DNA from: Vampirovibrio sp.
GTDB lineage: Bacteria > Cyanobacteriota > Vampirovibrionia > Vampirovibrionales > Vampirovibrionaceae
DNA length: 45,380 bases
NCBI GenBank assembly: GCA_021323475.1
Contig: JAJQJM010000004.1
Coordinates: 1-45,380 of the forward strand
Direction of reading: 5' to 3'
The translations under genes were made by a program, and so were the position numbers. Below are positions 1 to 45,380 of the stretch, one piece after another; positions within the stretch are counted from its first letter, which is position 1; each line of letters opens with the position of its first letter. A model generated the notes under the pieces. It saw only the letters and a list, made by a program, of their open reading frames with translations. It was not told the DNA's origin and did no database searches.

Positions 1-47
1 ATTTCGCTCATAATGTCATCATCCTCGGAGAACGTGCCGAAACTCAT
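1..47 (-). CDS. exbD: ExbD/TolR-type biopolymer transport protein (5' end only)
   Basis: Only the first 15 codons lie in the window, reading M-S-F-G-T-F-S-E-D-D-D-I-M-S-E on the minus strand. This matches the usual ExbD N-terminus, which precedes the membrane segment with the proton-carrying Asp. The start codon overlaps the exbB stop in an ATGA arrangement, so the two are translationally coupled. The rest of the gene lies beyond the left edge. The identification rests on order (tonB-exbB-exbD) and on the acidic N-terminus. Confidence 0.8.
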   Translation of the reverse strand, partial: MSFGTFSEDDDIMSE

Positions 48-784
48 GCCGGTTCTCCTGCGCTGATCGACATTTCAGAGTGGCCGACCCGGTCGCCGGT
101 TAATAGGCAGGCATGCAAATCGTGGGCAAAGTTGCGAATACGGGCCATAATTTTTTTATTGTTGTTGGTCAAGGCGTTATAGCCCAGCACCGCCGGAATG
201 GCCACCGCCAAACCGAAGGCCGTCATGATCAGCGCCTCTCCCACCGGGCCGGCCACTTTATCGATACTGGCCTGCCCGGACACGCCAATACCTACCAAGG
301 CATGATAGATGCCCCACACGGTGCCGAACAATCCGACAAAGGGCGCCGTGCTGCCTACGGATGCCAGAATGGGCAGACCGGTCTGCAAATTATGGGTAAT
401 GTTCTCGATGGATCGCCGCAGGCAACTGGTTAGCCACTCGCTGGGATTCAGTGAGTCATGCAGGTCGCCTTTACTGTGCGTCCGGCTGTGACGGTGGTGC
501 GCGGCGGCATTGATGCCATCCGCCGCCAGGCTGCGGAACGGGTTGTTTTCCTCTTCCGGGCCGAATAACCGAATCCCCTCATCCAGGCTTTTGGTATGCC
601 AGAAGGCATCTCCCGCGATGGCGGCTTGCCGGCGCAGCTTGCTTTGATGCAGGCTCTTCATGATGATGACATACCAGGACAACACGGACATGGAAAAGAG
701 CAACAGCGCAACCAGTTTAGTCACCCAGTCACCTTGCTCCCATAAACTCATGAATCCATATGGATTGGAGGCGTTCATAGTCAT
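44..784 (-). CDS. exbB: ExbB/TolQ-family proton channel subunit
   Basis: This 246-residue inner-membrane protein belongs to the MotA/TolQ/ExbB proton-channel family, which uses the proton motive force to energise TonB. There is one membrane segment near residues 22-42. After a cytoplasmic loop comes the conserved pair of helices: A-S-V-G-S-T-A-P-F-V-G-L-F-G-T-V-W-G-I, then G-P-V-G-E-A-L-I-M-T-A-F-G-L-A-V-A-I-P-A. It sits between tonB and exbD, and the ATGA overlap at its start (781-784) couples it to tonB. TolQ is the main alternative, but the TonB partner upstream favours ExbB. The His-rich stretch in the loop (A-A-A-H-H-R-H-S-R) is unusual. An in-frame ATG two codons downstream is an equally possible start. 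Confidence 0.9.
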   Translation of the reverse strand: MTMNASNPYGFMSLWEQGDWVTKLVALLLFSMSVLSWYVIIMKSLHQSKLRRQAAIAGDAFWHTKSLDEGIRLFGPEEENNPFRSLAADGINAAAHHRHSRTHSKGDLHDSLNPSEWLTSCLRRSIENITHNLQTGLPILASVGSTAPFVGLFGTVWGIYHALVGIGVSGQASIDKVAGPVGEALIMTAFGLAVAIPAVLGYNALTNNNKKIMARIRNFAHDLHACLLTGDRVGHSEMSISAGEPA

Positions 785-1659
785 TCTCCCTGACTTAATT
801 TAAAGACAATCGGAACCTGAACCCAGGCCGCCAACGCGGCTTCTCCCATTTTTGCGGGAACGAACCGCCATTTACGCACCGCTTTTAATGCGGCCTTGTC
901 CAGCGTCTCCGAGCCGCTGCTTTTATGGACCCGCACTTCCTGGGCGCCGCCTTCGGGGGAAACCAGCACTTTCAACAGAACCTGGCCTTCTTCCCCCATG
1001 CGTTTGGCGATGGAGGGATACTGGGGTGCGGGATTGTGCAGGTACGCCACCCCGAACCGGGGCGGGCTGAAGGCACCGGTTTGAGCGGCTCCGCCTTGAG
1101 AAGGCGCGGCGGTTTTCCCGGATGAGGCCGCTGTCGTGTTTCCTTCCGTATTGCCTGTTTTAGAGGCTGTGGATGGGGCGGTAGGCTCTGTAATGCCGCG
1201 CTCCGAAACGGTGGGAGACAGGTTGATGGTAGCGTTGGGTAAAGCCGTTGGTGTTGAGTGGGACAGGGCAATGGGTTGCGCTTTTGGCGTGGGGGATTGG
1301 CTGGCGCGCTGCAAGGCGGGTTGTGGTTTCTCGGTTTCCGCCGAGGCAGGCTTGGGAGTTTCCGCCGGTTTATCCTGGGCGGACATGGGAATCACCCCCG
1401 CTTGAGGCGAGCTGACAATAGAGGCATTCACCGGCTCCCTGACGATTTGCACCCTGACCACATCCAGTGATTTTGCCGGTTTTTCCTTGGGCTGCAGCGA
1501 ATCATGCTGTGATGAGAATGTCATCACGAGTCCCAGCAGGGTAAGATGGGCGGCAATGACGCCGAATAATACCAATGGCTGCTTACGCCCGGTGTTGGAA
1601 CGATTGGAGTGATGGCGCTGTTTCGGAAGGCTGGTACAGATGGCGGCATCAGCGCTCAT
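781..1659 (-). CDS. tonB: TonB energy-transducing protein
   Basis: This 292-residue protein has the TonB layout. A short basic cytoplasmic N-terminus is followed by one membrane anchor at about residues 28-48, a long Pro/Ala/Ser/Thr-rich periplasmic spacer (about 55-200), and a C-terminal TonB domain. The C-terminal domain carries P-A-P-Q-Y-P-S-I-A-K-R-M-G-E-E-G-Q-V and ends with K-A-V-R-K-W-R-F-V-P-A, both typical of the family. It links ExbB-ExbD to outer-membrane receptors for iron chelates or cobalamin, so the cell should have an outer membrane. It is first in the tonB-exbB-exbD operon, and two Fur-like palindromes lie 140-190 bp upstream. No TonB-dependent receptor gene is present in the window. 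Confidence 0.92.
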   Translation of the reverse strand: MSADAAICTSLPKQRHHSNRSNTGRKQPLVLFGVIAAHLTLLGLVMTFSSQHDSLQPKEKPAKSLDVVRVQIVREPVNASIVSSPQAGVIPMSAQDKPAETPKPASAETEKPQPALQRASQSPTPKAQPIALSHSTPTALPNATINLSPTVSERGITEPTAPSTASKTGNTEGNTTAASSGKTAAPSQGGAAQTGAFSPPRFGVAYLHNPAPQYPSIAKRMGEEGQVLLKVLVSPEGGAQEVRVHKSSGSETLDKAALKAVRKWRFVPAKMGEAALAAWVQVPIVFKLSQGE

Positions 1660-1798
1660 GGCAGGCTTCCTTGTACCAATTGCCGACTGCTGTACATACA
1701 GGTCATGGATTTAGACTCTGCCATAAAACCGGATGGGGATGCGCTGTTTTGCATACCAAAAAAATCCCAACGAATGGAAACAGACCTCAATCGATATT

Positions 1799-1849
1799 AA
1801 TGAGAAGTATTCTCATTTGTTGGTAATGTTAATAAGAATAATTCTCAAT
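1799..1849. promoter_or_regulatory. Two tandem Fur-box-like palindromes upstream of tonB
   Basis: Positions 1799-1817 are a perfect 19-bp inverted repeat, AATGAGAA-GTA-TTCTCATT. Positions 1831-1849 (AATAAGAA-TAA-TTCTCAAT) are an imperfect copy. The centres are 32 bp apart, about three helical turns. Length, symmetry and AT-rich composition fit Fur-family operators. The position upstream of tonB-exbB-exbD fits iron-dependent repression. The bases differ from the classical E. coli Fur consensus, so another Fur-family member (Zur, PerR) is possible. Confidence 0.6.
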
Positions 1850-1884
1850 TGCAAGCGGTTCGATCCGTCTTTCTGAGAATCCTG

Positions 1885-3831
1885 CTATGAATCCGATTGC
1901 TCTATGCGTGATGGTAACCCCTCTGCTGACAACATAGTCATTAGTTCCGCTAGTTCTTTTTCCAGCTTTTGCGTTGCCATAGGTTGCTTTTGACGCTCAA
2001 GATAGCGCATGGCCATTTCAATGCCGGCGGGTGTAAAATCTACATTTTTTCGGGTCAGGAATTTGATATTGCGCCATGCCCCATCCCGCCGGGCCTGATG
2101 CTGTTCATGCATGTCATCCTTTATATCGGCTGTGTCGCCGCTCTTTGGCAGCGGCGGTGTACTGGTGAACCAGGCCATCTCATTGCGCAAAACCCAAGGC
2201 ATGTAGTCTAACGATTTTCCATCCGCCAACAGGAACTGCTCCGCCAATTTGAAATCATTGCGTTTGGCCAGTTCCGTCAATAACTGCGGATAACCCTGCC
2301 CTCGATCCAGACGGCCCGTTTTGGCAACCGCATCCATGTAATTTTGAAATTGCTGGTATTGCCGGTTATAGGGCCGTTGCAAGTCTCCTTCATGTTGGAT
2401 CATCCAATCCGCAAGCCGGTTATGCCCACTTTGGACAGCCAGCAGCAACGGGGTGGCCCCATCCACATTCACAGCATTCAGATTGGCGCCCAGTTTTACC
2501 AAGCGCTTCACCATCGGCAGGTTTCCCTGCTGGGCGGCATAATGCAAGGCGGTTTCGCCGCGCCGGTTGGCATGTTGAATATTGACATTTCTATCGAGCA
2601 ATAACTCCAAAACCGGCATGGAATTCCGGCGGGCCGCCAGCAGCAGCGGCGTATTTCCGGCATTGTCCGGCTGCTCAATATCGATGCCCTTTACCCCCAG
2701 TAACGTGCTGACTACTTGCGGATCTTTCCGGTCAATTGCATACCCCAAAGCGGTCAGGCCGTGCCGGTCGGCATGGTTAATAAGCACCTCATCCGGTTTT
2801 TGCAGCAATGCGTTAACAGTATCCGGGTATCCCAGGCGAGCGGCCTGTATCAGAGCCGTATATCCCTCGCGGTGGATTTGGCCGGCATTGGCGCCTTTGG
2901 AAAGCAACCGCTCAACAATATCGGCATGATTATTTTCTGCGGCCAGCAATATGGCGCTATCCCAGGCGTTGGACTGTAAATTGACAAATGCCCCGTTTGC
3001 TAGCAGGGTTTTTACCAGGTCGAGGTATCCTTCCCGCGCTGCCAGCATAAGCGGCGTAAACCCAAGCCGATTGGTGCTGTTGACCAGTGCCCCCGCAAGG
3101 ATTAATTCGTCTGCTGCCTGCAGGCGACCCTCTCGGCAGGCCATCATCAATGGGGTCATGCCTTCAAAATTTTGCGCCTCCAAATTTGCAGGCCGCTGAA
3201 CATTCAACAGCTTGCGAATAATATCGGTATGGCCGCGCTCTGCGGCTAACAACAACGGGGTGCGGCCCACATAATCCGTGGACTCGATAGGCAGGTTCTG
3301 GTCCAGCAGATAGGGCACTGTCTCGACTTGATTATTGTTGACTGCAATTAACAGGGCGTTCATCCCGACGCGATCCACGGAGTGCTTTCTGGCGCCCGCT
3401 GCCAGCAGGATTTTCATGCCGGGTATGAAACCCTTTTTGGCGGCCAGCATCAAGGCGGTCCGCTGATCATAATCGCATTTTTCCAGTTTGATGCCCCGCT
3501 GCCGGGCCAGCAAACGGAGGATTTCCGGCTTGTTATTCTCGGCGGCCAGCATTAAAGCGGTTTTGCCGGTATAAGGGATGGCATGGTTGATATCCAGTTG
3601 CTTGTTACGCAGCAGCTTCTGAATCAGAGGAAGGTTCCCCGCTTCGGCGGCCTTGCAGAGCGATTCGTTCAACACGGATTCCAGTCCGGTCCGTGAGCCG
3701 AAAGAAACCTGATCCCCCGGAACATGGGAACGATTGTGCATCGCGATGTTGGCAAAGCCTTTGGGTAGGACTGAAAAACCCTGTATTGGCCTGTTTTCGA
3801 CAGGCTTTCTATAAGAATGGATTGAAATCAT
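1885..3831 (-). CDS. Ankyrin-repeat protein (13 repeats)
   Basis: The protein is about 650 residues long. Thirteen ankyrin repeats cover roughly residues 60-500, recognisable by the repeated T-P-L-x-L-A-A-R/E-x-G/N core followed by a second helix ending in L-L. The C-terminal 150 residues are helical, charged and not recognised. There is no signal peptide, so it is probably a cytoplasmic or secreted binding scaffold. The ATG at 3831 is chosen because GGGGAAG sits 5 nt upstream. A GTG at 3879, with AGAGGGG upstream, would add 16 residues. It lies downstream of the glycosyltransferase gene on the same strand, with a 240-bp gap. Partners cannot be inferred from the sequence. Confidence 0.9.
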   Translation of the reverse strand: MISIHSYRKPVENRPIQGFSVLPKGFANIAMHNRSHVPGDQVSFGSRTGLESVLNESLCKAAEAGNLPLIQKLLRNKQLDINHAIPYTGKTALMLAAENNKPEILRLLARQRGIKLEKCDYDQRTALMLAAKKGFIPGMKILLAAGARKHSVDRVGMNALLIAVNNNQVETVPYLLDQNLPIESTDYVGRTPLLLAAERGHTDIIRKLLNVQRPANLEAQNFEGMTPLMMACREGRLQAADELILAGALVNSTNRLGFTPLMLAAREGYLDLVKTLLANGAFVNLQSNAWDSAILLAAENNHADIVERLLSKGANAGQIHREGYTALIQAARLGYPDTVNALLQKPDEVLINHADRHGLTALGYAIDRKDPQVVSTLLGVKGIDIEQPDNAGNTPLLLAARRNSMPVLELLLDRNVNIQHANRRGETALHYAAQQGNLPMVKRLVKLGANLNAVNVDGATPLLLAVQSGHNRLADWMIQHEGDLQRPYNRQYQQFQNYMDAVAKTGRLDRGQGYPQLLTELAKRNDFKLAEQFLLADGKSLDYMPWVLRNEMAWFTSTPPLPKSGDTADIKDDMHEQHQARRDGAWRNIKFLTRKNVDFTPAGIEMAMRYLERQKQPMATQKLEKELAELMTMLSAEGLPSRIEQSDS

Positions 3832-4072
3832 GTAATCTTCCCCACTTCTGATCGTCCCCACTTCCAAATTGCGCGACACTCGGCCCCTCTGTCGCCGGGA
3901 AATTCCCTAACGAAATGTTTGGATAATTCTGTCGCAAACGGTAAGGCCGCTGCGAATGGATTACCCCCTCGATGTAGTAGTAAAAGAGATTCGAAAAGCG
4001 ATTATATAAGTCTTACTAAAGTAAAAAAACGTCTGATTGAATAGCGGCCGCTGCCAATACTGACACATTTGT

Positions 4073-5314
4073 TTACATGAGTGGCTCCGGTTCAGGCTCT
4101 GCCGATGATGGCGTCTTTTCGGGCCACAAATGGACTTTCAAATTTTCCAGCAGAGTGCTGATACATTGAGGCCAGGAGTAGGACACTACCGCCTTACGGC
4201 ACTCCTCTCGGGAGATGGCGCCCGTTTGCAACGATTTCCATGCCAATAGCGCTTTATCCTGTAAGTCCTGGTTGTTGCTTGCCAGAAACCCAATCTTACT
4301 GTCCGGTCCAATCACATCCTTTGGACCCATTACGTTAAACCCGACCACAGGCAGGCCGGACGCCAAGGCCTCCAGCATGACCAGCCCCAGTGTATCCGAC
4401 TTGCTGGGAAACATAAACACATCGCTGGCCCCATAATAATTGGCCAGTTCCTGTCCGTATTTCGGGCCGGTAAAAATAACATCGGGGTATTGCCTGCGCA
4501 GTTTCTCCAGTGAATAGCCCGCGCCTTCGGGCCCAACTACCAGCTTGGTGCCGGGGAGTTCGGCATTGAGAAAACTCTTGATGTTCTTCTCCGATGAAAC
4601 CCGGCCCACATACAAGTAAAAAGGACGCTTATATTTAGCCAGCCCGTGCTGATCTACAAATTGCTGCCGGGCCGTCTCCGACATCAGGTTGAACCGATCG
4701 GTATCGATTGCCTGACGCCATAACACCAGATTTTTGAAGCCCCGGCTCCCTAAATCCTGCAACAAGGATGGGGTGATTACCAGAACCGCCGTCGCTTTTT
4801 CATGAAAGCCCTTCAGCCACTTGAAGGCCGCGTTTCTGGGAAGGTGAAAATGCTTTTTAAAATAGTCATCCCATTTAACGCTGTAGCTGGTGGTATAAGG
4901 TAACCCTTTCTGCTGACAATAGTTTTTGGTGGCCCAGCCCAAAGGCCCTTCGGTTAATATAAAGATGCGCTCGGGCTTGAAAGCCTCAATTTTTTGCGCC
5001 ACTCTTTTTTTCAGACCGAAAGGATTGCTGATTCGCATATCCGGATAATTTGTCGGAATGGTGGGAAACAGGGCCGGATGCAGCACCTCAACCGTGTAAT
5101 CCCGCTGCTTTAATTGCTTAACCAGATTATCAATGGTGGTGGAAACGCCATTAATCTGGTTCCAGGTTTCACTCACAATCATCAGGCGTTGCCCGCTTTG
5201 TTGAGGTTGGTAGCGATCCTGCGCCCCGGCAAACGCCAGAAGTCTGTTAACGGGGCGATATGTTTGCGCCGTATTATAGACAGGCCGCTTGATATGCTGG
5301 ATCGGTTGAAGCAT
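4073..5314 (-). CDS. Glycosyltransferase family 4 (GT-B fold)
   Basis: This 413-residue protein carries the GT4 signatures. The N-terminal Rossmann half starts near residue 43 with R-L-M-I-V-S-E-T-W followed by N-G-V-S-T-T. The central sugar-nucleotide site has Y-L-Y-V-G-R-V-S-S-E-K-N. The C-terminal motif is S-K-S-D-T-L-G-L-V-M-L-E-A-L-A-S-G-L-P-V, where Asp replaces the first Glu of the E-x7-E pair, as in many GDP-mannose-dependent alpha-mannosyltransferases and SqdX-type enzymes. It lacks membrane segments and probably acts at the inner face of the membrane on a lipid or polysaccharide acceptor. Donor and acceptor cannot be read from the sequence. The gene stands alone rather than in a polysaccharide cluster. 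Confidence 0.88.
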   Translation of the reverse strand: MLQPIQHIKRPVYNTAQTYRPVNRLLAFAGAQDRYQPQQSGQRLMIVSETWNQINGVSTTIDNLVKQLKQRDYTVEVLHPALFPTIPTNYPDMRISNPFGLKKRVAQKIEAFKPERIFILTEGPLGWATKNYCQQKGLPYTTSYSVKWDDYFKKHFHLPRNAAFKWLKGFHEKATAVLVITPSLLQDLGSRGFKNLVLWRQAIDTDRFNLMSETARQQFVDQHGLAKYKRPFYLYVGRVSSEKNIKSFLNAELPGTKLVVGPEGAGYSLEKLRRQYPDVIFTGPKYGQELANYYGASDVFMFPSKSDTLGLVMLEALASGLPVVGFNVMGPKDVIGPDSKIGFLASNNQDLQDKALLAWKSLQTGAISREECRKAVVSYSWPQCISTLLENLKVHLWPEKTPSSAEPEPEPLM

Positions 5315-5798
5315 AAGCGAAAACTCTTGCGTTTGTGTTACGTAACCGGCACCGGCAATCTCTTAAATATGCCGCTAAAAAAACCCACTGTCTTTGATAA
5401 TAACCCTATGTCAGTCGCTTCTGAACAATGATTGCAGCGCTACATAGAAGACTCAATCTGCATTATAGACGCTCAAGTTCAATACGCAACACTTGCCGTA
5501 CTGATTGCTGCGAAGGCGAGCAGACTGGACGCTGCATTTATGTTTCAGGCATGGCCTGCGGTTAAATTGAAGAGGATGTAAATAACAGCCTGTTGTTGAG
5601 CTTGAGCTTGTGTTTCAATGGGTTCCCGTTAGGGCGCGGGTTCGGCTTGAATGTTAAGGTGTTAAATTGCATGGATTCTAATGAAATGGATGTGTTAGAG
5701 GTGGCAATATTATTACCTGACTGCTTAATTGCAATTTCGAGATACTTTGCATAGACTGTCAGTTCATTAAATATTGTGCTGAACCCAGGGGGTAAATT
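5315..5798. other. Intergenic region without a recognisable gene
   Basis: This 484-bp divergent region separates the glycosyltransferase from the first histidine kinase. It should hold both promoters. The right-hand part (5700-5790) is AT-rich. No RNA gene, strong hairpin or coding frame with a ribosome-binding site was seen. Confidence 0.5.
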
Positions 5799-8660
5799 GT
5801 GGAATCCCCTTCCGTTTACTCGACTCGCTGGAAACCTTTTTACAACAAGCTTGCCCAGGGCGCCGGCATATTGATTGTAGTGATTGGGCTCATCGGTGTT
5901 TGCGGATACCTACTGAACTATCCCGTGTTGTTAACCATATTTGAAAGCACACCCCCGATTGCCGTATTAACGGCTGTCAGCTATATCTTCCTGGGAATTG
6001 CGGTAATTACCGTTCTGGATACTCAGCCTTATGAGAATAGGCCGTCATGGTTGTGGCCTGTTCGATGGACTTCCATTTTGATGTCGGGTTTTATCGGCTT
6101 GTTATGCCTGACCTATTATCTTAATTTGGCCGAGTTTAACATTCCCGCTTTTGTATTTCTGAGACGTGAAGGGCCGATTATCCCTACTATTATGACCAGC
6201 TCCAGAATATTACTGTCGAGCGTGGCTATATTGCTGTTTCTAACCTTGCGGCACCGTGCGTCGGTGGTTGTTTATGGAATTGGCAGCATTGGGCTGTATC
6301 TGATTTACACGAGTCTGCTTTCGTTTGCCGGTCATTGGCTTGATTTGCCCAGGCTGTACCATTATATGATTTCCATTCTGTCCAGTGTGGGGTTTGTGCT
6401 GTTGGGTTCGGCCCTGCTGGTTTCCACGTTACCGTACGAAGGACTTTTGCTGCCCTTACTCTCCAAAGAATTCAAAAGTCGGCTGCTGACCGGGCTGGTA
6501 TTTCTGATGAGCCTTTTGATTCTGGCTTACGGAGTCAGTATGGTCGCAGTCACTTCGCATTTTATGAGCGCGTATGAGATTAGCCATGATATTTCATTCC
6601 TGTATGTCGGGGTGGAAACCGCGACCGTGCTGGCCGCGATGTTTATGGGGCTTATTTCACTGAGGGCGATTCATTACCGAAACGAATCCCTGTATATGGC
6701 TCGACTGGAAGCACAGGCGGCCAGGGCCATGAAACATAGCGAGGAGCGCTTGCGACGGCTGGTCGACTCTAATATTCTTGGGGTTTTTTATTGGCGGTTG
6801 AACGGGGAGGTATTGGAGGCGAATGACGCCTACCTGCATATGCTGGGCTACAGTCGAGACGATTTGAAAGCAGGACGCATCAACTGGCAAAATACAATTC
6901 CCTCGGAAGATCATGCATTGCAGGAGCAAATGCTGGTTGACTTGAAAGCACAGCGGGTCGTTCAACCGAAGGAAAAAGAATACCAACATACGGATGGTTC
7001 CAGGGTCAATGTGGTGGCCGCCTTTGCCATGTTTGAGGATAGCGCGGATAGTGGTATCGGTTTTATTCTGAACATTACGGAACTGAAGCAGGTTAAGCAG
7101 GAATTGCAGGAGCAGTTGTCGCTGAATAAAACGATTACGGACAACGCCACTTCCGTGTTTTGCCTGTTGGATTCCGAGGGAATGGTGTTATTCTGGAATC
7201 CGATGGGTGAAGCCATTACGGGTTATACTGCAGACGAACTTAAAGGAAAACGTTTGCACGATATCGTCCATCATACCTATCCCGATGGAACGCCATTTCC
7301 ATTCGAAGATTGTCCGGTGAACAGGACACTCAAGAGGGGAGAGCAGTTTCAGAGTCTGGAAACATTCTGGATTCGGAAGGATGGAACGTATTTGCCGATC
7401 CGTTGGACGGTTAGTTCCTTGGGTTTGAGGGGGGGGATATCGAGCTTTTTGCTGGAAGTTTGTGACATCAGCACTGAAAAGCATTTCGCACGGGAAGTCG
7501 AGACGATTAAATATGCCTTGAATGTATCTGCCATTGTGGATATTACGGATGCAAACGGCAACTTTACATTTGTGAATGACGCATTCTGCAAAGTCACAAA
7601 ATATTTTTCTCAGGAGTTGCTGGGAAAAAATATAAACCTGTTGGATTCCGGCTATCATTCGTCTGAATTTTTCAGCAGTTTGTGGTCTACCGTTCAACAA
7701 GGCCGAATCTGGACGGGGGAATTCTGCAACAAGGCCAAAGATGGCTCAATTTTCTGGGTGTATACCACCATTGTCCCTTACATGGGCGAAGATGGAGCAT
7801 CCAGCCAATACATTGCCATTCGTTACGATATTACCGAGCGGAAGCGGATGGAGCAATTATTAATGGAGCGGGAACGGGTTCTGAATTTGAAGAATCAGGA
7901 ACTCGATCAGTTTGTGACGTTTGCTTCCCATGACTTAAAAACACCGTTGCGAAAAATCAAGAACATGACTGGTTTTTTACAATCCACCACGACGGCTGGA
8001 TTAACCATTGAGTCGCTGGATTTTCTGAAGCGGATTCAGAGTTCGGTAGACTATATGGATGGCCTTATTGATGATTTGCTGCAACTGGCAAGAAGTTCCA
8101 AGGAAACGATTTCCATTACGCCTATCGATATGCCGGTGTTGATTACCCAGACACTCGCCGAACTTGTGGAGTCGATCGAATCGAGTCATGCTCAAATTGA
8201 TGTGGATGCGGTTTGCACAATTCATGGGGATAAAATGCAATTACAGCTCCTGTTTAAAAACCTGATTGAAAACGCCATTAAATTTCACAAGCCGGGAGTG
8301 CCGCCGGTTATTAAAATTAGCGCTAAACAAAAAGATGATATGACTTGTGAGATTCAGGTGCGGGATAACGGCATCGGTTTTGAGCAGCAGTATGCGGAAC
8401 GGATATTTCTGGCGTTTGAACGGCTGCATGGAAAAAGTGAGTATTCGGGTACCGGGGTGGGGCTGGCCATTTGCCAAAAAATTGTAGAGCGTCATCATGG
8501 CTCCATTTCTGCCCATAGCGAGCCGGGTGAAGGCACCTTGTTCGTGGTTCGGTTGCCTTTGAGCCCGGATGTGGAGATGAGCGAGCAGGCAGCGACGCCG
8601 TCAGGTCAGGCAAACGCCCCGATTGTCGGTGCGGATGCTTTCCGAAAACCTACGGAATAA
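5799..8660 (+). CDS. Membrane-bound multi-PAS sensor histidine kinase
   Basis: This is a 953-residue protein. The first 290 residues contain about eight hydrophobic segments forming a membrane sensor of unknown ligand. Three PAS domains follow at about 313-430, 443-565 and 570-690. The dimerisation/phosphoacceptor domain holds the H-box F-A-S-H-D-L-K-T-P-L-R-K, with phosphorylatable His at 711. The ATPase domain spans about 815-930, with N-box (N-L-I-E-N-A-I-K-F-H), G1 (D-N-G-I-G-F) and G2 (G-T-G-V-G-L-A-I). The H-box and ATPase resemble the bacteriophytochrome/Cph1 subclass, though no chromophore domain is present. The start is a GTG with AGGGGG 7 nt upstream. No response regulator is adjacent, so it signals to an unlinked partner. 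Confidence 0.92.
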   Translation: MESPSVYSTRWKPFYNKLAQGAGILIVVIGLIGVCGYLLNYPVLLTIFESTPPIAVLTAVSYIFLGIAVITVLDTQPYENRPSWLWPVRWTSILMSGFIGLLCLTYYLNLAEFNIPAFVFLRREGPIIPTIMTSSRILLSSVAILLFLTLRHRASVVVYGIGSIGLYLIYTSLLSFAGHWLDLPRLYHYMISILSSVGFVLLGSALLVSTLPYEGLLLPLLSKEFKSRLLTGLVFLMSLLILAYGVSMVAVTSHFMSAYEISHDISFLYVGVETATVLAAMFMGLISLRAIHYRNESLYMARLEAQAARAMKHSEERLRRLVDSNILGVFYWRLNGEVLEANDAYLHMLGYSRDDLKAGRINWQNTIPSEDHALQEQMLVDLKAQRVVQPKEKEYQHTDGSRVNVVAAFAMFEDSADSGIGFILNITELKQVKQELQEQLSLNKTITDNATSVFCLLDSEGMVLFWNPMGEAITGYTADELKGKRLHDIVHHTYPDGTPFPFEDCPVNRTLKRGEQFQSLETFWIRKDGTYLPIRWTVSSLGLRGGISSFLLEVCDISTEKHFAREVETIKYALNVSAIVDITDANGNFTFVNDAFCKVTKYFSQELLGKNINLLDSGYHSSEFFSSLWSTVQQGRIWTGEFCNKAKDGSIFWVYTTIVPYMGEDGASSQYIAIRYDITERKRMEQLLMERERVLNLKNQELDQFVTFASHDLKTPLRKIKNMTGFLQSTTTAGLTIESLDFLKRIQSSVDYMDGLIDDLLQLARSSKETISITPIDMPVLITQTLAELVESIESSHAQIDVDAVCTIHGDKMQLQLLFKNLIENAIKFHKPGVPPVIKISAKQKDDMTCEIQVRDNGIGFEQQYAERIFLAFERLHGKSEYSGTGVGLAICQKIVERHHGSISAHSEPGEGTLFVVRLPLSPDVEMSEQAATPSGQANAPIVGADAFRKPTE

Positions 8661-8815
8661 AATCAGCGGGATTGTGGCGGAATAATCCCACCGGATATGA
8701 GACATTTGACGGCACAAGATAAAACTGGACAATGTTAAACATATCAAATAATATATAAACATATTTTAGTTTGTTGGTGTACGGACGGCATGACCTGATT
8801 GGGGAGGGACCTGGC

Positions 8816-9673
8816 ATGGAGTTGGGCAATGCGCTTTCAGGCGGTGGCGCGGCATACTGCCCTGCCTGGCGGAACATGTTTTCCGGTTCCTTGGGGTCAG
8901 GTTCGGCGGCAAACATTCCCATGTCCGCCCAACGGAACACGCCCAGGGGACAGGGCCTGAAATTTGGCTTTGAGCCCTTGACCTGGCTTTCTATGACGAC
9001 GGGTGCGTTTTTTGTGCAGCAGGGACTGGACTTTATGCTGAAGGACATTCAGATGAAAACCACGCACCTGGAGTTGAATGCTTCCAAACTATTTCAAAAG
9101 GCGTCCACCCGGCTGGAAATCGCCCAAAATATTCGCGGCGGCGAAAGCCGGCAAATTAGAGACAAGCTGGAATACATCCGTAAAGGGGAAGACTTGTTCA
9201 GCGAAGCCGCCACGGATTTTCAGCTATCCTATTTGAAGGCGGAATGCTATAAATACGCTGCGATTTGCGCGCGTTTGGGCGGCCGCAGCAATGAGACGGT
9301 CCGTGAATATATTCAACTGGCCCGAAATGCGTATCATAAAAGTCCCGAGGAACTCTCTACGCTATATCGGGAGAGTCGGAATCCGGTGCGTAATTTAAGT
9401 CCCGCGTTCCGTTCCGTGATCACGGAAGCGTTATGGCTACCCCTATGGCTTGCGGGTAAATTGGCCGGTAGAAACGAATGGACGGATGCGGCCCGGAAAC
9501 TGGCGCTTGGCAGGCAACATGTGGCATTGCGAGAAAAAACAGTAACCCTGATTGAGCAATATATCCATTCCGATCTGCCCATGATCTGCAACCGTTTGGA
9601 GCAAAGCATCGCCACTTCAATGGCAGGAAGCCAGGCGGTTACGTCAGCGGGCAATCCGTTTGGGGGGCGATAG
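8816..9673 (+). CDS. Hypothetical protein, largely helical
   Basis: This 285-residue protein is not recognised. The ATG at 8816 is preferred because GGGGAGGG lies 7 nt upstream; a TTG at 8771 in the same frame would add 15 residues. The first 60 residues are Gly/Ala/Pro-rich and low in complexity. Residues 75-270 are predicted by eye to be amphipathic helices rich in Leu, Ala, Lys and Glu, somewhat TPR-like (Y-L-K-A-E-C-Y-K-Y-A-A-I-C-A-R-L-G). A hydrophobic stretch, A-L-W-L-P-L-W-L-A-G, lies near residue 215. No signal peptide or catalytic motif was seen. Confidence 0.7.
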   Translation: MELGNALSGGGAAYCPAWRNMFSGSLGSGSAANIPMSAQRNTPRGQGLKFGFEPLTWLSMTTGAFFVQQGLDFMLKDIQMKTTHLELNASKLFQKASTRLEIAQNIRGGESRQIRDKLEYIRKGEDLFSEAATDFQLSYLKAECYKYAAICARLGGRSNETVREYIQLARNAYHKSPEELSTLYRESRNPVRNLSPAFRSVITEALWLPLWLAGKLAGRNEWTDAARKLALGRQHVALREKTVTLIEQYIHSDLPMICNRLEQSIATSMAGSQAVTSAGNPFGGR

Positions 9674-9705
9674 CGGTCCGAGTTTACGGTTGGTATTGTG
9701 TGGTC

Positions 9706-9729
9706 AAAAAAAAAGCCCGCAAGGCGGGC
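9706..9729 (-). terminator. Rho-independent terminator, minus strand
   Basis: GCCCGC-AAG-GCGGGC forms a 6-bp GC stem with a 3-nt loop. On the minus strand it is followed by nine T residues. It is oriented to end transcripts of the small gene at 9994-10326, although it lies 265 bp past that gene's stop. Confidence 0.75.
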
Positions 9730-9748
9730 ATCAATTCAAGTGGATTTT

Positions 9749-9783
9749 GTCGTTACTTTGTTAGAGTCGTTACTTTTGTTAGA
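9749..9783. repeat. Short tandem direct repeat
   Basis: The 17-bp unit at 9749-9765 (GTCGTTACTTTGTTAGA) is repeated immediately at 9766-9783 with one extra T. It lies in the gene-free stretch 9730-9993 between a terminator and the 3' end of the next minus-strand gene. No gene was seen in that stretch. Confidence 0.6.
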
Positions 9784-9993
9784 GATGAAATGTAGATGTG
9801 GTTGAGTTAGTCAGTTGGTTTCAACGCTTTCGCAAAACGTAAGTATTAGTATGCCGCTTTGAGCGGGCTTTGAATATTCTCTTTTGGTGTAGAAATTTTA
9901 AGACAGGTTTAATGACAGATATCAGACTATAGTCTTAGTGCTGTTGTCGCGCTCATGCGTGGAAAGTATCCGTACTACCGGAATACCGGATGC

Positions 9994-10326
9994 TTAAGAG
10001 TGGGCAGGCACGCTTGCGTTTGCTTCGAGTTCAGACTCCAGCGATTCCAGGAGCGCCGTCTCAAATTCCTTTAACGTCTCTTTTTCTTGAAGCCACTGAT
10101 TAAACTCAAGGGTGGTTTTACCGTTTTTCACCGCGTTATCCCACTCCTTTCGCTGCGCTTTCAGCCAGGCCTGATACTCAGGATTGACGGGCGGTCCCGA
10201 CAAGATTACCTGATCGCTTGTCGCCTGCCGATAGGGTGGGAGTGCATCGGTAGTCGCCCTGGAGCTTGATGATTTTCCGGGGAGAACTTTGCGAAGTGCG
10301 TTAAGAAAGGGAATTTGCAAGTTCAT
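9994..10326 (-). CDS. Small hypothetical protein
   Basis: This 110-residue protein is not recognised. The N-terminus (M-N-L-Q-I-P-F-L-N-A-L-R-K-V-L-P) could form a short amphipathic helix. The middle is Ser/Pro-rich. The C-terminal half is an acidic helical stretch (E-F-N-Q-W-L-Q-E-K-E-T-L-K-E-F-E-T-A). Its ribosome-binding site is weak, but a clear terminator lies downstream on the same strand. Confidence 0.6.
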   Translation of the reverse strand: MNLQIPFLNALRKVLPGKSSSSRATTDALPPYRQATSDQVILSGPPVNPEYQAWLKAQRKEWDNAVKNGKTTLEFNQWLQEKETLKEFETALLESLESELEANASVPAHS

Positions 10327-10561
10327 GGAGATACCCTAAGGGTGGGGAGCTTATGAAAAGGTAATTCTAACCAAGAAGAATTAGAGAAGGAAATGGCTGG
10401 CTACGTGAAAAGACGCGTGGAAAGTACGAGAGGATTCTTTCCTTCGTTTATCCTTATTTTAGCCCGACAAGCGGTCACCGGTGGGCCCCCCGTTCATGAG
10501 AGGCAGTTTTTCAATTCCGTATTTCGTGGCATAATGCTTTCCAACAAAAAAGGAGACGCTT

Positions 10562-11047
10562 TTGTTTAAAGTGGGTTTGCTTAGGTATTATGTCCCTTTT
10601 ACGCTGGAGCGGGTGTTTAAACATAGGTTGGGTATGCCGGAAGGTTTCAGTGTGGCTCCCCGGTTAATCAGGGACTCATTTGAGAGGGCGGCTGCCCAAA
10701 AACGCATCGGTCCGGCCCCTGTCAAACGGGTAAAGCCCGCGCAGGAGCCGACTCGGGCTGTCGGGTTCAACAGCCCTCAACCAACGGCCTTGGAACGGCA
10801 ATTGTTGCGGCAGCCTGCGGTCCGAAGCCATTTAGCCGCATCCTTCAAGAATAATGGCGCGATGCCGTTTTCGGAGATGTCCCGAAAAATGCTCCTTCCG
10901 GTTTCTACGGTTTCAATCTGCCAGTTCGCTCAAAAAAGCCTGGTATTGGATCGCTTGAAACAGCAGAGTCAAAAAACTCGCTTGCACCGGCCGTTCAGCA
11001 AGATGTGGAGCAAGCCTCCCGGTTCTCCGTTGAAGCAGGAATTTTAA
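10562..11047 (+). CDS. Hypothetical basic protein
   Basis: This 161-residue protein is very basic, with many Arg, Lys, Gln and Pro, and is not recognised. The TTG start is supported by AAGGAGA six bases upstream, the strongest ribosome-binding site nearby. It has no membrane segment or known motif. The composition suggests a partly disordered, possibly nucleic-acid-binding protein, but that is only inference. It converges on the Flp-type pilin-like gene with a 14-bp gap. Confidence 0.6.
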   Translation: MFKVGLLRYYVPFTLERVFKHRLGMPEGFSVAPRLIRDSFERAAAQKRIGPAPVKRVKPAQEPTRAVGFNSPQPTALERQLLRQPAVRSHLAASFKNNGAMPFSEMSRKMLLPVSTVSICQFAQKSLVLDRLKQQSQKTRLHRPFSKMWSKPPGSPLKQEF

Positions 11048-11061
11048 GCAGGCATCGGCGC

Positions 11062-11949
11062 CTATGGCGCCTGTTCCGCGTCATCCAGGGCTGTCGCGTT
11101 TGCGATGCTGGTTTTAACGCCGGGGGTAAAGTCGGCCTGACTGGCTGCCAATGTTTGTTTGGCAATGGTTTTTAATTGCTCAAACGTGTCGGTGGTGTTC
11201 AGCCGGGTGGCGGGCGCATTGGCCAGGTAATGCGGCGCATAGCGATCCTCGTTCTTTTCCATCACCCGCTGGGCCAGCATCAGGGCCTCCTGTTTAATGC
11301 TTATGGGAATGGACTCATCTTCCTGCAAGCGATCAAAATCCATTTTTAAGGTATTGCTCCACCCTTGGATGGTGGCCAGGGTCGTGTCCATGTTGATTTC
11401 GCCGTTATCCAGAACGCTACCCAATGTTTTCAGGCTGTCCACGCCCTGGGCGTGGTATTCATAGTTGGCTTGCGCCCCGGAGAGCCAATAGGCGTCATTG
11501 GCCAGCACCGAAAAGTAATTTTTCAGCCTGCTGTCATCCGTGCTGTCGGCAAGCTGGCTTAAGCGCTGCGCGTATGCCCAGGTGGAATGCACCGTATCCA
11601 GCCCGATTTGTTTGTTGCCGTCCACGCTGGTGGCATTGGTGCCGCTGCTGCTGTTTCCGGTAAACAGGGCGCTTGCTGTCGGGTTTGAGGCGTTTTGATT
11701 AATGGGTTGAATCCCCGCGTCACTGGCGGGCTGGGTTGTTCCCGTGGCCAGGATCTTCTGGGGCTGTGCATTCGTCCACGGCACAGCCGGGCTCGATGTC
11801 GTTGGGGTGTGTACCTGCAGGGAGGACAACAGGCTGGATATATTCCCCCCCACCAGAGACAAGGCCCCTATGGAAGCCGCAACCAGCAGTGCGAATAAAA
11901 TGCCGTATTCGCTGAGCGTATTTCCATGTTGAAAGTTGCCATTTCGCAT
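11062..11949 (-). CDS. Flp-type (class IVb) pilin-like protein with large C-terminal domain
   Basis: The start at 11949 has AGGGGAAA four bases upstream; an ATG nine codons further up lacks a good site. From it, the protein opens M-R-N-G-N-F-Q-H-G then N-T-L-S-E-Y-G-I-L-F-A-L-L. This is a short leader ending in Gly, then Glu at +5 and Tyr at +6, then one hydrophobic helix: the signature of Flp/Tad pilins cut by a TadV-like peptidase. Flp pilins are usually 50-80 residues, whereas this one is 295. After a Thr/Ser/Pro/Asn-rich linker (about 45-115) it carries a helical domain (about 120-290) that is not recognised. No other tad genes are nearby. Confidence 0.72.
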   Translation of the reverse strand: MRNGNFQHGNTLSEYGILFALLVAASIGALSLVGGNISSLLSSLQVHTPTTSSPAVPWTNAQPQKILATGTTQPASDAGIQPINQNASNPTASALFTGNSSSGTNATSVDGNKQIGLDTVHSTWAYAQRLSQLADSTDDSRLKNYFSVLANDAYWLSGAQANYEYHAQGVDSLKTLGSVLDNGEINMDTTLATIQGWSNTLKMDFDRLQEDESIPISIKQEALMLAQRVMEKNEDRYAPHYLANAPATRLNTTDTFEQLKTIAKQTLAASQADFTPGVKTSIANATALDDAEQAP

Positions 11950-12287
11950 GAAATTTCCCCTAATATTACGCTTCATGCCTATCGTCCGAATCGCCCCGAA
12001 CTGAAGCCTCTATTGCAAAACTGTTACGAATGCTGAGTTTCAGGGAGATATTTATAATGAATGCCTGAAATGGGGGCGGGCTGGCACAGCAGCAAAAGAC
12101 AATTGGATATGCGACGAAACGGAATAGCAAGTTGGAGGTTATTTACCTGACTACTGGGCAATAGACGAAACGAGTCCGCAATTTATAATCAGTCACAGGG
12201 TCATGAGAAAACAGTTTAAATTGCGAATTTAGCCGATCATCGACGGATTGGTAGATGTGTTAATTGACGTGTAAAAAGGAGTGCATC
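11950..12287. other. Divergent intergenic region
   Basis: This 338-bp region lies between the Flp-type pilin-like gene (leftward) and the KGG gene (rightward). It must contain both promoters. The right part is AT-rich. No RNA gene or coding frame with a ribosome-binding site was seen. Confidence 0.4.
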
Positions 12288-12572
12288 ATGCCAAATCAAG
12301 GACAACAAGGCGGTTCCGAGAACCGTGGGTTTGCTTCAATGGATGAGGAAAAGCAGCGCGAAATCGCCAGCAAGGGCGGAAAAGCCGCTCATGAAAAAGG
12401 CACCGCCCATGAGTTTACCTCCGAAGAAGCGCGCGCGGCCGGCAGCAAAGGTGGAAAAATAGCTCATGAAAAAGGCACCGCCCATGAGTGGACTTCCGAA
12501 GAAGCAAGAGAGGCCGGGCGTAAAGGCGGCGAGGCCAGTCATGGCGGGGGGCGCGGTTCTTCCAACCAATAG
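12288..12572 (+). CDS. KGG-motif stress-induced protein
   Basis: This 94-residue, very hydrophilic protein consists of repeated KGG units (A-S-K-G-G-K-A-A-H-E-K-G-T-A-H-E, then G-S-K-G-G-K-I-A-H, then G-R-K-G-G-E-A-S-H), each followed by an F/W-T-S-E-E-A-R segment. This is the KGG family of small stress-induced proteins that includes YciG and GsiB. Family members accumulate under general stress or desiccation, and their molecular role is unclear. ATG 12288 is preferred because AAGGAG lies six bases upstream; the frame stays open back to a TTG at 12264. A long hairpin downstream suggests a single-gene transcript. Confidence 0.9.
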   Translation: MPNQGQQGGSENRGFASMDEEKQREIASKGGKAAHEKGTAHEFTSEEARAAGSKGGKIAHEKGTAHEWTSEEAREAGRKGGEASHGGGRGSSNQ

Positions 12573-12614
12573 CTGAACAGCCGATACCTGAATAACGGTT
12601 GACTCATTCTTATT

Positions 12615-12651
12615 AAATGCCTGGGCTTTGCGGTGCAAGGTCCAGGCATTT
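12615..12651 (+). terminator. Probable terminator hairpin after the KGG gene
   Basis: AAATGCCTGG (12615-12624) pairs perfectly with CCAGGCATTT (12642-12651). The loop holds a second possible stem (CTTTGC/GCAAGG). It is followed by a weak T-containing tail (ATTGG), so efficiency is uncertain. Confidence 0.5.
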
Positions 12652-12785
12652 ATTGGAAGATGGAGTAATTGACGCGCATTGGTAGCAATGCGTGTTGCCG
12701 GGCTTGATAAAGCCCCCTTGTTGACCGTTGAGCCGGTCTGCTAGAATGAGGGCGTTGAGAACAAGTATGAGATGATGACGTATTG

Positions 12786-15314
12786 ATGAGGCCAGACCGC
12801 TCTGCCTGTGACTCAGAGTTTTCACCCATCCTGGATGCCGCTCGTCCGGAAATACACAATTTACTGGAACAGGAGCCTAATTTTCGGAGTTGGGCCGATT
12901 TCTTGCCGCAACCGATATGTATTGCCGCGCCGGATGGTGAAATTTACTGGTATAACCGATGCTGGCAGGATGTTACCGGCAGAAGCGGCGAAGAACTGAC
13001 AGGCATGGGCTGGCCCTTGGCTCAGGGGCGGCTGTCGGAAGTATGGCGGCAGGATTGGAAACACGGCATCGCCACGGGAGAGCCTTTTGAAATACCGGTT
13101 GATTTGAATGTCTCGGCTACCGTGAGCCGTCCGTTTTTATTACGGGTTTCCCCGATCCGGGAATCTCATGGCCCGGTTCTGCGCTGGCTGGCGGTTGGCA
13201 CCGACCTGGGCGCACAGGTAAAAGCCGAGCAGTTGTTAGAGGATGTTCGGCAGGAGTATGAGGCATTGTTCCATCATGCGCAGGAATGCATTCTGGTGGC
13301 CGATAACGAGGGCCGCTACCTGAATGCGAACCCTATGGCATGCCGAACCTTTGGCCTTTCTCCACAACAAATTGTGGGCCGCAGCGTCCAGGAGCTTTTT
13401 TTACCGGGGCGGGAAGAACAGTTTCAGGCCATGTGGCGGCATTTTCTGCAAGAAGGTTTTATGAGCGGGGAAATCCCCTATACAAAACCGGATGGCAGCA
13501 TCGTTCACTTTGAATTTTGCGCGGTGGCGGATTATTCTCCCAATCGGAACTTATCGGTGCTGCGTGATGTTACGGCACGTAAAGCGGCGGAAGCGGCATT
13601 GCTGGAAAGCGAGCAGCGTTTTCGAACCATGGCGGATTCCGCCCCTTTATTCATCTGGCTAAACGATGAGGATGGCCGGACGCATTTTTTAAATAAAACC
13701 TGGCTTGAGTTTTTGGGCATGAATGCCCCGGAAGCGATAGCGTGGGGTTTAAAGGCGTCCATGATGCCTGAAGAACAAGCGGAGTTTGCTGCCACTTGCC
13801 AGGCGGCGATTATGAACCGGGAGTGTTTTACCCTGGAAACCCGCTTCAGGCGATCCGATGGGGAAATTCGCTGGTTGTGGACCCAGGGTGCGCCGCTACT
13901 GTTGGCTAATGGAACTGTAACCGGCTACATAGGCATTAGTTTGGATATTACCGATCGCAAACTGTCAGAAGGCAATCTGCAGTATGGGTTGGATCGGGAG
14001 CGCCTGCTGCGGCGCATGGTGGAGATTAAGAGCCAGTCTTTTGATATTGATTTCATCCTGAAAACCGTAGCGCAGGAAACAGGTCGCTACTTTCAGGCCG
14101 ATCGTTGTTCCGTAAGCCGCTTTTCCGTTCAGGACGGGCAGATTCGGTTTAATCTGTCCGCGCAATATGCGGCGGAAAACTATACACCGTTCAACCCTGA
14201 AGATATCGAGCTGGTGACCAGTGTGGGCCAGTATTTGTGCCCCGAAGCAACGGCTGAAAATTATGAGACGATTGTCAATGTTTCCGATCAGGAGCAGTAC
14301 ATTCGATATTTGCGCGAGTGGCTGGCCGTATTCCCTGATCTGCCCGCTCAGATGGGCGATAAGCTGATTGAAGTCGTGCTGAAATATAACCTGAAATCCT
14401 CGCTGAAGGTGAATATCTATTACCGGGGAACTCATTATGGCAGCATCAGCCTTAGCCAATGCAGCCACAACCGGGTATGGCAGCCCGATGAAATCAGGCT
14501 GCTGAAAGCGATTGCCGGACATGCCGGCAGCGCCATTTACCAGGCGGAACTGTACCGGACCGCCCAGGAAACCGCAGTGCGGGAGCATAGGGCCCGTAAG
14601 GAGCTGGAACGCTATGCCAGGAAACTGGAAATCAGTAACCGGGAATTGGAGCAATTCGCAACCATCGCCTCGCATGATCTGCAGGAGCCGCTGCGAAAAG
14701 TGCGAATTTTCAGTCAGATGCTAGCCGCCCATTGCAGGGACGAGGGGCGGGAGTACGTGGATCGGATGCAAACCTCCGTGTCCCGCATGCAGGACCTGAT
14801 TACGGATGTATTGGCTCTTTCCCGCATTAACCGGGCAGGGCTGCCTTTTCAAACCGTTAACTTAAGCAAGTGCATTCAAAATGTGCTGGATGATTTGGCA
14901 TTGACCATTCAGGAAAAGAAACCGCATCTTTCTATTGAACCCTTGCGGGAGATAGAGGGCGATGCCCGTCAACTGGAGCAACTGTTTCTGAATTTAATTG
15001 GAAACGCGCTGAAATTTCATGAGCCCGATCAAGCCCCACGGATTCGTATTTTCGGGGAACAGGTTGAGGAAAATCTATACCGGATCACCGTGTCCGATCA
15101 AGGCATTGGCTTCAATCCGGCTTACCGGGAGCGTATTTTTGAACCGTTTGAGCGTCTGCACGGCCGGGCCGGTAAGTATATAGGAACCGGCATGGGGCTT
15201 GCTATCGTCCGAAAAATCGTGGAGCGCCACAACGGCACGATCCAGGTGGTGAGCAGCGAGGGGGACGGCGCCAGTTTTAGGGTGAGCTTGCCAATCGCTC
15301 ATCATGCCGTTTGA
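12786..15314 (+). CDS. Soluble PAS-PAS-PAS-GAF sensor histidine kinase
   Basis: This 842-residue cytoplasmic kinase has no membrane segment. Domains by eye are PAS 1 (about 27-140), PAS 2 (about 150-265), PAS 3 (about 270-400), a GAF domain (about 415-595), the phosphoacceptor domain and the ATPase domain (about 725-838). The H-box A-S-H-D-L-Q-E-P-L-R-K-V places the phosphorylated His at 630. The N-box (N-L-I-G-N-A-L-K-F-H), D-Q-G-I-G-F and G-T-G-M-G-L-A-I are all present. The C-terminal half is close to that of the membrane kinase at 5799-8660, suggesting paralogues. The GAF lacks an obvious phytochrome Cys. No response regulator is adjacent. An alternative TTG start lies one codon upstream; no strong ribosome-binding site is seen. 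Confidence 0.92.
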   Translation: MRPDRSACDSEFSPILDAARPEIHNLLEQEPNFRSWADFLPQPICIAAPDGEIYWYNRCWQDVTGRSGEELTGMGWPLAQGRLSEVWRQDWKHGIATGEPFEIPVDLNVSATVSRPFLLRVSPIRESHGPVLRWLAVGTDLGAQVKAEQLLEDVRQEYEALFHHAQECILVADNEGRYLNANPMACRTFGLSPQQIVGRSVQELFLPGREEQFQAMWRHFLQEGFMSGEIPYTKPDGSIVHFEFCAVADYSPNRNLSVLRDVTARKAAEAALLESEQRFRTMADSAPLFIWLNDEDGRTHFLNKTWLEFLGMNAPEAIAWGLKASMMPEEQAEFAATCQAAIMNRECFTLETRFRRSDGEIRWLWTQGAPLLLANGTVTGYIGISLDITDRKLSEGNLQYGLDRERLLRRMVEIKSQSFDIDFILKTVAQETGRYFQADRCSVSRFSVQDGQIRFNLSAQYAAENYTPFNPEDIELVTSVGQYLCPEATAENYETIVNVSDQEQYIRYLREWLAVFPDLPAQMGDKLIEVVLKYNLKSSLKVNIYYRGTHYGSISLSQCSHNRVWQPDEIRLLKAIAGHAGSAIYQAELYRTAQETAVREHRARKELERYARKLEISNRELEQFATIASHDLQEPLRKVRIFSQMLAAHCRDEGREYVDRMQTSVSRMQDLITDVLALSRINRAGLPFQTVNLSKCIQNVLDDLALTIQEKKPHLSIEPLREIEGDARQLEQLFLNLIGNALKFHEPDQAPRIRIFGEQVEENLYRITVSDQGIGFNPAYRERIFEPFERLHGRAGKYIGTGMGLAIVRKIVERHNGTIQVVSSEGDGASFRVSLPIAHHAV

Positions 15315-15504
15315 CGTTGCCGAATGGTTTCAGAAGTCAGGCCGATTTGGTAAATCTGCCAATTGCCTATTAGGATGGCCGGGTTTACAGAGTTGCATAA
15401 GAGATCGACTCTGCTCCCATGAGGAAGCGGCTTCTTGTGCCTTGGTTGTTTTTGTTATATCTAATAAAGTGCCTTTGGGTTAGCAAAATGAAGTGAGGCC
15501 CTTG

Positions 15505-15813
15505 ATGACGATTCCTTTTGCAGGTGTTTTTTATGTTGCTCGGCCGCTTTTGAAGGTGGATGAGCGGAAGCTCAGACAAATCATTCAAAAAAAGGCGGAT
15601 GAAAAAAACTTTAAAGTGGCGCTACATGGCGTAACACCGAAACAAAAATTGGTATTGGAAACCCTGTCTCATAATAATGACGCTGTTCTGAAGGATATTT
15701 TCGCCAAACAGGGCGTCAAATATACGTATTCACCGAAGAATCTGCCGTCTCCATCTCCATTTGGACATATTCTGTCCTTTACGGAAAAACTGGTGTCATT
15801 CCTGAGCCGCTAA
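15505..15813 (+). CDS. Small hypothetical protein
   Basis: This 102-residue basic protein is not recognised. ATG 15505 has GAGG six bases upstream and is preferred over a GTG at 15493. It has a hydrophobic N-terminus (M-T-I-P-F-A-G-V-F-Y-V-A), then Lys-rich helical segments and a C-terminal F-S-F/L-rich end. It stands alone between the soluble kinase and oxyR. Confidence 0.55.
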   Translation: MTIPFAGVFYVARPLLKVDERKLRQIIQKKADEKNFKVALHGVTPKQKLVLETLSHNNDAVLKDIFAKQGVKYTYSPKNLPSPSPFGHILSFTEKLVSFLSR

Positions 15814-15860
15814 CCCGAATACCAGTTTGCATCACGTCTTTTCGCTTTGTGTTTCTGCCT

Positions 15861-16784
15861 TTACTGTGCCGCTTGCACGGTAGAAGGCAAATGATTGACG
15901 ATAAAGTCGGCCAGGGCCTGCAAATTGTCCCGGCGTGGGTAGGTTTTGCGAAAGAAAAGAGACATGTGCCGTCCACTGGCCGGGTTCCGGAAAGCGGAAA
16001 ACACCAGGTCGTCGTTCAGCCGGGAGCTGGTTGGTTTCGCCAATGCCGGAATCACGGCAATGCCTAGCCCGGCGGCGCTCATTTGGATCAAGGTTTCCAG
16101 GCTGGTTGCTTTAAAGTTCACGGCGGTTCCCTGGTCTTTTAACGCGCACAAGGCCAGGGTCTGATCTTTCAAGCAATGGCCGTCTTCCAGCAATAGCAAC
16201 TTGCTGGTGTCAATGTCCTGTATCTCCACTTTCCCTTTTTGAGATGGGGATAGTTCTTTTCGAGCGGCCAGCAAAAACGGCTCAAAAAACAGAGGGATAC
16301 TGTCTATGGCCTCATCCTCGAAGGTGGTGGCTGCAATCATGGCGTCCAGCTTGCCTTGCTTGAGCTGGCGCAATAAGTCGTCGGTGTAGCCTTCTCTTAC
16401 CATCAGTTGCAAGTGGGGGTATTCGGTTTTAAGCGCGCCTACAAACAAGGGCAGCAGGTACGGGCAGGCGGAAGCGATGGCCCCTAGCTGAAAGCGCCCG
16501 GACAAGGTGTCCTGCTCCGTATTGGATAGCAACAGCAATTTCTGGGCTTCATCCAGTACGGAGCGAGCCTGTTCCACAAAGCGTTTTCCGGCGTCGGTCA
16601 GGTGTACCTGCCGTTTATTGCGTTCAAACAGGCGAATTTTCAAAGCCGCTTCCAGGTTTTTGACCTGTTTGCTGAGGGCCGGCTGACTGACGGCGCATTC
16701 CACGGCCGCCGCGCTAAAGCTGCCATGCCGGGCAATGGCCAGCACGTATTCCAGGTCCTTCAGGCTTAAGTCGGAAACATTCAT
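15861..16784 (-). CDS. oxyR: OxyR-type LysR-family peroxide sensor/regulator
   Basis: This LysR-family regulator is about 307 residues long. The N-terminal winged helix-turn-helix (about 5-64) reads D-L-E-Y-V-L-A-I-A-R-H-G-S-F-S-A-A-A. The effector domain contains E-D-G-H-C-L-K-D-Q-T-L-A-L-C, whose two cysteines (204 and 213) are nine residues apart, exactly as in the C199/C208 redox pair of E. coli OxyR. This supports peroxide sensing by disulfide formation. It is transcribed divergently from rubrerythrin and rubredoxin, its likely targets. ATG 16784 is chosen; a TTG at 16796 would overlap a LysR-type palindrome at 16789-16803. Confidence 0.93.
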   Translation of the reverse strand: MNVSDLSLKDLEYVLAIARHGSFSAAAVECAVSQPALSKQVKNLEAALKIRLFERNKRQVHLTDAGKRFVEQARSVLDEAQKLLLLSNTEQDTLSGRFQLGAIASACPYLLPLFVGALKTEYPHLQLMVREGYTDDLLRQLKQGKLDAMIAATTFEDEAIDSIPLFFEPFLLAARKELSPSQKGKVEIQDIDTSKLLLLEDGHCLKDQTLALCALKDQGTAVNFKATSLETLIQMSAAGLGIAVIPALAKPTSSRLNDDLVFSAFRNPASGRHMSLFFRKTYPRRDNLQALADFIVNHLPSTVQAAQ

Positions 16785-16788
16785 ATGG

Positions 16789-16803
16789 ATAACCAAAAGT
16801 TAT
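16789..16803. promoter_or_regulatory. LysR-type T-N11-A palindrome between oxyR and rubrerythrin
   Basis: ATAAC-CAAAA-GTTAT is a perfect 5-bp inverted repeat containing the T-N11-A spacing typical of LysR-family sites. It lies directly upstream of the oxyR ATG, in the divergent promoter region. Autoregulation by OxyR is a reasonable inference; OxyR sites are usually longer, with several half-sites. Confidence 0.4.
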
Positions 16804-16888
16804 AACTGTAAGTCAATATATGTATTGGCGATCTAAGTCTAGCGTTGCCATAATAACCATGTCAACCGCAAGCAAGGAGAATCATTCG

Positions 16889-17356
16889 ATGAGACACCAT
16901 GACACCGAAACCGGGAAAAATCTGGAGTCCGCGTTCGCCGGAGAATCCATGGCCAATCGCAAGTATCTGTTTTTTGCCAAGATTGCCCGTGAATTGGGAA
17001 ATGAGGAAATCGCGAATTTATTTGAAACCACCGCGCACCAGGAAACGGCCCATGCGTTCGCGCACTTGGAATTGATGTACCCGAAGCAGGAGCTGACCGT
17101 GGAGCGTTTATTGGAAATTGCCATTGAAGGCGAACTGTACGAAACCAATCATATGTATCCCGAATTTGAAGCTACTGCCCGCCGGGAAGGCAACCTGGAC
17201 GCCATTTCGGAATTCCGAGAACAGGCACAGGAATCCGCGGAACATGCCGCCATATTTCAGATGGCCGCCAAGCGTTTTAAAGCCCTGACCGGCGTAGAGG
17301 CGCACCATGCCGCTCGTTACCAGAAAGCGCTGGATCAAGTCAGAAGCGCACATTAA
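16889..17356 (+). CDS. Rubrerythrin-type diiron peroxidase lacking the rubredoxin tail
   Basis: This 155-residue protein has the ferritin-like four-helix bundle of rubrerythrins. Metal-ligand motifs are visible: E-S-A-F-A-G-E-S-M-A-N near the start, H-Q-E-T-A-H-A, then E-G-E-L-Y-E-T, and E-S-A-E-H-A-A. The C-terminal rubredoxin domain of classical rubrerythrin is missing; a separate rubredoxin gene follows 46 bp downstream and probably supplies electrons. It reduces hydrogen peroxide to water in the cytoplasm. ATG 16889 is preferred because AAGGAG lies nine bases upstream; the frame is open further upstream without support. It is divergent from oxyR. Confidence 0.9.
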   Translation: MRHHDTETGKNLESAFAGESMANRKYLFFAKIARELGNEEIANLFETTAHQETAHAFAHLELMYPKQELTVERLLEIAIEGELYETNHMYPEFEATARREGNLDAISEFREQAQESAEHAAIFQMAAKRFKALTGVEAHHAARYQKALDQVRSAH

Positions 17357-17402
17357 TCAGAAGCAACGATTTCATAAATGAATTCAGAAAGGAACCTCTG
17401 CA

Positions 17403-17570
17403 ATGGCTTACAAACAATATATCTGCTCGCTTTGCGGTCATATCTATGATGAGGCGGTTGGGGATCCCGATAGCGGTTTGCTGCCCGGAACACGCTTTGA
17501 GGATATTCCCGATGACTGGATGTGCCCCGATTGCGGCGTGACCAAAGAGATGTTTGAGCCGTATAACTAG
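17403..17570 (+). CDS. Rubredoxin
   Basis: This 55-residue protein is a complete rubredoxin. It has [11 protein letters not shown] near the start and W-M-C-P-D-C-G-V at residues 39-46, giving two C-x2-C pairs (8/11 and 41/44) that bind one iron. The [18 protein letters not shown] segment is also typical. It starts at an ATG preceded by AAAGGA and follows rubrerythrin by 46 bp in the same direction. It likely shuttles electrons to that diiron peroxidase. The gene is short and easily missed by length cut-offs. Confidence 0.95.
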
Positions 17571-17675
17571 CCCTGTCATGGCACTGGGTATCGTTTGATG
17601 TCCGTTTATAAACTTCGGTCATTATTCCTTGATAACCCGTCGGCATAGTGAGCTATTTTTGTCATTCCCATTCCC

Positions 17676-17785
17676 TGTCATTGCGAGCCGTGAAACGACG
17701 AAGCAATCCGTCGCATCCGGGGCACCCTCATTCAATGGGGACAGGCAACGGATAGCCGCCCTCCCGTTGGTCGCTCGCAATGACA
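17676..17785. repeat. 110-bp palindromic interspersed repeat (MITE-like)
   Basis: The element is bounded by perfect 13-bp inverted ends, TGTCATTGCGAGC (17676-17688) and GCTCGCAATGACA (17773-17785). Near the left end is G-A-A-G-C-A-A-T-C-C-like sequence. The TCATTGCGAGC...GCAATCC pattern is shared by small palindromic elements dispersed in many bacterial genomes. It sits in the gene-free stretch between rubredoxin and the beta-helix gene and carries no gene of its own. A frame crossing it (17629-17817) is judged spurious. Confidence 0.8.
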
Positions 17786-17893
17786 TCGTCTTATGTCGTG
17801 AAGGGATGCTACTTTAAACATGTATTGCGTACGAAACTTTTCGGGCAAATCGTCGGGCAGTATGCTAATGAAGTAAAAAAATGTGTTTTTTCG

Positions 17894-18047
17894 AAGCTCA
17901 GCAATTAAATTTTTAAATAGTTAAAACTCATCTATTAAAGCTGGAATTAATACTTTGAAGCTCATCCTTTGGAATTAAGATTATTATTGCTGAGCTTAAT
18001 CAAGCGTATTTTTTACGATTATTTTTTACAATAATATGGATGAGCTT
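17894..18047. repeat. Interlocked inverted repeats in AT-rich gene-free region
   Basis: AAGCTCAGCAAT (17894-17905) pairs with ATTGCTGAGCTT (17986-17997). AAGCTCATCC (17958-17967) pairs with GGATGAGCTT (18038-18047). The two perfect pairs overlap, so they would compete as RNA. The whole 17,786-18,347 stretch has no coding frame with a ribosome-binding site. It may contain the long regulatory region of the beta-helix gene. Confidence 0.5.
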
Positions 18048-18347
18048 ACGGTGAAATTCACGGCTTGCAGACACGTTGCCGATTGCAACGCAAAATTGGT
18101 AAAAGGCAGGCTGCTACCGGGAAAACGGCTAGCTCAAGAACAACTGTTGATGGGCTGGTTCAAGGCAAACTAAAGAGGAAATTCAATGGTTGCGCTTGTA
18201 AACGGTGTTAATGTTTGTTAATTTATAATTGAGTGATATTTCATTTGGGAATTATACGTTAGAGTCGCTAGTTGAGTTCGTTCATCATTCGCTTGCAATT
18301 GTTGTGAGTGCAATTGCAGTTTAACTTACGCTATAGGGAGAATAATA

Positions 18348-19592
18348 ATGATTCGGAAAGCATTCCGTTATACTTTGTTGTCCGCACTTTCGTTGGCAAT
18401 GATTCAATTACCTTCGTTTGCTTACCAGCTTGATAAGACCAATCGCGTCATCAGCGTGGCACCGGGAACATCCGTTTCCGCCACCACCACCGATTTACAG
18501 AACGCATTTTCATATCTGGTGAGTCGGCCTGATAAAGACGCTTTGTGGACCATGAAATTCGCGCCGGGCAAATATGAAGTGTCGAAAACGCTGAGAGCGA
18601 CCGGTTTGAAAAATACCATTTTGTCCTCCAATCCATCCTCTCCTGCGAAAATTGTGAAAACAGCCACTTGGGATGATAATCGCAGTGGAGAGTATCTCCT
18701 GAATTTCCCATACGCCAATAAAGTTCAATTGATTGGCTTTGAACTTTATGGACACACGACGTTTGCCAACGGCAATACACCGGACTGGGGCGATCAGGGT
18801 GTTTACTTCGGTTCCGGCAACATCGTGAAAGTGGACAGCAACAAATTCTACAACTTCGGAAATGCCGCGTTGAGAGTCGTGACTGATGCCCGCGATCCGG
18901 TGCATGGTGTGAACAGCTTCAAGACCCAGGTCAGCAACAACCTGTTTAATAACGTCTACCAAACCGCCACCACCTCTATCGATAAACTTCACGGTGGTAC
19001 GGCCATGTCCACCTGGAGCAGAAACACCTTCGTGAACCTGCGTGGCTCGATTAAATTCGCTTCCAGAACACCGGGTGCGAAAACCATTGAGTTCGTGAAC
19101 AACGTGGTGAATGGCGGTGATCACTTCGGGTTGGAAATCGACAACTACAGTGATTTTCTAATCAAGGGCAACACGTTCCAGAACATTAAAGAATACGCCA
19201 TGACGATTTATACTGCTGGTAATGGCGATATTATGAGTAAAGGGTTCCCTTGGGGCGATAACTTCAGTATCGTTGACAACACCATCAAGAACGTGACTTA
19301 TGCGATTCGCTATGCCCATAAACCTTTCTGGGACGGCACCCAGAATGTTCCAAAAAACCTGGTGATTGACGGTAACACCATTAGCAACGTGACCAATACG
19401 GCCTCTTATGTTCCTTTGGTTTATATTGGCGGCGGTGTATTTAATGGCGTAAAGATCACTAACAACAAAATGTCTGCCATTGCGAACAGAAAATACTTCA
19501 GCGTTCAATCTGGCAGCACCAACGTTTCTATTTTAAACAACATGGTTGATGGCGTTGCTTACGGCGCCCAAACAACCACTGCTGTAAAGTAA
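18348..19592 (+). CDS. Secreted right-handed parallel beta-helix protein
   Basis: This 414-residue protein has a clear signal peptide (basic start, hydrophobic core, cut near S-F-A / Y-Q-L at residues 24-26). The mature part shows the pectate-lyase/NosD-like pattern: an early A-P-G-K-Y-E-V-S-K-T-L segment, then repeated rungs with Asn ladders such as V-D-S-N-K-F-Y-N-F, V-N-N-V-V-N-G-G, I-K-G-N-T-F-Q-N-I, V-D-N-T-I-K-N-V and I-D-G-N-T-I-S-N-V. It is probably an extracellular carbohydrate-binding or polysaccharide-degrading protein. Catalytic residues cannot be assigned by eye. The start is supported by GGGAG eight bases upstream. A long gene-free region upstream and a hairpin downstream indicate a single-gene unit. 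Confidence 0.88.
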   Translation: MIRKAFRYTLLSALSLAMIQLPSFAYQLDKTNRVISVAPGTSVSATTTDLQNAFSYLVSRPDKDALWTMKFAPGKYEVSKTLRATGLKNTILSSNPSSPAKIVKTATWDDNRSGEYLLNFPYANKVQLIGFELYGHTTFANGNTPDWGDQGVYFGSGNIVKVDSNKFYNFGNAALRVVTDARDPVHGVNSFKTQVSNNLFNNVYQTATTSIDKLHGGTAMSTWSRNTFVNLRGSIKFASRTPGAKTIEFVNNVVNGGDHFGLEIDNYSDFLIKGNTFQNIKEYAMTIYTAGNGDIMSKGFPWGDNFSIVDNTIKNVTYAIRYAHKPFWDGTQNVPKNLVIDGNTISNVTNTASYVPLVYIGGGVFNGVKITNNKMSAIANRKYFSVQSGSTNVSILNNMVDGVAYGAQTTTAVK

Positions 19593-19626
19593 ATAGCATG
19601 ATGTTGGTTATAATTTAATCCGGTTT

Positions 19627-19657
19627 ATGCAGGCCAGTCGTAAAGGCTGGCCTGCAT
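19627..19657. terminator. Strong hairpin after the beta-helix gene
   Basis: ATGCAGGCCAG (19627-19637) and CTGGCCTGCAT (19647-19657) form a perfect 11-bp stem with a 9-nt loop. No T-run follows on the plus strand (ATTAAAAATAAAAAA instead). It may act as a weak or factor-assisted terminator or as a transcript-stabilising 3' hairpin. Confidence 0.55.
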
Positions 19658-19726
19658 ATTAAAAATAAAAAAGCGTTTGAGTGGTTAATTTGTATAGTAC
19701 GAGTGTTCAGCAAATAGGGTTTTAAT

Positions 19727-20062
19727 ATGCGTGGTCAATTAAAAGTTAAATTGTTATCGGGTCTATTAACGGTCATCACGTTGACGACCGTAACGGGTCT
19801 TTCACAGGCTGCCAGGGCTGAGGTGAGCTGGGCGGACATTTTGAAGCCGATCGTATCGGAATTGGTGGTGCCGACCGTGAAAAAAGGCATTGCCAACTGG
19901 CAAGCCAAAAAAGGCAACAGCATGCAGAGCCAAACGGATGATATCGCCGATGTCATTAATTCCGAGGTTGTTGAGGTTTATGCCGACAGCACGGCCAGCG
20001 CTACCGTGGTGGATCCCGTCTCCAATGAAGACTGGAAATTGCCGGAGGAACCGATCAACTAA
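19727..20062 (+). CDS. Small exported hypothetical protein
   Basis: This 111-residue protein has a signal peptide (basic M-R-G-Q-L-K-V-K, hydrophobic L-L-S-G-L-L-T-V-I-T, cut after A-R-A near residue 31). The mature part of about 80 residues is acidic and Val/Ser/Asp-rich, with no known motif. It follows the beta-helix gene by 134 bp and has its own terminator. It is not recognised. Confidence 0.7.
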   Translation: MRGQLKVKLLSGLLTVITLTTVTGLSQAARAEVSWADILKPIVSELVVPTVKKGIANWQAKKGNSMQSQTDDIADVINSEVVEVYADSTASATVVDPVSNEDWKLPEEPIN

Positions 20063-20097
20063 TTCGAGGGCTGTGTTCCCTTGCGTTAAAAACACTT

Positions 20098-20122
20098 AAA
20101 GCCGGGTCTACCCCGGCTTTTT
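20098..20122 (+). terminator. Rho-independent terminator
   Basis: AAAGCCGGG (20098-20106) pairs with CCCGGCTTT (20112-20120), loop TCTAC, followed by TT. It lies 36 bp after the small exported protein's stop and closes that transcript. Confidence 0.88.
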
Positions 20123-20222
20123 GCCTATTATCAGAACAGGCTGGCATATAAATTCTTAGACTTGTGCTGCCAACATGGGGTACCACGAAGAACGCTAGCT
20201 AAGCGCGCTGGCTTATCGCGTC

Positions 20223-20993
20223 TTACTTATCTTTTTTCTTATCTTTACCGGCAGCCGGGGTGAAGAACTGGGACTGTACCATTTTGGCAATTTCAATGTC
20301 CGATTTGCCTTCATCCTTTGCTTTTTTCACGGCTTCGCGAATACTGCCCGCTTTTTCAGGCTCAGGTTCCTCTGGCTGTTGCTGCTGCGCCAACGACTGG
20401 ACCATCATTTCAGAGAACATGGCAAAGCCGGTTGGCATGGCCGTATCAAGGTGGCCGGATTCCGCGACTTCACTGATATCGTTCAGCATGGCGGAAAATG
20501 CCTGCGGTCCGACCTGTTTGGCGACCTCTGGGGTAATATTTCTGTGAAGATCGGCCACAGCCTCTTGCTTATCCGTGTCCGACAGCTCACTTGCCGCAAT
20601 GAGCGCTTCATTCATCTTGATGAAGTGTTCCCGGAACGCTGCCGATAAGGCCGGCGATTGGGCCAGATTCTGCGTTGCCTTGGAAAAGCGTTTTAACGCC
20701 AGCTTCAGGTGAGGATTGGGCTCCTGATCGGAGACCAGCCCATGAAAGGCTTTGCCGATGCGCTTTGCAAACAATTGAAGGCGGCCTTGCAGTTTTAACA
20801 GGTCATGCTGTAGCAGTGGCGTATGCTGCGGGCTTTGAGCGCGATGAAGTTCCACTCGATCGGTTTCGGGCGTCCCGGAGGCAGGCCGATTGGAGTCGGT
20901 CGCGTCCACTGTCGGACGATTCTGGCTGCTATTGGTTTGCGGAGAAGGTATTTGGCCGAAACGGGGGAGGGAATAAGAGAAAGTCGCTGTCAT
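20223..20993 (-). CDS. Hypothetical helical protein with Lys-rich tail
   Basis: This protein is about 256 residues long and not recognised. ATG 20993 has AAAAGGG nine bases upstream and is preferred to an upstream start at 21032. The first 75 residues are Ser/Pro/Thr/Asn-rich and probably disordered. Residues 80-200 are helical. A Q-Q-Q-Q-P-E-E-P-E-P-E-linker leads to a conserved-looking helix (R-E-A-V-K-K-A-K-D-E-G-K-S-D-I-E-I-A-K) and a K-D-K-K-K-D-K end. It has no signal peptide. Confidence 0.65.
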   Translation of the reverse strand: MTATFSYSLPRFGQIPSPQTNSSQNRPTVDATDSNRPASGTPETDRVELHRAQSPQHTPLLQHDLLKLQGRLQLFAKRIGKAFHGLVSDQEPNPHLKLALKRFSKATQNLAQSPALSAAFREHFIKMNEALIAASELSDTDKQEAVADLHRNITPEVAKQVGPQAFSAMLNDISEVAESGHLDTAMPTGFAMFSEMMVQSLAQQQQPEEPEPEKAGSIREAVKKAKDEGKSDIEIAKMVQSQFFTPAAGKDKKKDK

Positions 20994-21308
20994 GCAGAAA
21001 GGCCCTTTTTGCAGGTGAATTGAGGACAACAAAGCTTGCCTGGCAAGTTACCAAGAAGTAAGTTACCAAAAAGAATATAAGAATAAAAGCGATAAAGCGT
21101 AATGATTGCTTAGTCCATTGTGGCGAGGCGGGCGTTTGAGTGGCATGCTGGCATGAATGTTTTATTAATTTGTAAAATTAAATTATCAAAAATAATAGTG
21201 CGACAGACGCCAGCTAAACCCCACCGGCGTCATACTTCAGAAGCAAGAGAGTGTTATCAACTACCGTTGATACCCTGAGGACACTCATCGCTTGGAACGG
21301 GACGCAAT

Positions 21309-21833
21309 TTACCAGCTAAACCAGGACGGGTTACGGTTCGTGCTGCCCAGATAGTCATCATAGGTCATCAGGCGTCCGGTCCCTAGAATCACAATGCCTA
21401 AAGATTCCAGTTGCCCTTTGTAGCCATTGGTATCCAATATGCAGGAATACAGGCCGGTACTTCCGGTGATGGAGCCTGACAAGATTAGTATTGAGCCATT
21501 ATGGAGCTTAATACAGGTGTAAGAAGCGCAACTATACGAGGCTGTGCCGTCATTTGGCGTTGAATCCACAAGGCTGGTGGTATCCACCTTGACATAGTTC
21601 ATGTATTGAGTCAGGGAAGAGACAGGGATGGCGGTGGAGGCATCGGTGGCGAGTTTGGCTTTTTGGACCGCTTCACTCAGCATGCCCATGGTTTCCTTGC
21701 CAATGGCCTTATTTTGCCCGTTCTGTTGGGCGGAAATAATTTTGGGAATGGTAAATGTGGCGATTTCAGCCAGAATGGCCAGCGCTATTAACAGCTCGGC
21801 TAACGTGAACCCAGAATTATTCGATTTGGACAT
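21309..21833 (-). CDS. Type IV prepilin-like protein, divergent cluster member
   Basis: This is about 174 residues from ATG 21833, chosen to match the short leaders of its neighbours; the frame continues 15 codons upstream. After the leader it reads S-G-F-T-L-A-E-L-L-I-A-L-A-I-L, a class III prepilin cleavage site with Glu at +5. It then continues A-T-F-T-I-P-K-I-I-S-A-Q-Q-N-G-Q. The body carries Y-S-C-A-S-Y-T-C-I-K-L-H-N-G. It lacks the G-G-T and D-P-D-G segments of the other members but keeps the terminal N-P-S-W-F-S-W. It is likely a minor pilin or pseudopilin inserted in the inner membrane and processed by PilD. It is the most distal gene of the five. Confidence 0.88.
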   Translation of the reverse strand: MSKSNNSGFTLAELLIALAILAEIATFTIPKIISAQQNGQNKAIGKETMGMLSEAVQKAKLATDASTAIPVSSLTQYMNYVKVDTTSLVDSTPNDGTASYSCASYTCIKLHNGSILILSGSITGSTGLYSCILDTNGYKGQLESLGIVILGTGRLMTYDDYLGSTNRNPSWFSW

Positions 21834-22029
21834 GCGGTGAGGTGATTTCTTTGAATGCATTGATGAGGTTATCGGCAAGGAAGAACCAGATCTTTAACAG
21901 TGCCGCAGTTTTCATGATCAGGACGGCAGGTGGAAGGCAAATGGCACGCAGATCTTGCCAGCCTGAGTTTATGGTTTCGGCAAAGAGGAGATGGGGCTGA
22001 CAATCATTACCAAGATGAAATAAGGACAG

Positions 22030-22608
22030 CTACCAACTGAACCAGCTGGGTGTCTCAGAAGCCGGGGCTGGCGTATAGGTATCACAGCTCGATTGGACAG
22101 TAAAAGGAACAGAGCCGCGATCGGTCACTCGTCCATTGTAAAAAACGTGGATTGCCAGTGATTTTCCTGGCCCGGTGTTACTGTTGGAATACTCACCATC
22201 CGGATCGAACATGATGAAGAGTACATGGGTCGTGCTGGTGCCTCCAAAGGAACAGCGATCCATCAATACGCCCCCGTTATGGAGCTTATAACAAGGTTGG
22301 CCAGCGCTACAGGTTAAGCTGCCGAAGTCATTAGTATCATCGATTGTTCCTGATGTCATGATTTTTGTATAGTTTAGATACTGGGTAAAGTCTGAAAGTC
22401 GGGTTGAGCTGGATACCTGCCCACTATTGAGCCACATTTGATAAGCGGCGGATACGGTACTTAACGCTTCTTTTGCTTTCGCATTGCTTTGGCCATTTTG
22501 TGTAGTGGAAATGATCTTGGGGATGGTAAAGGTTGCAATCATTCCCAAGATTGCCAATGTAATCAGCAGCTCTGCTAACGTAAAGGCAGGGTACCGTGTT
22601 TTTGACAT
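22030..22608 (-). CDS. Type IV prepilin-like protein
   Basis: This 192-residue protein has a nine-residue leader region ending P-A, then F-T-L-A-E-L-L-I-T-L-A-I-L-G-M-I. Ala rather than Gly stands before Phe, a tolerated change at the prepilin peptidase site. The body carries L-T-C-S-A-G-Q-P-C-Y-K-L-H-N-G, F-G-G-T-S-T-T-H, D-P-D-G-E and G-P-G-K-S, and ends T-P-S-W-F-S-W. The D-P-D-G loop may bind calcium, as proposed for other minor pilins. No strong Shine-Dalgarno sequence precedes the ATG, as in the rest of the cluster. Its promoter region resembles those of its neighbours. Confidence 0.9.
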   Translation of the reverse strand: MSKTRYPAFTLAELLITLAILGMIATFTIPKIISTTQNGQSNAKAKEALSTVSAAYQMWLNSGQVSSSTRLSDFTQYLNYTKIMTSGTIDDTNDFGSLTCSAGQPCYKLHNGGVLMDRCSFGGTSTTHVLFIMFDPDGEYSNSNTGPGKSLAIHVFYNGRVTDRGSVPFTVQSSCDTYTPAPASETPSWFSW

Positions 22609-22833
22609 TCTAGGCTACTATCCTCTTGGATGGATTGGATATCGGCAGGAATGCCTGAAGCTTTAGCAATGCTGTCGCTGGCCAGTATTTGAGACAGGCA
22701 GTGGAAGGCAAAAGCAAGTGAATGCCTGCGTTTTGATCTACCGCTTCGTAGAACCCTTGTGAGCAAGAGGTAGGGTATTCAACCCGTTAGGCCGAGGACT
22801 TATGGGACGTCAGGTTTATACTGAGCCGCACTG

Positions 22834-23400
22834 TTACCAGCTAAACCAGGAGGGATCATAATTCCCCGGATTGTAAGTGCCGGCGCCGTCCTGACTATTG
22901 GGCGCCATAGTCCCCCAGCTTGTTACCCGGCCATTATAGTATAGGACCCCCCAGATACTACTGGCATTCGCCCCGTAGGCGCCATCCGGATCGATCAGAA
23001 ACCACTGCATATTCGTGGCATTGGTACCTCCAAATGAGCCAATCGTGCCAAATGCGACGATGGCCCCGCTGTGTAACCGCAAACAGGTTCGGCTGGCACA
23101 TGAATACGAGGCGGTATCGTTGGGACTTCCGTCAATGGTGGAGGAGGTATCTACTTTGACATAGTTTATATAAGAAGTGATTGCCGTGATCGATGTATTG
23201 CTGCTGATGACGTTGCTGTTGCCATACAATTGATAAGCTGAGGCCACTGTGGCAAAGGCTTCTTTTGTTTTTGCGTTGTTTTGCCCGTTTTGCTGTGATG
23301 AAATGATTTTGGGAATCGTAAAGGTGGCAATCTCAGCCAAAATTGCCAAAGCGATTAACAGCTCTGCCAAAGTAAAACCAGTATTACGAGTGTTGAACAT
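22834..23400 (-). CDS. Type IV prepilin-like protein
   Basis: This 188-residue member of the tandem family has leader M-F-N-T-R-N-T-G then F-T-L-A-E-L-L-I-A-L-A-I-L-A-E-I, with Glu at +5. The body contains Y-S-C-A-S-R-T-C-L-R-L-H-S-G (a likely disulfide pair), F-G-G-T-N-A-T-N, I-D-P-D-G-A and Y-Y-N-G-R, and ends D-P-S-W-F-S-W. It would be assembled into a pilus or pseudopilus by the PilM/N/O platform, whose genes lie 3.4 kb away. The upstream region keeps the T-T-C-A-G-G-C and G-A-T-T-A-T-C-G blocks found before the next two pilin genes. Confidence 0.92.
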   Translation of the reverse strand: MFNTRNTGFTLAELLIALAILAEIATFTIPKIISSQQNGQNNAKTKEAFATVASAYQLYGNSNVISSNTSITAITSYINYVKVDTSSTIDGSPNDTASYSCASRTCLRLHSGAIVAFGTIGSFGGTNATNMQWFLIDPDGAYGANASSIWGVLYYNGRVTSWGTMAPNSQDGAGTYNPGNYDPSWFSW

Positions 23401-23651
23401 TTCAGGCCGTTATTCTTATCAACTGGCTTGATTATCGGTTGAACCGGCAGAAACTTTAATCATGTGGGGATAGAAGCGAGATAGCTGGCATGATGGTCTA
23501 CGGCAAGCTCTAGAATCGACGAATAGGGTACGATGGATACCTCTTATGGGTCCGTCCTATTTCGCTTGTTCTGGAAAATACATAGTGGGTGAATGGAGTA
23601 AGTATTGGAAATCCTGTCTCTCAGTTCTTATGCCGTAACAGGCCACAAAGA

Positions 23652-24235
23652 TTACCAACTGAACCAAGGTGGTACCAGTGCCGGATTTGGATTATATGTA
23701 GCCGCTGAACTGACCGTGCCAGAGACAATATTCCCCTCATCAGCCATTCTGCCATTGTAGTAAATAAATATACCAACCGCTTTACCCGGCCCGTTGGTTG
23801 TCCCATCTGTCAGCACTCCATCCGGGTCAATGTGTATCCAAAGCCCATTGGTTGTGCTAGTACCACCAAAGGAGGCGTCATTTCGCCACTGAATGACACT
23901 ACCGTTATGCATACGAATGCATTGATAAGTAGTGGAACAGTCCCTGGAAGTGCCCGTATAGACGCTATCCAGGCTTGAGCTGGTGTCAAAAGCCGTGTAG
24001 TTAATGTATGGGGTTAAGTGACTAATCTTGGTGCTGGAAGAGACTCCACCAGCCAGTTGAAGTTGCTGAAAAGCTGCCGCAACAGCCGATAGATCTTCTT
24101 TGGCAACGGCATTGTATTGTGTGTTGGCTTGGCTGTGAGAATTTTAGGTATGGTAAAGGTTGCAATCTCAGCTAGGATTAGCAGTGCAATAAGTATTTCG
24201 GCTAAACTAAAACCCGATAAAGGACTATGAAACAT
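23652..24235 (-). pseudogene. Type IV prepilin-like gene broken by a 1-base frameshift
   Basis: The first part (from 24235) encodes S-G-F-S-L-A-E-I-L-I-A-L-L-I-L and T-I-P-K-I-L-T-A, then loses frame near 24130. Adding one G to the GGCTTGGCTG run there restores A-Q-A-N-T-Q-Y-N-A and an open frame through to V-P-P-W-F-S-W at 23652. The restored protein holds the cysteine pair (C-S-T-T-Y-Q-C-I-R-M-H-N-G), F-G-G-T-S-T-T-N, I-D-P-D-G and G-P-G-K-A-V. Everything except the single missing base looks functional. It is therefore a very recent loss, a phase-variable state or a sequencing error. Confidence 0.85.
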
Positions 24236-24432
24236 TTCAGGCTGCTTCTTAATGGACTGGATTGATTATCGACTAAAGCCCCTGAAACTTTAGAATCGTG
24301 TATGAATATCCTCAGAAAACAAATAAGCTCCTGACTTCGTCAAAACGCTGTCTGGAGCTGAATTTATCTTAAGTTTTAAATGGTGGGCGCTGACGGGCTC
24401 GAACCGCCGACATCCTCCTTGTAAGGGAGGCG
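24232..24432. repeat. Direct repeat copy A (pilin 5' flank plus tRNA-Val 3' part)
   Basis: About 200 bp here match 25306-25506 with a constant offset of 1,074 bp, no gaps and about nine mismatches, all of them transitions. The repeat starts at the pilin start codon and ends inside the tRNA-Val anticodon stem. The pilin coding sequences on either side differ much more than the flanks. Confidence 0.9.
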
Positions 24433-24478
24433 GGCTTTCTCGCTTCGCTCGACGCCAAATGCTTTACCAGCTGAGGGT
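24381..24478 (-). pseudogene. tRNA-Val(UAC) pseudogene with disrupted 5' half
   Basis: Positions 24381-24432 equal the 3' part of the intact tRNA-Val (CCA end, T arm, variable loop, anticodon loop). The 5' part is replaced by about 30 bp including CTCGCTTCGCTCG, followed by a D-arm-like TTTACCAGCTGAG (minus-strand CTCAGCTGGTAAA). No acceptor stem can form, so it is not a working tRNA. Confidence 0.85.
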
Positions 24479-24516
24479 ATTGGCCACTTCGTGAATCCAT
24501 CGTTTGTGTCCTTTTC

Positions 24517-24657
24517 TTAAATCTTGCCGACATTCTTGCCGAGTTGATAACTCACCCATTTGATCACCAATCCCTCAAATACGTCAATGGATAATCCCCT
24601 AGCAATCTGGTGAGCCAACGTCTTGATATAGTCGAGAGTATTTATTCCATACCCGAA
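24517..24657 (-). other. Open-frame remnant of unknown origin
   Basis: A 46-codon minus-strand frame without a start codon encodes Y-I-K-T-L-A-H-Q-I-A-R-G-L-S-I-D-V-F-E-G, ending K-N-V-G-K-I before a stop. It reads like the C-terminus of a real, decayed protein. It lies next to the tRNA pseudogene, where integrase or mobile-element debris is often found. The family is not recognised, and chance openness is possible. Confidence 0.25.
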
Positions 24658-24748
24658 TCAAATCAAGAGCCTTTACGGACGTTGTAGGGAAGTGTATTGG
24701 GCTGAAGTAGAGAATCGACTTAAGCGTGGGATTCTACGGAACACAAGC

Positions 24749-25309
24749 CTACCAGCTAAACCAGGGTGGATCGAGGTTGGGGTTGGTCACATAACCACGG
24801 GTAGTTATTCGCCCATTGTAATAAAGGTAAAATTCAACAGCCTTTCCGGGACCGTTTGTTGTTCCGTCGGTTGTTCCATCTGGATCTATATCAACCCAAA
24901 TCACGTTTGTTGCATTGGTGCCTCCAAAGTTATAAGTTGAACTTCGTCCATATCGCAACATTGCACCGCTATGTAATCTCAAACAATAATTAGCACTGCC
25001 ACCCCCACAGGTGTATGTTCCCCCTGTTTGTTTGTCATCAATTACGGTGCTCGTATCAGTAGCCACATAGTTCATATACGGGGTTAAATCTTCAATTCCA
25101 ACTCCAGCGGTTACTGATGAGTTGTTATGCCGATATTGCTGATAGGCGGCTGAAACCATCGAGGCGGCTTCGTTTGCAATGGCATTATATCTGCTATTAG
25201 ATTGCGCTGTGATGACTTTAGGAATCGTAAAGGTCGCAATCACCCCCAAAATAGCCAAAGCTATCAACAGCTCGGCTAAAGTAAAACCAGTATGACGGGT
25301 TTGAGACAT
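24749..25309 (-). CDS. Type IV prepilin-like protein
   Basis: This 186-residue first member of the tandem cluster has leader M-S-Q-T-R-H-T-G then F-T-L-A-E-L-L-I-A-L-A-I-L-G-V-I, with Glu at +5. The body contains Y-T-C-G-G-G-S-A-N-Y-C-L-R-L-H-S-G, F-G-G-T-N-A-T-N, I-D-P-D-G-T and Y-Y-N-G-R, and ends D-P-P-W-F-S-W. Its upstream flank is almost identical to that of the frameshifted neighbour. It lies just downstream of tRNA-Val on the same strand, so it may be partly co-transcribed with the tRNA. Confidence 0.92.
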   Translation of the reverse strand: MSQTRHTGFTLAELLIALAILGVIATFTIPKVITAQSNSRYNAIANEAASMVSAAYQQYRHNNSSVTAGVGIEDLTPYMNYVATDTSTVIDDKQTGGTYTCGGGSANYCLRLHSGAMLRYGRSSTYNFGGTNATNVIWVDIDPDGTTDGTTNGPGKAVEFYLYYNGRITTRGYVTNPNLDPPWFSW

Positions 25310-25506
25310 TTCAGGCTGCTTCTTAATGGACTGGATTGATTATCGACTAAAGCCCCTGAAACTTTAGAATTGCATATGAGCATCTTCAGAAAACAAATAA
25401 GCTCCTGACTTCGTTAAAACGCTGTCTGGAGCTGAATCTATCTTAAGTTTTAAGTGGTGGGCGCTGACGGGCTCGAACCGCCGACATCCTCCTTGTAAGG
25501 GAGGCG
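25306..25506. repeat. Direct repeat copy B (pilin 5' flank plus tRNA-Val 3' part)
   Basis: This is the partner of 24232-24432, with a constant 1,074-bp offset. This copy joins an intact tRNA-Val, so it is probably the parental arrangement. Confidence 0.9.
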
Positions 25507-25530
25507 CTCTACCAACTGAGCTAAGCGCCC
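25455..25530 (-). tRNA. tRNA-Val (anticodon UAC)
   Basis: The 76-nt minus-strand sequence folds as a full cloverleaf. The acceptor is GGGCGCT/AGCGCCC, the D arm contains GCTCAGTTGGTAGAGC, and the anticodon stem CCTCC/GGAGG holds loop CTTACAA. The T arm contains GGTTCGAGCC-like sequence (GGCGG-TTCGAGC-CCGTC). The anticodon TAC reads valine codons. The 3' CCA is encoded. Confidence 0.97.
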
Positions 25531-25616
25531 ATCTCTGAGATGAGGTTCCATACTTATACTCGAAGGATACGGTCGGGTCAATGGCTAAATTCAAAATCCC
25601 GGAACCGATTGGCGCA

Positions 25617-26216
25617 TCAGGGACTCTGGGTGCCTTCCGCGAACAGGATGCCGACCTCGGTAGCGATGTACTGCATGGGGATGTCCCAGGAATCGGCGGG
25701 TAACAATGGCTGCACCAAGGCGCCGGGAGCAACGCCGACCCGAATCAGGTCGTGACCTGCCTGGGCCATCGCATTTAGGAACTTATCGAAGAAGCCCTTG
25801 CCATACCCCAGGCGGTAGCCCCGCCGGTCAAACATCAGGCCGGGCGCCAGCAGAATATCCCCCGGCTGTATGGCCGATAAGCGATCCGAGTCCGTGTGGG
25901 GCTCCTGAATGCCATACTTGCCGTGATTCAGGCGATGTTCCGGGTGGTAATGAAAAAACTCCAGGTGGTCTTTACTGACCACGGTGGGTAAATACCATCG
26001 TTTATGCGGAAATTGCTCAACCAGGGGCGTTAAATCCACTTCATTCCGAAAGGGGTGATAAAACAAAATCTGACCGGCCGCCTTAAACAGGGGCCAAAGG
26101 CTTAAATGGCTCCGAATGTCCAAACTGATTGCCTCAATCGGCAATTGTGAGCGCAAGTCCAGCGCCTGCTGCCGAAGTGCTTTTTTGGGATGATCGGGTA
26201 ATGACGGATTGCTCAT
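25617..26216 (-). CDS. 5-formyltetrahydrofolate cyclo-ligase
   Basis: This 199-residue enzyme of the MTHFS/YgfA family converts 5-formyl-THF to 5,10-methenyl-THF using ATP, returning stored folate to one-carbon metabolism. Family features are an N-terminal K-K-A-L-R-Q-Q-A-L segment, F-Y-H-P-F-R-N-E-V-D-L for folate binding, and the C-terminal signature P-G-L-M-F-D-R-R-G-Y-R-L-G-Y-G-K-G-F-F-D for ATP binding. It is cytoplasmic and normal in length. It follows tRNA-Val by 86 bp in reverse order on the same strand (tRNA lies downstream) and is divergent from the XRE regulator at 26291. Confidence 0.93.
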   Translation of the reverse strand: MSNPSLPDHPKKALRQQALDLRSQLPIEAISLDIRSHLSLWPLFKAAGQILFYHPFRNEVDLTPLVEQFPHKRWYLPTVVSKDHLEFFHYHPEHRLNHGKYGIQEPHTDSDRLSAIQPGDILLAPGLMFDRRGYRLGYGKGFFDKFLNAMAQAGHDLIRVGVAPGALVQPLLPADSWDIPMQYIATEVGILFAEGTQSP

Positions 26217-26290
26217 GGAACCTTCGATCCGGCTGAAAATTAAAGTTTCGGTATGCCCTGTCGAAAGATACGTAGGAGGCTACCAATCTA

Positions 26291-26650
26291 ATGATAAATG
26301 ATCGCAACCAGATTTGTTTCCGTTTAAAGCAGGCTCGCCTGGAGGCGAAGCTGAAGCAGGAGACTGTGGCCCGGTATCTGCAAATTCCCACGTCCGCGGT
26401 ATCTTCCTTTGAGTCCGGACACCGGAAACTGGATGCGGTCGAGTTGTATATGCTGTCCAAATTATACAAAAAACCCATGGAATGGTTCTTCAACGAGAAA
26501 TCGGATTATATGTTTATTTCCACCCGTCAGCAGGGCGTGGAAATGGATGATCCGCTTATTAACGAATGCCTCAATTTGCTGAAGAACGCGCCCAAACACC
26601 TGCAAAAGAGCGCGGCCTACGGGGTTATTGGTTTTTTAAGCGAACGTTAA
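26291..26650 (+). CDS. XRE-family helix-turn-helix regulator
   Basis: This 119-residue protein has an N-terminal XRE/Cro-type HTH at about residues 10-64: R-L-K-Q-A-R-L-E-A-K-L-K-Q-E-T-V-A-R-Y-L, then T-S-A-V-S-S-F-E-S-G-H-R-K-L. A conserved L-Y-K-K-P-M-E-W-F-F segment follows. The C-terminal 45 residues form a helical effector or dimer region ending G-V-I-G-F-L-S-E-R. AGGAGG lies 11 bases upstream of the ATG. It stands alone between the folate enzyme and pilMN, so its targets are unknown. The residues after the HTH resemble short regulators of the HipB/SinR kind. Confidence 0.85.
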   Translation: MINDRNQICFRLKQARLEAKLKQETVARYLQIPTSAVSSFESGHRKLDAVELYMLSKLYKKPMEWFFNEKSDYMFISTRQQGVEMDDPLINECLNLLKNAPKHLQKSAAYGVIGFLSER

Positions 26651-26801
26651 CCGGGCCGCTCCGCATCCATCCAGCTAAAAGCAATGTGCTGTTGGTTCAA
26701 CGTGAAAACGATCCTGTCCTCTTAATGATGTAAAACACGCTGGGGGCTCAGGCATTTCTCCACTCCTGTCATGGAAGGTATGTTATATTTGTGGAATCTG
26801 A

Positions 26802-28427
26802 GTGAGAGATTTAGAGCGTGGCTTTTCTTCCATGACCGTGACCCCTACCAACAAAAAGCCAGTATATGCCGGCTTGTCCATTTCCCATGAGGCGATTGAG
26901 CTGGTGGTGTTCTCACCAAAAACCCTCTCGGTCGAGCAGTCGGTTTCATTGCCGATTCCCGACGGTCTGTTCGATAACGAGCGGGATTCCATCTCTGACC
27001 CCGCTTTGCTGAAGGGGCTGTTGGCCCAGGCGTTTCAAGCCGTTAAATTAAAGCCGGCCACGGTGCATTTGTCGCTGCCGGGCACGTTGCTTCGCATGGT
27101 GGAAATGCCCAAGATGGATCCGAGCGGGCTCTATGTCTCGCTTTCCAGCGAAGCCGAACGCTACAAGACCTTCGATAATACCGAAGCGTCCGTTGATTTT
27201 ATCGTCTGTGAAAATCCCCACCTGCCGCCCAATATGCTGCAATTGGTGCTGGGCGCCGTTCGCAGCGACGTGTTGCACCTGTACCTGAAAACCTTGAAGG
27301 AACTCAAGGTGAAGGTGCACAGCATTGGTCTGGAGCCCTTGAGCATTTTACGGGGCATGGCCGGCACCGGCGTACTGGATAGCCTGGTGCAGCAAATCGG
27401 CACCGATGCCTGCTGGGGTATGATGTTCGTGGAAGCGTCACGGGTGCGTTTTACCCTGTGGCGGTGCGATAAATTGCTGGAACTGCGGGAACTCAGCATG
27501 GATACCCATGAGTTTGTCCATGCCGCACCCGGTTCCATTGTGGTTGAGGACATGCTGGAGGAAATTCGCCGGACGGTGAAAACCGAGCAACCGGTGCTGT
27601 GGTTGACCCACAATATGCCTCCCGCTATGGAAAACGCCTTGGCCGAAGTATTGGGCTGCCCGGTCCGAATGGCGCCGATGGGTAATGCCATCAATATGGG
27701 CCAGCCGTTGCAACTGTCTTCATTGGGGTCGGCTATGACATCCGTCGTGCCTTTCCCCTTTGAATTGGATATTACCGAAGGTATTAAGTCAGCGGGTGGC
27801 AGTTCTGCATCCGCCACATCGGAAGTGGCCGCCGACATCGACAGCGGAGATGGTCCTCCGCCCTGGCTGATTCCGGCTGGTTTCGCCTCGCTGGCGCTGG
27901 GCGGCATCGCATCCGGTATTTTATTTGCGATGGCCAGCATGGCTGCCATGCAAATTCCGGATCTCACCAGTAAAGTGGAATCCGCCAAAGTGGAAGTGGC
28001 CGGTTTGCAAACCCGTCAGGCCGAGCTGAAAAAGAAGGTGGAACTGGATAAGAGCCTGCTGGATATGGTGGAAAAAGCCAAGATCCGCAACCACGTATAC
28101 GTAGCGTTTACGGATGATCTGAAGCGCAAAACCCCGGAACAGCTCTGGGTGCAGCAGTTGCAGGTAAACGACGAAGTGTCGATGGAGGGCAAGGCCCTGA
28201 ATCACCAATCCGTCATTAATTTCGCCAAAAGTTTTGATACGGCCCCCTATACCCGTGCGGTGCTGATTGACTCCATCAAGGAAGGTCGTCTGGGTTCCAG
28301 CCTGGTTTACGATTTCAAAATCAGCGGCGGCGTCAACCTGGATAAGTCCATCATGCCTCCCGCTGCGGCGGCTCCTGTCAGCGATCCGTCTAGTTCCGTC
28401 GTTGAACCGGCCAAATCAGGAGCGTAA
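26802..28427 (+). CDS. Fused PilM-PilN type IV pilus assembly protein
   Basis: The protein is 541 residues long. Residues 20-330 are PilM-like, with an actin-like fold seen as V-Y-A-G-L-S-I-S-H-E-A-I-E-L-V-V, V-H-L-S-L-P-G-T-L-L-R-M-V-E-M-P and Y-L-K-T-L-K-E-L-K-V-K-V-H-S-I-G-L-E-P. After an acidic linker comes one membrane segment (about 353-382), a coiled coil (about 390-430) and a PilN-like C-terminal domain (about 435-510). PilM and PilN normally bind each other as separate proteins, so a fusion joins the cytoplasmic ring to the inner-membrane platform. pilO follows after 2 bp. The start is uncertain: GTG 26802 or ATG 26832. Confidence 0.82.
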   Translation: MRDLERGFSSMTVTPTNKKPVYAGLSISHEAIELVVFSPKTLSVEQSVSLPIPDGLFDNERDSISDPALLKGLLAQAFQAVKLKPATVHLSLPGTLLRMVEMPKMDPSGLYVSLSSEAERYKTFDNTEASVDFIVCENPHLPPNMLQLVLGAVRSDVLHLYLKTLKELKVKVHSIGLEPLSILRGMAGTGVLDSLVQQIGTDACWGMMFVEASRVRFTLWRCDKLLELRELSMDTHEFVHAAPGSIVVEDMLEEIRRTVKTEQPVLWLTHNMPPAMENALAEVLGCPVRMAPMGNAINMGQPLQLSSLGSAMTSVVPFPFELDITEGIKSAGGSSASATSEVAADIDSGDGPPPWLIPAGFASLALGGIASGILFAMASMAAMQIPDLTSKVESAKVEVAGLQTRQAELKKKVELDKSLLDMVEKAKIRNHVYVAFTDDLKRKTPEQLWVQQLQVNDEVSMEGKALNHQSVINFAKSFDTAPYTRAVLIDSIKEGRLGSSLVYDFKISGGVNLDKSIMPPAAAAPVSDPSSSVVEPAKSGA

Positions 28428-28429
28428 TC

Positions 28430-29143
28430 ATGGCACTCAAAAAAAGCGAGAAATTATTGGTCGGCGGCGGTTTGATTGTAGGGGGCATCGCCCTGTTTAT
28501 CGGACTGGGGCTTCCCCAGTGGGATGCCTATAGCAACAGCAATTCCCAGGTGACGGATTTAAATCAGCAGATTACCGATCTGGGTGTCCAAAAAGACACT
28601 TTAAACGCCCAAATCGCGCTACTGGAAAAAAACACGGATATTCCCGCCGGTATTGAAATTAAAACCTACACACCGGACACCAAGGAAGCGACCATTAAGG
28701 AGCTTCTGGATCAGGTGGTGGGTATGGCCACCCAGGCCGGCAACAAATTTATCAGCCTGACGCCCACGGAAGCGGAGCCTATTTTGCCGCCCGCCCCGGC
28801 ATCCAAGGATGGGAAGGCGAAAGAAGGCGATGCCGCCAAGACCACGGAAGCAGGCGCCGCTGCCGCTGCGGATGCCAATGGCGAGAAAAAAGAGCCTGTG
28901 CTACCGGCCCCGATTCTCAGCACGTTTGGCTATGACTTGGCGATTCGAGGCACTTACAACAGCATTCAAAACTTTTTGAAACTGATGGACGACCAGAAGG
29001 CCTTGCTGGAGATCAGCGCCATCCGCCTGGAAAATGAGGCGGCCAGCGATCCGGCAGCCGGTGGTGGCGATAAGGTGACGGATCCCAGTGCGCCCATTCG
29101 GTTGACCGCCAAGCTACGATTGGCCCTGCAACCGATTGAATAA
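28430..29143 (+). CDS. pilO: PilO-like type IV pilus inner-membrane platform protein
   Basis: This 237-residue protein has one N-terminal membrane segment (about 9-28), then a coiled coil (about 37-66, L-N-Q-Q-I-T-D-L-G-V-Q-K-D-T-L). The periplasmic ferredoxin-like PilO domain includes L-D-Q-V-V-G-M-A-T-Q-A-G and, after an insert, G-T-Y-N-S-I-Q-N-F-L-K-L-M-D. The insert at about 123-157 is a low-complexity Ala/Lys/Glu stretch. It dimerises with the PilN part of the upstream fusion. The gene starts 2 bp after pilMN, so the two form an operon. pilP and pilQ, which usually follow, are absent before the phage region. Confidence 0.85.
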   Translation: MALKKSEKLLVGGGLIVGGIALFIGLGLPQWDAYSNSNSQVTDLNQQITDLGVQKDTLNAQIALLEKNTDIPAGIEIKTYTPDTKEATIKELLDQVVGMATQAGNKFISLTPTEAEPILPPAPASKDGKAKEGDAAKTTEAGAAAAADANGEKKEPVLPAPILSTFGYDLAIRGTYNSIQNFLKLMDDQKALLEISAIRLENEAASDPAAGGGDKVTDPSAPIRLTAKLRLALQPIE

Positions 29144-29427
29144 GAGGGTTCGCCTGTGTTCCAAATTGTTTTGGGGCCACGTTCGGACAATCTATCCATA
29201 ACGGGCCGGTTTGAAAAAACCCCTACAAAATAAAAACCTGTAAGATTGGCATAGTTGTTAAAATAACGTTCCTGAGAGGGTTTCGACGGTTGAAGAAGAT
29301 GTGTAGTGAACGCATTTCCGATCGCAAAATCCGGTGTTATTTTGTAGGACTTGGAATTGTAAAACCGAATATTTATCCGGTTAACTCCTGGGTTTCTGAG
29401 ATAAGATCTAAGCACCATAAATCCATC
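29144..29427. other. Chromosome-phage border region with inverted repeats
   Basis: No gene was found. CCTACAAAATAA (29222-29233) and TTATTTTGTAGG (29337-29348) form a perfect 12-bp inverted repeat around 103 bp. A second palindrome, AACCGAATA-TT-TATCCGGTT, lies at 29363-29382. Between the pilus operon and the phage genes, such repeats could belong to an attachment site or to a regulatory leader. The second copy of a core site would be outside the window. Confidence 0.35.
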
Positions 29428-29454
29428 GCCCGACCTCCCCCGGTTGGGCTTTTT
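29428..29454 (+). terminator. Rho-independent terminator
   Basis: GCCCGACC (29428-29435) pairs with GGTTGGGC (29442-29449), one G-U pair, with loop TCCCCC and a TTTTT tail. It ends the rightward transcript from pilMN-pilO or from the border region. Confidence 0.85.
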
Positions 29455-29498
29455 ATTCGGATATGATCTAATATAGTAGAGGCTATTGAAGGGTTTAA

Positions 29499-29939
29499 AT
29501 GATGCGCCGGATACTTTTACTCACGGTTTTGTTTTTCATCGCTTCAGCGCAAGCTGAGAAGGTATGCTCCGCTCATGACGGGGATACGATCAAGTTATGT
29601 ACCGGGGAGTCTATCCGATTTAATGGGATTGATGCGCCCGAATTGAAACAGCCTTACGGTGTTCCGGCCCGTGATTATCTCCGCCGCCTGGTAGTGGGTA
29701 AGGATGTGCGGCTGGCTTGTAAGGGGAAATCTTATAACCGGAAAGTGTGTGGCGTGTACCTGGGGGACTTGGATGTTCAGCGGGATATGGTAGACCACGG
29801 GTTTGCTTATGACTACTTCCACTATAGCCGGGGCCGGTTTGCGGATGCGGAAGCGTTTGCCCGTGGCAGGAAACTAGGGGTTTGGGCTATGCCGGATGGT
29901 GGGGAACGTCCGTGGGATTATCGGCGCTCTAAACGCTGA
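29499..29939 (+). CDS. Exported thermonuclease-family nuclease (SNase fold)
   Basis: This 146-residue protein has a signal peptide (M-M-R-R-I-L-L-L-T-V-L-F-F-I-A-S-A-Q-A). The staphylococcal-nuclease core has the metal Asp in A-H-D-G-D-T-I-K-L, catalytic Arg and Glu in I-R-F-N-G-I-D-A-P-E-L-K-Q, and the second Arg in Y-N-R-K-V-C-G-V-Y-L. The D-M-V-D-H-G-F-A-Y-D-Y and G-V-W-A segments are also typical. It should cut nucleic acids outside the inner membrane. Three Cys residues could make disulfides. It lies between the pilus operon terminator and the phage switch, so it may be chromosomal, phage cargo or a moron gene. Confidence 0.9.
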   Translation: MMRRILLLTVLFFIASAQAEKVCSAHDGDTIKLCTGESIRFNGIDAPELKQPYGVPARDYLRRLVVGKDVRLACKGKSYNRKVCGVYLGDLDVQRDMVDHGFAYDYFHYSRGRFADAEAFARGRKLGVWAMPDGGERPWDYRRSKR

Positions 29940-30183
29940 TTCCCCTAGGTGTCAACAACCACCCATCCGCTGAAACCCCACTCCCGCAAGTGAGAGCATA
30001 TATAGCAGAGCTTGTGAATTAGCATATTGTCAAATTAATTGCAACCCATTGATTAATATACGGGATAGCTTTATCCTATACTCTAGCCCATCCCTTTCAG
30101 TGAGAAAGCGGGAATGATTTAGAGTTATATCCACAGGCAATACATAATATCCAGCCTAGAAAGTATATTCGAGATCGGTTAAG

Positions 30184-30378
30184 ATGGGTTATACCTTACA
30201 TATTGAAGTGGAAAGTCCGAGGAGGAAAGTGAATATGCCGGAAATGAGCGGCGAGGGTTTTGGCGTGGAATCGGAAGAAGGGTTTTTGGTCCAGCTTGGA
30301 GACGCACTACTAGAAGTAATGAGCGATTTGGAAATTGCAGTGTTTTTGTCCGGAAAGATCCACTCTTCAGTCTTATAA
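30184..30378 (+). CDS. Doubtful small hypothetical protein
   Basis: This 64-residue acidic protein has no recognisable motif. The ATG lacks a clear ribosome-binding site. The 3' end overlaps the convergent repressor-like gene by six bases. It may be a real phage-border gene, but the coding evidence is weak. Confidence 0.35.
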   Translation: MGYTLHIEVESPRRKVNMPEMSGEGFGVESEEGFLVQLGDALLEVMSDLEIAVFLSGKIHSSVL

Positions 30379-30693
30379 ATCATCTTCAAACCCAATAGAG
30401 GTTAATCTTTCCATAAACTCTTTATAGGCTTCCCTTGTCGCCTCACGTCTTTCTTGCTCTTTTGTGTCGTAAGGGTCCTTACCGTGAAACGCTCTATGCA
30501 TTTGCATTGGGTCCCACTGCAATACCCTTGCAAGCTTATAAAGATATGAAGCTTTAATATCTTTTACGTTGGTGTTTATTATCCGCTTAACATAATTCTT
30601 GGAGACGCCCATCCTTTTTGCTGCTTCGGCTGGGGTTAATCCAATTTCGTTAAGGCGAGCCTCTACGGCTTTACCAAAGTCTATGAAGCTCAT
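30373..30693 (-). CDS. HTH regulator on the phage leftward side
   Basis: This 106-residue protein has an XRE-type HTH at about residues 8-62 (G-L-T-P-A-E-A-A-K-R-M-G-V-S-K-N-Y-V-K-R-I). An Arg/Glu-rich helical tail lacks any peptidase domain. ATG 30693 is chosen over a GTG four codons upstream; neither has a strong ribosome-binding site. It is last in the leftward set and separated from it by a terminator, so it has its own promoter. It could be an accessory regulator or an antitoxin-like protein. Confidence 0.75.
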   Translation of the reverse strand: MSFIDFGKAVEARLNEIGLTPAEAAKRMGVSKNYVKRIINTNVKDIKASYLYKLARVLQWDPMQMHRAFHGKDPYDTKEQERREATREAYKEFMERLTSIGFEDDL

Positions 30694-30770
30694 TACAACA
30701 CTCACTTTAACGTCCAGCGATGAACATAGGGTTTCAAAGAATCCCCATATATGGACCCAACACTCCCAAC

Positions 30771-30797
30771 AAAAAGCCCTCCACCTTGGGAGGGCTT
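30771..30797 (-). terminator. Rho-independent terminator, minus strand
   Basis: The 9-bp stem AAGCCCTCC (30774-30782) / GGAGGGCTT (30789-30797) is followed on the minus strand by a T-run (CTTTTTG). It ends the leftward phage transcript 38 bp after the gene at 30835-31296. Confidence 0.88.
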
Positions 30798-30834
30798 CTG
30801 TATATATTTTAAGCTCTGCTTTACTTATTGGGTG

Positions 30835-31296
30835 TTACTTCTTAAATAAACCTTGAACTATTGCCAAATCTATCCCGTGATTGGCTATATAGACAGTCTC
30901 CCCAGCGCCAGCACATAATATAAAAAAGATGGTAACGCTAACGACAGGATGCTTTACGATGAAGTCAATGATTTTGCCAAGATTGTTATTGGAGTTGTTG
31001 TTGGTGGCATTTGGCTGCTGGGCGCTGGCAATGTCTTTCATGGGGTGGGCTGAAATAATTGGCTGGACATTGTCTTTGATCCAACACTGAAGGTGCATTA
31101 ACTGCTGCTGGGTTTGCTCCATCATGCCCAAGCCTTGATGAAAATATTGATCCCCATAATCAACACCTTCTGGAGTTCTTGCTTCCATGTGCATCTTCTG
31201 ACCGAGCTGAGCTCTTGTTATCTTTATTTGCTCAAAAGTCGCATAAGCAAACCCCATTTGGTCGGCTAATGGTATATTTCTCTCTTGCTCGCTCAT
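30835..31296 (-). CDS. Phage hypothetical protein with C-terminal membrane anchor
   Basis: This 153-residue protein is soluble and helical over residues 1-105, with Q/N-rich parts (Q-Q-P-N-A-T-N-N-N-S-N-N-N). One membrane segment follows (about 115-135: V-V-S-V-T-I-F-F-I-L-C-A-G-A-G) and a short tail. AGAGGAG sits three bases upstream of the ATG, a strong site. It lies last in the leftward immunity-side operon. Membrane proteins in this position are often superinfection-exclusion factors, but nothing here proves that. Confidence 0.72.
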   Translation of the reverse strand: MSEQERNIPLADQMGFAYATFEQIKITRAQLGQKMHMEARTPEGVDYGDQYFHQGLGMMEQTQQQLMHLQCWIKDNVQPIISAHPMKDIASAQQPNATNNNSNNNLGKIIDFIVKHPVVSVTIFFILCAGAGETVYIANHGIDLAIVQGLFKK

Positions 31297-31331
31297 TTAC
31301 TCCTCTCCCAGCCAAGGCCCAGGATTATTTG

Positions 31332-31631
31332 TTAATCATCTTTGACAGGGGTTTTTCCGAATTGCCAAGTAAGCCACATGATCCCAATATAAACAAAAGC
31401 CAGTGTAAAAGCGCCGCCATTCTCACTATCTTCATCATTCCAGTTCATAAAGTGATCCCAATGGGATATTTGAAATGCAATTGCTGCCACGACATTAAAC
31501 GCCATGAACAAGAATAAACCAGCGCCTACTTTACCTATGAATTGTTCTGGAGCCTTCCGGAAAGAGGCTACCGCATACCAAATCAAATACCCCAGCACTG
31601 CCAAACCGGCGAGTCCAAGAATTTCATTCAT
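31332..31631 (-). CDS. Phage small membrane protein (three segments)
   Basis: This 99-residue protein has hydrophobic segments at about 3-22, 34-56 and 74-92, separated by basic and acidic loops (R-K-A-P-E-Q; N-W-N-D-E-D-S-E-N). It lies in the leftward operon between the CI-side regulator and the anchored protein. The ribosome-binding site is weak. It may act with the next gene in exclusion, but this is inferred from place only. Confidence 0.65.
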   Translation of the reverse strand: MNEILGLAGLAVLGYLIWYAVASFRKAPEQFIGKVGAGLFLFMAFNVVAAIAFQISHWDHFMNWNDEDSENGGAFTLAFVYIGIMWLTWQFGKTPVKDD

Positions 31632-31725
31632 AGTCGTTTAGTTTTGTCCTTTCCAAAAGCAGCTCATCAATAAAGACAAAAAACAGCTCTTTTAAGCATA
31701 TACCCTTCCATTTGAGAGTTGGGAC

Positions 31726-32061
31726 CTATGCCCCCAAACTTTCCATCAATTTTTTAACAGAAGTTTTATGAACCGGGTTCCGTCTTAATGCAGAAACCAG
31801 GGCCAAAGTAATAACTTCTTCATCGTATTCTTCTAGGAGTCGCCAGCTTTTTAAAACCTTTGCCTCTGGAAAACCTGGGATATTGGCGAACGCTTCCAGC
31901 ATATTATCGTTGTAAAGCCATTTATTGCGCCGATACTTACGAACTTGCGCAGGGTCTAATCCGGCCTTACCTAACAATTTCTCTTTTTTGTCCCCAGTTT
32001 CAGCAATTGCTTGCTCAATTAGGGCATCAATTTTGTCTAGCAAATCGCTCATATAGGTCAT
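31726..32061 (-). CDS. Repressor-position phage protein (CI counterpart)
   Basis: This 111-residue protein is all-helical and lies where CI sits, divergent from the Cro-like gene. The segment K-A-G-L-D-P-A-Q-V-R-K-Y-R-R-N-K-W-L could be a divergent DNA-binding helix pair. The C-terminal half is Leu/Glu-rich (L-L-E-E-Y-D-E-E-V-I-T-L-A-L-V). No LexA-like protease domain is present. Operator O1 overlaps its start codon, implying autoregulation. ATG 32061 (GGAA upstream) or 32052 are both possible starts. The function is assigned mainly from position. Confidence 0.6.
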   Translation of the reverse strand: MTYMSDLLDKIDALIEQAIAETGDKKEKLLGKAGLDPAQVRKYRRNKWLYNDNMLEAFANIPGFPEAKVLKSWRLLEEYDEEVITLALVSALRRNPVHKTSVKKLMESLGA

Positions 32062-32151
32062 TATGTTCCGGTTTCCAAAATAAAAAAAGTGATCTATTGA
32101 CCGGTATGTACTGACCTGATAATATACTTACATAGGTCAGTAGTGACCGGT
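32055..32151. promoter_or_regulatory. Three related 18-bp phage operators
   Basis: O1 is AGGTCATTATGTTCCGGT (32055-32072), O3 is AGGTCAGTAGTGACCGGT (32134-32151), and O2 is the inverted copy ACCGGTATGTACTGACCT (32100-32117). All share A-G-G-T-C-A-x-T-A at one end and C-C-G-G-T at the other. O3 contains the perfect palindrome GGTCA-N4-TGACC. O1 covers the start of the leftward gene, O2 lies inside the rightward promoter, and O3 lies just after its expected start point. Confidence 0.82.
32097..32125 (+). promoter_or_regulatory. Rightward early promoter (PR-like)
   Basis: TTGACC (32097-32102) and TAATAT (32120-32125) are separated by exactly 17 bp, a near-consensus sigma-70 promoter. It reads into the Cro-like gene. 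Operator O2 fills the spacer and O3 starts about 9 bp past the -10 box, so a bound repressor would block it. Confidence 0.82.
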
Positions 32152-32165
32152 AAGGAGATTCCGAA

Positions 32166-32378
32166 GTGAATTTAAAAACAATACGAAAAACTAAAGGATT
32201 CACACAGGCTGAAGCAGCCCATTTGCTTGGCGTGTCAGAAAGAGCGTGGAGGCGATGGGAAAACACTGGAATAAACATTCCTTCTAGCCTTCTGTTGCAA
32301 ATTCAAGAAGTTTTCAGCCTCTCAGATTCTGAAACTTTAGGGTTGATAAAACCCAAAACCAAAGAACCTAACCAGTAA
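32166..32378 (+). CDS. Cro-like small HTH regulator
   Basis: This 70-residue protein is mostly one XRE-type HTH: K-T-K-G-F-T-Q-A-E-A-A-H-L-L-G-V-S-E-R-A then W-R-R-W-E-N-T-G. It has a C-terminal extension K-P-K-T-K-E-P-N-Q. The GTG start has AAGGAG eight bases upstream. It is first in the rightward early operon, immediately after PR and operator O3. The role of Cro (turning down repressor and early transcription) is inferred from size and place. Confidence 0.85.
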   Translation: MNLKTIRKTKGFTQAEAAHLLGVSERAWRRWENTGINIPSSLLLQIQEVFSLSDSETLGLIKPKTKEPNQ

Positions 32379-32428
32379 CAAAAGTTACCACCCAAGATCC
32401 AGAACATCAATAAGGAGCAAGGAAGGAT

Positions 32429-32638
32429 ATGGCAAATCGAGGCGGCAGACCAATATTCGCAGGGCGCATCTCCAGCGTAATCCTTGACCGCATTAAAAAA
32501 GAAGCTGAAGCAATGGACGTCACGCTTACCGGCTATATCCAATCTGTTCTGTGGGACCACATTCGTGAACTGGATAAACCCAAGTATCAGCAACCTATAC
32601 AACCGGTACACCAAGGTTTTAGAGCAATGGGTAACTGA
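32429..32638 (+). CDS. Small ribbon-helix-helix-like protein
   Basis: This 69-residue protein has a pattern like CopG/Arc DNA-binding proteins: a short strand (R-P-I-F-A-G-R-I), then helices S-V-I-L-D-R-I-K-K-E-A-E-A-M-D-V and T-L-T-G-Y-I-Q-S-V-L-W-D-H-I. An Ala-Gly-Arg basic N-terminus and a Pro/Gln-rich tail flank it. GGAAGG lies directly before the ATG. It is second in the rightward operon and probably a regulator. Confidence 0.72.
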   Translation: MANRGGRPIFAGRISSVILDRIKKEAEAMDVTLTGYIQSVLWDHIRELDKPKYQQPIQPVHQGFRAMGN

Positions 32639-32654
32639 AAGGAGCCTAACCAAG

Positions 32655-32765
32655 ATGAAAGTTAGCACCGAGACTCAGGAAACGCAAGCAGGAACGCAGC
32701 AGGATTCCTTCTGGTTCTGGTTGGCGGGTGCCATCACTGTTTGCTTTCCTTACCTGTTTATCTAA
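32655..32765 (+). CDS. Very small phage membrane protein
   Basis: This 36-residue frame starts at an ATG with AAAGGAG about ten bases upstream. A hydrophilic Thr/Gln-rich N-terminus is followed by one hydrophobic segment (F-W-F-W-L-A-G-A-I-T-V-C-F-P-Y-L-F-I). It is 16 bp after the previous gene. The function is unknown. Confidence 0.5.
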   Translation: MKVSTETQETQAGTQQDSFWFWLAGAITVCFPYLFI

Positions 32766-32793
32766 AGCAGATTTTTAAGTCGTAAACCGTTCT

Positions 32794-32928
32794 TTGACAA
32801 CTGAATAGGCCGCTCACCGAAAAATCAGAATTACGCTGACGGATAAAGGGCCACTGGGAGACTGAAACTATAACCGCCTCATGGTTATGAGACGTGGGGC
32901 GGCTTATGGATTTAGAAAGGAATAAACA
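32794..32928 (+). promoter_or_regulatory. Possible structured leader with competing hairpins
   Basis: TTGACA at 32794-32799 could be a -35 box, but no good -10 box follows. Two exclusive foldings are visible. ATAACC (32870-32875) can pair with GGTTAT (32883-32888). Alternatively CCGCC (32874-32878) pairs with GGCGG (32898-32902) and encloses CTCAT/ATGAG. An outer pair GCCGC (32809-32813)/GCGGC (32899-32903) competes too. The region has no gene and ends at the ribosome-binding site of the next one. Confidence 0.35.
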
Positions 32929-33150
32929 ATGATGAAAGATATTCAATCCCTGTATGACCAAGCTGCCGAGGCTTTTCTCTGCCAGCAAGATCCAAAACGG
33001 GCGCTTGAGTTGATTGAAGCCCACTTGGAGAAGAATCCAAATGATGTATCTGGCTGGACTTTGAAAGCTGACATTTACTACTGCACTAATCAGGACTGGA
33101 ATGCAGCCAAGTGTTATACACAAGCTGCGAAGATTCTGACCAGAAAGTAA
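32929..33150 (+). CDS. Small TPR-like phage protein
   Basis: This 73-residue protein resembles two TPR units: L-Y-D-Q-A-A-E-A-F-L-C-Q-Q-D-P-K-R-A-L-E then A-L/I-E-A-H-L-E-K-N-P-N-D-V-S-G-W and A-K-C-Y-T-Q-A-A-K-I-L. It probably mediates protein contacts in the host cell. AAAGGA lies upstream of the ATG, in the module TTTAGAAAGGAATAA that is repeated before the gene at 33758. Confidence 0.75.
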   Translation: MMKDIQSLYDQAAEAFLCQQDPKRALELIEAHLEKNPNDVSGWTLKADIYYCTNQDWNAAKCYTQAAKILTRK

Positions 33151-33209
33151 CTGCTGAGCTAACGCTTTTAGCCGCTTATATTTACCCCAATAAGAGAAAG
33201 GAGAAGGGA

Positions 33210-33332
33210 ATGAACGAGCGCCAGAAAGCACACGCTGATTTGATGGCGGCGCTTTTAGAACTGTCTCAAGCCAACAATGAGTTGGAAAAGGCTGTAGATG
33301 ACTACATCCGATGGATGAGCGGATCCCAATAA
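33210..33332 (+). CDS. Very small coiled-coil phage protein
   Basis: This 40-residue helix reads M-N-E-R-Q-K-A-H-A-D-L-M-A-A-L-L-E-L and is followed by E-L-E-K-A-V-D-D-Y. AAAGGAGAAGGGA precedes the ATG, the same leader as before 33378. The frame is open further upstream, but only this start has a ribosome-binding site. Confidence 0.6.
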   Translation: MNERQKAHADLMAALLELSQANNELEKAVDDYIRWMSGSQ

Positions 33333-33730
33333 GCAAGAAACCCCCGGTGGTCAGAAATTAAGAGAAAGGAGAAGGGAATGAGAATTAGCGATTACTGGCT
33401 TGAATGCACGAAAGAGGCAATAGGCGCAGAGGCCCCTAATGTTTATGGGTTGCTAACTGAGGAGCAGTTCCAGAATATTGCAGGTTGGTTTGAAGGGGCA
33501 CACGAGAATTACGGTACGGCCCACGGATATGACGTAATTCCCAATCATTATGACTCTGAACTGGAGCGGCTTAAAAAAGAGCTTGCATTCATCAAAAACC
33601 ACGAATGCGAATGGATCAACCACGGCGCAACGGTATATATGACCGGCGGTGGAGATTACTACTACTACTGCAAGCATTGTTCCAGGACAAAAACAATTTC
33701 GAACTAAGCAAGAAACCCCCGGTGGTCAGA
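33330..33730. repeat. Direct repeat of a 26-bp intergenic module
   Basis: TAAGCAAGAAACCCCCGGTG followed by GTCAGA occurs at 33330-33355 and again at 33705-33730, each time starting at the stop codon of a gene. In the second copy, AAACCCCCGGT (33713-33723) pairs with ACCGAGGGTTT (33730-33740) as a hairpin with one mismatch. The following leader AAGAGAAAGGAGAAGGGAAT also occurs twice, ending at the starts of 33210 and 33378. The modules suggest that gene cassettes were duplicated or shuffled. Confidence 0.8.
33378..33707 (+). CDS. Phage hypothetical protein with C-terminal Cys/His cluster
   Basis: This 109-residue protein is not recognised. A helical N-terminal part is followed by H-E-C-E-W-I-N-H-G and, after a Gly/Tyr-rich loop (T-G-G-G-D-Y-Y-Y-Y), C-K-H-C-S-R. 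The spacing of C/H...C-x2-C would suit one zinc site. It is bounded by the repeat module on both sides, like a movable cassette. Confidence 0.7.
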   Translation: MRISDYWLECTKEAIGAEAPNVYGLLTEEQFQNIAGWFEGAHENYGTAHGYDVIPNHYDSELERLKKELAFIKNHECEWINHGATVYMTGGGDYYYYCKHCSRTKTISN

Positions 33731-33757
33731 CCGAGGGTTTAGAAAGGAATAATTCCA

Positions 33758-33958
33758 ATGAGTAAAGTATATCAGATTCCACGTGTAAACACACCTTTCC
33801 CCTCAAGCCGGGCTGTTCATAGCGGCCCGGCGCCCTTTCCCTTTGGTGTCTGCTTTACCTGTCAGGATACCAGGGAAATTGAGGTTTGGTGTCCTGAGAA
33901 CGGGAAGGATTATATCCCTTGTGAAGTTTGCCAAGTGGGAGATTGGGCTCATGCGTAG
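33758..33958 (+). CDS. Small phage zinc-ribbon-like protein
   Basis: This 66-residue protein contains C-F-T-C and P-C-E-V-C plus a middle Cys (V-W-C-P-E-N-G), consistent with a four-Cys zinc ribbon in the second half. Its leader TTTAGAAAGGAATAA resembles that of the TPR gene. The stop overlaps the next start. Confidence 0.68.
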   Translation: MSKVYQIPRVNTPFPSSRAVHSGPAPFPFGVCFTCQDTREIEVWCPENGKDYIPCEVCQVGDWAHA

Positions 33959-34097
33959 ATTCAAGAAATGGGAAATAGGTCGGTCAATCAACCGCACCCT
34001 CCCGCAAATTAAGCGGTGCTGGATTAGCTACTGGTGCGGGATTGGCCCATTTGATCCTAAACGGTTTGTTGTTACTGAGTGGATTAAGGAAGGTTAG
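33951..34097 (+). CDS. Very small basic phage protein
   Basis: This 48-residue basic protein (M-R-R-F-K-K-W-E-I-G-R-S-I-N-R-T) is Trp-rich and unrecognised. It overlaps the previous gene by eight bases, with GGGAG ten bases upstream of the ATG. The frame is open upstream inside the previous gene, but without a supported start. Confidence 0.5.
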   Translation: MRRFKKWEIGRSINRTLPQIKRCWISYWCGIGPFDPKRFVVTEWIKEG

Positions 34098-34099
34098 AG

Positions 34100-34303
34100 A
34101 TGAGCGAAAGAGTTACAGCTTCAGAGGCACTTTACGGGTTTGCGGCTTGGTTAACCAGCAGGGCAAGGCCGGTGACTTTCTCGGCAAACCATGATGCAGC
34201 ACCGGCGGCTGATTTGGTTGCTGAGTACGTCAAGGCAAACACCCTGCCTGATCCAAGGGAATACATTTACCCGCACAACCTGACAATGCCTAAAAGGAGC
34301 TAG
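34100..34303 (+). CDS. Small phage protein
   Basis: This 67-residue protein opens M-S-E-R-V-T-A-S-E-A-L-Y-G-F-A-A-W-L-T-S-R and has a helical A-A-D-L-V-A-E-Y-V-K segment. This resembles small phage proteins whose usual theme is S-E-A-L-Y-G-F-A-A-W-L-T; the function is unknown. GGAAGG lies upstream, and 2 bp separate it from the genes on each side. Confidence 0.72.
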   Translation: MSERVTASEALYGFAAWLTSRARPVTFSANHDAAPAADLVAEYVKANTLPDPREYIYPHNLTMPKRS

Positions 34304-34305
34304 AG

Positions 34306-34587
34306 ATGAGCAATAACGACACTTTAACTGTTGAGGAGGCTTTAAGATTCCTACCTAAAGTACACACCATGGTTAACCCATCGGTAAATGTGCTACTAGG
34401 GGCGGATTGGGATATTGCCTCCTTAGTAGACGCGTTGAGAAGTGCCAAGCATATCGGAATTTCTGGAGAACACGCTATGAGGAGCGGACACGGTATCTAT
34501 ATGGACTCAGAGGATGGAAACCGGGTCTTTATCGCTTGTGATGTTGAGGCACTTGAAGAGTTCGACCAGGAGAGAGCCAATGTCTAA
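34306..34587 (+). CDS. Small phage protein
   Basis: This 93-residue acidic protein is not recognised. It opens T-L-T-V-E-E-A-L-R-F-L-P-K and has a central S-L-V-D-A-L-R-S-A-K-H-I-G. AAAGGAG lies seven bases upstream. It overlaps the next gene by eight bases. Confidence 0.68.
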   Translation: MSNNDTLTVEEALRFLPKVHTMVNPSVNVLLGADWDIASLVDALRSAKHIGISGEHAMRSGHGIYMDSEDGNRVFIACDVEALEEFDQERANV

Positions 34588-34816
34588 AGTAGTCCCAATC
34601 AATACCAGAGTAAATCATCCTGATTTTGTGGAAGAGGTGAAAGCCAGAATGTTACCCGGTTTAGAGCCACTCACTATCAACAAAGGCCAGCAGCAAATGA
34701 TCCTTGAGTACATTGAAGGCAAGCTGGAACGGTTCCGGTTCAATCAGGAAGTCACTGAGGTCTTGAGCAATATACACACAATGGTAGCGTTTATGCCGCA
34801 GTTAGGAGGTAGGTAG
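34580..34816 (+). CDS. Small phage protein
   Basis: This 78-residue helical protein opens M-S-K-V-V-P-I-N-T-R-V-N-H-P-D-F and is unrecognised. ATG 34580 has GAGAGA upstream; the longer frame back to 34514 lies inside the previous gene. Its stop overlaps the GTG start of the next gene. Confidence 0.65.
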   Translation: MSKVVPINTRVNHPDFVEEVKARMLPGLEPLTINKGQQQMILEYIEGKLERFRFNQEVTEVLSNIHTMVAFMPQLGGR

Positions 34817-35019
34817 TGGAAAATCCAAATCTTGTTCAGTTGGATCTGTCGATCACCCTGCGTGATTTGTTTGCAGGGATGGCAATGCAGGGGATGATCT
34901 CAAACCCAACTGGAAACGGACCACTCTCAATTTTAGGTTTTAGCGGTGATGGTAACGGCGCTAATACAGCCTATGAGGTTGCAGATGCAATGCTAAAAGC
35001 CCGTAAAGGAGAAAACTAA
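34816..35019 (+). CDS. Small phage protein of the L-R-D-x-F-A-G type
   Basis: This 67-residue protein reads L-S-I-T-L-R-D-L-F-A-G-M-A-M-Q-G-M-I and A-Y-E-V-A-D-A-M-L-K-A-R-K. The pairing of an R-D-x-F-A-x-x-A-M-x-G segment with a C-terminal A-Y-x-x-A-D-A-M-L helix is common in short uncharacterised phage proteins. The GTG start follows GGAGGTAGGTA and overlaps the previous stop. The function is unknown. Confidence 0.75.
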   Translation: MENPNLVQLDLSITLRDLFAGMAMQGMISNPTGNGPLSILGFSGDGNGANTAYEVADAMLKARKGEN

Positions 35020-35279
35020 TGGATTGGTTAGATGAGATAAGGACAGCACTGGACGAAGATTTCACACTCAAGCGTGGTGATCTGTACTCCCACTGTACCC
35101 ATCTATTAGCAGCCCTTGATAAAGCGTATGAGGCGCTTAGAAAGATAAAAGCAACGGCTGAGAATGATACCGGCGTTAAGTACACTTTCACGGGCAGTGG
35201 GCATGAGAGAACACACCGAATTGCCCTAGAAGCACTTGAGTTCAACCCTAAGGAGTCCAGTAATGAAAGCCACTCTTAA
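35019..35279 (+). CDS. Small phage protein
   Basis: This 86-residue helical protein (M-D-W-L-D-E-I-R-T-A-L-D-E-D, then H-L-L-A-A-L-D-K-A-Y-E-A-L-R-K-I-K) is unrecognised. AAAGGAG precedes the ATG, which overlaps the previous TAA. Confidence 0.7.
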   Translation: MDWLDEIRTALDEDFTLKRGDLYSHCTHLLAALDKAYEALRKIKATAENDTGVKYTFTGSGHERTHRIALEALEFNPKESSNESHS

Positions 35280-35421
35280 ACGGAGTCTGTACGTCCGTTC
35301 TCTGTTCTATCTGACAGTATCAAACGATGGTGTTGAAACAGAGTATTCCTTAAGCAGGGATGAACTAAAAAAGCTTTATGACGAGATAAAAACAGAATGC
35401 GAGGATGGTGAGGATGCCTGA
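35263..35421 (+). CDS. Very small phage protein
   Basis: This 52-residue protein opens M-K-A-T-L-K-R-S-L-Y-V-R-S-L-F-Y and has an acidic C-terminal helix. AAGGAG lies seven bases before ATG 35263. It overlaps both neighbours by a few bases. It is unrecognised. Confidence 0.6.
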   Translation: MKATLKRSLYVRSLFYLTVSNDGVETEYSLSRDELKKLYDEIKTECEDGEDA

Positions 35422-35572
35422 TCAACTCTATTGGTTAATAATTTCAGTAGGGACGCTCATAGTAGTGTCCTCTTTAATCTGTATCGCTTGCGTGGTAGCG
35501 GCTGGCAGGGCAGATAAACGGAGCCCTTATTACTATGATGATGAGCGGTATGAATGGGGCGAACCGTTTTAG
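35414..35572 (+). CDS. Very small single-span phage membrane protein
   Basis: This 52-residue protein has one hydrophobic segment (L-I-I-S-V-G-T-L-I-V-V-S-S-L-I-C-I-A-C-V) and a charged Tyr/Asp-rich C-terminus. GTGAGG lies just upstream, and it overlaps the previous gene by eight bases. It is too short for most ORF cut-offs. Confidence 0.55.
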   Translation: MPDQLYWLIISVGTLIVVSSLICIACVVAAGRADKRSPYYYDDERYEWGEPF

Positions 35573-35727
35573 GGCTACTAGCTCTGATTGTACAGGTTTA
35601 TGCCTACTGGATGATTGCAAAAGCTGTTGGGATGAAGGAATTTGACCCGACAGCTTTTGTTTTGTCCGTGTGGGGCTGTCATTCCACAGTTGAGTATTTT
35701 TATAAAAGCAAGAGGAAAAAGAGATGA
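35554..35727 (+). CDS. Very small phage membrane protein
   Basis: This 57-residue protein has an N-terminal hydrophobic segment (V-L-G-L-L-A-L-I-V-Q-V-Y-A-Y-W-M-I-A) and a second, weaker one, then a basic tail K-S-K-R-K-K-R. Its stop overlaps the next start as ATGA, supporting real coupling. Start 35554 lies inside the previous gene, with only a weak ribosome-binding site. Confidence 0.5.
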   Translation: MGRTVLGLLALIVQVYAYWMIAKAVGMKEFDPTAFVLSVWGCHSTVEYFYKSKRKKR

Positions 35728-36110
35728 AAACAGAAAATTTAAGCTGGGTTGAAGCTATTAGAGCTTATTCGGATGGGGAGAGGGTAGTGGATATGTTTGG
35801 GTACCAATACTGGCTTGACGGAGAGACCCCAATGTTTAAACATCCTAGCTCCCCTCCTCACCCTTTTTCCTTATCTGCGGAGTTATTCAGGCAGGAAGCT
35901 GGCCCCTTTTCCATCGTTAAACCAGAACCTAAGAAGCTGAGTTTTGATGAGGCGATTGAGATGCTCAGGCGAGGTAAGGCCCCCAAGATCCACTGGCCAT
36001 TAGAAAACCTCGAAGGCGCTGACATTGATGCAAGGAGGCCTTACGCTGTGGATCTTTGCCATCTCGACCTAGCCGAGCGCCGGGGCTGGCCCATTACGGT
36101 AGCTGAATGA
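35724..36110 (+). CDS. Phage hypothetical protein
   Basis: This 128-residue protein contains two similar motifs: L-S-W-V-E-A-I-R-A-Y-S-D-G near the start and L-S-F-D-E-A-I-E-M-L-R-R-G near residue 75. This suggests an internal duplication of a small fold. It ends D-L-A-E-R-R-G-W-P-I-T-V-A-E. GAGGAAAAAGAG precedes the ATG. The function is unknown. Confidence 0.75.
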   Translation: MKTENLSWVEAIRAYSDGERVVDMFGYQYWLDGETPMFKHPSSPPHPFSLSAELFRQEAGPFSIVKPEPKKLSFDEAIEMLRRGKAPKIHWPLENLEGADIDARRPYAVDLCHLDLAERRGWPITVAE

Positions 36111-36238
36111 CCTTCAGAAATTGGTGGGTGGTAGGCACTTACAAACACCGCCACCTACCAGAATCTAAACCTTCGCGCCACTTCTGCCAACAATGCAAGC
36201 TGGCGCATAAGTTATGCAGATGTAAAAAGGAGAAAGAC

Positions 36239-36898
36239 GTGAAACTCAGTGACAAGGTAGACAAGATCCTGCCGGCATTGGCGAAAATCCAAAGCGAGGT
36301 AGAGCTTAAGAAGAACAAGAAAGGCTATAACTACAAATACGCTGACCTTCTGGCCGTCTACGAGGCTATTGAGGTCAATCTGACAGACAGCGGGTTGGTA
36401 GTTGTTCAAACCTTGGATGATACCGGGGTTCAACCGGATCAGGTGTTGATTATAACTAGAATCTACCATATTGAATCCGGGCAGTATGTAGAGAGCCGGT
36501 TAATGATGCTTTCCGGTAACCGTGATCCCCAAGGGTTAGGTTCTGCAATCACTTACGGGCGGCGATACTCCTTGCTGACCATGTTTGGATTGTGTCCAGA
36601 AGATGACGATGCGGCATCCGCCATGCCAACGAAGCCCCAAGCAAAACCAACCGCCAAGCCAACGCAGAAAGCAGCAGCCCCAATTCAAGCCGGTGAGCCC
36701 AGCCCAGCGGTTGAACTTGGAAAGCTAATCTCTGAAGCCTGCAAACTGGCTGGATTAACCAAAGAAGAAGTTCAGAATATCAGCAACCAAAGGTCAATCG
36801 CTGACCTTGTGAAAGCAAATAATATGCCAGCATTGGAACAGGCATGGGCCTTGATTCAAGAGTATTTAACCAAGAAAGGATCGGTGAAAAGTGCCTAA
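36239..36898 (+). CDS. ERF-family single-strand annealing protein
   Basis: The protein is 219 residues from GTG 36239 (AAAAGGAG six bases upstream). The ERF core (about 5-125) includes I-L-P-A-L-A-K-I-Q-S-E-V, G-Y-N-Y-K-Y-A-D-L-L-A-V-Y-E-A-I and the hallmark D-P-Q-G-L-G-S-A-I-T-Y-G-R-R-Y-S-L-L-T-M-F-G-L. A Pro/Lys/Ala linker leads to a small C-terminal helical domain. ERF proteins anneal complementary single strands during phage recombination. An ATG at 36107, overlapping the previous stop, is in the same frame. It would add 44 residues holding F-C-Q-Q-C and L-C-R-C, a possible zinc site. Confidence 0.9.
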   Translation: MKLSDKVDKILPALAKIQSEVELKKNKKGYNYKYADLLAVYEAIEVNLTDSGLVVVQTLDDTGVQPDQVLIITRIYHIESGQYVESRLMMLSGNRDPQGLGSAITYGRRYSLLTMFGLCPEDDDAASAMPTKPQAKPTAKPTQKAAAPIQAGEPSPAVELGKLISEACKLAGLTKEEVQNISNQRSIADLVKANNMPALEQAWALIQEYLTKKGSVKSA

Positions 36899-37112
36899 AA
36901 ACGGAAGCCTCTGGACAAAAAGCTATGAACAGGACGGACAAACGAAAATCAAGTATCAAGGCACCATCGAGCTAGACGGGATTAAGTTTTATATGGACTT
37001 GTACCCTAAAAGCTCTGATAACCCCAAAGCACCAAAGTTTGATGTTTATCTGAAGCCGGTTCAAAAACTGCAAGATGAGCCGAGCATGGAAATGGATGAT
37101 ATCGCTTTCTAG
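36891..37112 (+). CDS. Small phage protein next to ERF
   Basis: This 73-residue protein has a beta-rich pattern (G-S-L-W-T-K-S-Y, I-K-Y-Q-G-T-I-E-L-D-G-I-K-F-Y-M-D-L-Y, P-K-F-D-V-Y-L-K-P) and an acidic end M-E-M-D-D-I-A-F. The acidic hydrophobic tip resembles that of single-strand-binding proteins, and it lies next to an annealing protein. An SSB-like role is only a guess. It overlaps the ERF gene by eight bases. Confidence 0.72.
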   Translation: MPKNGSLWTKSYEQDGQTKIKYQGTIELDGIKFYMDLYPKSSDNPKAPKFDVYLKPVQKLQDEPSMEMDDIAF

Positions 37113-37171
37113 TTAACCAACCCCCAGGCGGAGGGTATCCGCCTATTTGTTTATTTGAAGAGAGGAAATAA

Positions 37172-37438
37172 ATGGAAATCAACCAACAAAAACTGGTCAA
37201 GGTGGACGCTAAGACAATAAAGCTCCATGTAAAAGTTACAGATCGATTCAATGGGGAGCTTATTGATGCTCAAGGTGAGACTATTTTTGATTTTCAAGAC
37301 ACCTACGTTCCTGATTTTTTCCCGGGCCAGCATTACGGCGATTACGTGATTCTCGATATTGATATCGATACCGGAATGATCACCAATTGGAAGACCCCAA
37401 CTGCTGAGCAGATTGAAGAAGCGATTAAAGAAGATTAA
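37172..37438 (+). CDS. Small phage protein
   Basis: This 88-residue acidic protein is beta-rich (T-I-K-L-H-V-K-V-T-D-R-F, G-D-Y-V-I-L-D-I-D-I-D-T-G-M-I) with a helical end. A preceding AGAGGAAATAA serves as ribosome-binding site, and a strong terminator follows. It is unrecognised. Confidence 0.72.
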   Translation: MEINQQKLVKVDAKTIKLHVKVTDRFNGELIDAQGETIFDFQDTYVPDFFPGQHYGDYVILDIDIDTGMITNWKTPTAEQIEEAIKED

Positions 37439-37442
37439 CCAA

Positions 37443-37471
37443 AGGGGAGGCTTAGTCCTCCCCTAATTTTT
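37443..37471 (+). terminator. Rho-independent terminator inside the early operon
   Basis: AGGGGAGG (37443-37450) pairs with CCTCCCCT (37457-37464), loop CTTAGT, then AATTTTT. It splits the rightward operon. Downstream genes need either an antiterminator or another promoter. Confidence 0.85.
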
Positions 37472-37495
37472 CTAAAGTGAGTGAGGAAAGTAAGA

Positions 37496-37618
37496 GTGAA
37501 TGTAGAGCGTTTGATTGATCAGTTTTTTGGAAAGTATTTCTGGCTGGGAATAACGGTTGTAAATGCCTTTTTCGGCTGCCTGGCATTGGCATTGTTTATT
37601 TTGATTCTGGGAGGGTAA
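37496..37618 (+). CDS. Very small phage membrane protein
   Basis: This 40-residue GTG-started protein is mostly one hydrophobic segment (F-W-L-G-I-T-V-V-N-A-F-F-G-C-L-A-L-A-L-F). GAGGAAAG lies upstream. It is directly followed by the next gene, which starts one base after its stop. Confidence 0.5.
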   Translation: MNVERLIDQFFGKYFWLGITVVNAFFGCLALALFILILGG

Positions 37619-37753
37619 ATGACAATAACAACACCCCCTTGGGGATTATTTGTCGATGGAAAGCTAGTGTACTGGTTTGATACACCAGAAAGAGCTAGAG
37701 ATTACGCACAGTTCTATGGGTTACAGAATTTTAGTGTGGAGTTGATTGAGTGA
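37619..37753 (+). CDS. Very small phage protein
   Basis: This 44-residue protein (M-T-I-T-T-P-P-W-G-L-F-V-D-G, then F-D-T-P-E-R-A-R-D-Y-A-Q) starts right after the previous stop, with GGAGGG upstream. Its stop overlaps the next GTG start (GTGA). The tight coupling on both sides supports it. Confidence 0.6.
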   Translation: MTITTPPWGLFVDGKLVYWFDTPERARDYAQFYGLQNFSVELIE

Positions 37754-38205
37754 AAGAAACCACTTTCTGCACCGAGATCGTGAAGTCCATCCGTAAAATA
37801 GGTGGCTGGGCTTATAAAATCCCTGACATGCCTTACCACGCTATTAGAACCCAGGGCGTCCGGTTTGTTGGGAGGAAGCCGTTTGACATTGCAGCTTGCT
37901 ACGAAGGCCAGCCGTTAGCGATTGAATGCAAACTCTACCGGGACTTTAAGGGCTTCGGCTTGAACCAGTTACGGGATGAGCAGATACAGGCGCTTAATGA
38001 TTTCTGGGAAGCCGGAGGCAAGGCGCTTGTGTTCCTGAATATCCGAATCACCGGCATTAAAGGAAAACGAAAACACGAAAACCGGCTGTTAGCCTTTGAA
38101 TGGCCTATGCGGTTTCATTCCAAGAAGGAAATCGAAGAAATGGCTTATATCCAAGGGAGCCGGGGTGAGTTTGAGCTTAAGACGATATTGGAGAGTTTGA
38201 AATGA
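37750..38205 (+). CDS. PD-(D/E)XK nuclease, RecU/Holliday-resolvase-like
   Basis: This 151-residue protein has a conserved nuclease core: P-F-D-I-A-A (Asp 46), then L-A-I-E-C-K (Glu 59, Lys 61). L-N-Q-L-R-D-E-Q-I-Q-A-L follows, the helix typical of RecU-type and related resolvases. Phage enzymes of this kind cut branched DNA during recombination and replication. It sits downstream of ERF, which fits. The start GTG overlaps the previous gene, and the stop overlaps the next ATG. Confidence 0.8.
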   Translation: MKETTFCTEIVKSIRKIGGWAYKIPDMPYHAIRTQGVRFVGRKPFDIAACYEGQPLAIECKLYRDFKGFGLNQLRDEQIQALNDFWEAGGKALVFLNIRITGIKGKRKHENRLLAFEWPMRFHSKKEIEEMAYIQGSRGEFELKTILESLK

Positions 38206-38519
38206 GCTGGTTAACGATTGATACAGCACCGAAGGATGGGAAACGAATTATTGGCGGTGAATGGCGTACAGTAAAAGCCTACACTGACCACAAAGGGAAC
38301 CTTATCACACCGGAACGTACGTTCTTTGTTCAGTATTATTGCCGATGGTACACCACTGAGCAGTTGCAAGAATTGGAAAATACTTACGACCTGGAAGATG
38401 ATGATCCGTTTTTTAAACCAGGGTTTTGTGAAGAGGGGCCCGGTGATATGTATGATGAGGTAGCTGTTAAATGTAACCCGACCCATTGGGCCCCAATCCT
38501 CCCACCCCCGGAGGTCTAA
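38202..38519 (+). CDS. DUF551-like phage protein
   Basis: This 105-residue protein has the two family marks: an N-terminal W-L-T-I-D-T-A-P-K-D-G-K-R-I and a C-terminal P-T-H-W-A-P-I-L-P-P-P. Between them is an acidic insert. The family is widespread in phages and of unknown function. ATGA couples it to the upstream nuclease and TAATG to the downstream one. Confidence 0.8.
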   Translation: MSWLTIDTAPKDGKRIIGGEWRTVKAYTDHKGNLITPERTFFVQYYCRWYTTEQLQELENTYDLEDDDPFFKPGFCEEGPGDMYDEVAVKCNPTHWAPILPPPEV

Positions 38520-38923
38520 TGCCTATCGGATTCAGCAAAGATCAACAACTACGCCATTATAACGAGAGAAAACAAGCAAAGTCGGCCAAACAGAAGGGTA
38601 TACAAGCAGAGAAATCCGTTCAAGCTGAATTTCAATCCACCAGCAAGAAACCAGTTCGGCGCAACCACCAGGGGAAACATGGAGGCGGAATATCAAACAG
38701 CGATGTCTCTATGCATGGCTGGAGTTTGGAGGTTAAAAACACCGAACGCCTGTCTATTCCTGAATGGTTGAGAACTTTAAAAAAAGAAACACCAGTGACC
38801 AATAAACCGGCGCTGGTGTTTACGTTTGAAGAAGAACAATGGATAGCAATAAAACTCAAGGATAGGTTGAGTTTCGCAGCGGATCAGGTGGAAGCCGCTG
38901 GGGGAGAAGTCACATTCCACTAA
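38519..38923 (+). CDS. Probable phage PD-(D/E)XK endonuclease
   Basis: This 134-residue protein reads N-S-D-V-S-M-H-G-W-S-L-E-V-K-N-T, giving Asp 62, Glu 71 and Lys 73 in the D...ExK arrangement. An early glutamate (K-G-I-Q-A-E-K-S-V) may complete the active site. Basic residues precede it (K-K-P-V-R-R-N-H-Q-G-K-H-G-G-G). It is likely a second structure-specific or Holliday-type nuclease. GGAGG lies four bases before the ATG. The longer frame from 38486 is not supported. Confidence 0.75.
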   Translation: MPIGFSKDQQLRHYNERKQAKSAKQKGIQAEKSVQAEFQSTSKKPVRRNHQGKHGGGISNSDVSMHGWSLEVKNTERLSIPEWLRTLKKETPVTNKPALVFTFEEEQWIAIKLKDRLSFAADQVEAAGGEVTFH

Positions 38924-38956
38924 TAACATAGTTGACGCAATGAGGAGGAACAGAAA

Positions 38957-39703
38957 ATGGCAGTATACGCAGAAGACCACCGCGTGAAGGTTGAATCAAA
39001 TTACAACAAGTTCAAACTGATTCACAATAACCGGGATATTAACCCGTCGAACGTCGAAAATCTGGTCAAGTCTATCAAAAAAGAGGATCTATCTGAATAC
39101 TTCCCAATTTTAGTAAATAGCAAAATGGAAATCATTGATGGGCAGCACAGGTTCCACGCTTTGAAACGTTTAAACCTGCCTATCCGGTACAAAGTGGTAA
39201 AAAATGCCGAGCCTGAAATGGTGGCCCAAATCAATCAAAACCAGAAAGCCTGGAATGTAGTTGATTTCATCAAGTTTGAGGCAGGTATGGGAAATACAAA
39301 TTTCCAAAATCTATATGCCGATATGCAAAAGTACAATATGACCCACACTTCCATCTTGGGTTTTATTCTCCGAGATCAAAACCACAACAAAAAAATCAAG
39401 ATTAAAACACTGGTTTATGGCCCTACTCAATCAAATGAAGTTGCTCGATTCCTGAAAGAAGTTCAGATTTTCAAAAACTTGCCGTTCGGAACTCATCGCA
39501 ACTTTTACTTTGCTTTCTCCAAGCTTAGGAGCCACTACAAATACGATACAGCCGTAATGATCCATCAGGCCAGTAAATACAGTTCAGTGTTAACACCTCA
39601 AGTGACACGCGAGGGTTATTTTGAGCAGTTGGTTTACCTCTACAACTACAACCGTCGAGGTAATAAAGGTGGTTTAATCAATCTCCGTGATTTTGACGTA
39701 TAA
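38957..39703 (+). CDS. ParB-like N-terminal domain protein
   Basis: This 248-residue protein has a ParB/Srx fold in residues 15-100: I-N-P-S-N-V-E-N-L-V-K-S-I, F-P-I-L-V-N, and I-I-D-G-Q-H-R-F-H-A-L-K-R-L with the nucleotide-binding G-x-H-R (62-65). The remainder is helical and Lys/Tyr/Asn-rich and is not a typical ParB DNA-binding domain. It starts after GAGGAGG. A second ParB-like gene follows after 12 bp. The role may be in DNA binding or regulation rather than partition; no ParA is present. Confidence 0.85.
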   Translation: MAVYAEDHRVKVESNYNKFKLIHNNRDINPSNVENLVKSIKKEDLSEYFPILVNSKMEIIDGQHRFHALKRLNLPIRYKVVKNAEPEMVAQINQNQKAWNVVDFIKFEAGMGNTNFQNLYADMQKYNMTHTSILGFILRDQNHNKKIKIKTLVYGPTQSNEVARFLKEVQIFKNLPFGTHRNFYFAFSKLRSHYKYDTAVMIHQASKYSSVLTPQVTREGYFEQLVYLYNYNRRGNKGGLINLRDFDV

Positions 39704-39715
39704 GGGAGAGGGCTT

Positions 39716-40810
39716 ATGCAAGTGGCAATCAACGATATCAAGATTGGCAGCAGACGAGAGGTTGACCAGAAAAATGTTCTGAAGCTGTCTGAAAGCATCA
39801 AAGCAATCGGGTTGCAAAATCCAATTGTCCTGACGGAAGATTACACCCTTGTTTCCGGGCGTCACCGCCTGGAAGCTGTCAAAATGTTGGGTCATGACCT
39901 TGTAGAAGCCAATATTCTGCCTCTCTCTTCGGAGGAGGCAGAATTGGCTGAAATTGACGAGAACTTAATCCGAAAGGACTTGAGTTTTCTGGAACAGGGC
40001 CAACTCATCAAACGTCGGGAAGAGATTCTTGATGCTATGGGGCTAAGGGCAAAATCCGGTAGCCAACCAGGGAATCAAAAAGCCATAAAAAACAAGTCTG
40101 CGCCAAACGTAGACTTGTTTAAGACAACAAAGGATTTGGCTGATGATCTTGGATTAAAAGAAACGGCTATATACGATCGTAAAAGAGTTGCAACCAATAT
40201 AGCCCCGGGGGTACAAGAGGCCATCATCGGCACCCCATTAGCTGATAAAGCAAACCAATTAAAAGAGCTGGCCAAAAAAACACCTGAGCAACAAAAGACA
40301 ATTGTTGAGGTGATTACTTCAGGAAAAGCAGAAACCGTATGGGAGGCTGAGAACATTGCGGATGCGCCGAAAAAACAAGAGAAGCCAAAAGCGGTCATTG
40401 ATGAGGCGGCGACCTATGAGATTGTATATGCCAACCCTGAGTATAGAAGCGGCATCACGCCGTTAAGGAAGCTACTAAGCCGGTATCAAATTGCGGATAA
40501 TGCTACGCTGTTCCTATGGGCCACGGACAAAGAGTTGGAAGTGGCCCTGAACCTCGGGAAAGAATGGGGTTTCAAATACAAGGGAGCTTCTTTTATCTGG
40601 GATAAACGGTATGTCACGCAGGGCCAATATAACGAGATTGTCCACGCGCATCTGCTTATCTTTGTGAAAGGGAGCCACCATCCCACACAGAAAAAACCAA
40701 CAATCGGCAGCATCATCACGCGTGAAGCTCCCGATTTCTCCAAAAAACCGGAAGTCTTCAAAGAAATTATTAGTGAGTTGTTTGATGGTATAGCGATATT
40801 GGAAGTTTGA
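39716..40810 (+). CDS. ParB-like domain fused to MT-A70-like methyltransferase domain
   Basis: This is a 364-residue protein. Residues 1-85 form a ParB fold with L-V-S-G-R-H-R-L-E-A-V (G-R-H-R at 48-51). Residues 85-205 are the helical ParB middle (S-F-L-E-Q-G-Q-L-I-K-R, T-K-D-L-A-D-D-L-G-L). After a Lys/Pro linker, residues 233-364 match MT-A70 adenine methyltransferases: Y-E-I-V-Y-A-N-P-E-Y, A-T-L-F-L-W-A-T-D-K-E-L-E-V-A-L, E-W-G-F-K-Y-K and a late R-E-A-P-D-F-S-K-K-P-E-V. The catalytic D-P-P-W is replaced by N-P-E-Y (240-243). It could be a weak, altered or dead methylase guided by the ParB part. Confidence 0.85.
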   Translation: MQVAINDIKIGSRREVDQKNVLKLSESIKAIGLQNPIVLTEDYTLVSGRHRLEAVKMLGHDLVEANILPLSSEEAELAEIDENLIRKDLSFLEQGQLIKRREEILDAMGLRAKSGSQPGNQKAIKNKSAPNVDLFKTTKDLADDLGLKETAIYDRKRVATNIAPGVQEAIIGTPLADKANQLKELAKKTPEQQKTIVEVITSGKAETVWEAENIADAPKKQEKPKAVIDEAATYEIVYANPEYRSGITPLRKLLSRYQIADNATLFLWATDKELEVALNLGKEWGFKYKGASFIWDKRYVTQGQYNEIVHAHLLIFVKGSHHPTQKKPTIGSIITREAPDFSKKPEVFKEIISELFDGIAILEV

Positions 40811-40819
40811 GGCAGTGAA

Positions 40820-41566
40820 ATGGCAAGGACGAGAGATTTACGTCCGGGCTTCTTTAAGAATGAGGATCTTGCAGAGTGCCAACCACTAACGAGACTCTTG
40901 TTTGCAGGGCTTTGGACGATAGCGGATAGAGAGGGCCGGTTGCAAGACCGGCCTAAACGTATAAAGACTGAAATACTCCCGTACGATGAATGCGACATTG
41001 ACCAGCTTTTAAACGAGCTTGAACGATTCGGATTTATCGTTAGATATGAAATAGAAGGAAATCGGTTTATTGAAATCACGCGGTTTTTGGAAAATCAACG
41101 GATTCACCCAAAAGAGCCACCTAGCGTGATTCCTGAGCCGACCGCGGAAAGCCGCGGCAAAACAGCGGCTAATCGCACTATTCCTTCTTTTCCTACTATT
41201 CCTACTTTGCCTACTTCACCCCTAACCCCCAAAGGGGAGGAGGAGGGTTTCCAGCAATTCTGGAATGAGTATCCCAAAAAGACGACCAAAAAAGAATCGT
41301 CCGACTATTGGCGTAAAAACAAACTGGATGCGAAGTTACCCGAGATACTGAATGGTTTAGCTGCCTGGAAGACCAGTTCTCAATGGGTAAAGGATGCAGG
41401 TCAGTATGTTCCAGACGCCATCCGATTCCTGAAAAAAGAGCGGTGGATGGATGAAGTTCCACCCACTATCTCTAAACCGATTAGCCAACTCAGAGGCAGC
41501 CAAATCCCTGCCGCTGGAATTCCACAGGCCCATGAGCGAGTAGAAAGGTCAGGGAAGATCCTATGA
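40820..41566 (+). CDS. Phage replication initiator/organiser-like protein
   Basis: This 248-residue protein has an N-terminal winged-helix region (about 1-95) typical of phage replisome organisers: R-P-G-F-F-K-N-E-D-L-A, then L-L-F-A-G-L-W-T-I-A-D-R-E-G-R-L-Q-D-R-P. A Pro/Thr/Ser linker follows (about 95-135). The C-terminal domain begins F-Q-Q-F-W-N-E-Y-P-K-K, a theme of DnaT/DnaD-like proteins. It probably binds the phage origin and recruits the helicase loader encoded next, whose ATG overlaps its stop. An origin may lie inside or near this gene, but no iterons were identified. Confidence 0.85.
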   Translation: MARTRDLRPGFFKNEDLAECQPLTRLLFAGLWTIADREGRLQDRPKRIKTEILPYDECDIDQLLNELERFGFIVRYEIEGNRFIEITRFLENQRIHPKEPPSVIPEPTAESRGKTAANRTIPSFPTIPTLPTSPLTPKGEEEGFQQFWNEYPKKTTKKESSDYWRKNKLDAKLPEILNGLAAWKTSSQWVKDAGQYVPDAIRFLKKERWMDEVPPTISKPISQLRGSQIPAAGIPQAHERVERSGKIL

Positions 41567-42387
41567 ATCCCCATGAGTACATGAAACTTAAAGCCGTTCC
41601 AGAGGCAGAAAGGGCGGCGTATCTCCAGTCCATCGGGTTTACGCCTGACGGAGCGGCTGACTTGCTGGCATCCTTGGCGGCATCCATGCCTAAACCGAAA
41701 GAAGACCGAACCGAAACCGGCGCGGCTGTCTTGGCAAAGCATCGGATTCCCGAACGGATCGCGGAACTGGCAGCAAAGGCCAATGCCGGGCAGGATGAAA
41801 CCTTGACAGATGAGGATAAATACCGCCGGGATATCCTACTAAACCGCTATCTCATGGGTGGATCAAGCATCTATGATGAGGCCAGCCTGTATAATCCAGC
41901 CTTACAAGAAACGGATGTCTTGCGCTGGCTGAAGGCAATGCGGCCACGGGTGGCGCTGGTGATCGGAAGCCCTGGTAGCGGTAAGACGTGGGGAACGCTG
42001 GCTTACATGAACAGCCTGACCACTGCAAGAGGGAACGGCAGCAAGGTGGAATGGTCGGATTCTCTGTTTATCCCGGCGTTCCGGCTCAGCGAGATGTTTC
42101 ACAATCAGAAGAAATTCCAGTCCGAACTGGATGAAATCCTGAAAAAGAAACACCTGCTGATTGATGACCTTGGGGCGGAGCCTTCCGGCTTTCGTGGTTC
42201 TGACTTTATCGCTTATTTCGATTACCTATTTAGCGAACGGCATAAGTTCCGGCGGTGTACGTTCCTGACCAGTAACGCAAAAACAACGGAGGAAATCCGG
42301 TCAATCTATGGGGAACGATTTGCCAGCCGATTTAGTGAGGTCGGCTGTTTTTACGAAACAGCACAGGGAGACTTGAGGAGGAGTTAA
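41563..42387 (+). CDS. DnaC-like helicase-loader ATPase
   Basis: This 274-residue AAA+ ATPase has Walker A G-S-P-G-S-G-K-T (135-142), Walker B H-L-L-I-D-D-L-G-A-E (Asp 201-202), sensor-like F-L-T-S-N-A-K-T and Arg-rich R-F-A-S-R-F-S-E-V. The N-terminal 110 residues are a helical helicase-binding region. It loads the host or phage replicative helicase at the origin with the preceding initiator. The genes overlap by four bases (ATGA). Length and motifs are normal for phage DnaC homologues. Confidence 0.92.
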   Translation: MNPHEYMKLKAVPEAERAAYLQSIGFTPDGAADLLASLAASMPKPKEDRTETGAAVLAKHRIPERIAELAAKANAGQDETLTDEDKYRRDILLNRYLMGGSSIYDEASLYNPALQETDVLRWLKAMRPRVALVIGSPGSGKTWGTLAYMNSLTTARGNGSKVEWSDSLFIPAFRLSEMFHNQKKFQSELDEILKKKHLLIDDLGAEPSGFRGSDFIAYFDYLFSERHKFRRCTFLTSNAKTTEEIRSIYGERFASRFSEVGCFYETAQGDLRRS

Positions 42388-42389
42388 CA

Positions 42390-42635
42390 ATGGCGTCAAG
42401 AGCCGTCGATAAAATGGAATGCCACTACCCAGCCCACAACACCCCCGGTAAATGTGGAAAGTGTAACAAGCGCTTCGGCTACACCCACCCAATGCAATAC
42501 TTTTGCGAGAATTGCAGATCGTTGCCGATCTCAGACTGGATTGACTGGATGGAGCGGTTAAACAAAATAGCCATCAGAAAGAGGCTAGAAGCGAAGGCAG
42601 CGCTCTTGAAACAGAGTTCAGGTAGTTGGGGTTAG
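42390..42635 (+). CDS. Small phage zinc-finger-like protein
   Basis: This 81-residue protein holds C-H-Y-P-A-H, C-G-K-C-N-K-R-F-G-Y and F-C-E-N-C-R, enough Cys/His for one or two zinc sites. A basic helix (R-K-R-L-E-A-K-A-A-L-L-K) follows. It starts 2 bp after the loader gene, with GAGGAG upstream. It may bind nucleic acid at the replication fork. Confidence 0.78.
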   Translation: MASRAVDKMECHYPAHNTPGKCGKCNKRFGYTHPMQYFCENCRSLPISDWIDWMERLNKIAIRKRLEAKAALLKQSSGSWG

Positions 42636-42682
42636 GGTAGGTAGTTTTAAGCATTTTATTTCTTTAGAAAGGTGGAACAAAC

Positions 42683-42937
42683 ATGCGGAGTGGTTTTATT
42701 CGCTTGCTGAAAAGAATCATTGTATGGGGCTCCAAGCATACAAAGTGTTGCCGGGAAGTCAATTATTGGAAAGAGAGAGCCGGTGAACATTGGCTCCAAT
42801 ATCAGGATCTTGGTGCTTATTGCGATGAAATGCACGACAAATTCACAGAATACGGGGTTGGGCGTGATGATATGGCGTTAGAGGATCGTCTTGAGTTGGC
42901 TTTGCAGGAAATCAAGACTTTAAGAGGAGAGAAATAA
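42683..42937 (+). CDS. Small phage protein
   Basis: This 84-residue protein has a basic N-terminus (F-I-R-L-L-K-R-I-I-V-W-G-S-K-H-T-K-C-C-R) and an acidic helical C-terminus. It is unrecognised. The TTTAGAAAGGTGGAA leader resembles those at 32.9 and 33.7 kb. Confidence 0.68.
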   Translation: MRSGFIRLLKRIIVWGSKHTKCCREVNYWKERAGEHWLQYQDLGAYCDEMHDKFTEYGVGRDDMALEDRLELALQEIKTLRGEK

Positions 42938-42940
42938 ATC

Positions 42941-43288
42941 ATGACTGATACTATAAGTGCTGATCAGCGAGTATACCGTTTAAAAACTGACCCAGTGCCT
43001 TTTGACAAGGTGAAAAGCGGTCTTAAAACTGGGGAAGTCAGAACAAACGATCGGGATTTCCAAGTGGGTGGCCGCCTAGTGTTGGAGCAATACGACCGTG
43101 AAACCGGCACATACAGTGGAGAATCTGTTGAGTGGGTAATTTCGGATGTAACAGATTTAGAGCCTTATGGCTGCCCTGGCAAGGTGTTATTGAGCTTCCA
43201 AACCTCCCAAGCAGAGGTGGAGCGGCTTCGGGAGCACAATGCAGAACTTGAAAGTCAGGTTATTCAAATGAAGGATGGGTTTTACTAA
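42941..43288 (+). CDS. DUF3850/ASCH-like phage protein with C-terminal coiled coil
   Basis: This protein is 115 residues long. Residues 8-85 match the DUF3850 type of the ASCH/PUA-like fold: K-T-D-P-V-P-F-D-K-V-K-S-G-L-K-T, E-V-R-T-N-D-R-D-F-Q-V-G-G and E-Q-Y-D-R-E-T-G-T-Y-S-G. Such domains are thought to bind RNA or modified bases. A helical tail (Q-A-E-V-E-R-L-R-E-H-N-A-E-L-E) is added. TAATG couples it to the next gene. Confidence 0.8.
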   Translation: MTDTISADQRVYRLKTDPVPFDKVKSGLKTGEVRTNDRDFQVGGRLVLEQYDRETGTYSGESVEWVISDVTDLEPYGCPGKVLLSFQTSQAEVERLREHNAELESQVIQMKDGFY

Positions 43289-43899
43289 TGGAAAAAGGAC
43301 ACATTGGTTGGAGTCCAGACTATCAAACACAATACAGAGGCGAGTTTATGGGCTTTCAAGTTTACACTGATCCGAAGATTGACCCGGATTTGCTAGTTAT
43401 GAAGCCCGGTGGAATGCTGCCATTTAACCCTGAAGTGGATAAGCTTCAAGCAGAGAACGCCCAGCTAAAAGCTAAGTTGGGGATGATGGAAACGGAATTT
43501 CACTGCAAAGGTCAAAAACTGGCCCAAGTAAATGAAGTGGTGGCACAACTGCGAACCGTCGAAAAAGAATATGAGTCTGAAATAGCCGAAAACAAAGCCA
43601 AGATGGCAATGATGGTGAAGGCTATAGAGCAAGCGCCCTGCAGCTACACTTGTGAGTCGCGAATGAGTATTCCCTCAATGGGCATCCTGCTGGAATGCAA
43701 TTGCTGGAAAAAGCAAACCCTCTCCGCCACCTCCGCCGATGTAGAGCGCTGGGAAATCGAGAAGCGGGCTAAAGTGATTCAGGAGTGTATTGAAGTGGCG
43801 GAGAAATCTGTCACCCATTGTTCGACCCCAGCCGAACAAAGATATTTGGTTTCGGAAGCCCTTCAGTCCCTACTACCCAAGCAGGAAGGGGGGAGGTGA
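43288..43899 (+). CDS. Phage coiled-coil protein with Cys cluster
   Basis: This 203-residue protein has an N-terminal part of 50 residues, then a coiled coil (about 50-110: D-K-L-Q-A-E-N-A-Q-L-K-A-K-L). A Cys group follows (A-P-C-S-Y-T-C-E-S-R, then L-E-C-N-C-W-K), possibly a zinc site. The final segment A-E-Q-R-Y-L-V-S-E-A-L-Q-S-L-L is common at the end of phage-encoded helper proteins. The stop overlaps the next ATG after GGAGGTG. Confidence 0.7.
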   Translation: MEKGHIGWSPDYQTQYRGEFMGFQVYTDPKIDPDLLVMKPGGMLPFNPEVDKLQAENAQLKAKLGMMETEFHCKGQKLAQVNEVVAQLRTVEKEYESEIAENKAKMAMMVKAIEQAPCSYTCESRMSIPSMGILLECNCWKKQTLSATSADVERWEIEKRAKVIQECIEVAEKSVTHCSTPAEQRYLVSEALQSLLPKQEGGR

Positions 43900-44096
43900 T
43901 GAAAATAAAAGGTAAACTGACCGCAAAACAAGTCGCTTGGGTAATCAGCGAGTATGAAATGGGCGGTGGTGACGATCAAGACGACGCGGCTGGTTTTTTC
44001 GAATATTTACTGAAAGAGAGACGGCGTTCGTATAACTATGTATCGAAGCGCTCACTGGATCTTGTCAAGGCATTGTTGAAGCAGGAAGGAGGTTAG
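43899..44096 (+). CDS. Small phage protein
   Basis: This 65-residue protein opens M-K-I-K-G-K-L-T-A-K-Q-V-A-W-V-I-S and ends L-V-K-A-L-L-K-Q-E-G-G. The ATG follows GGAGG directly. The frame is open upstream inside the previous gene, but without a supported start. It is unrecognised. Confidence 0.65.
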   Translation: MKIKGKLTAKQVAWVISEYEMGGGDDQDDAAGFFEYLLKERRRSYNYVSKRSLDLVKALLKQEGG

Positions 44097-44099
44097 GGG

Positions 44100-44318
44100 A
44101 TGGAGCCAGTCAGGTTTTTTAAATCAATTAATGAGGAAGTCGAATTCCTTCGTAGCTGCTTAAAAACTGCATATCTTGATGCTGCTGCCCCGCCAGAAAA
44201 TTGCGCTGATGCCAAAAACATTTTGAAAGGGATTCGAGACAGCTTGAAAACATACTATGAGGCATTGAAGCAGCACGAATGGAATGAAATCAGGAAGGAA
44301 GCCAATGAAAAAAGATAG
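44100..44318 (+). CDS. Small phage protein
   Basis: This 72-residue helical protein (V-R-F-F-K-S-I-N-E-E-V-E-F-L-R-S-C-L) is unrecognised. GGAGG lies about nine bases before the ATG. It overlaps the next gene by 14 bases. Confidence 0.65.
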   Translation: MEPVRFFKSINEEVEFLRSCLKTAYLDAAAPPENCADAKNILKGIRDSLKTYYEALKQHEWNEIRKEANEKR

Positions 44319-44835
44319 TGTGTCTGAAGAAGAATATTTTCTTTGTCCCCATAACAGCAAGCATAAAGTCTACCCTAGGACGTTTGAAGCACTAGAGGGA
44401 CATATTGAAAGCTGCCCGGATAAAGCCCCCCAAGCCCACCAAGCAGATCTTGAGGCTGAAATTGAGCGGTTGATCGAAATAAATAACCGGCTGAAAAGAG
44501 AGCGAACTCAATGGGCAGTATCGAATAAGAAGATCCACCAAGAAACCCGCGCCCTCGCTGAAAGGGTGGTGGCGCTGGAGGCTGAGAATAAGCGGTTGCG
44601 GGAGGGAATGGAGCGGATTAAAGGGATGGGCCTAGTAGAAATGTTAGAAGAATCATTTACACTCGCCGATACTGCTCTGTCCCACCCCACCCCCACAACC
44701 GGCATTCTGGAATTGGCGGCGGCTGGGGTTGAACACTATAAAAATTCTAGTTGCATTATAAAATGCCAGCTTTGCCACCAGTACGAAGCCCTACCACAAG
44801 AGAGTAAAGATATTTTAGAGAGGATATTGGGATGA
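44305..44835 (+). CDS. Phage protein with CHHC-like zinc finger and coiled coil
   Basis: This 176-residue protein has Cys14-x5-His20-x12-His33-x3-Cys37 (F-L-C-P-H-N-S-K-H, then L-E-G-H-I-E-S-C-P). This follows the CHHC zinc-finger plan known mainly from U11-48K, TRM13 and gametocyte-specific factors of eukaryotes. A long coiled coil follows (about 50-115), then a second Cys/His group (C-I-I-K-C-Q-L-C-H). ATG 44305 has GGAAG upstream. It is presumably an RNA- or DNA-binding accessory protein. Confidence 0.7.
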   Translation: MKKDSVSEEEYFLCPHNSKHKVYPRTFEALEGHIESCPDKAPQAHQADLEAEIERLIEINNRLKRERTQWAVSNKKIHQETRALAERVVALEAENKRLREGMERIKGMGLVEMLEESFTLADTALSHPTPTTGILELAAAGVEHYKNSSCIIKCQLCHQYEALPQESKDILERILG

Positions 44836-45008
44836 TGAGGCATAAATGTGATTTCTGCGAAAATTCCGCCCTACACGCTGGAAGCCGCATAAACGCCACA
44901 GAGGAAGAAAAGCGTACTTGGAAAGACAGCGTTCAGGTTTGCGGTGAGCATGTTGACCGGGAAAACCATGACTATGTTATTTGTTTTAACCCTGGGAGAC
45001 ACGCTTGA
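44832..45008 (+). CDS. Very small phage zinc-finger-like protein
   Basis: This 58-residue protein has C-D-F-C-E near the start and Q-V-C-G-E-H-V-D later, a C-x2-C...C-x2-H site typical of single zinc ribbons. ATGATG provides two adjacent starts overlapping the previous stop. The stop overlaps the next ATG. It is short of a 60-residue cut-off. Confidence 0.65.
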   Translation: MMRHKCDFCENSALHAGSRINATEEEKRTWKDSVQVCGEHVDRENHDYVICFNPGRHA

Positions 45009-45190
45009 TGACCCCTACATATGAAGATCTCGTAAAGGCTTTGATTGTTGCTAAGGAGGCGCTGGAGAAAATAAAAACCAACACAAAGGGAGACTTTGCT
45101 AGGGTGGCCTCATATGAAGTAGCAACCCAAGCCCTCTCCCATATCCAACCTTTATTAGAGGAGGTAGAGAATGGAACTGGAAGACCTTAG
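45008..45190 (+). CDS. Very small phage helical protein
   Basis: This 60-residue helical protein reads L-V-K-A-L-I-V-A-K-E-A-L-E-K-I-K and is unrecognised. It overlaps the previous stop (TGATG) and the next gene by 20 bases. Confidence 0.6.
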   Translation: MTPTYEDLVKALIVAKEALEKIKTNTKGDFARVASYEVATQALSHIQPLLEEVENGTGRP

Positions 45191-45332
45191 ACGGGAATTT
45201 AAACAGATTGCCGATGAGCATATCCTGATGTTCGCTCATAAACCGCTAGAAGGCGGATCGAAGCTGGAGAAGCTAATATCTAAGGCTTTTATAGCAGGTT
45301 TAAGAAAAGCAAAAAAGAATAGTAAGGAGTGA
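45171..45332 (+). CDS. Very small phage protein
   Basis: This 53-residue protein opens M-E-L-E-D-L-R-R-E-F-K-Q-I-A and has a basic C-terminus (L-R-K-A-K-K-N-S-K-E). GAGGAGGTAGAGA precedes the ATG, a strong site inside the previous gene. It is unrecognised. Confidence 0.6.
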   Translation: MELEDLRREFKQIADEHILMFAHKPLEGGSKLEKLISKAFIAGLRKAKKNSKE

Positions 45333-45335
45333 GTG

Positions 45336-45380
45336 ATGAGTACATACACCAGAGAAGAACTTATAACAATTGCTGAAAAA
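45336..45380 (+). CDS. Phage gene, 5' end only
   Basis: The first 15 codons read M-S-T-Y-T-R-E-E-L-I-T-I-A-E-K and run off the right edge. AAGGAG lies seven bases before the ATG. The product cannot be named. Confidence 0.55.
   Translation, partial: MSTYTREELITIAEK

Follow-up and report, generated by a model that had tools for sequence, protein, structure and literature searches.

Why should five neighbouring prepilins carry the same aromatic residues at their C-terminal ends? The five genes lie in tandem on the minus strand of the window (the whole stretch of DNA that was analysed, 45,380 nucleotides), whose contig belongs to a 3.34-Mb assembly of the same genus as the Vampirovibrio relatives considered here. 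The original prediction stated that all five products, including the frameshifted one, end in P-[S/P]-W-F-S-W, and this end is indeed present in 5/5 (21309-25309, minus strand). The prediction took this to suggest either a partner, for assembly or at the surface, that recognises the tail, or an adhesive tip array. The genes and their surroundings are as follows.

21309..21833, minus strand: prepilin copy E, tail NPSWFSW, without FGGT and DPDG, N_methyl over cut-off
22030..22608, minus strand: prepilin copy D, tail TPSWFSW, N_methyl over cut-off
22834..23400, minus strand: prepilin copy C, tail DPSWFSW, N_methyl over cut-off
23652..24235, minus strand: prepilin copy B, with a frameshift near 24130 and, in the frame downstream of it, the tail VPPWFSW; stop at 23652
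24749..25309, minus strand: prepilin copy A, tail DPPWFSW, N_methyl over cut-off, mature part modelled with AlphaFold2
24132..24431 versus 25206-25505, no strand: direct repeat of 300 nt, 86% identity, comprising the 5' part of the gene, the promoter and the 3' part of tRNA-Val
25455..25530, minus strand: tRNA-Val, adjoining the array
26802..28427, plus strand: PilM-PilN fusion for type IV pilus assembly, with both PilN and PilM_2 above their cut-offs
28430..29143, plus strand: PilO-like protein, so named by position, with weak family matches only and none over cut-off

The other motifs described for the array were largely confirmed. FGGT and DPDG occur in four of the five copies, as claimed, and are both missing from copy E; the Cys pair before xLH[N/S]G is found in four copies, and the frameshifted copy B reads C-I-R-M-H-N-G, with M for L. 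Such sharing is far above chance because the copies are full-length homologues (40-52% identity to copy A). The listed TTG start of copy E (21878) sits within a promoter-like site (21869..21896), and the ATG at 21833 is therefore preferred. The 300-nt repeat, which takes in part of tRNA-Val, shows copy B to be the product of a local duplication. The PilM-PilN and PilO-like genes are located 1.5 kb from the array, on the opposite strand.

The N_methyl family of Pfam is over cut-off in all four intact window copies, and at E 0.01 it matches 36 of the 38 members in the alignment. The cleavage/methylation motif is present with F+1 and E+5, the latter in 120/120 members. AlphaFold2, run on the 38 aligned sequences (pLDDT 94.0, pTM 0.85), predicts a helix at residues 4-55 followed by strands, i.e. 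the long N-terminal helix and beta-rich head of type IV prepilins. The family thus resembles type IV prepilins (N_methyl) in its cleavage motif, long N-terminal helix and beta head, but differs in the head itself, for which no Pfam match was found. A Foldseek search for a close structural relative returned none, the best hit being a weak one to FimA (3sok, E 0.014).

The array is one part of a much larger set of genes. Genomes are labelled here as G000 (the window's own genome), G006 (V. chlorellavorus NCIMB 11383, the type strain), G008 (MAG Umea1_bin-2013), and so on. A search with copy A (24749) gave 36 matches in its own genome, fragments counted, among them some broken or cut copies elsewhere in G000, and eight of the ten genomes searched from the taxonomic family also gave matches. 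With a profile search at E 1e-12, matches were obtained in 15 of the 18 genomes searched from the order and none in the other 3 (33 in G000, 42 in G006, 39 in G008, 11 in G007, 8 in G009, 14 in G015, and 1-6 elsewhere). Of 141 query-matching ORFs, 121 retained the prepilin motif and were no shorter than 140 residues; with one over-long ORF dropped, 120 members from seven genomes remained. Based on homology, the five window genes almost certainly form a local array within a prepilin family that extends through the genus. The tail had been considered unusual on the premise that constraint in such proteins is N-terminal only; this does not apply here, as the Cys pair, LHxG, DPD and tail are conserved over the 120 members. 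In G000, G006 and G008, the closest relative of roughly every second member is found within its own genome (12/23, 18/38 and 17/34, respectively). A mobile cassette with shared boundaries was considered and rejected, because BLAST of the flanks recovered 5' leaders common to dispersed copies and no common 3' flank beyond tandem neighbours. Upstream identity was dropped as evidence, since shuffled DNA aligned almost equally well under the gap settings used.

Across the 120 members, 47 end in WFSW, 22 in another WFxW, 29 in a looser aromatic motif and 22 in neither. The last class includes DPSWFSL, DPPWFQ, two copies that continue beyond WFSW, and several N-terminal relatives that are more remote. 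The corresponding numbers for the window's own genome are 11, 3, 3 and 6 of 23. WFxW is therefore common throughout the family (69/120) and not a peculiarity of five copies. The tail did prove to be constrained, and sister genomes retain it: 98/120 members from seven genomes have WFxW or an aromatic end related to it. Recent copying alone, which the original prediction had named as its own refutation, thus fails as an account of it. The letters are not fixed: variants include WFTW, WFNW, WFQW, WFTGF and YLANWN, the motif may be trailed by N, Q, E, DD or NN, and two copies run on for 3 and 11 further residues. Other genera of the taxonomic family end in Y/W-I/L-x-x-W-N, and other families of the order in DPTYYSQ, TPNYYRQ, DPEYLIEWTDG or DPAWLVL, with some members lacking such an end. 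By eye, the DNA of the tail looks like a tRNA D-arm.

Serine codon usage in the tail points to inheritance by descent. The codon is AGY for 43 of the 47 tail serines of WFSW members, compared with 1007 of 2281 other Ser codons, a bias that descent would give; the tail as a DNA element was set aside, as this codon usage fits descent. In the AlphaFold2 model the tail is ordered (mean pLDDT 95 for residues 171-179). We read the WFxW tail as, most probably, a fold element of the head domain common to all members, a family trait that would have been passed on by descent.

A site of the FliA (sigma-28) type is found upstream of 5/5 window copies, at a distance that suits such a promoter. The DNA upstream of family members shows the pattern TAAAGTTT-N11-GCCGATAA, which agrees with the E. 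coli sigma-28 consensus, an E. coli pattern not fitted to known Vampirovibrio sites.

21869..21896, minus strand: FliA-like promoter of copy E, TAAAGATC-N12-GCCGATAA, score 14/16, spacer 12
22639..22665, minus strand: FliA-like promoter of copy D, score 14/16
23432..23458, minus strand: FliA-like promoter of copy C, TAAAGTTT-N11-ACCGATAA, score 15/16
24266..24292, minus strand: FliA-like promoter of copy B, letters identical to the promoter of copy A
25340..25366, minus strand: FliA-like promoter of copy A, TAAAGTTT-N11-GTCGATAA, score 15/16

With a threshold of at least 12/16 at spacer 11, such a site precedes 83 of 110 members in five Vampirovibrio genomes, compared with 12 of 314 control ORFs, which were taken irrespective of intergenic position, some of them inside operons. 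By genome, the values for members and controls are 21/23 and 2/36 (G000), 32/38 and 5/99 (G006), 6/10 and 1/37 (G007), 19/32 and 3/113 (G008; two of its 34 members were dropped for short flanks), and 5/7 and 1/29 (G009). The pooled Fisher p is ~1e-50, related copies being counted as independent, and shuffled upstream DNA from the same genomes reaches the threshold in 3-6%. The site is absent from 27 of the 110 members, including 13 of the 32 tested in G008, and the Y[LI]xNWN orthologue scores 8-10, below the threshold of 12, in all five genomes. Elsewhere, 0/6 members reach 12 in G002 and 1/2 in G001 (spacer 12).

The pattern is also enriched at the scale of whole genomes. Allowing up to 2 mismatches, there are 70 sites in G000 versus 34 for the reversed pattern, and 83 versus 43 in G006; shortening the spacer by one base abolishes the excess (21 versus 46, G000). 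Family members follow 6 of the 7 exact sites in G000 and 13 of the 24 with at most 1 mismatch. Other G000 sites precede one flagellin gene and a TadE-like gene, and the rest are seemingly unrelated or oddly placed, e.g. beside a RecA-like frame, so that not every site is a promoter. FliA itself is over cut-off in 10/10 genomes of the taxonomic family. Taken from these sequence patterns, control of the prepilin family by FliA is very probable.

In phase-variable surface genes of the Neisseria type, the reading frame has a tract of poly-C or of tetranucleotides at its 5' end. Similar tracts are seen in relatives of the window genome. Scanning from -300 to +20 of the mature start, any tract was found in 11/38 members of G006 (two with A8 only), 1/10 of G007 and 11/34 of G008 (one being a far-upstream G9). 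G000 had a single T8 at -195 (1/23 members), with no poly-C of at least 9 and no (GACA)5 at its family members, and no tract was found in this interval at members of G009, G001 or G002. Poly-C of at least 8 occurs in 9/38 members of G006, 1/10 of G007 and 10/34 of G008. In 9/34 G008 members it lies between start and gene, several of these leaders being long and possibly holding other starts; the tenth, a tract of 18 C, is situated upstream of its promoter.

The tracts are concentrated in the family. Its gene bodies contain 0-1 per genome, while the leaders hold 6 of the 15 poly-C tracts of at least 9 in the whole of G006. For G008, 8 of 23 fall within 240 nt upstream of members (7 in leaders, 1 upstream of the promoter). 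(GACA)5 occurs at 3 places across four genomes, all in family leaders. Measured against a start preceded by a Shine-Dalgarno sequence, ten tract-bearing copies of G006 and G007 comprise 3 in frame, 6 out of frame and 1 unclear, with tract lengths coming from single assemblies that may be wrong. In these ten the gene is intact behind the tract and open back to or through it, with no in-frame start between. The likeness to Neisseria-type genes lies in the 5' tract and in the presence of in-frame and out-of-frame copies within one genome; the Vampirovibrio tracts differ in being located in the prepilin leader itself, in affecting many paralogues of one family, and in being known from assemblies. 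Phase variation of some members in G006, G007 and G008 is accordingly a prediction from tract position and frame, and we consider it likely.

The homology, copy number, promoters, tracts and intact frames behind the tracts are seen in the sequence. As their best explanation we suggest, with moderate confidence, a FliA-driven attack-phase pilin repertoire, partly phase-variable and probably used for prey contact, of which we infer expression, switching and function. Each array gene would form its own transcription unit behind a FliA type promoter, and the repertoire would thus be made alongside flagellin in swimming, prey-seeking cells. The products might be assembled, and incorporated into a pilus, by ordinary type IV pilus machinery such as that including the nearby PilM-PilN fusion. 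In relatives, where tracts are close behind the start, slippage could switch single members and so vary the displayed set.

How far can the same data be explained otherwise? Plain gene-family expansion would hold that a prepilin was copied together with its promoter while spare copies decayed, promoter and tail being passive and no repertoire being used. The frameshifted local duplicate with its part of tRNA-Val, the further broken or cut copies in G000 and the many nearest relatives within one genome are in keeping with this. However, promoter and tail are retained in five genomes despite a difference of about half in the middles, close to half of the nearest relatives are in another genome, the copies are mostly intact, and the tracts are concentrated in family leaders. 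We regard expansion alone as unlikely.

Far less probable is a WFSW tail whose role is to be recognised by a partner in assembly or at the surface, or to build an adhesive tip array. WFxW is kept at the end of 69/120 members, but a sorting or recognition tag is expected to have fixed C-terminal residues, whereas here the letters and trailing residues vary and two copies run on past the motif. The tail is moreover ordered in the model, the other conserved blocks are equally strong, and the neighbouring acceptor whose co-occurrence with the tail had been proposed as a check did not emerge: no recurrent neighbour gene was found within 4 kb of the family loci of G006 and G008 (best, 3/23 loci in G006). 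An adhesive surface role is possible, resting on regulation and copy number rather than on the tail. Marginally more improbable still is that the copies are pseudopilins of a type II-like or competence-like secretion machine rather than pilus subunits. They show weak similarity to ComGE and GspG in the N-terminal helix, but every such match is below its curated cut-off (for ComGE, 32.4-41.4 bits versus 49), a pseudopilus would hardly be expected to have tens of copies in parallel, and the machinery nearby is PilM-PilN.

The FliA-driven repertoire has a precedent in another predator. According to the available text of a Bdellovibrio study, FliA controls type IVb (TAD) pilin genes needed for predation, while pilin mutants still bound prey (PMC5430801). 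The likeness to flp1/flp2 of that obligate predator lies in pilin genes under flagellar sigma factor control with attack-phase expression; there, four flp genes of the Flp/TAD class are described, two of them FliA-controlled within one operon (PMC5430801). Vampirovibrio, by contrast, has N_methyl-class prepilins in tens of single units, in an unrelated lineage and with predicted regulation. V. chlorellavorus is described as using a flagellum to reach its prey and fibrils to attach (PMC4913114, available text). By analogy with Bdellovibrio, a role of the family in contact with algal prey is proposed tentatively. Type IV pili genes are reported in the genome paper of V. chlorellavorus, whose available text does not mention a prepilin expansion (PMC4451040), and the open-licence PMC literature yielded nothing on Vampirovibrio phase variation or FliA, nor on pilin expansion or type IV pilin in Melainabacteria. 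What is new here is a prepilin family with FliA-type promoters and, in relatives, tracts; the tail is ordinary for the family.

Possibly, tens of unlinked prepilin genes are fired jointly by FliA and individually switched by slippage tracts, giving a combinatorial attack-phase pilus coat in which the pilin set shown to algal prey differs from one swimming cell to the next. If true, this would be a parallel, in the cyanobacterial phylum, to the FliA-run attack programme of Bdellovibrio. Two unrelated obligate predators would then have pilins under the flagellar sigma factor, suggesting a general attack-phase logic, and the way in which an alga-killing bacterium might vary its surface would have an explanation open to testing.

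The 26-C tract and the (CAGA)7 tract are present in the named record of NCIMB 11383 as well, and in G008 two more poly-C tracts lie where contigs end, downstream of a promoter of the same kind.

Predicted sigma-28 (FliA-like) promoter sites are not confined to the Vampirovibrio prepilin family with the WFxW-type C-terminal tail, as they also precede prepilin-like genes that do not belong to it (DNA pieces L275, L293 and L269). Such sites, scoring 12–14 out of 16 against the E. coli consensus, are likewise found upstream of prepilins from other families of the order (L362, L363, L365 and L383), and FliA-type control of prepilins may therefore predate the genus Vampirovibrio.

In the related genome G008, an isolated fragment of tail DNA, TGGTTTAGCTGGTAA, lies in non-coding sequence (L109) about 70 nt 5' of the family copy at C20:126167, and is perhaps the remnant of a family copy that has vanished. 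In the window's own genome, a C11 tract occurs on contig C201 (L400, positions 510–520) shortly after an ATG, 5' of a reading frame.

Within the window, 24132–24431 and 25206–25505 form a direct repeat of 300 nt that takes in the 3' part of tRNA-Val; past the tRNA piece, the sequence of the second copy is unrelated. A little beyond the pilMNO genes, 35724–41566 carries phage-like genes, namely an ERF recombinase, a ParB_N-like gene and an Hjc-like gene (below cut-off). At 1885–3879 an ankyrin-repeat-like protein of 664 aa is encoded, whose NCBIfam matches all fall under their respective cut-offs.
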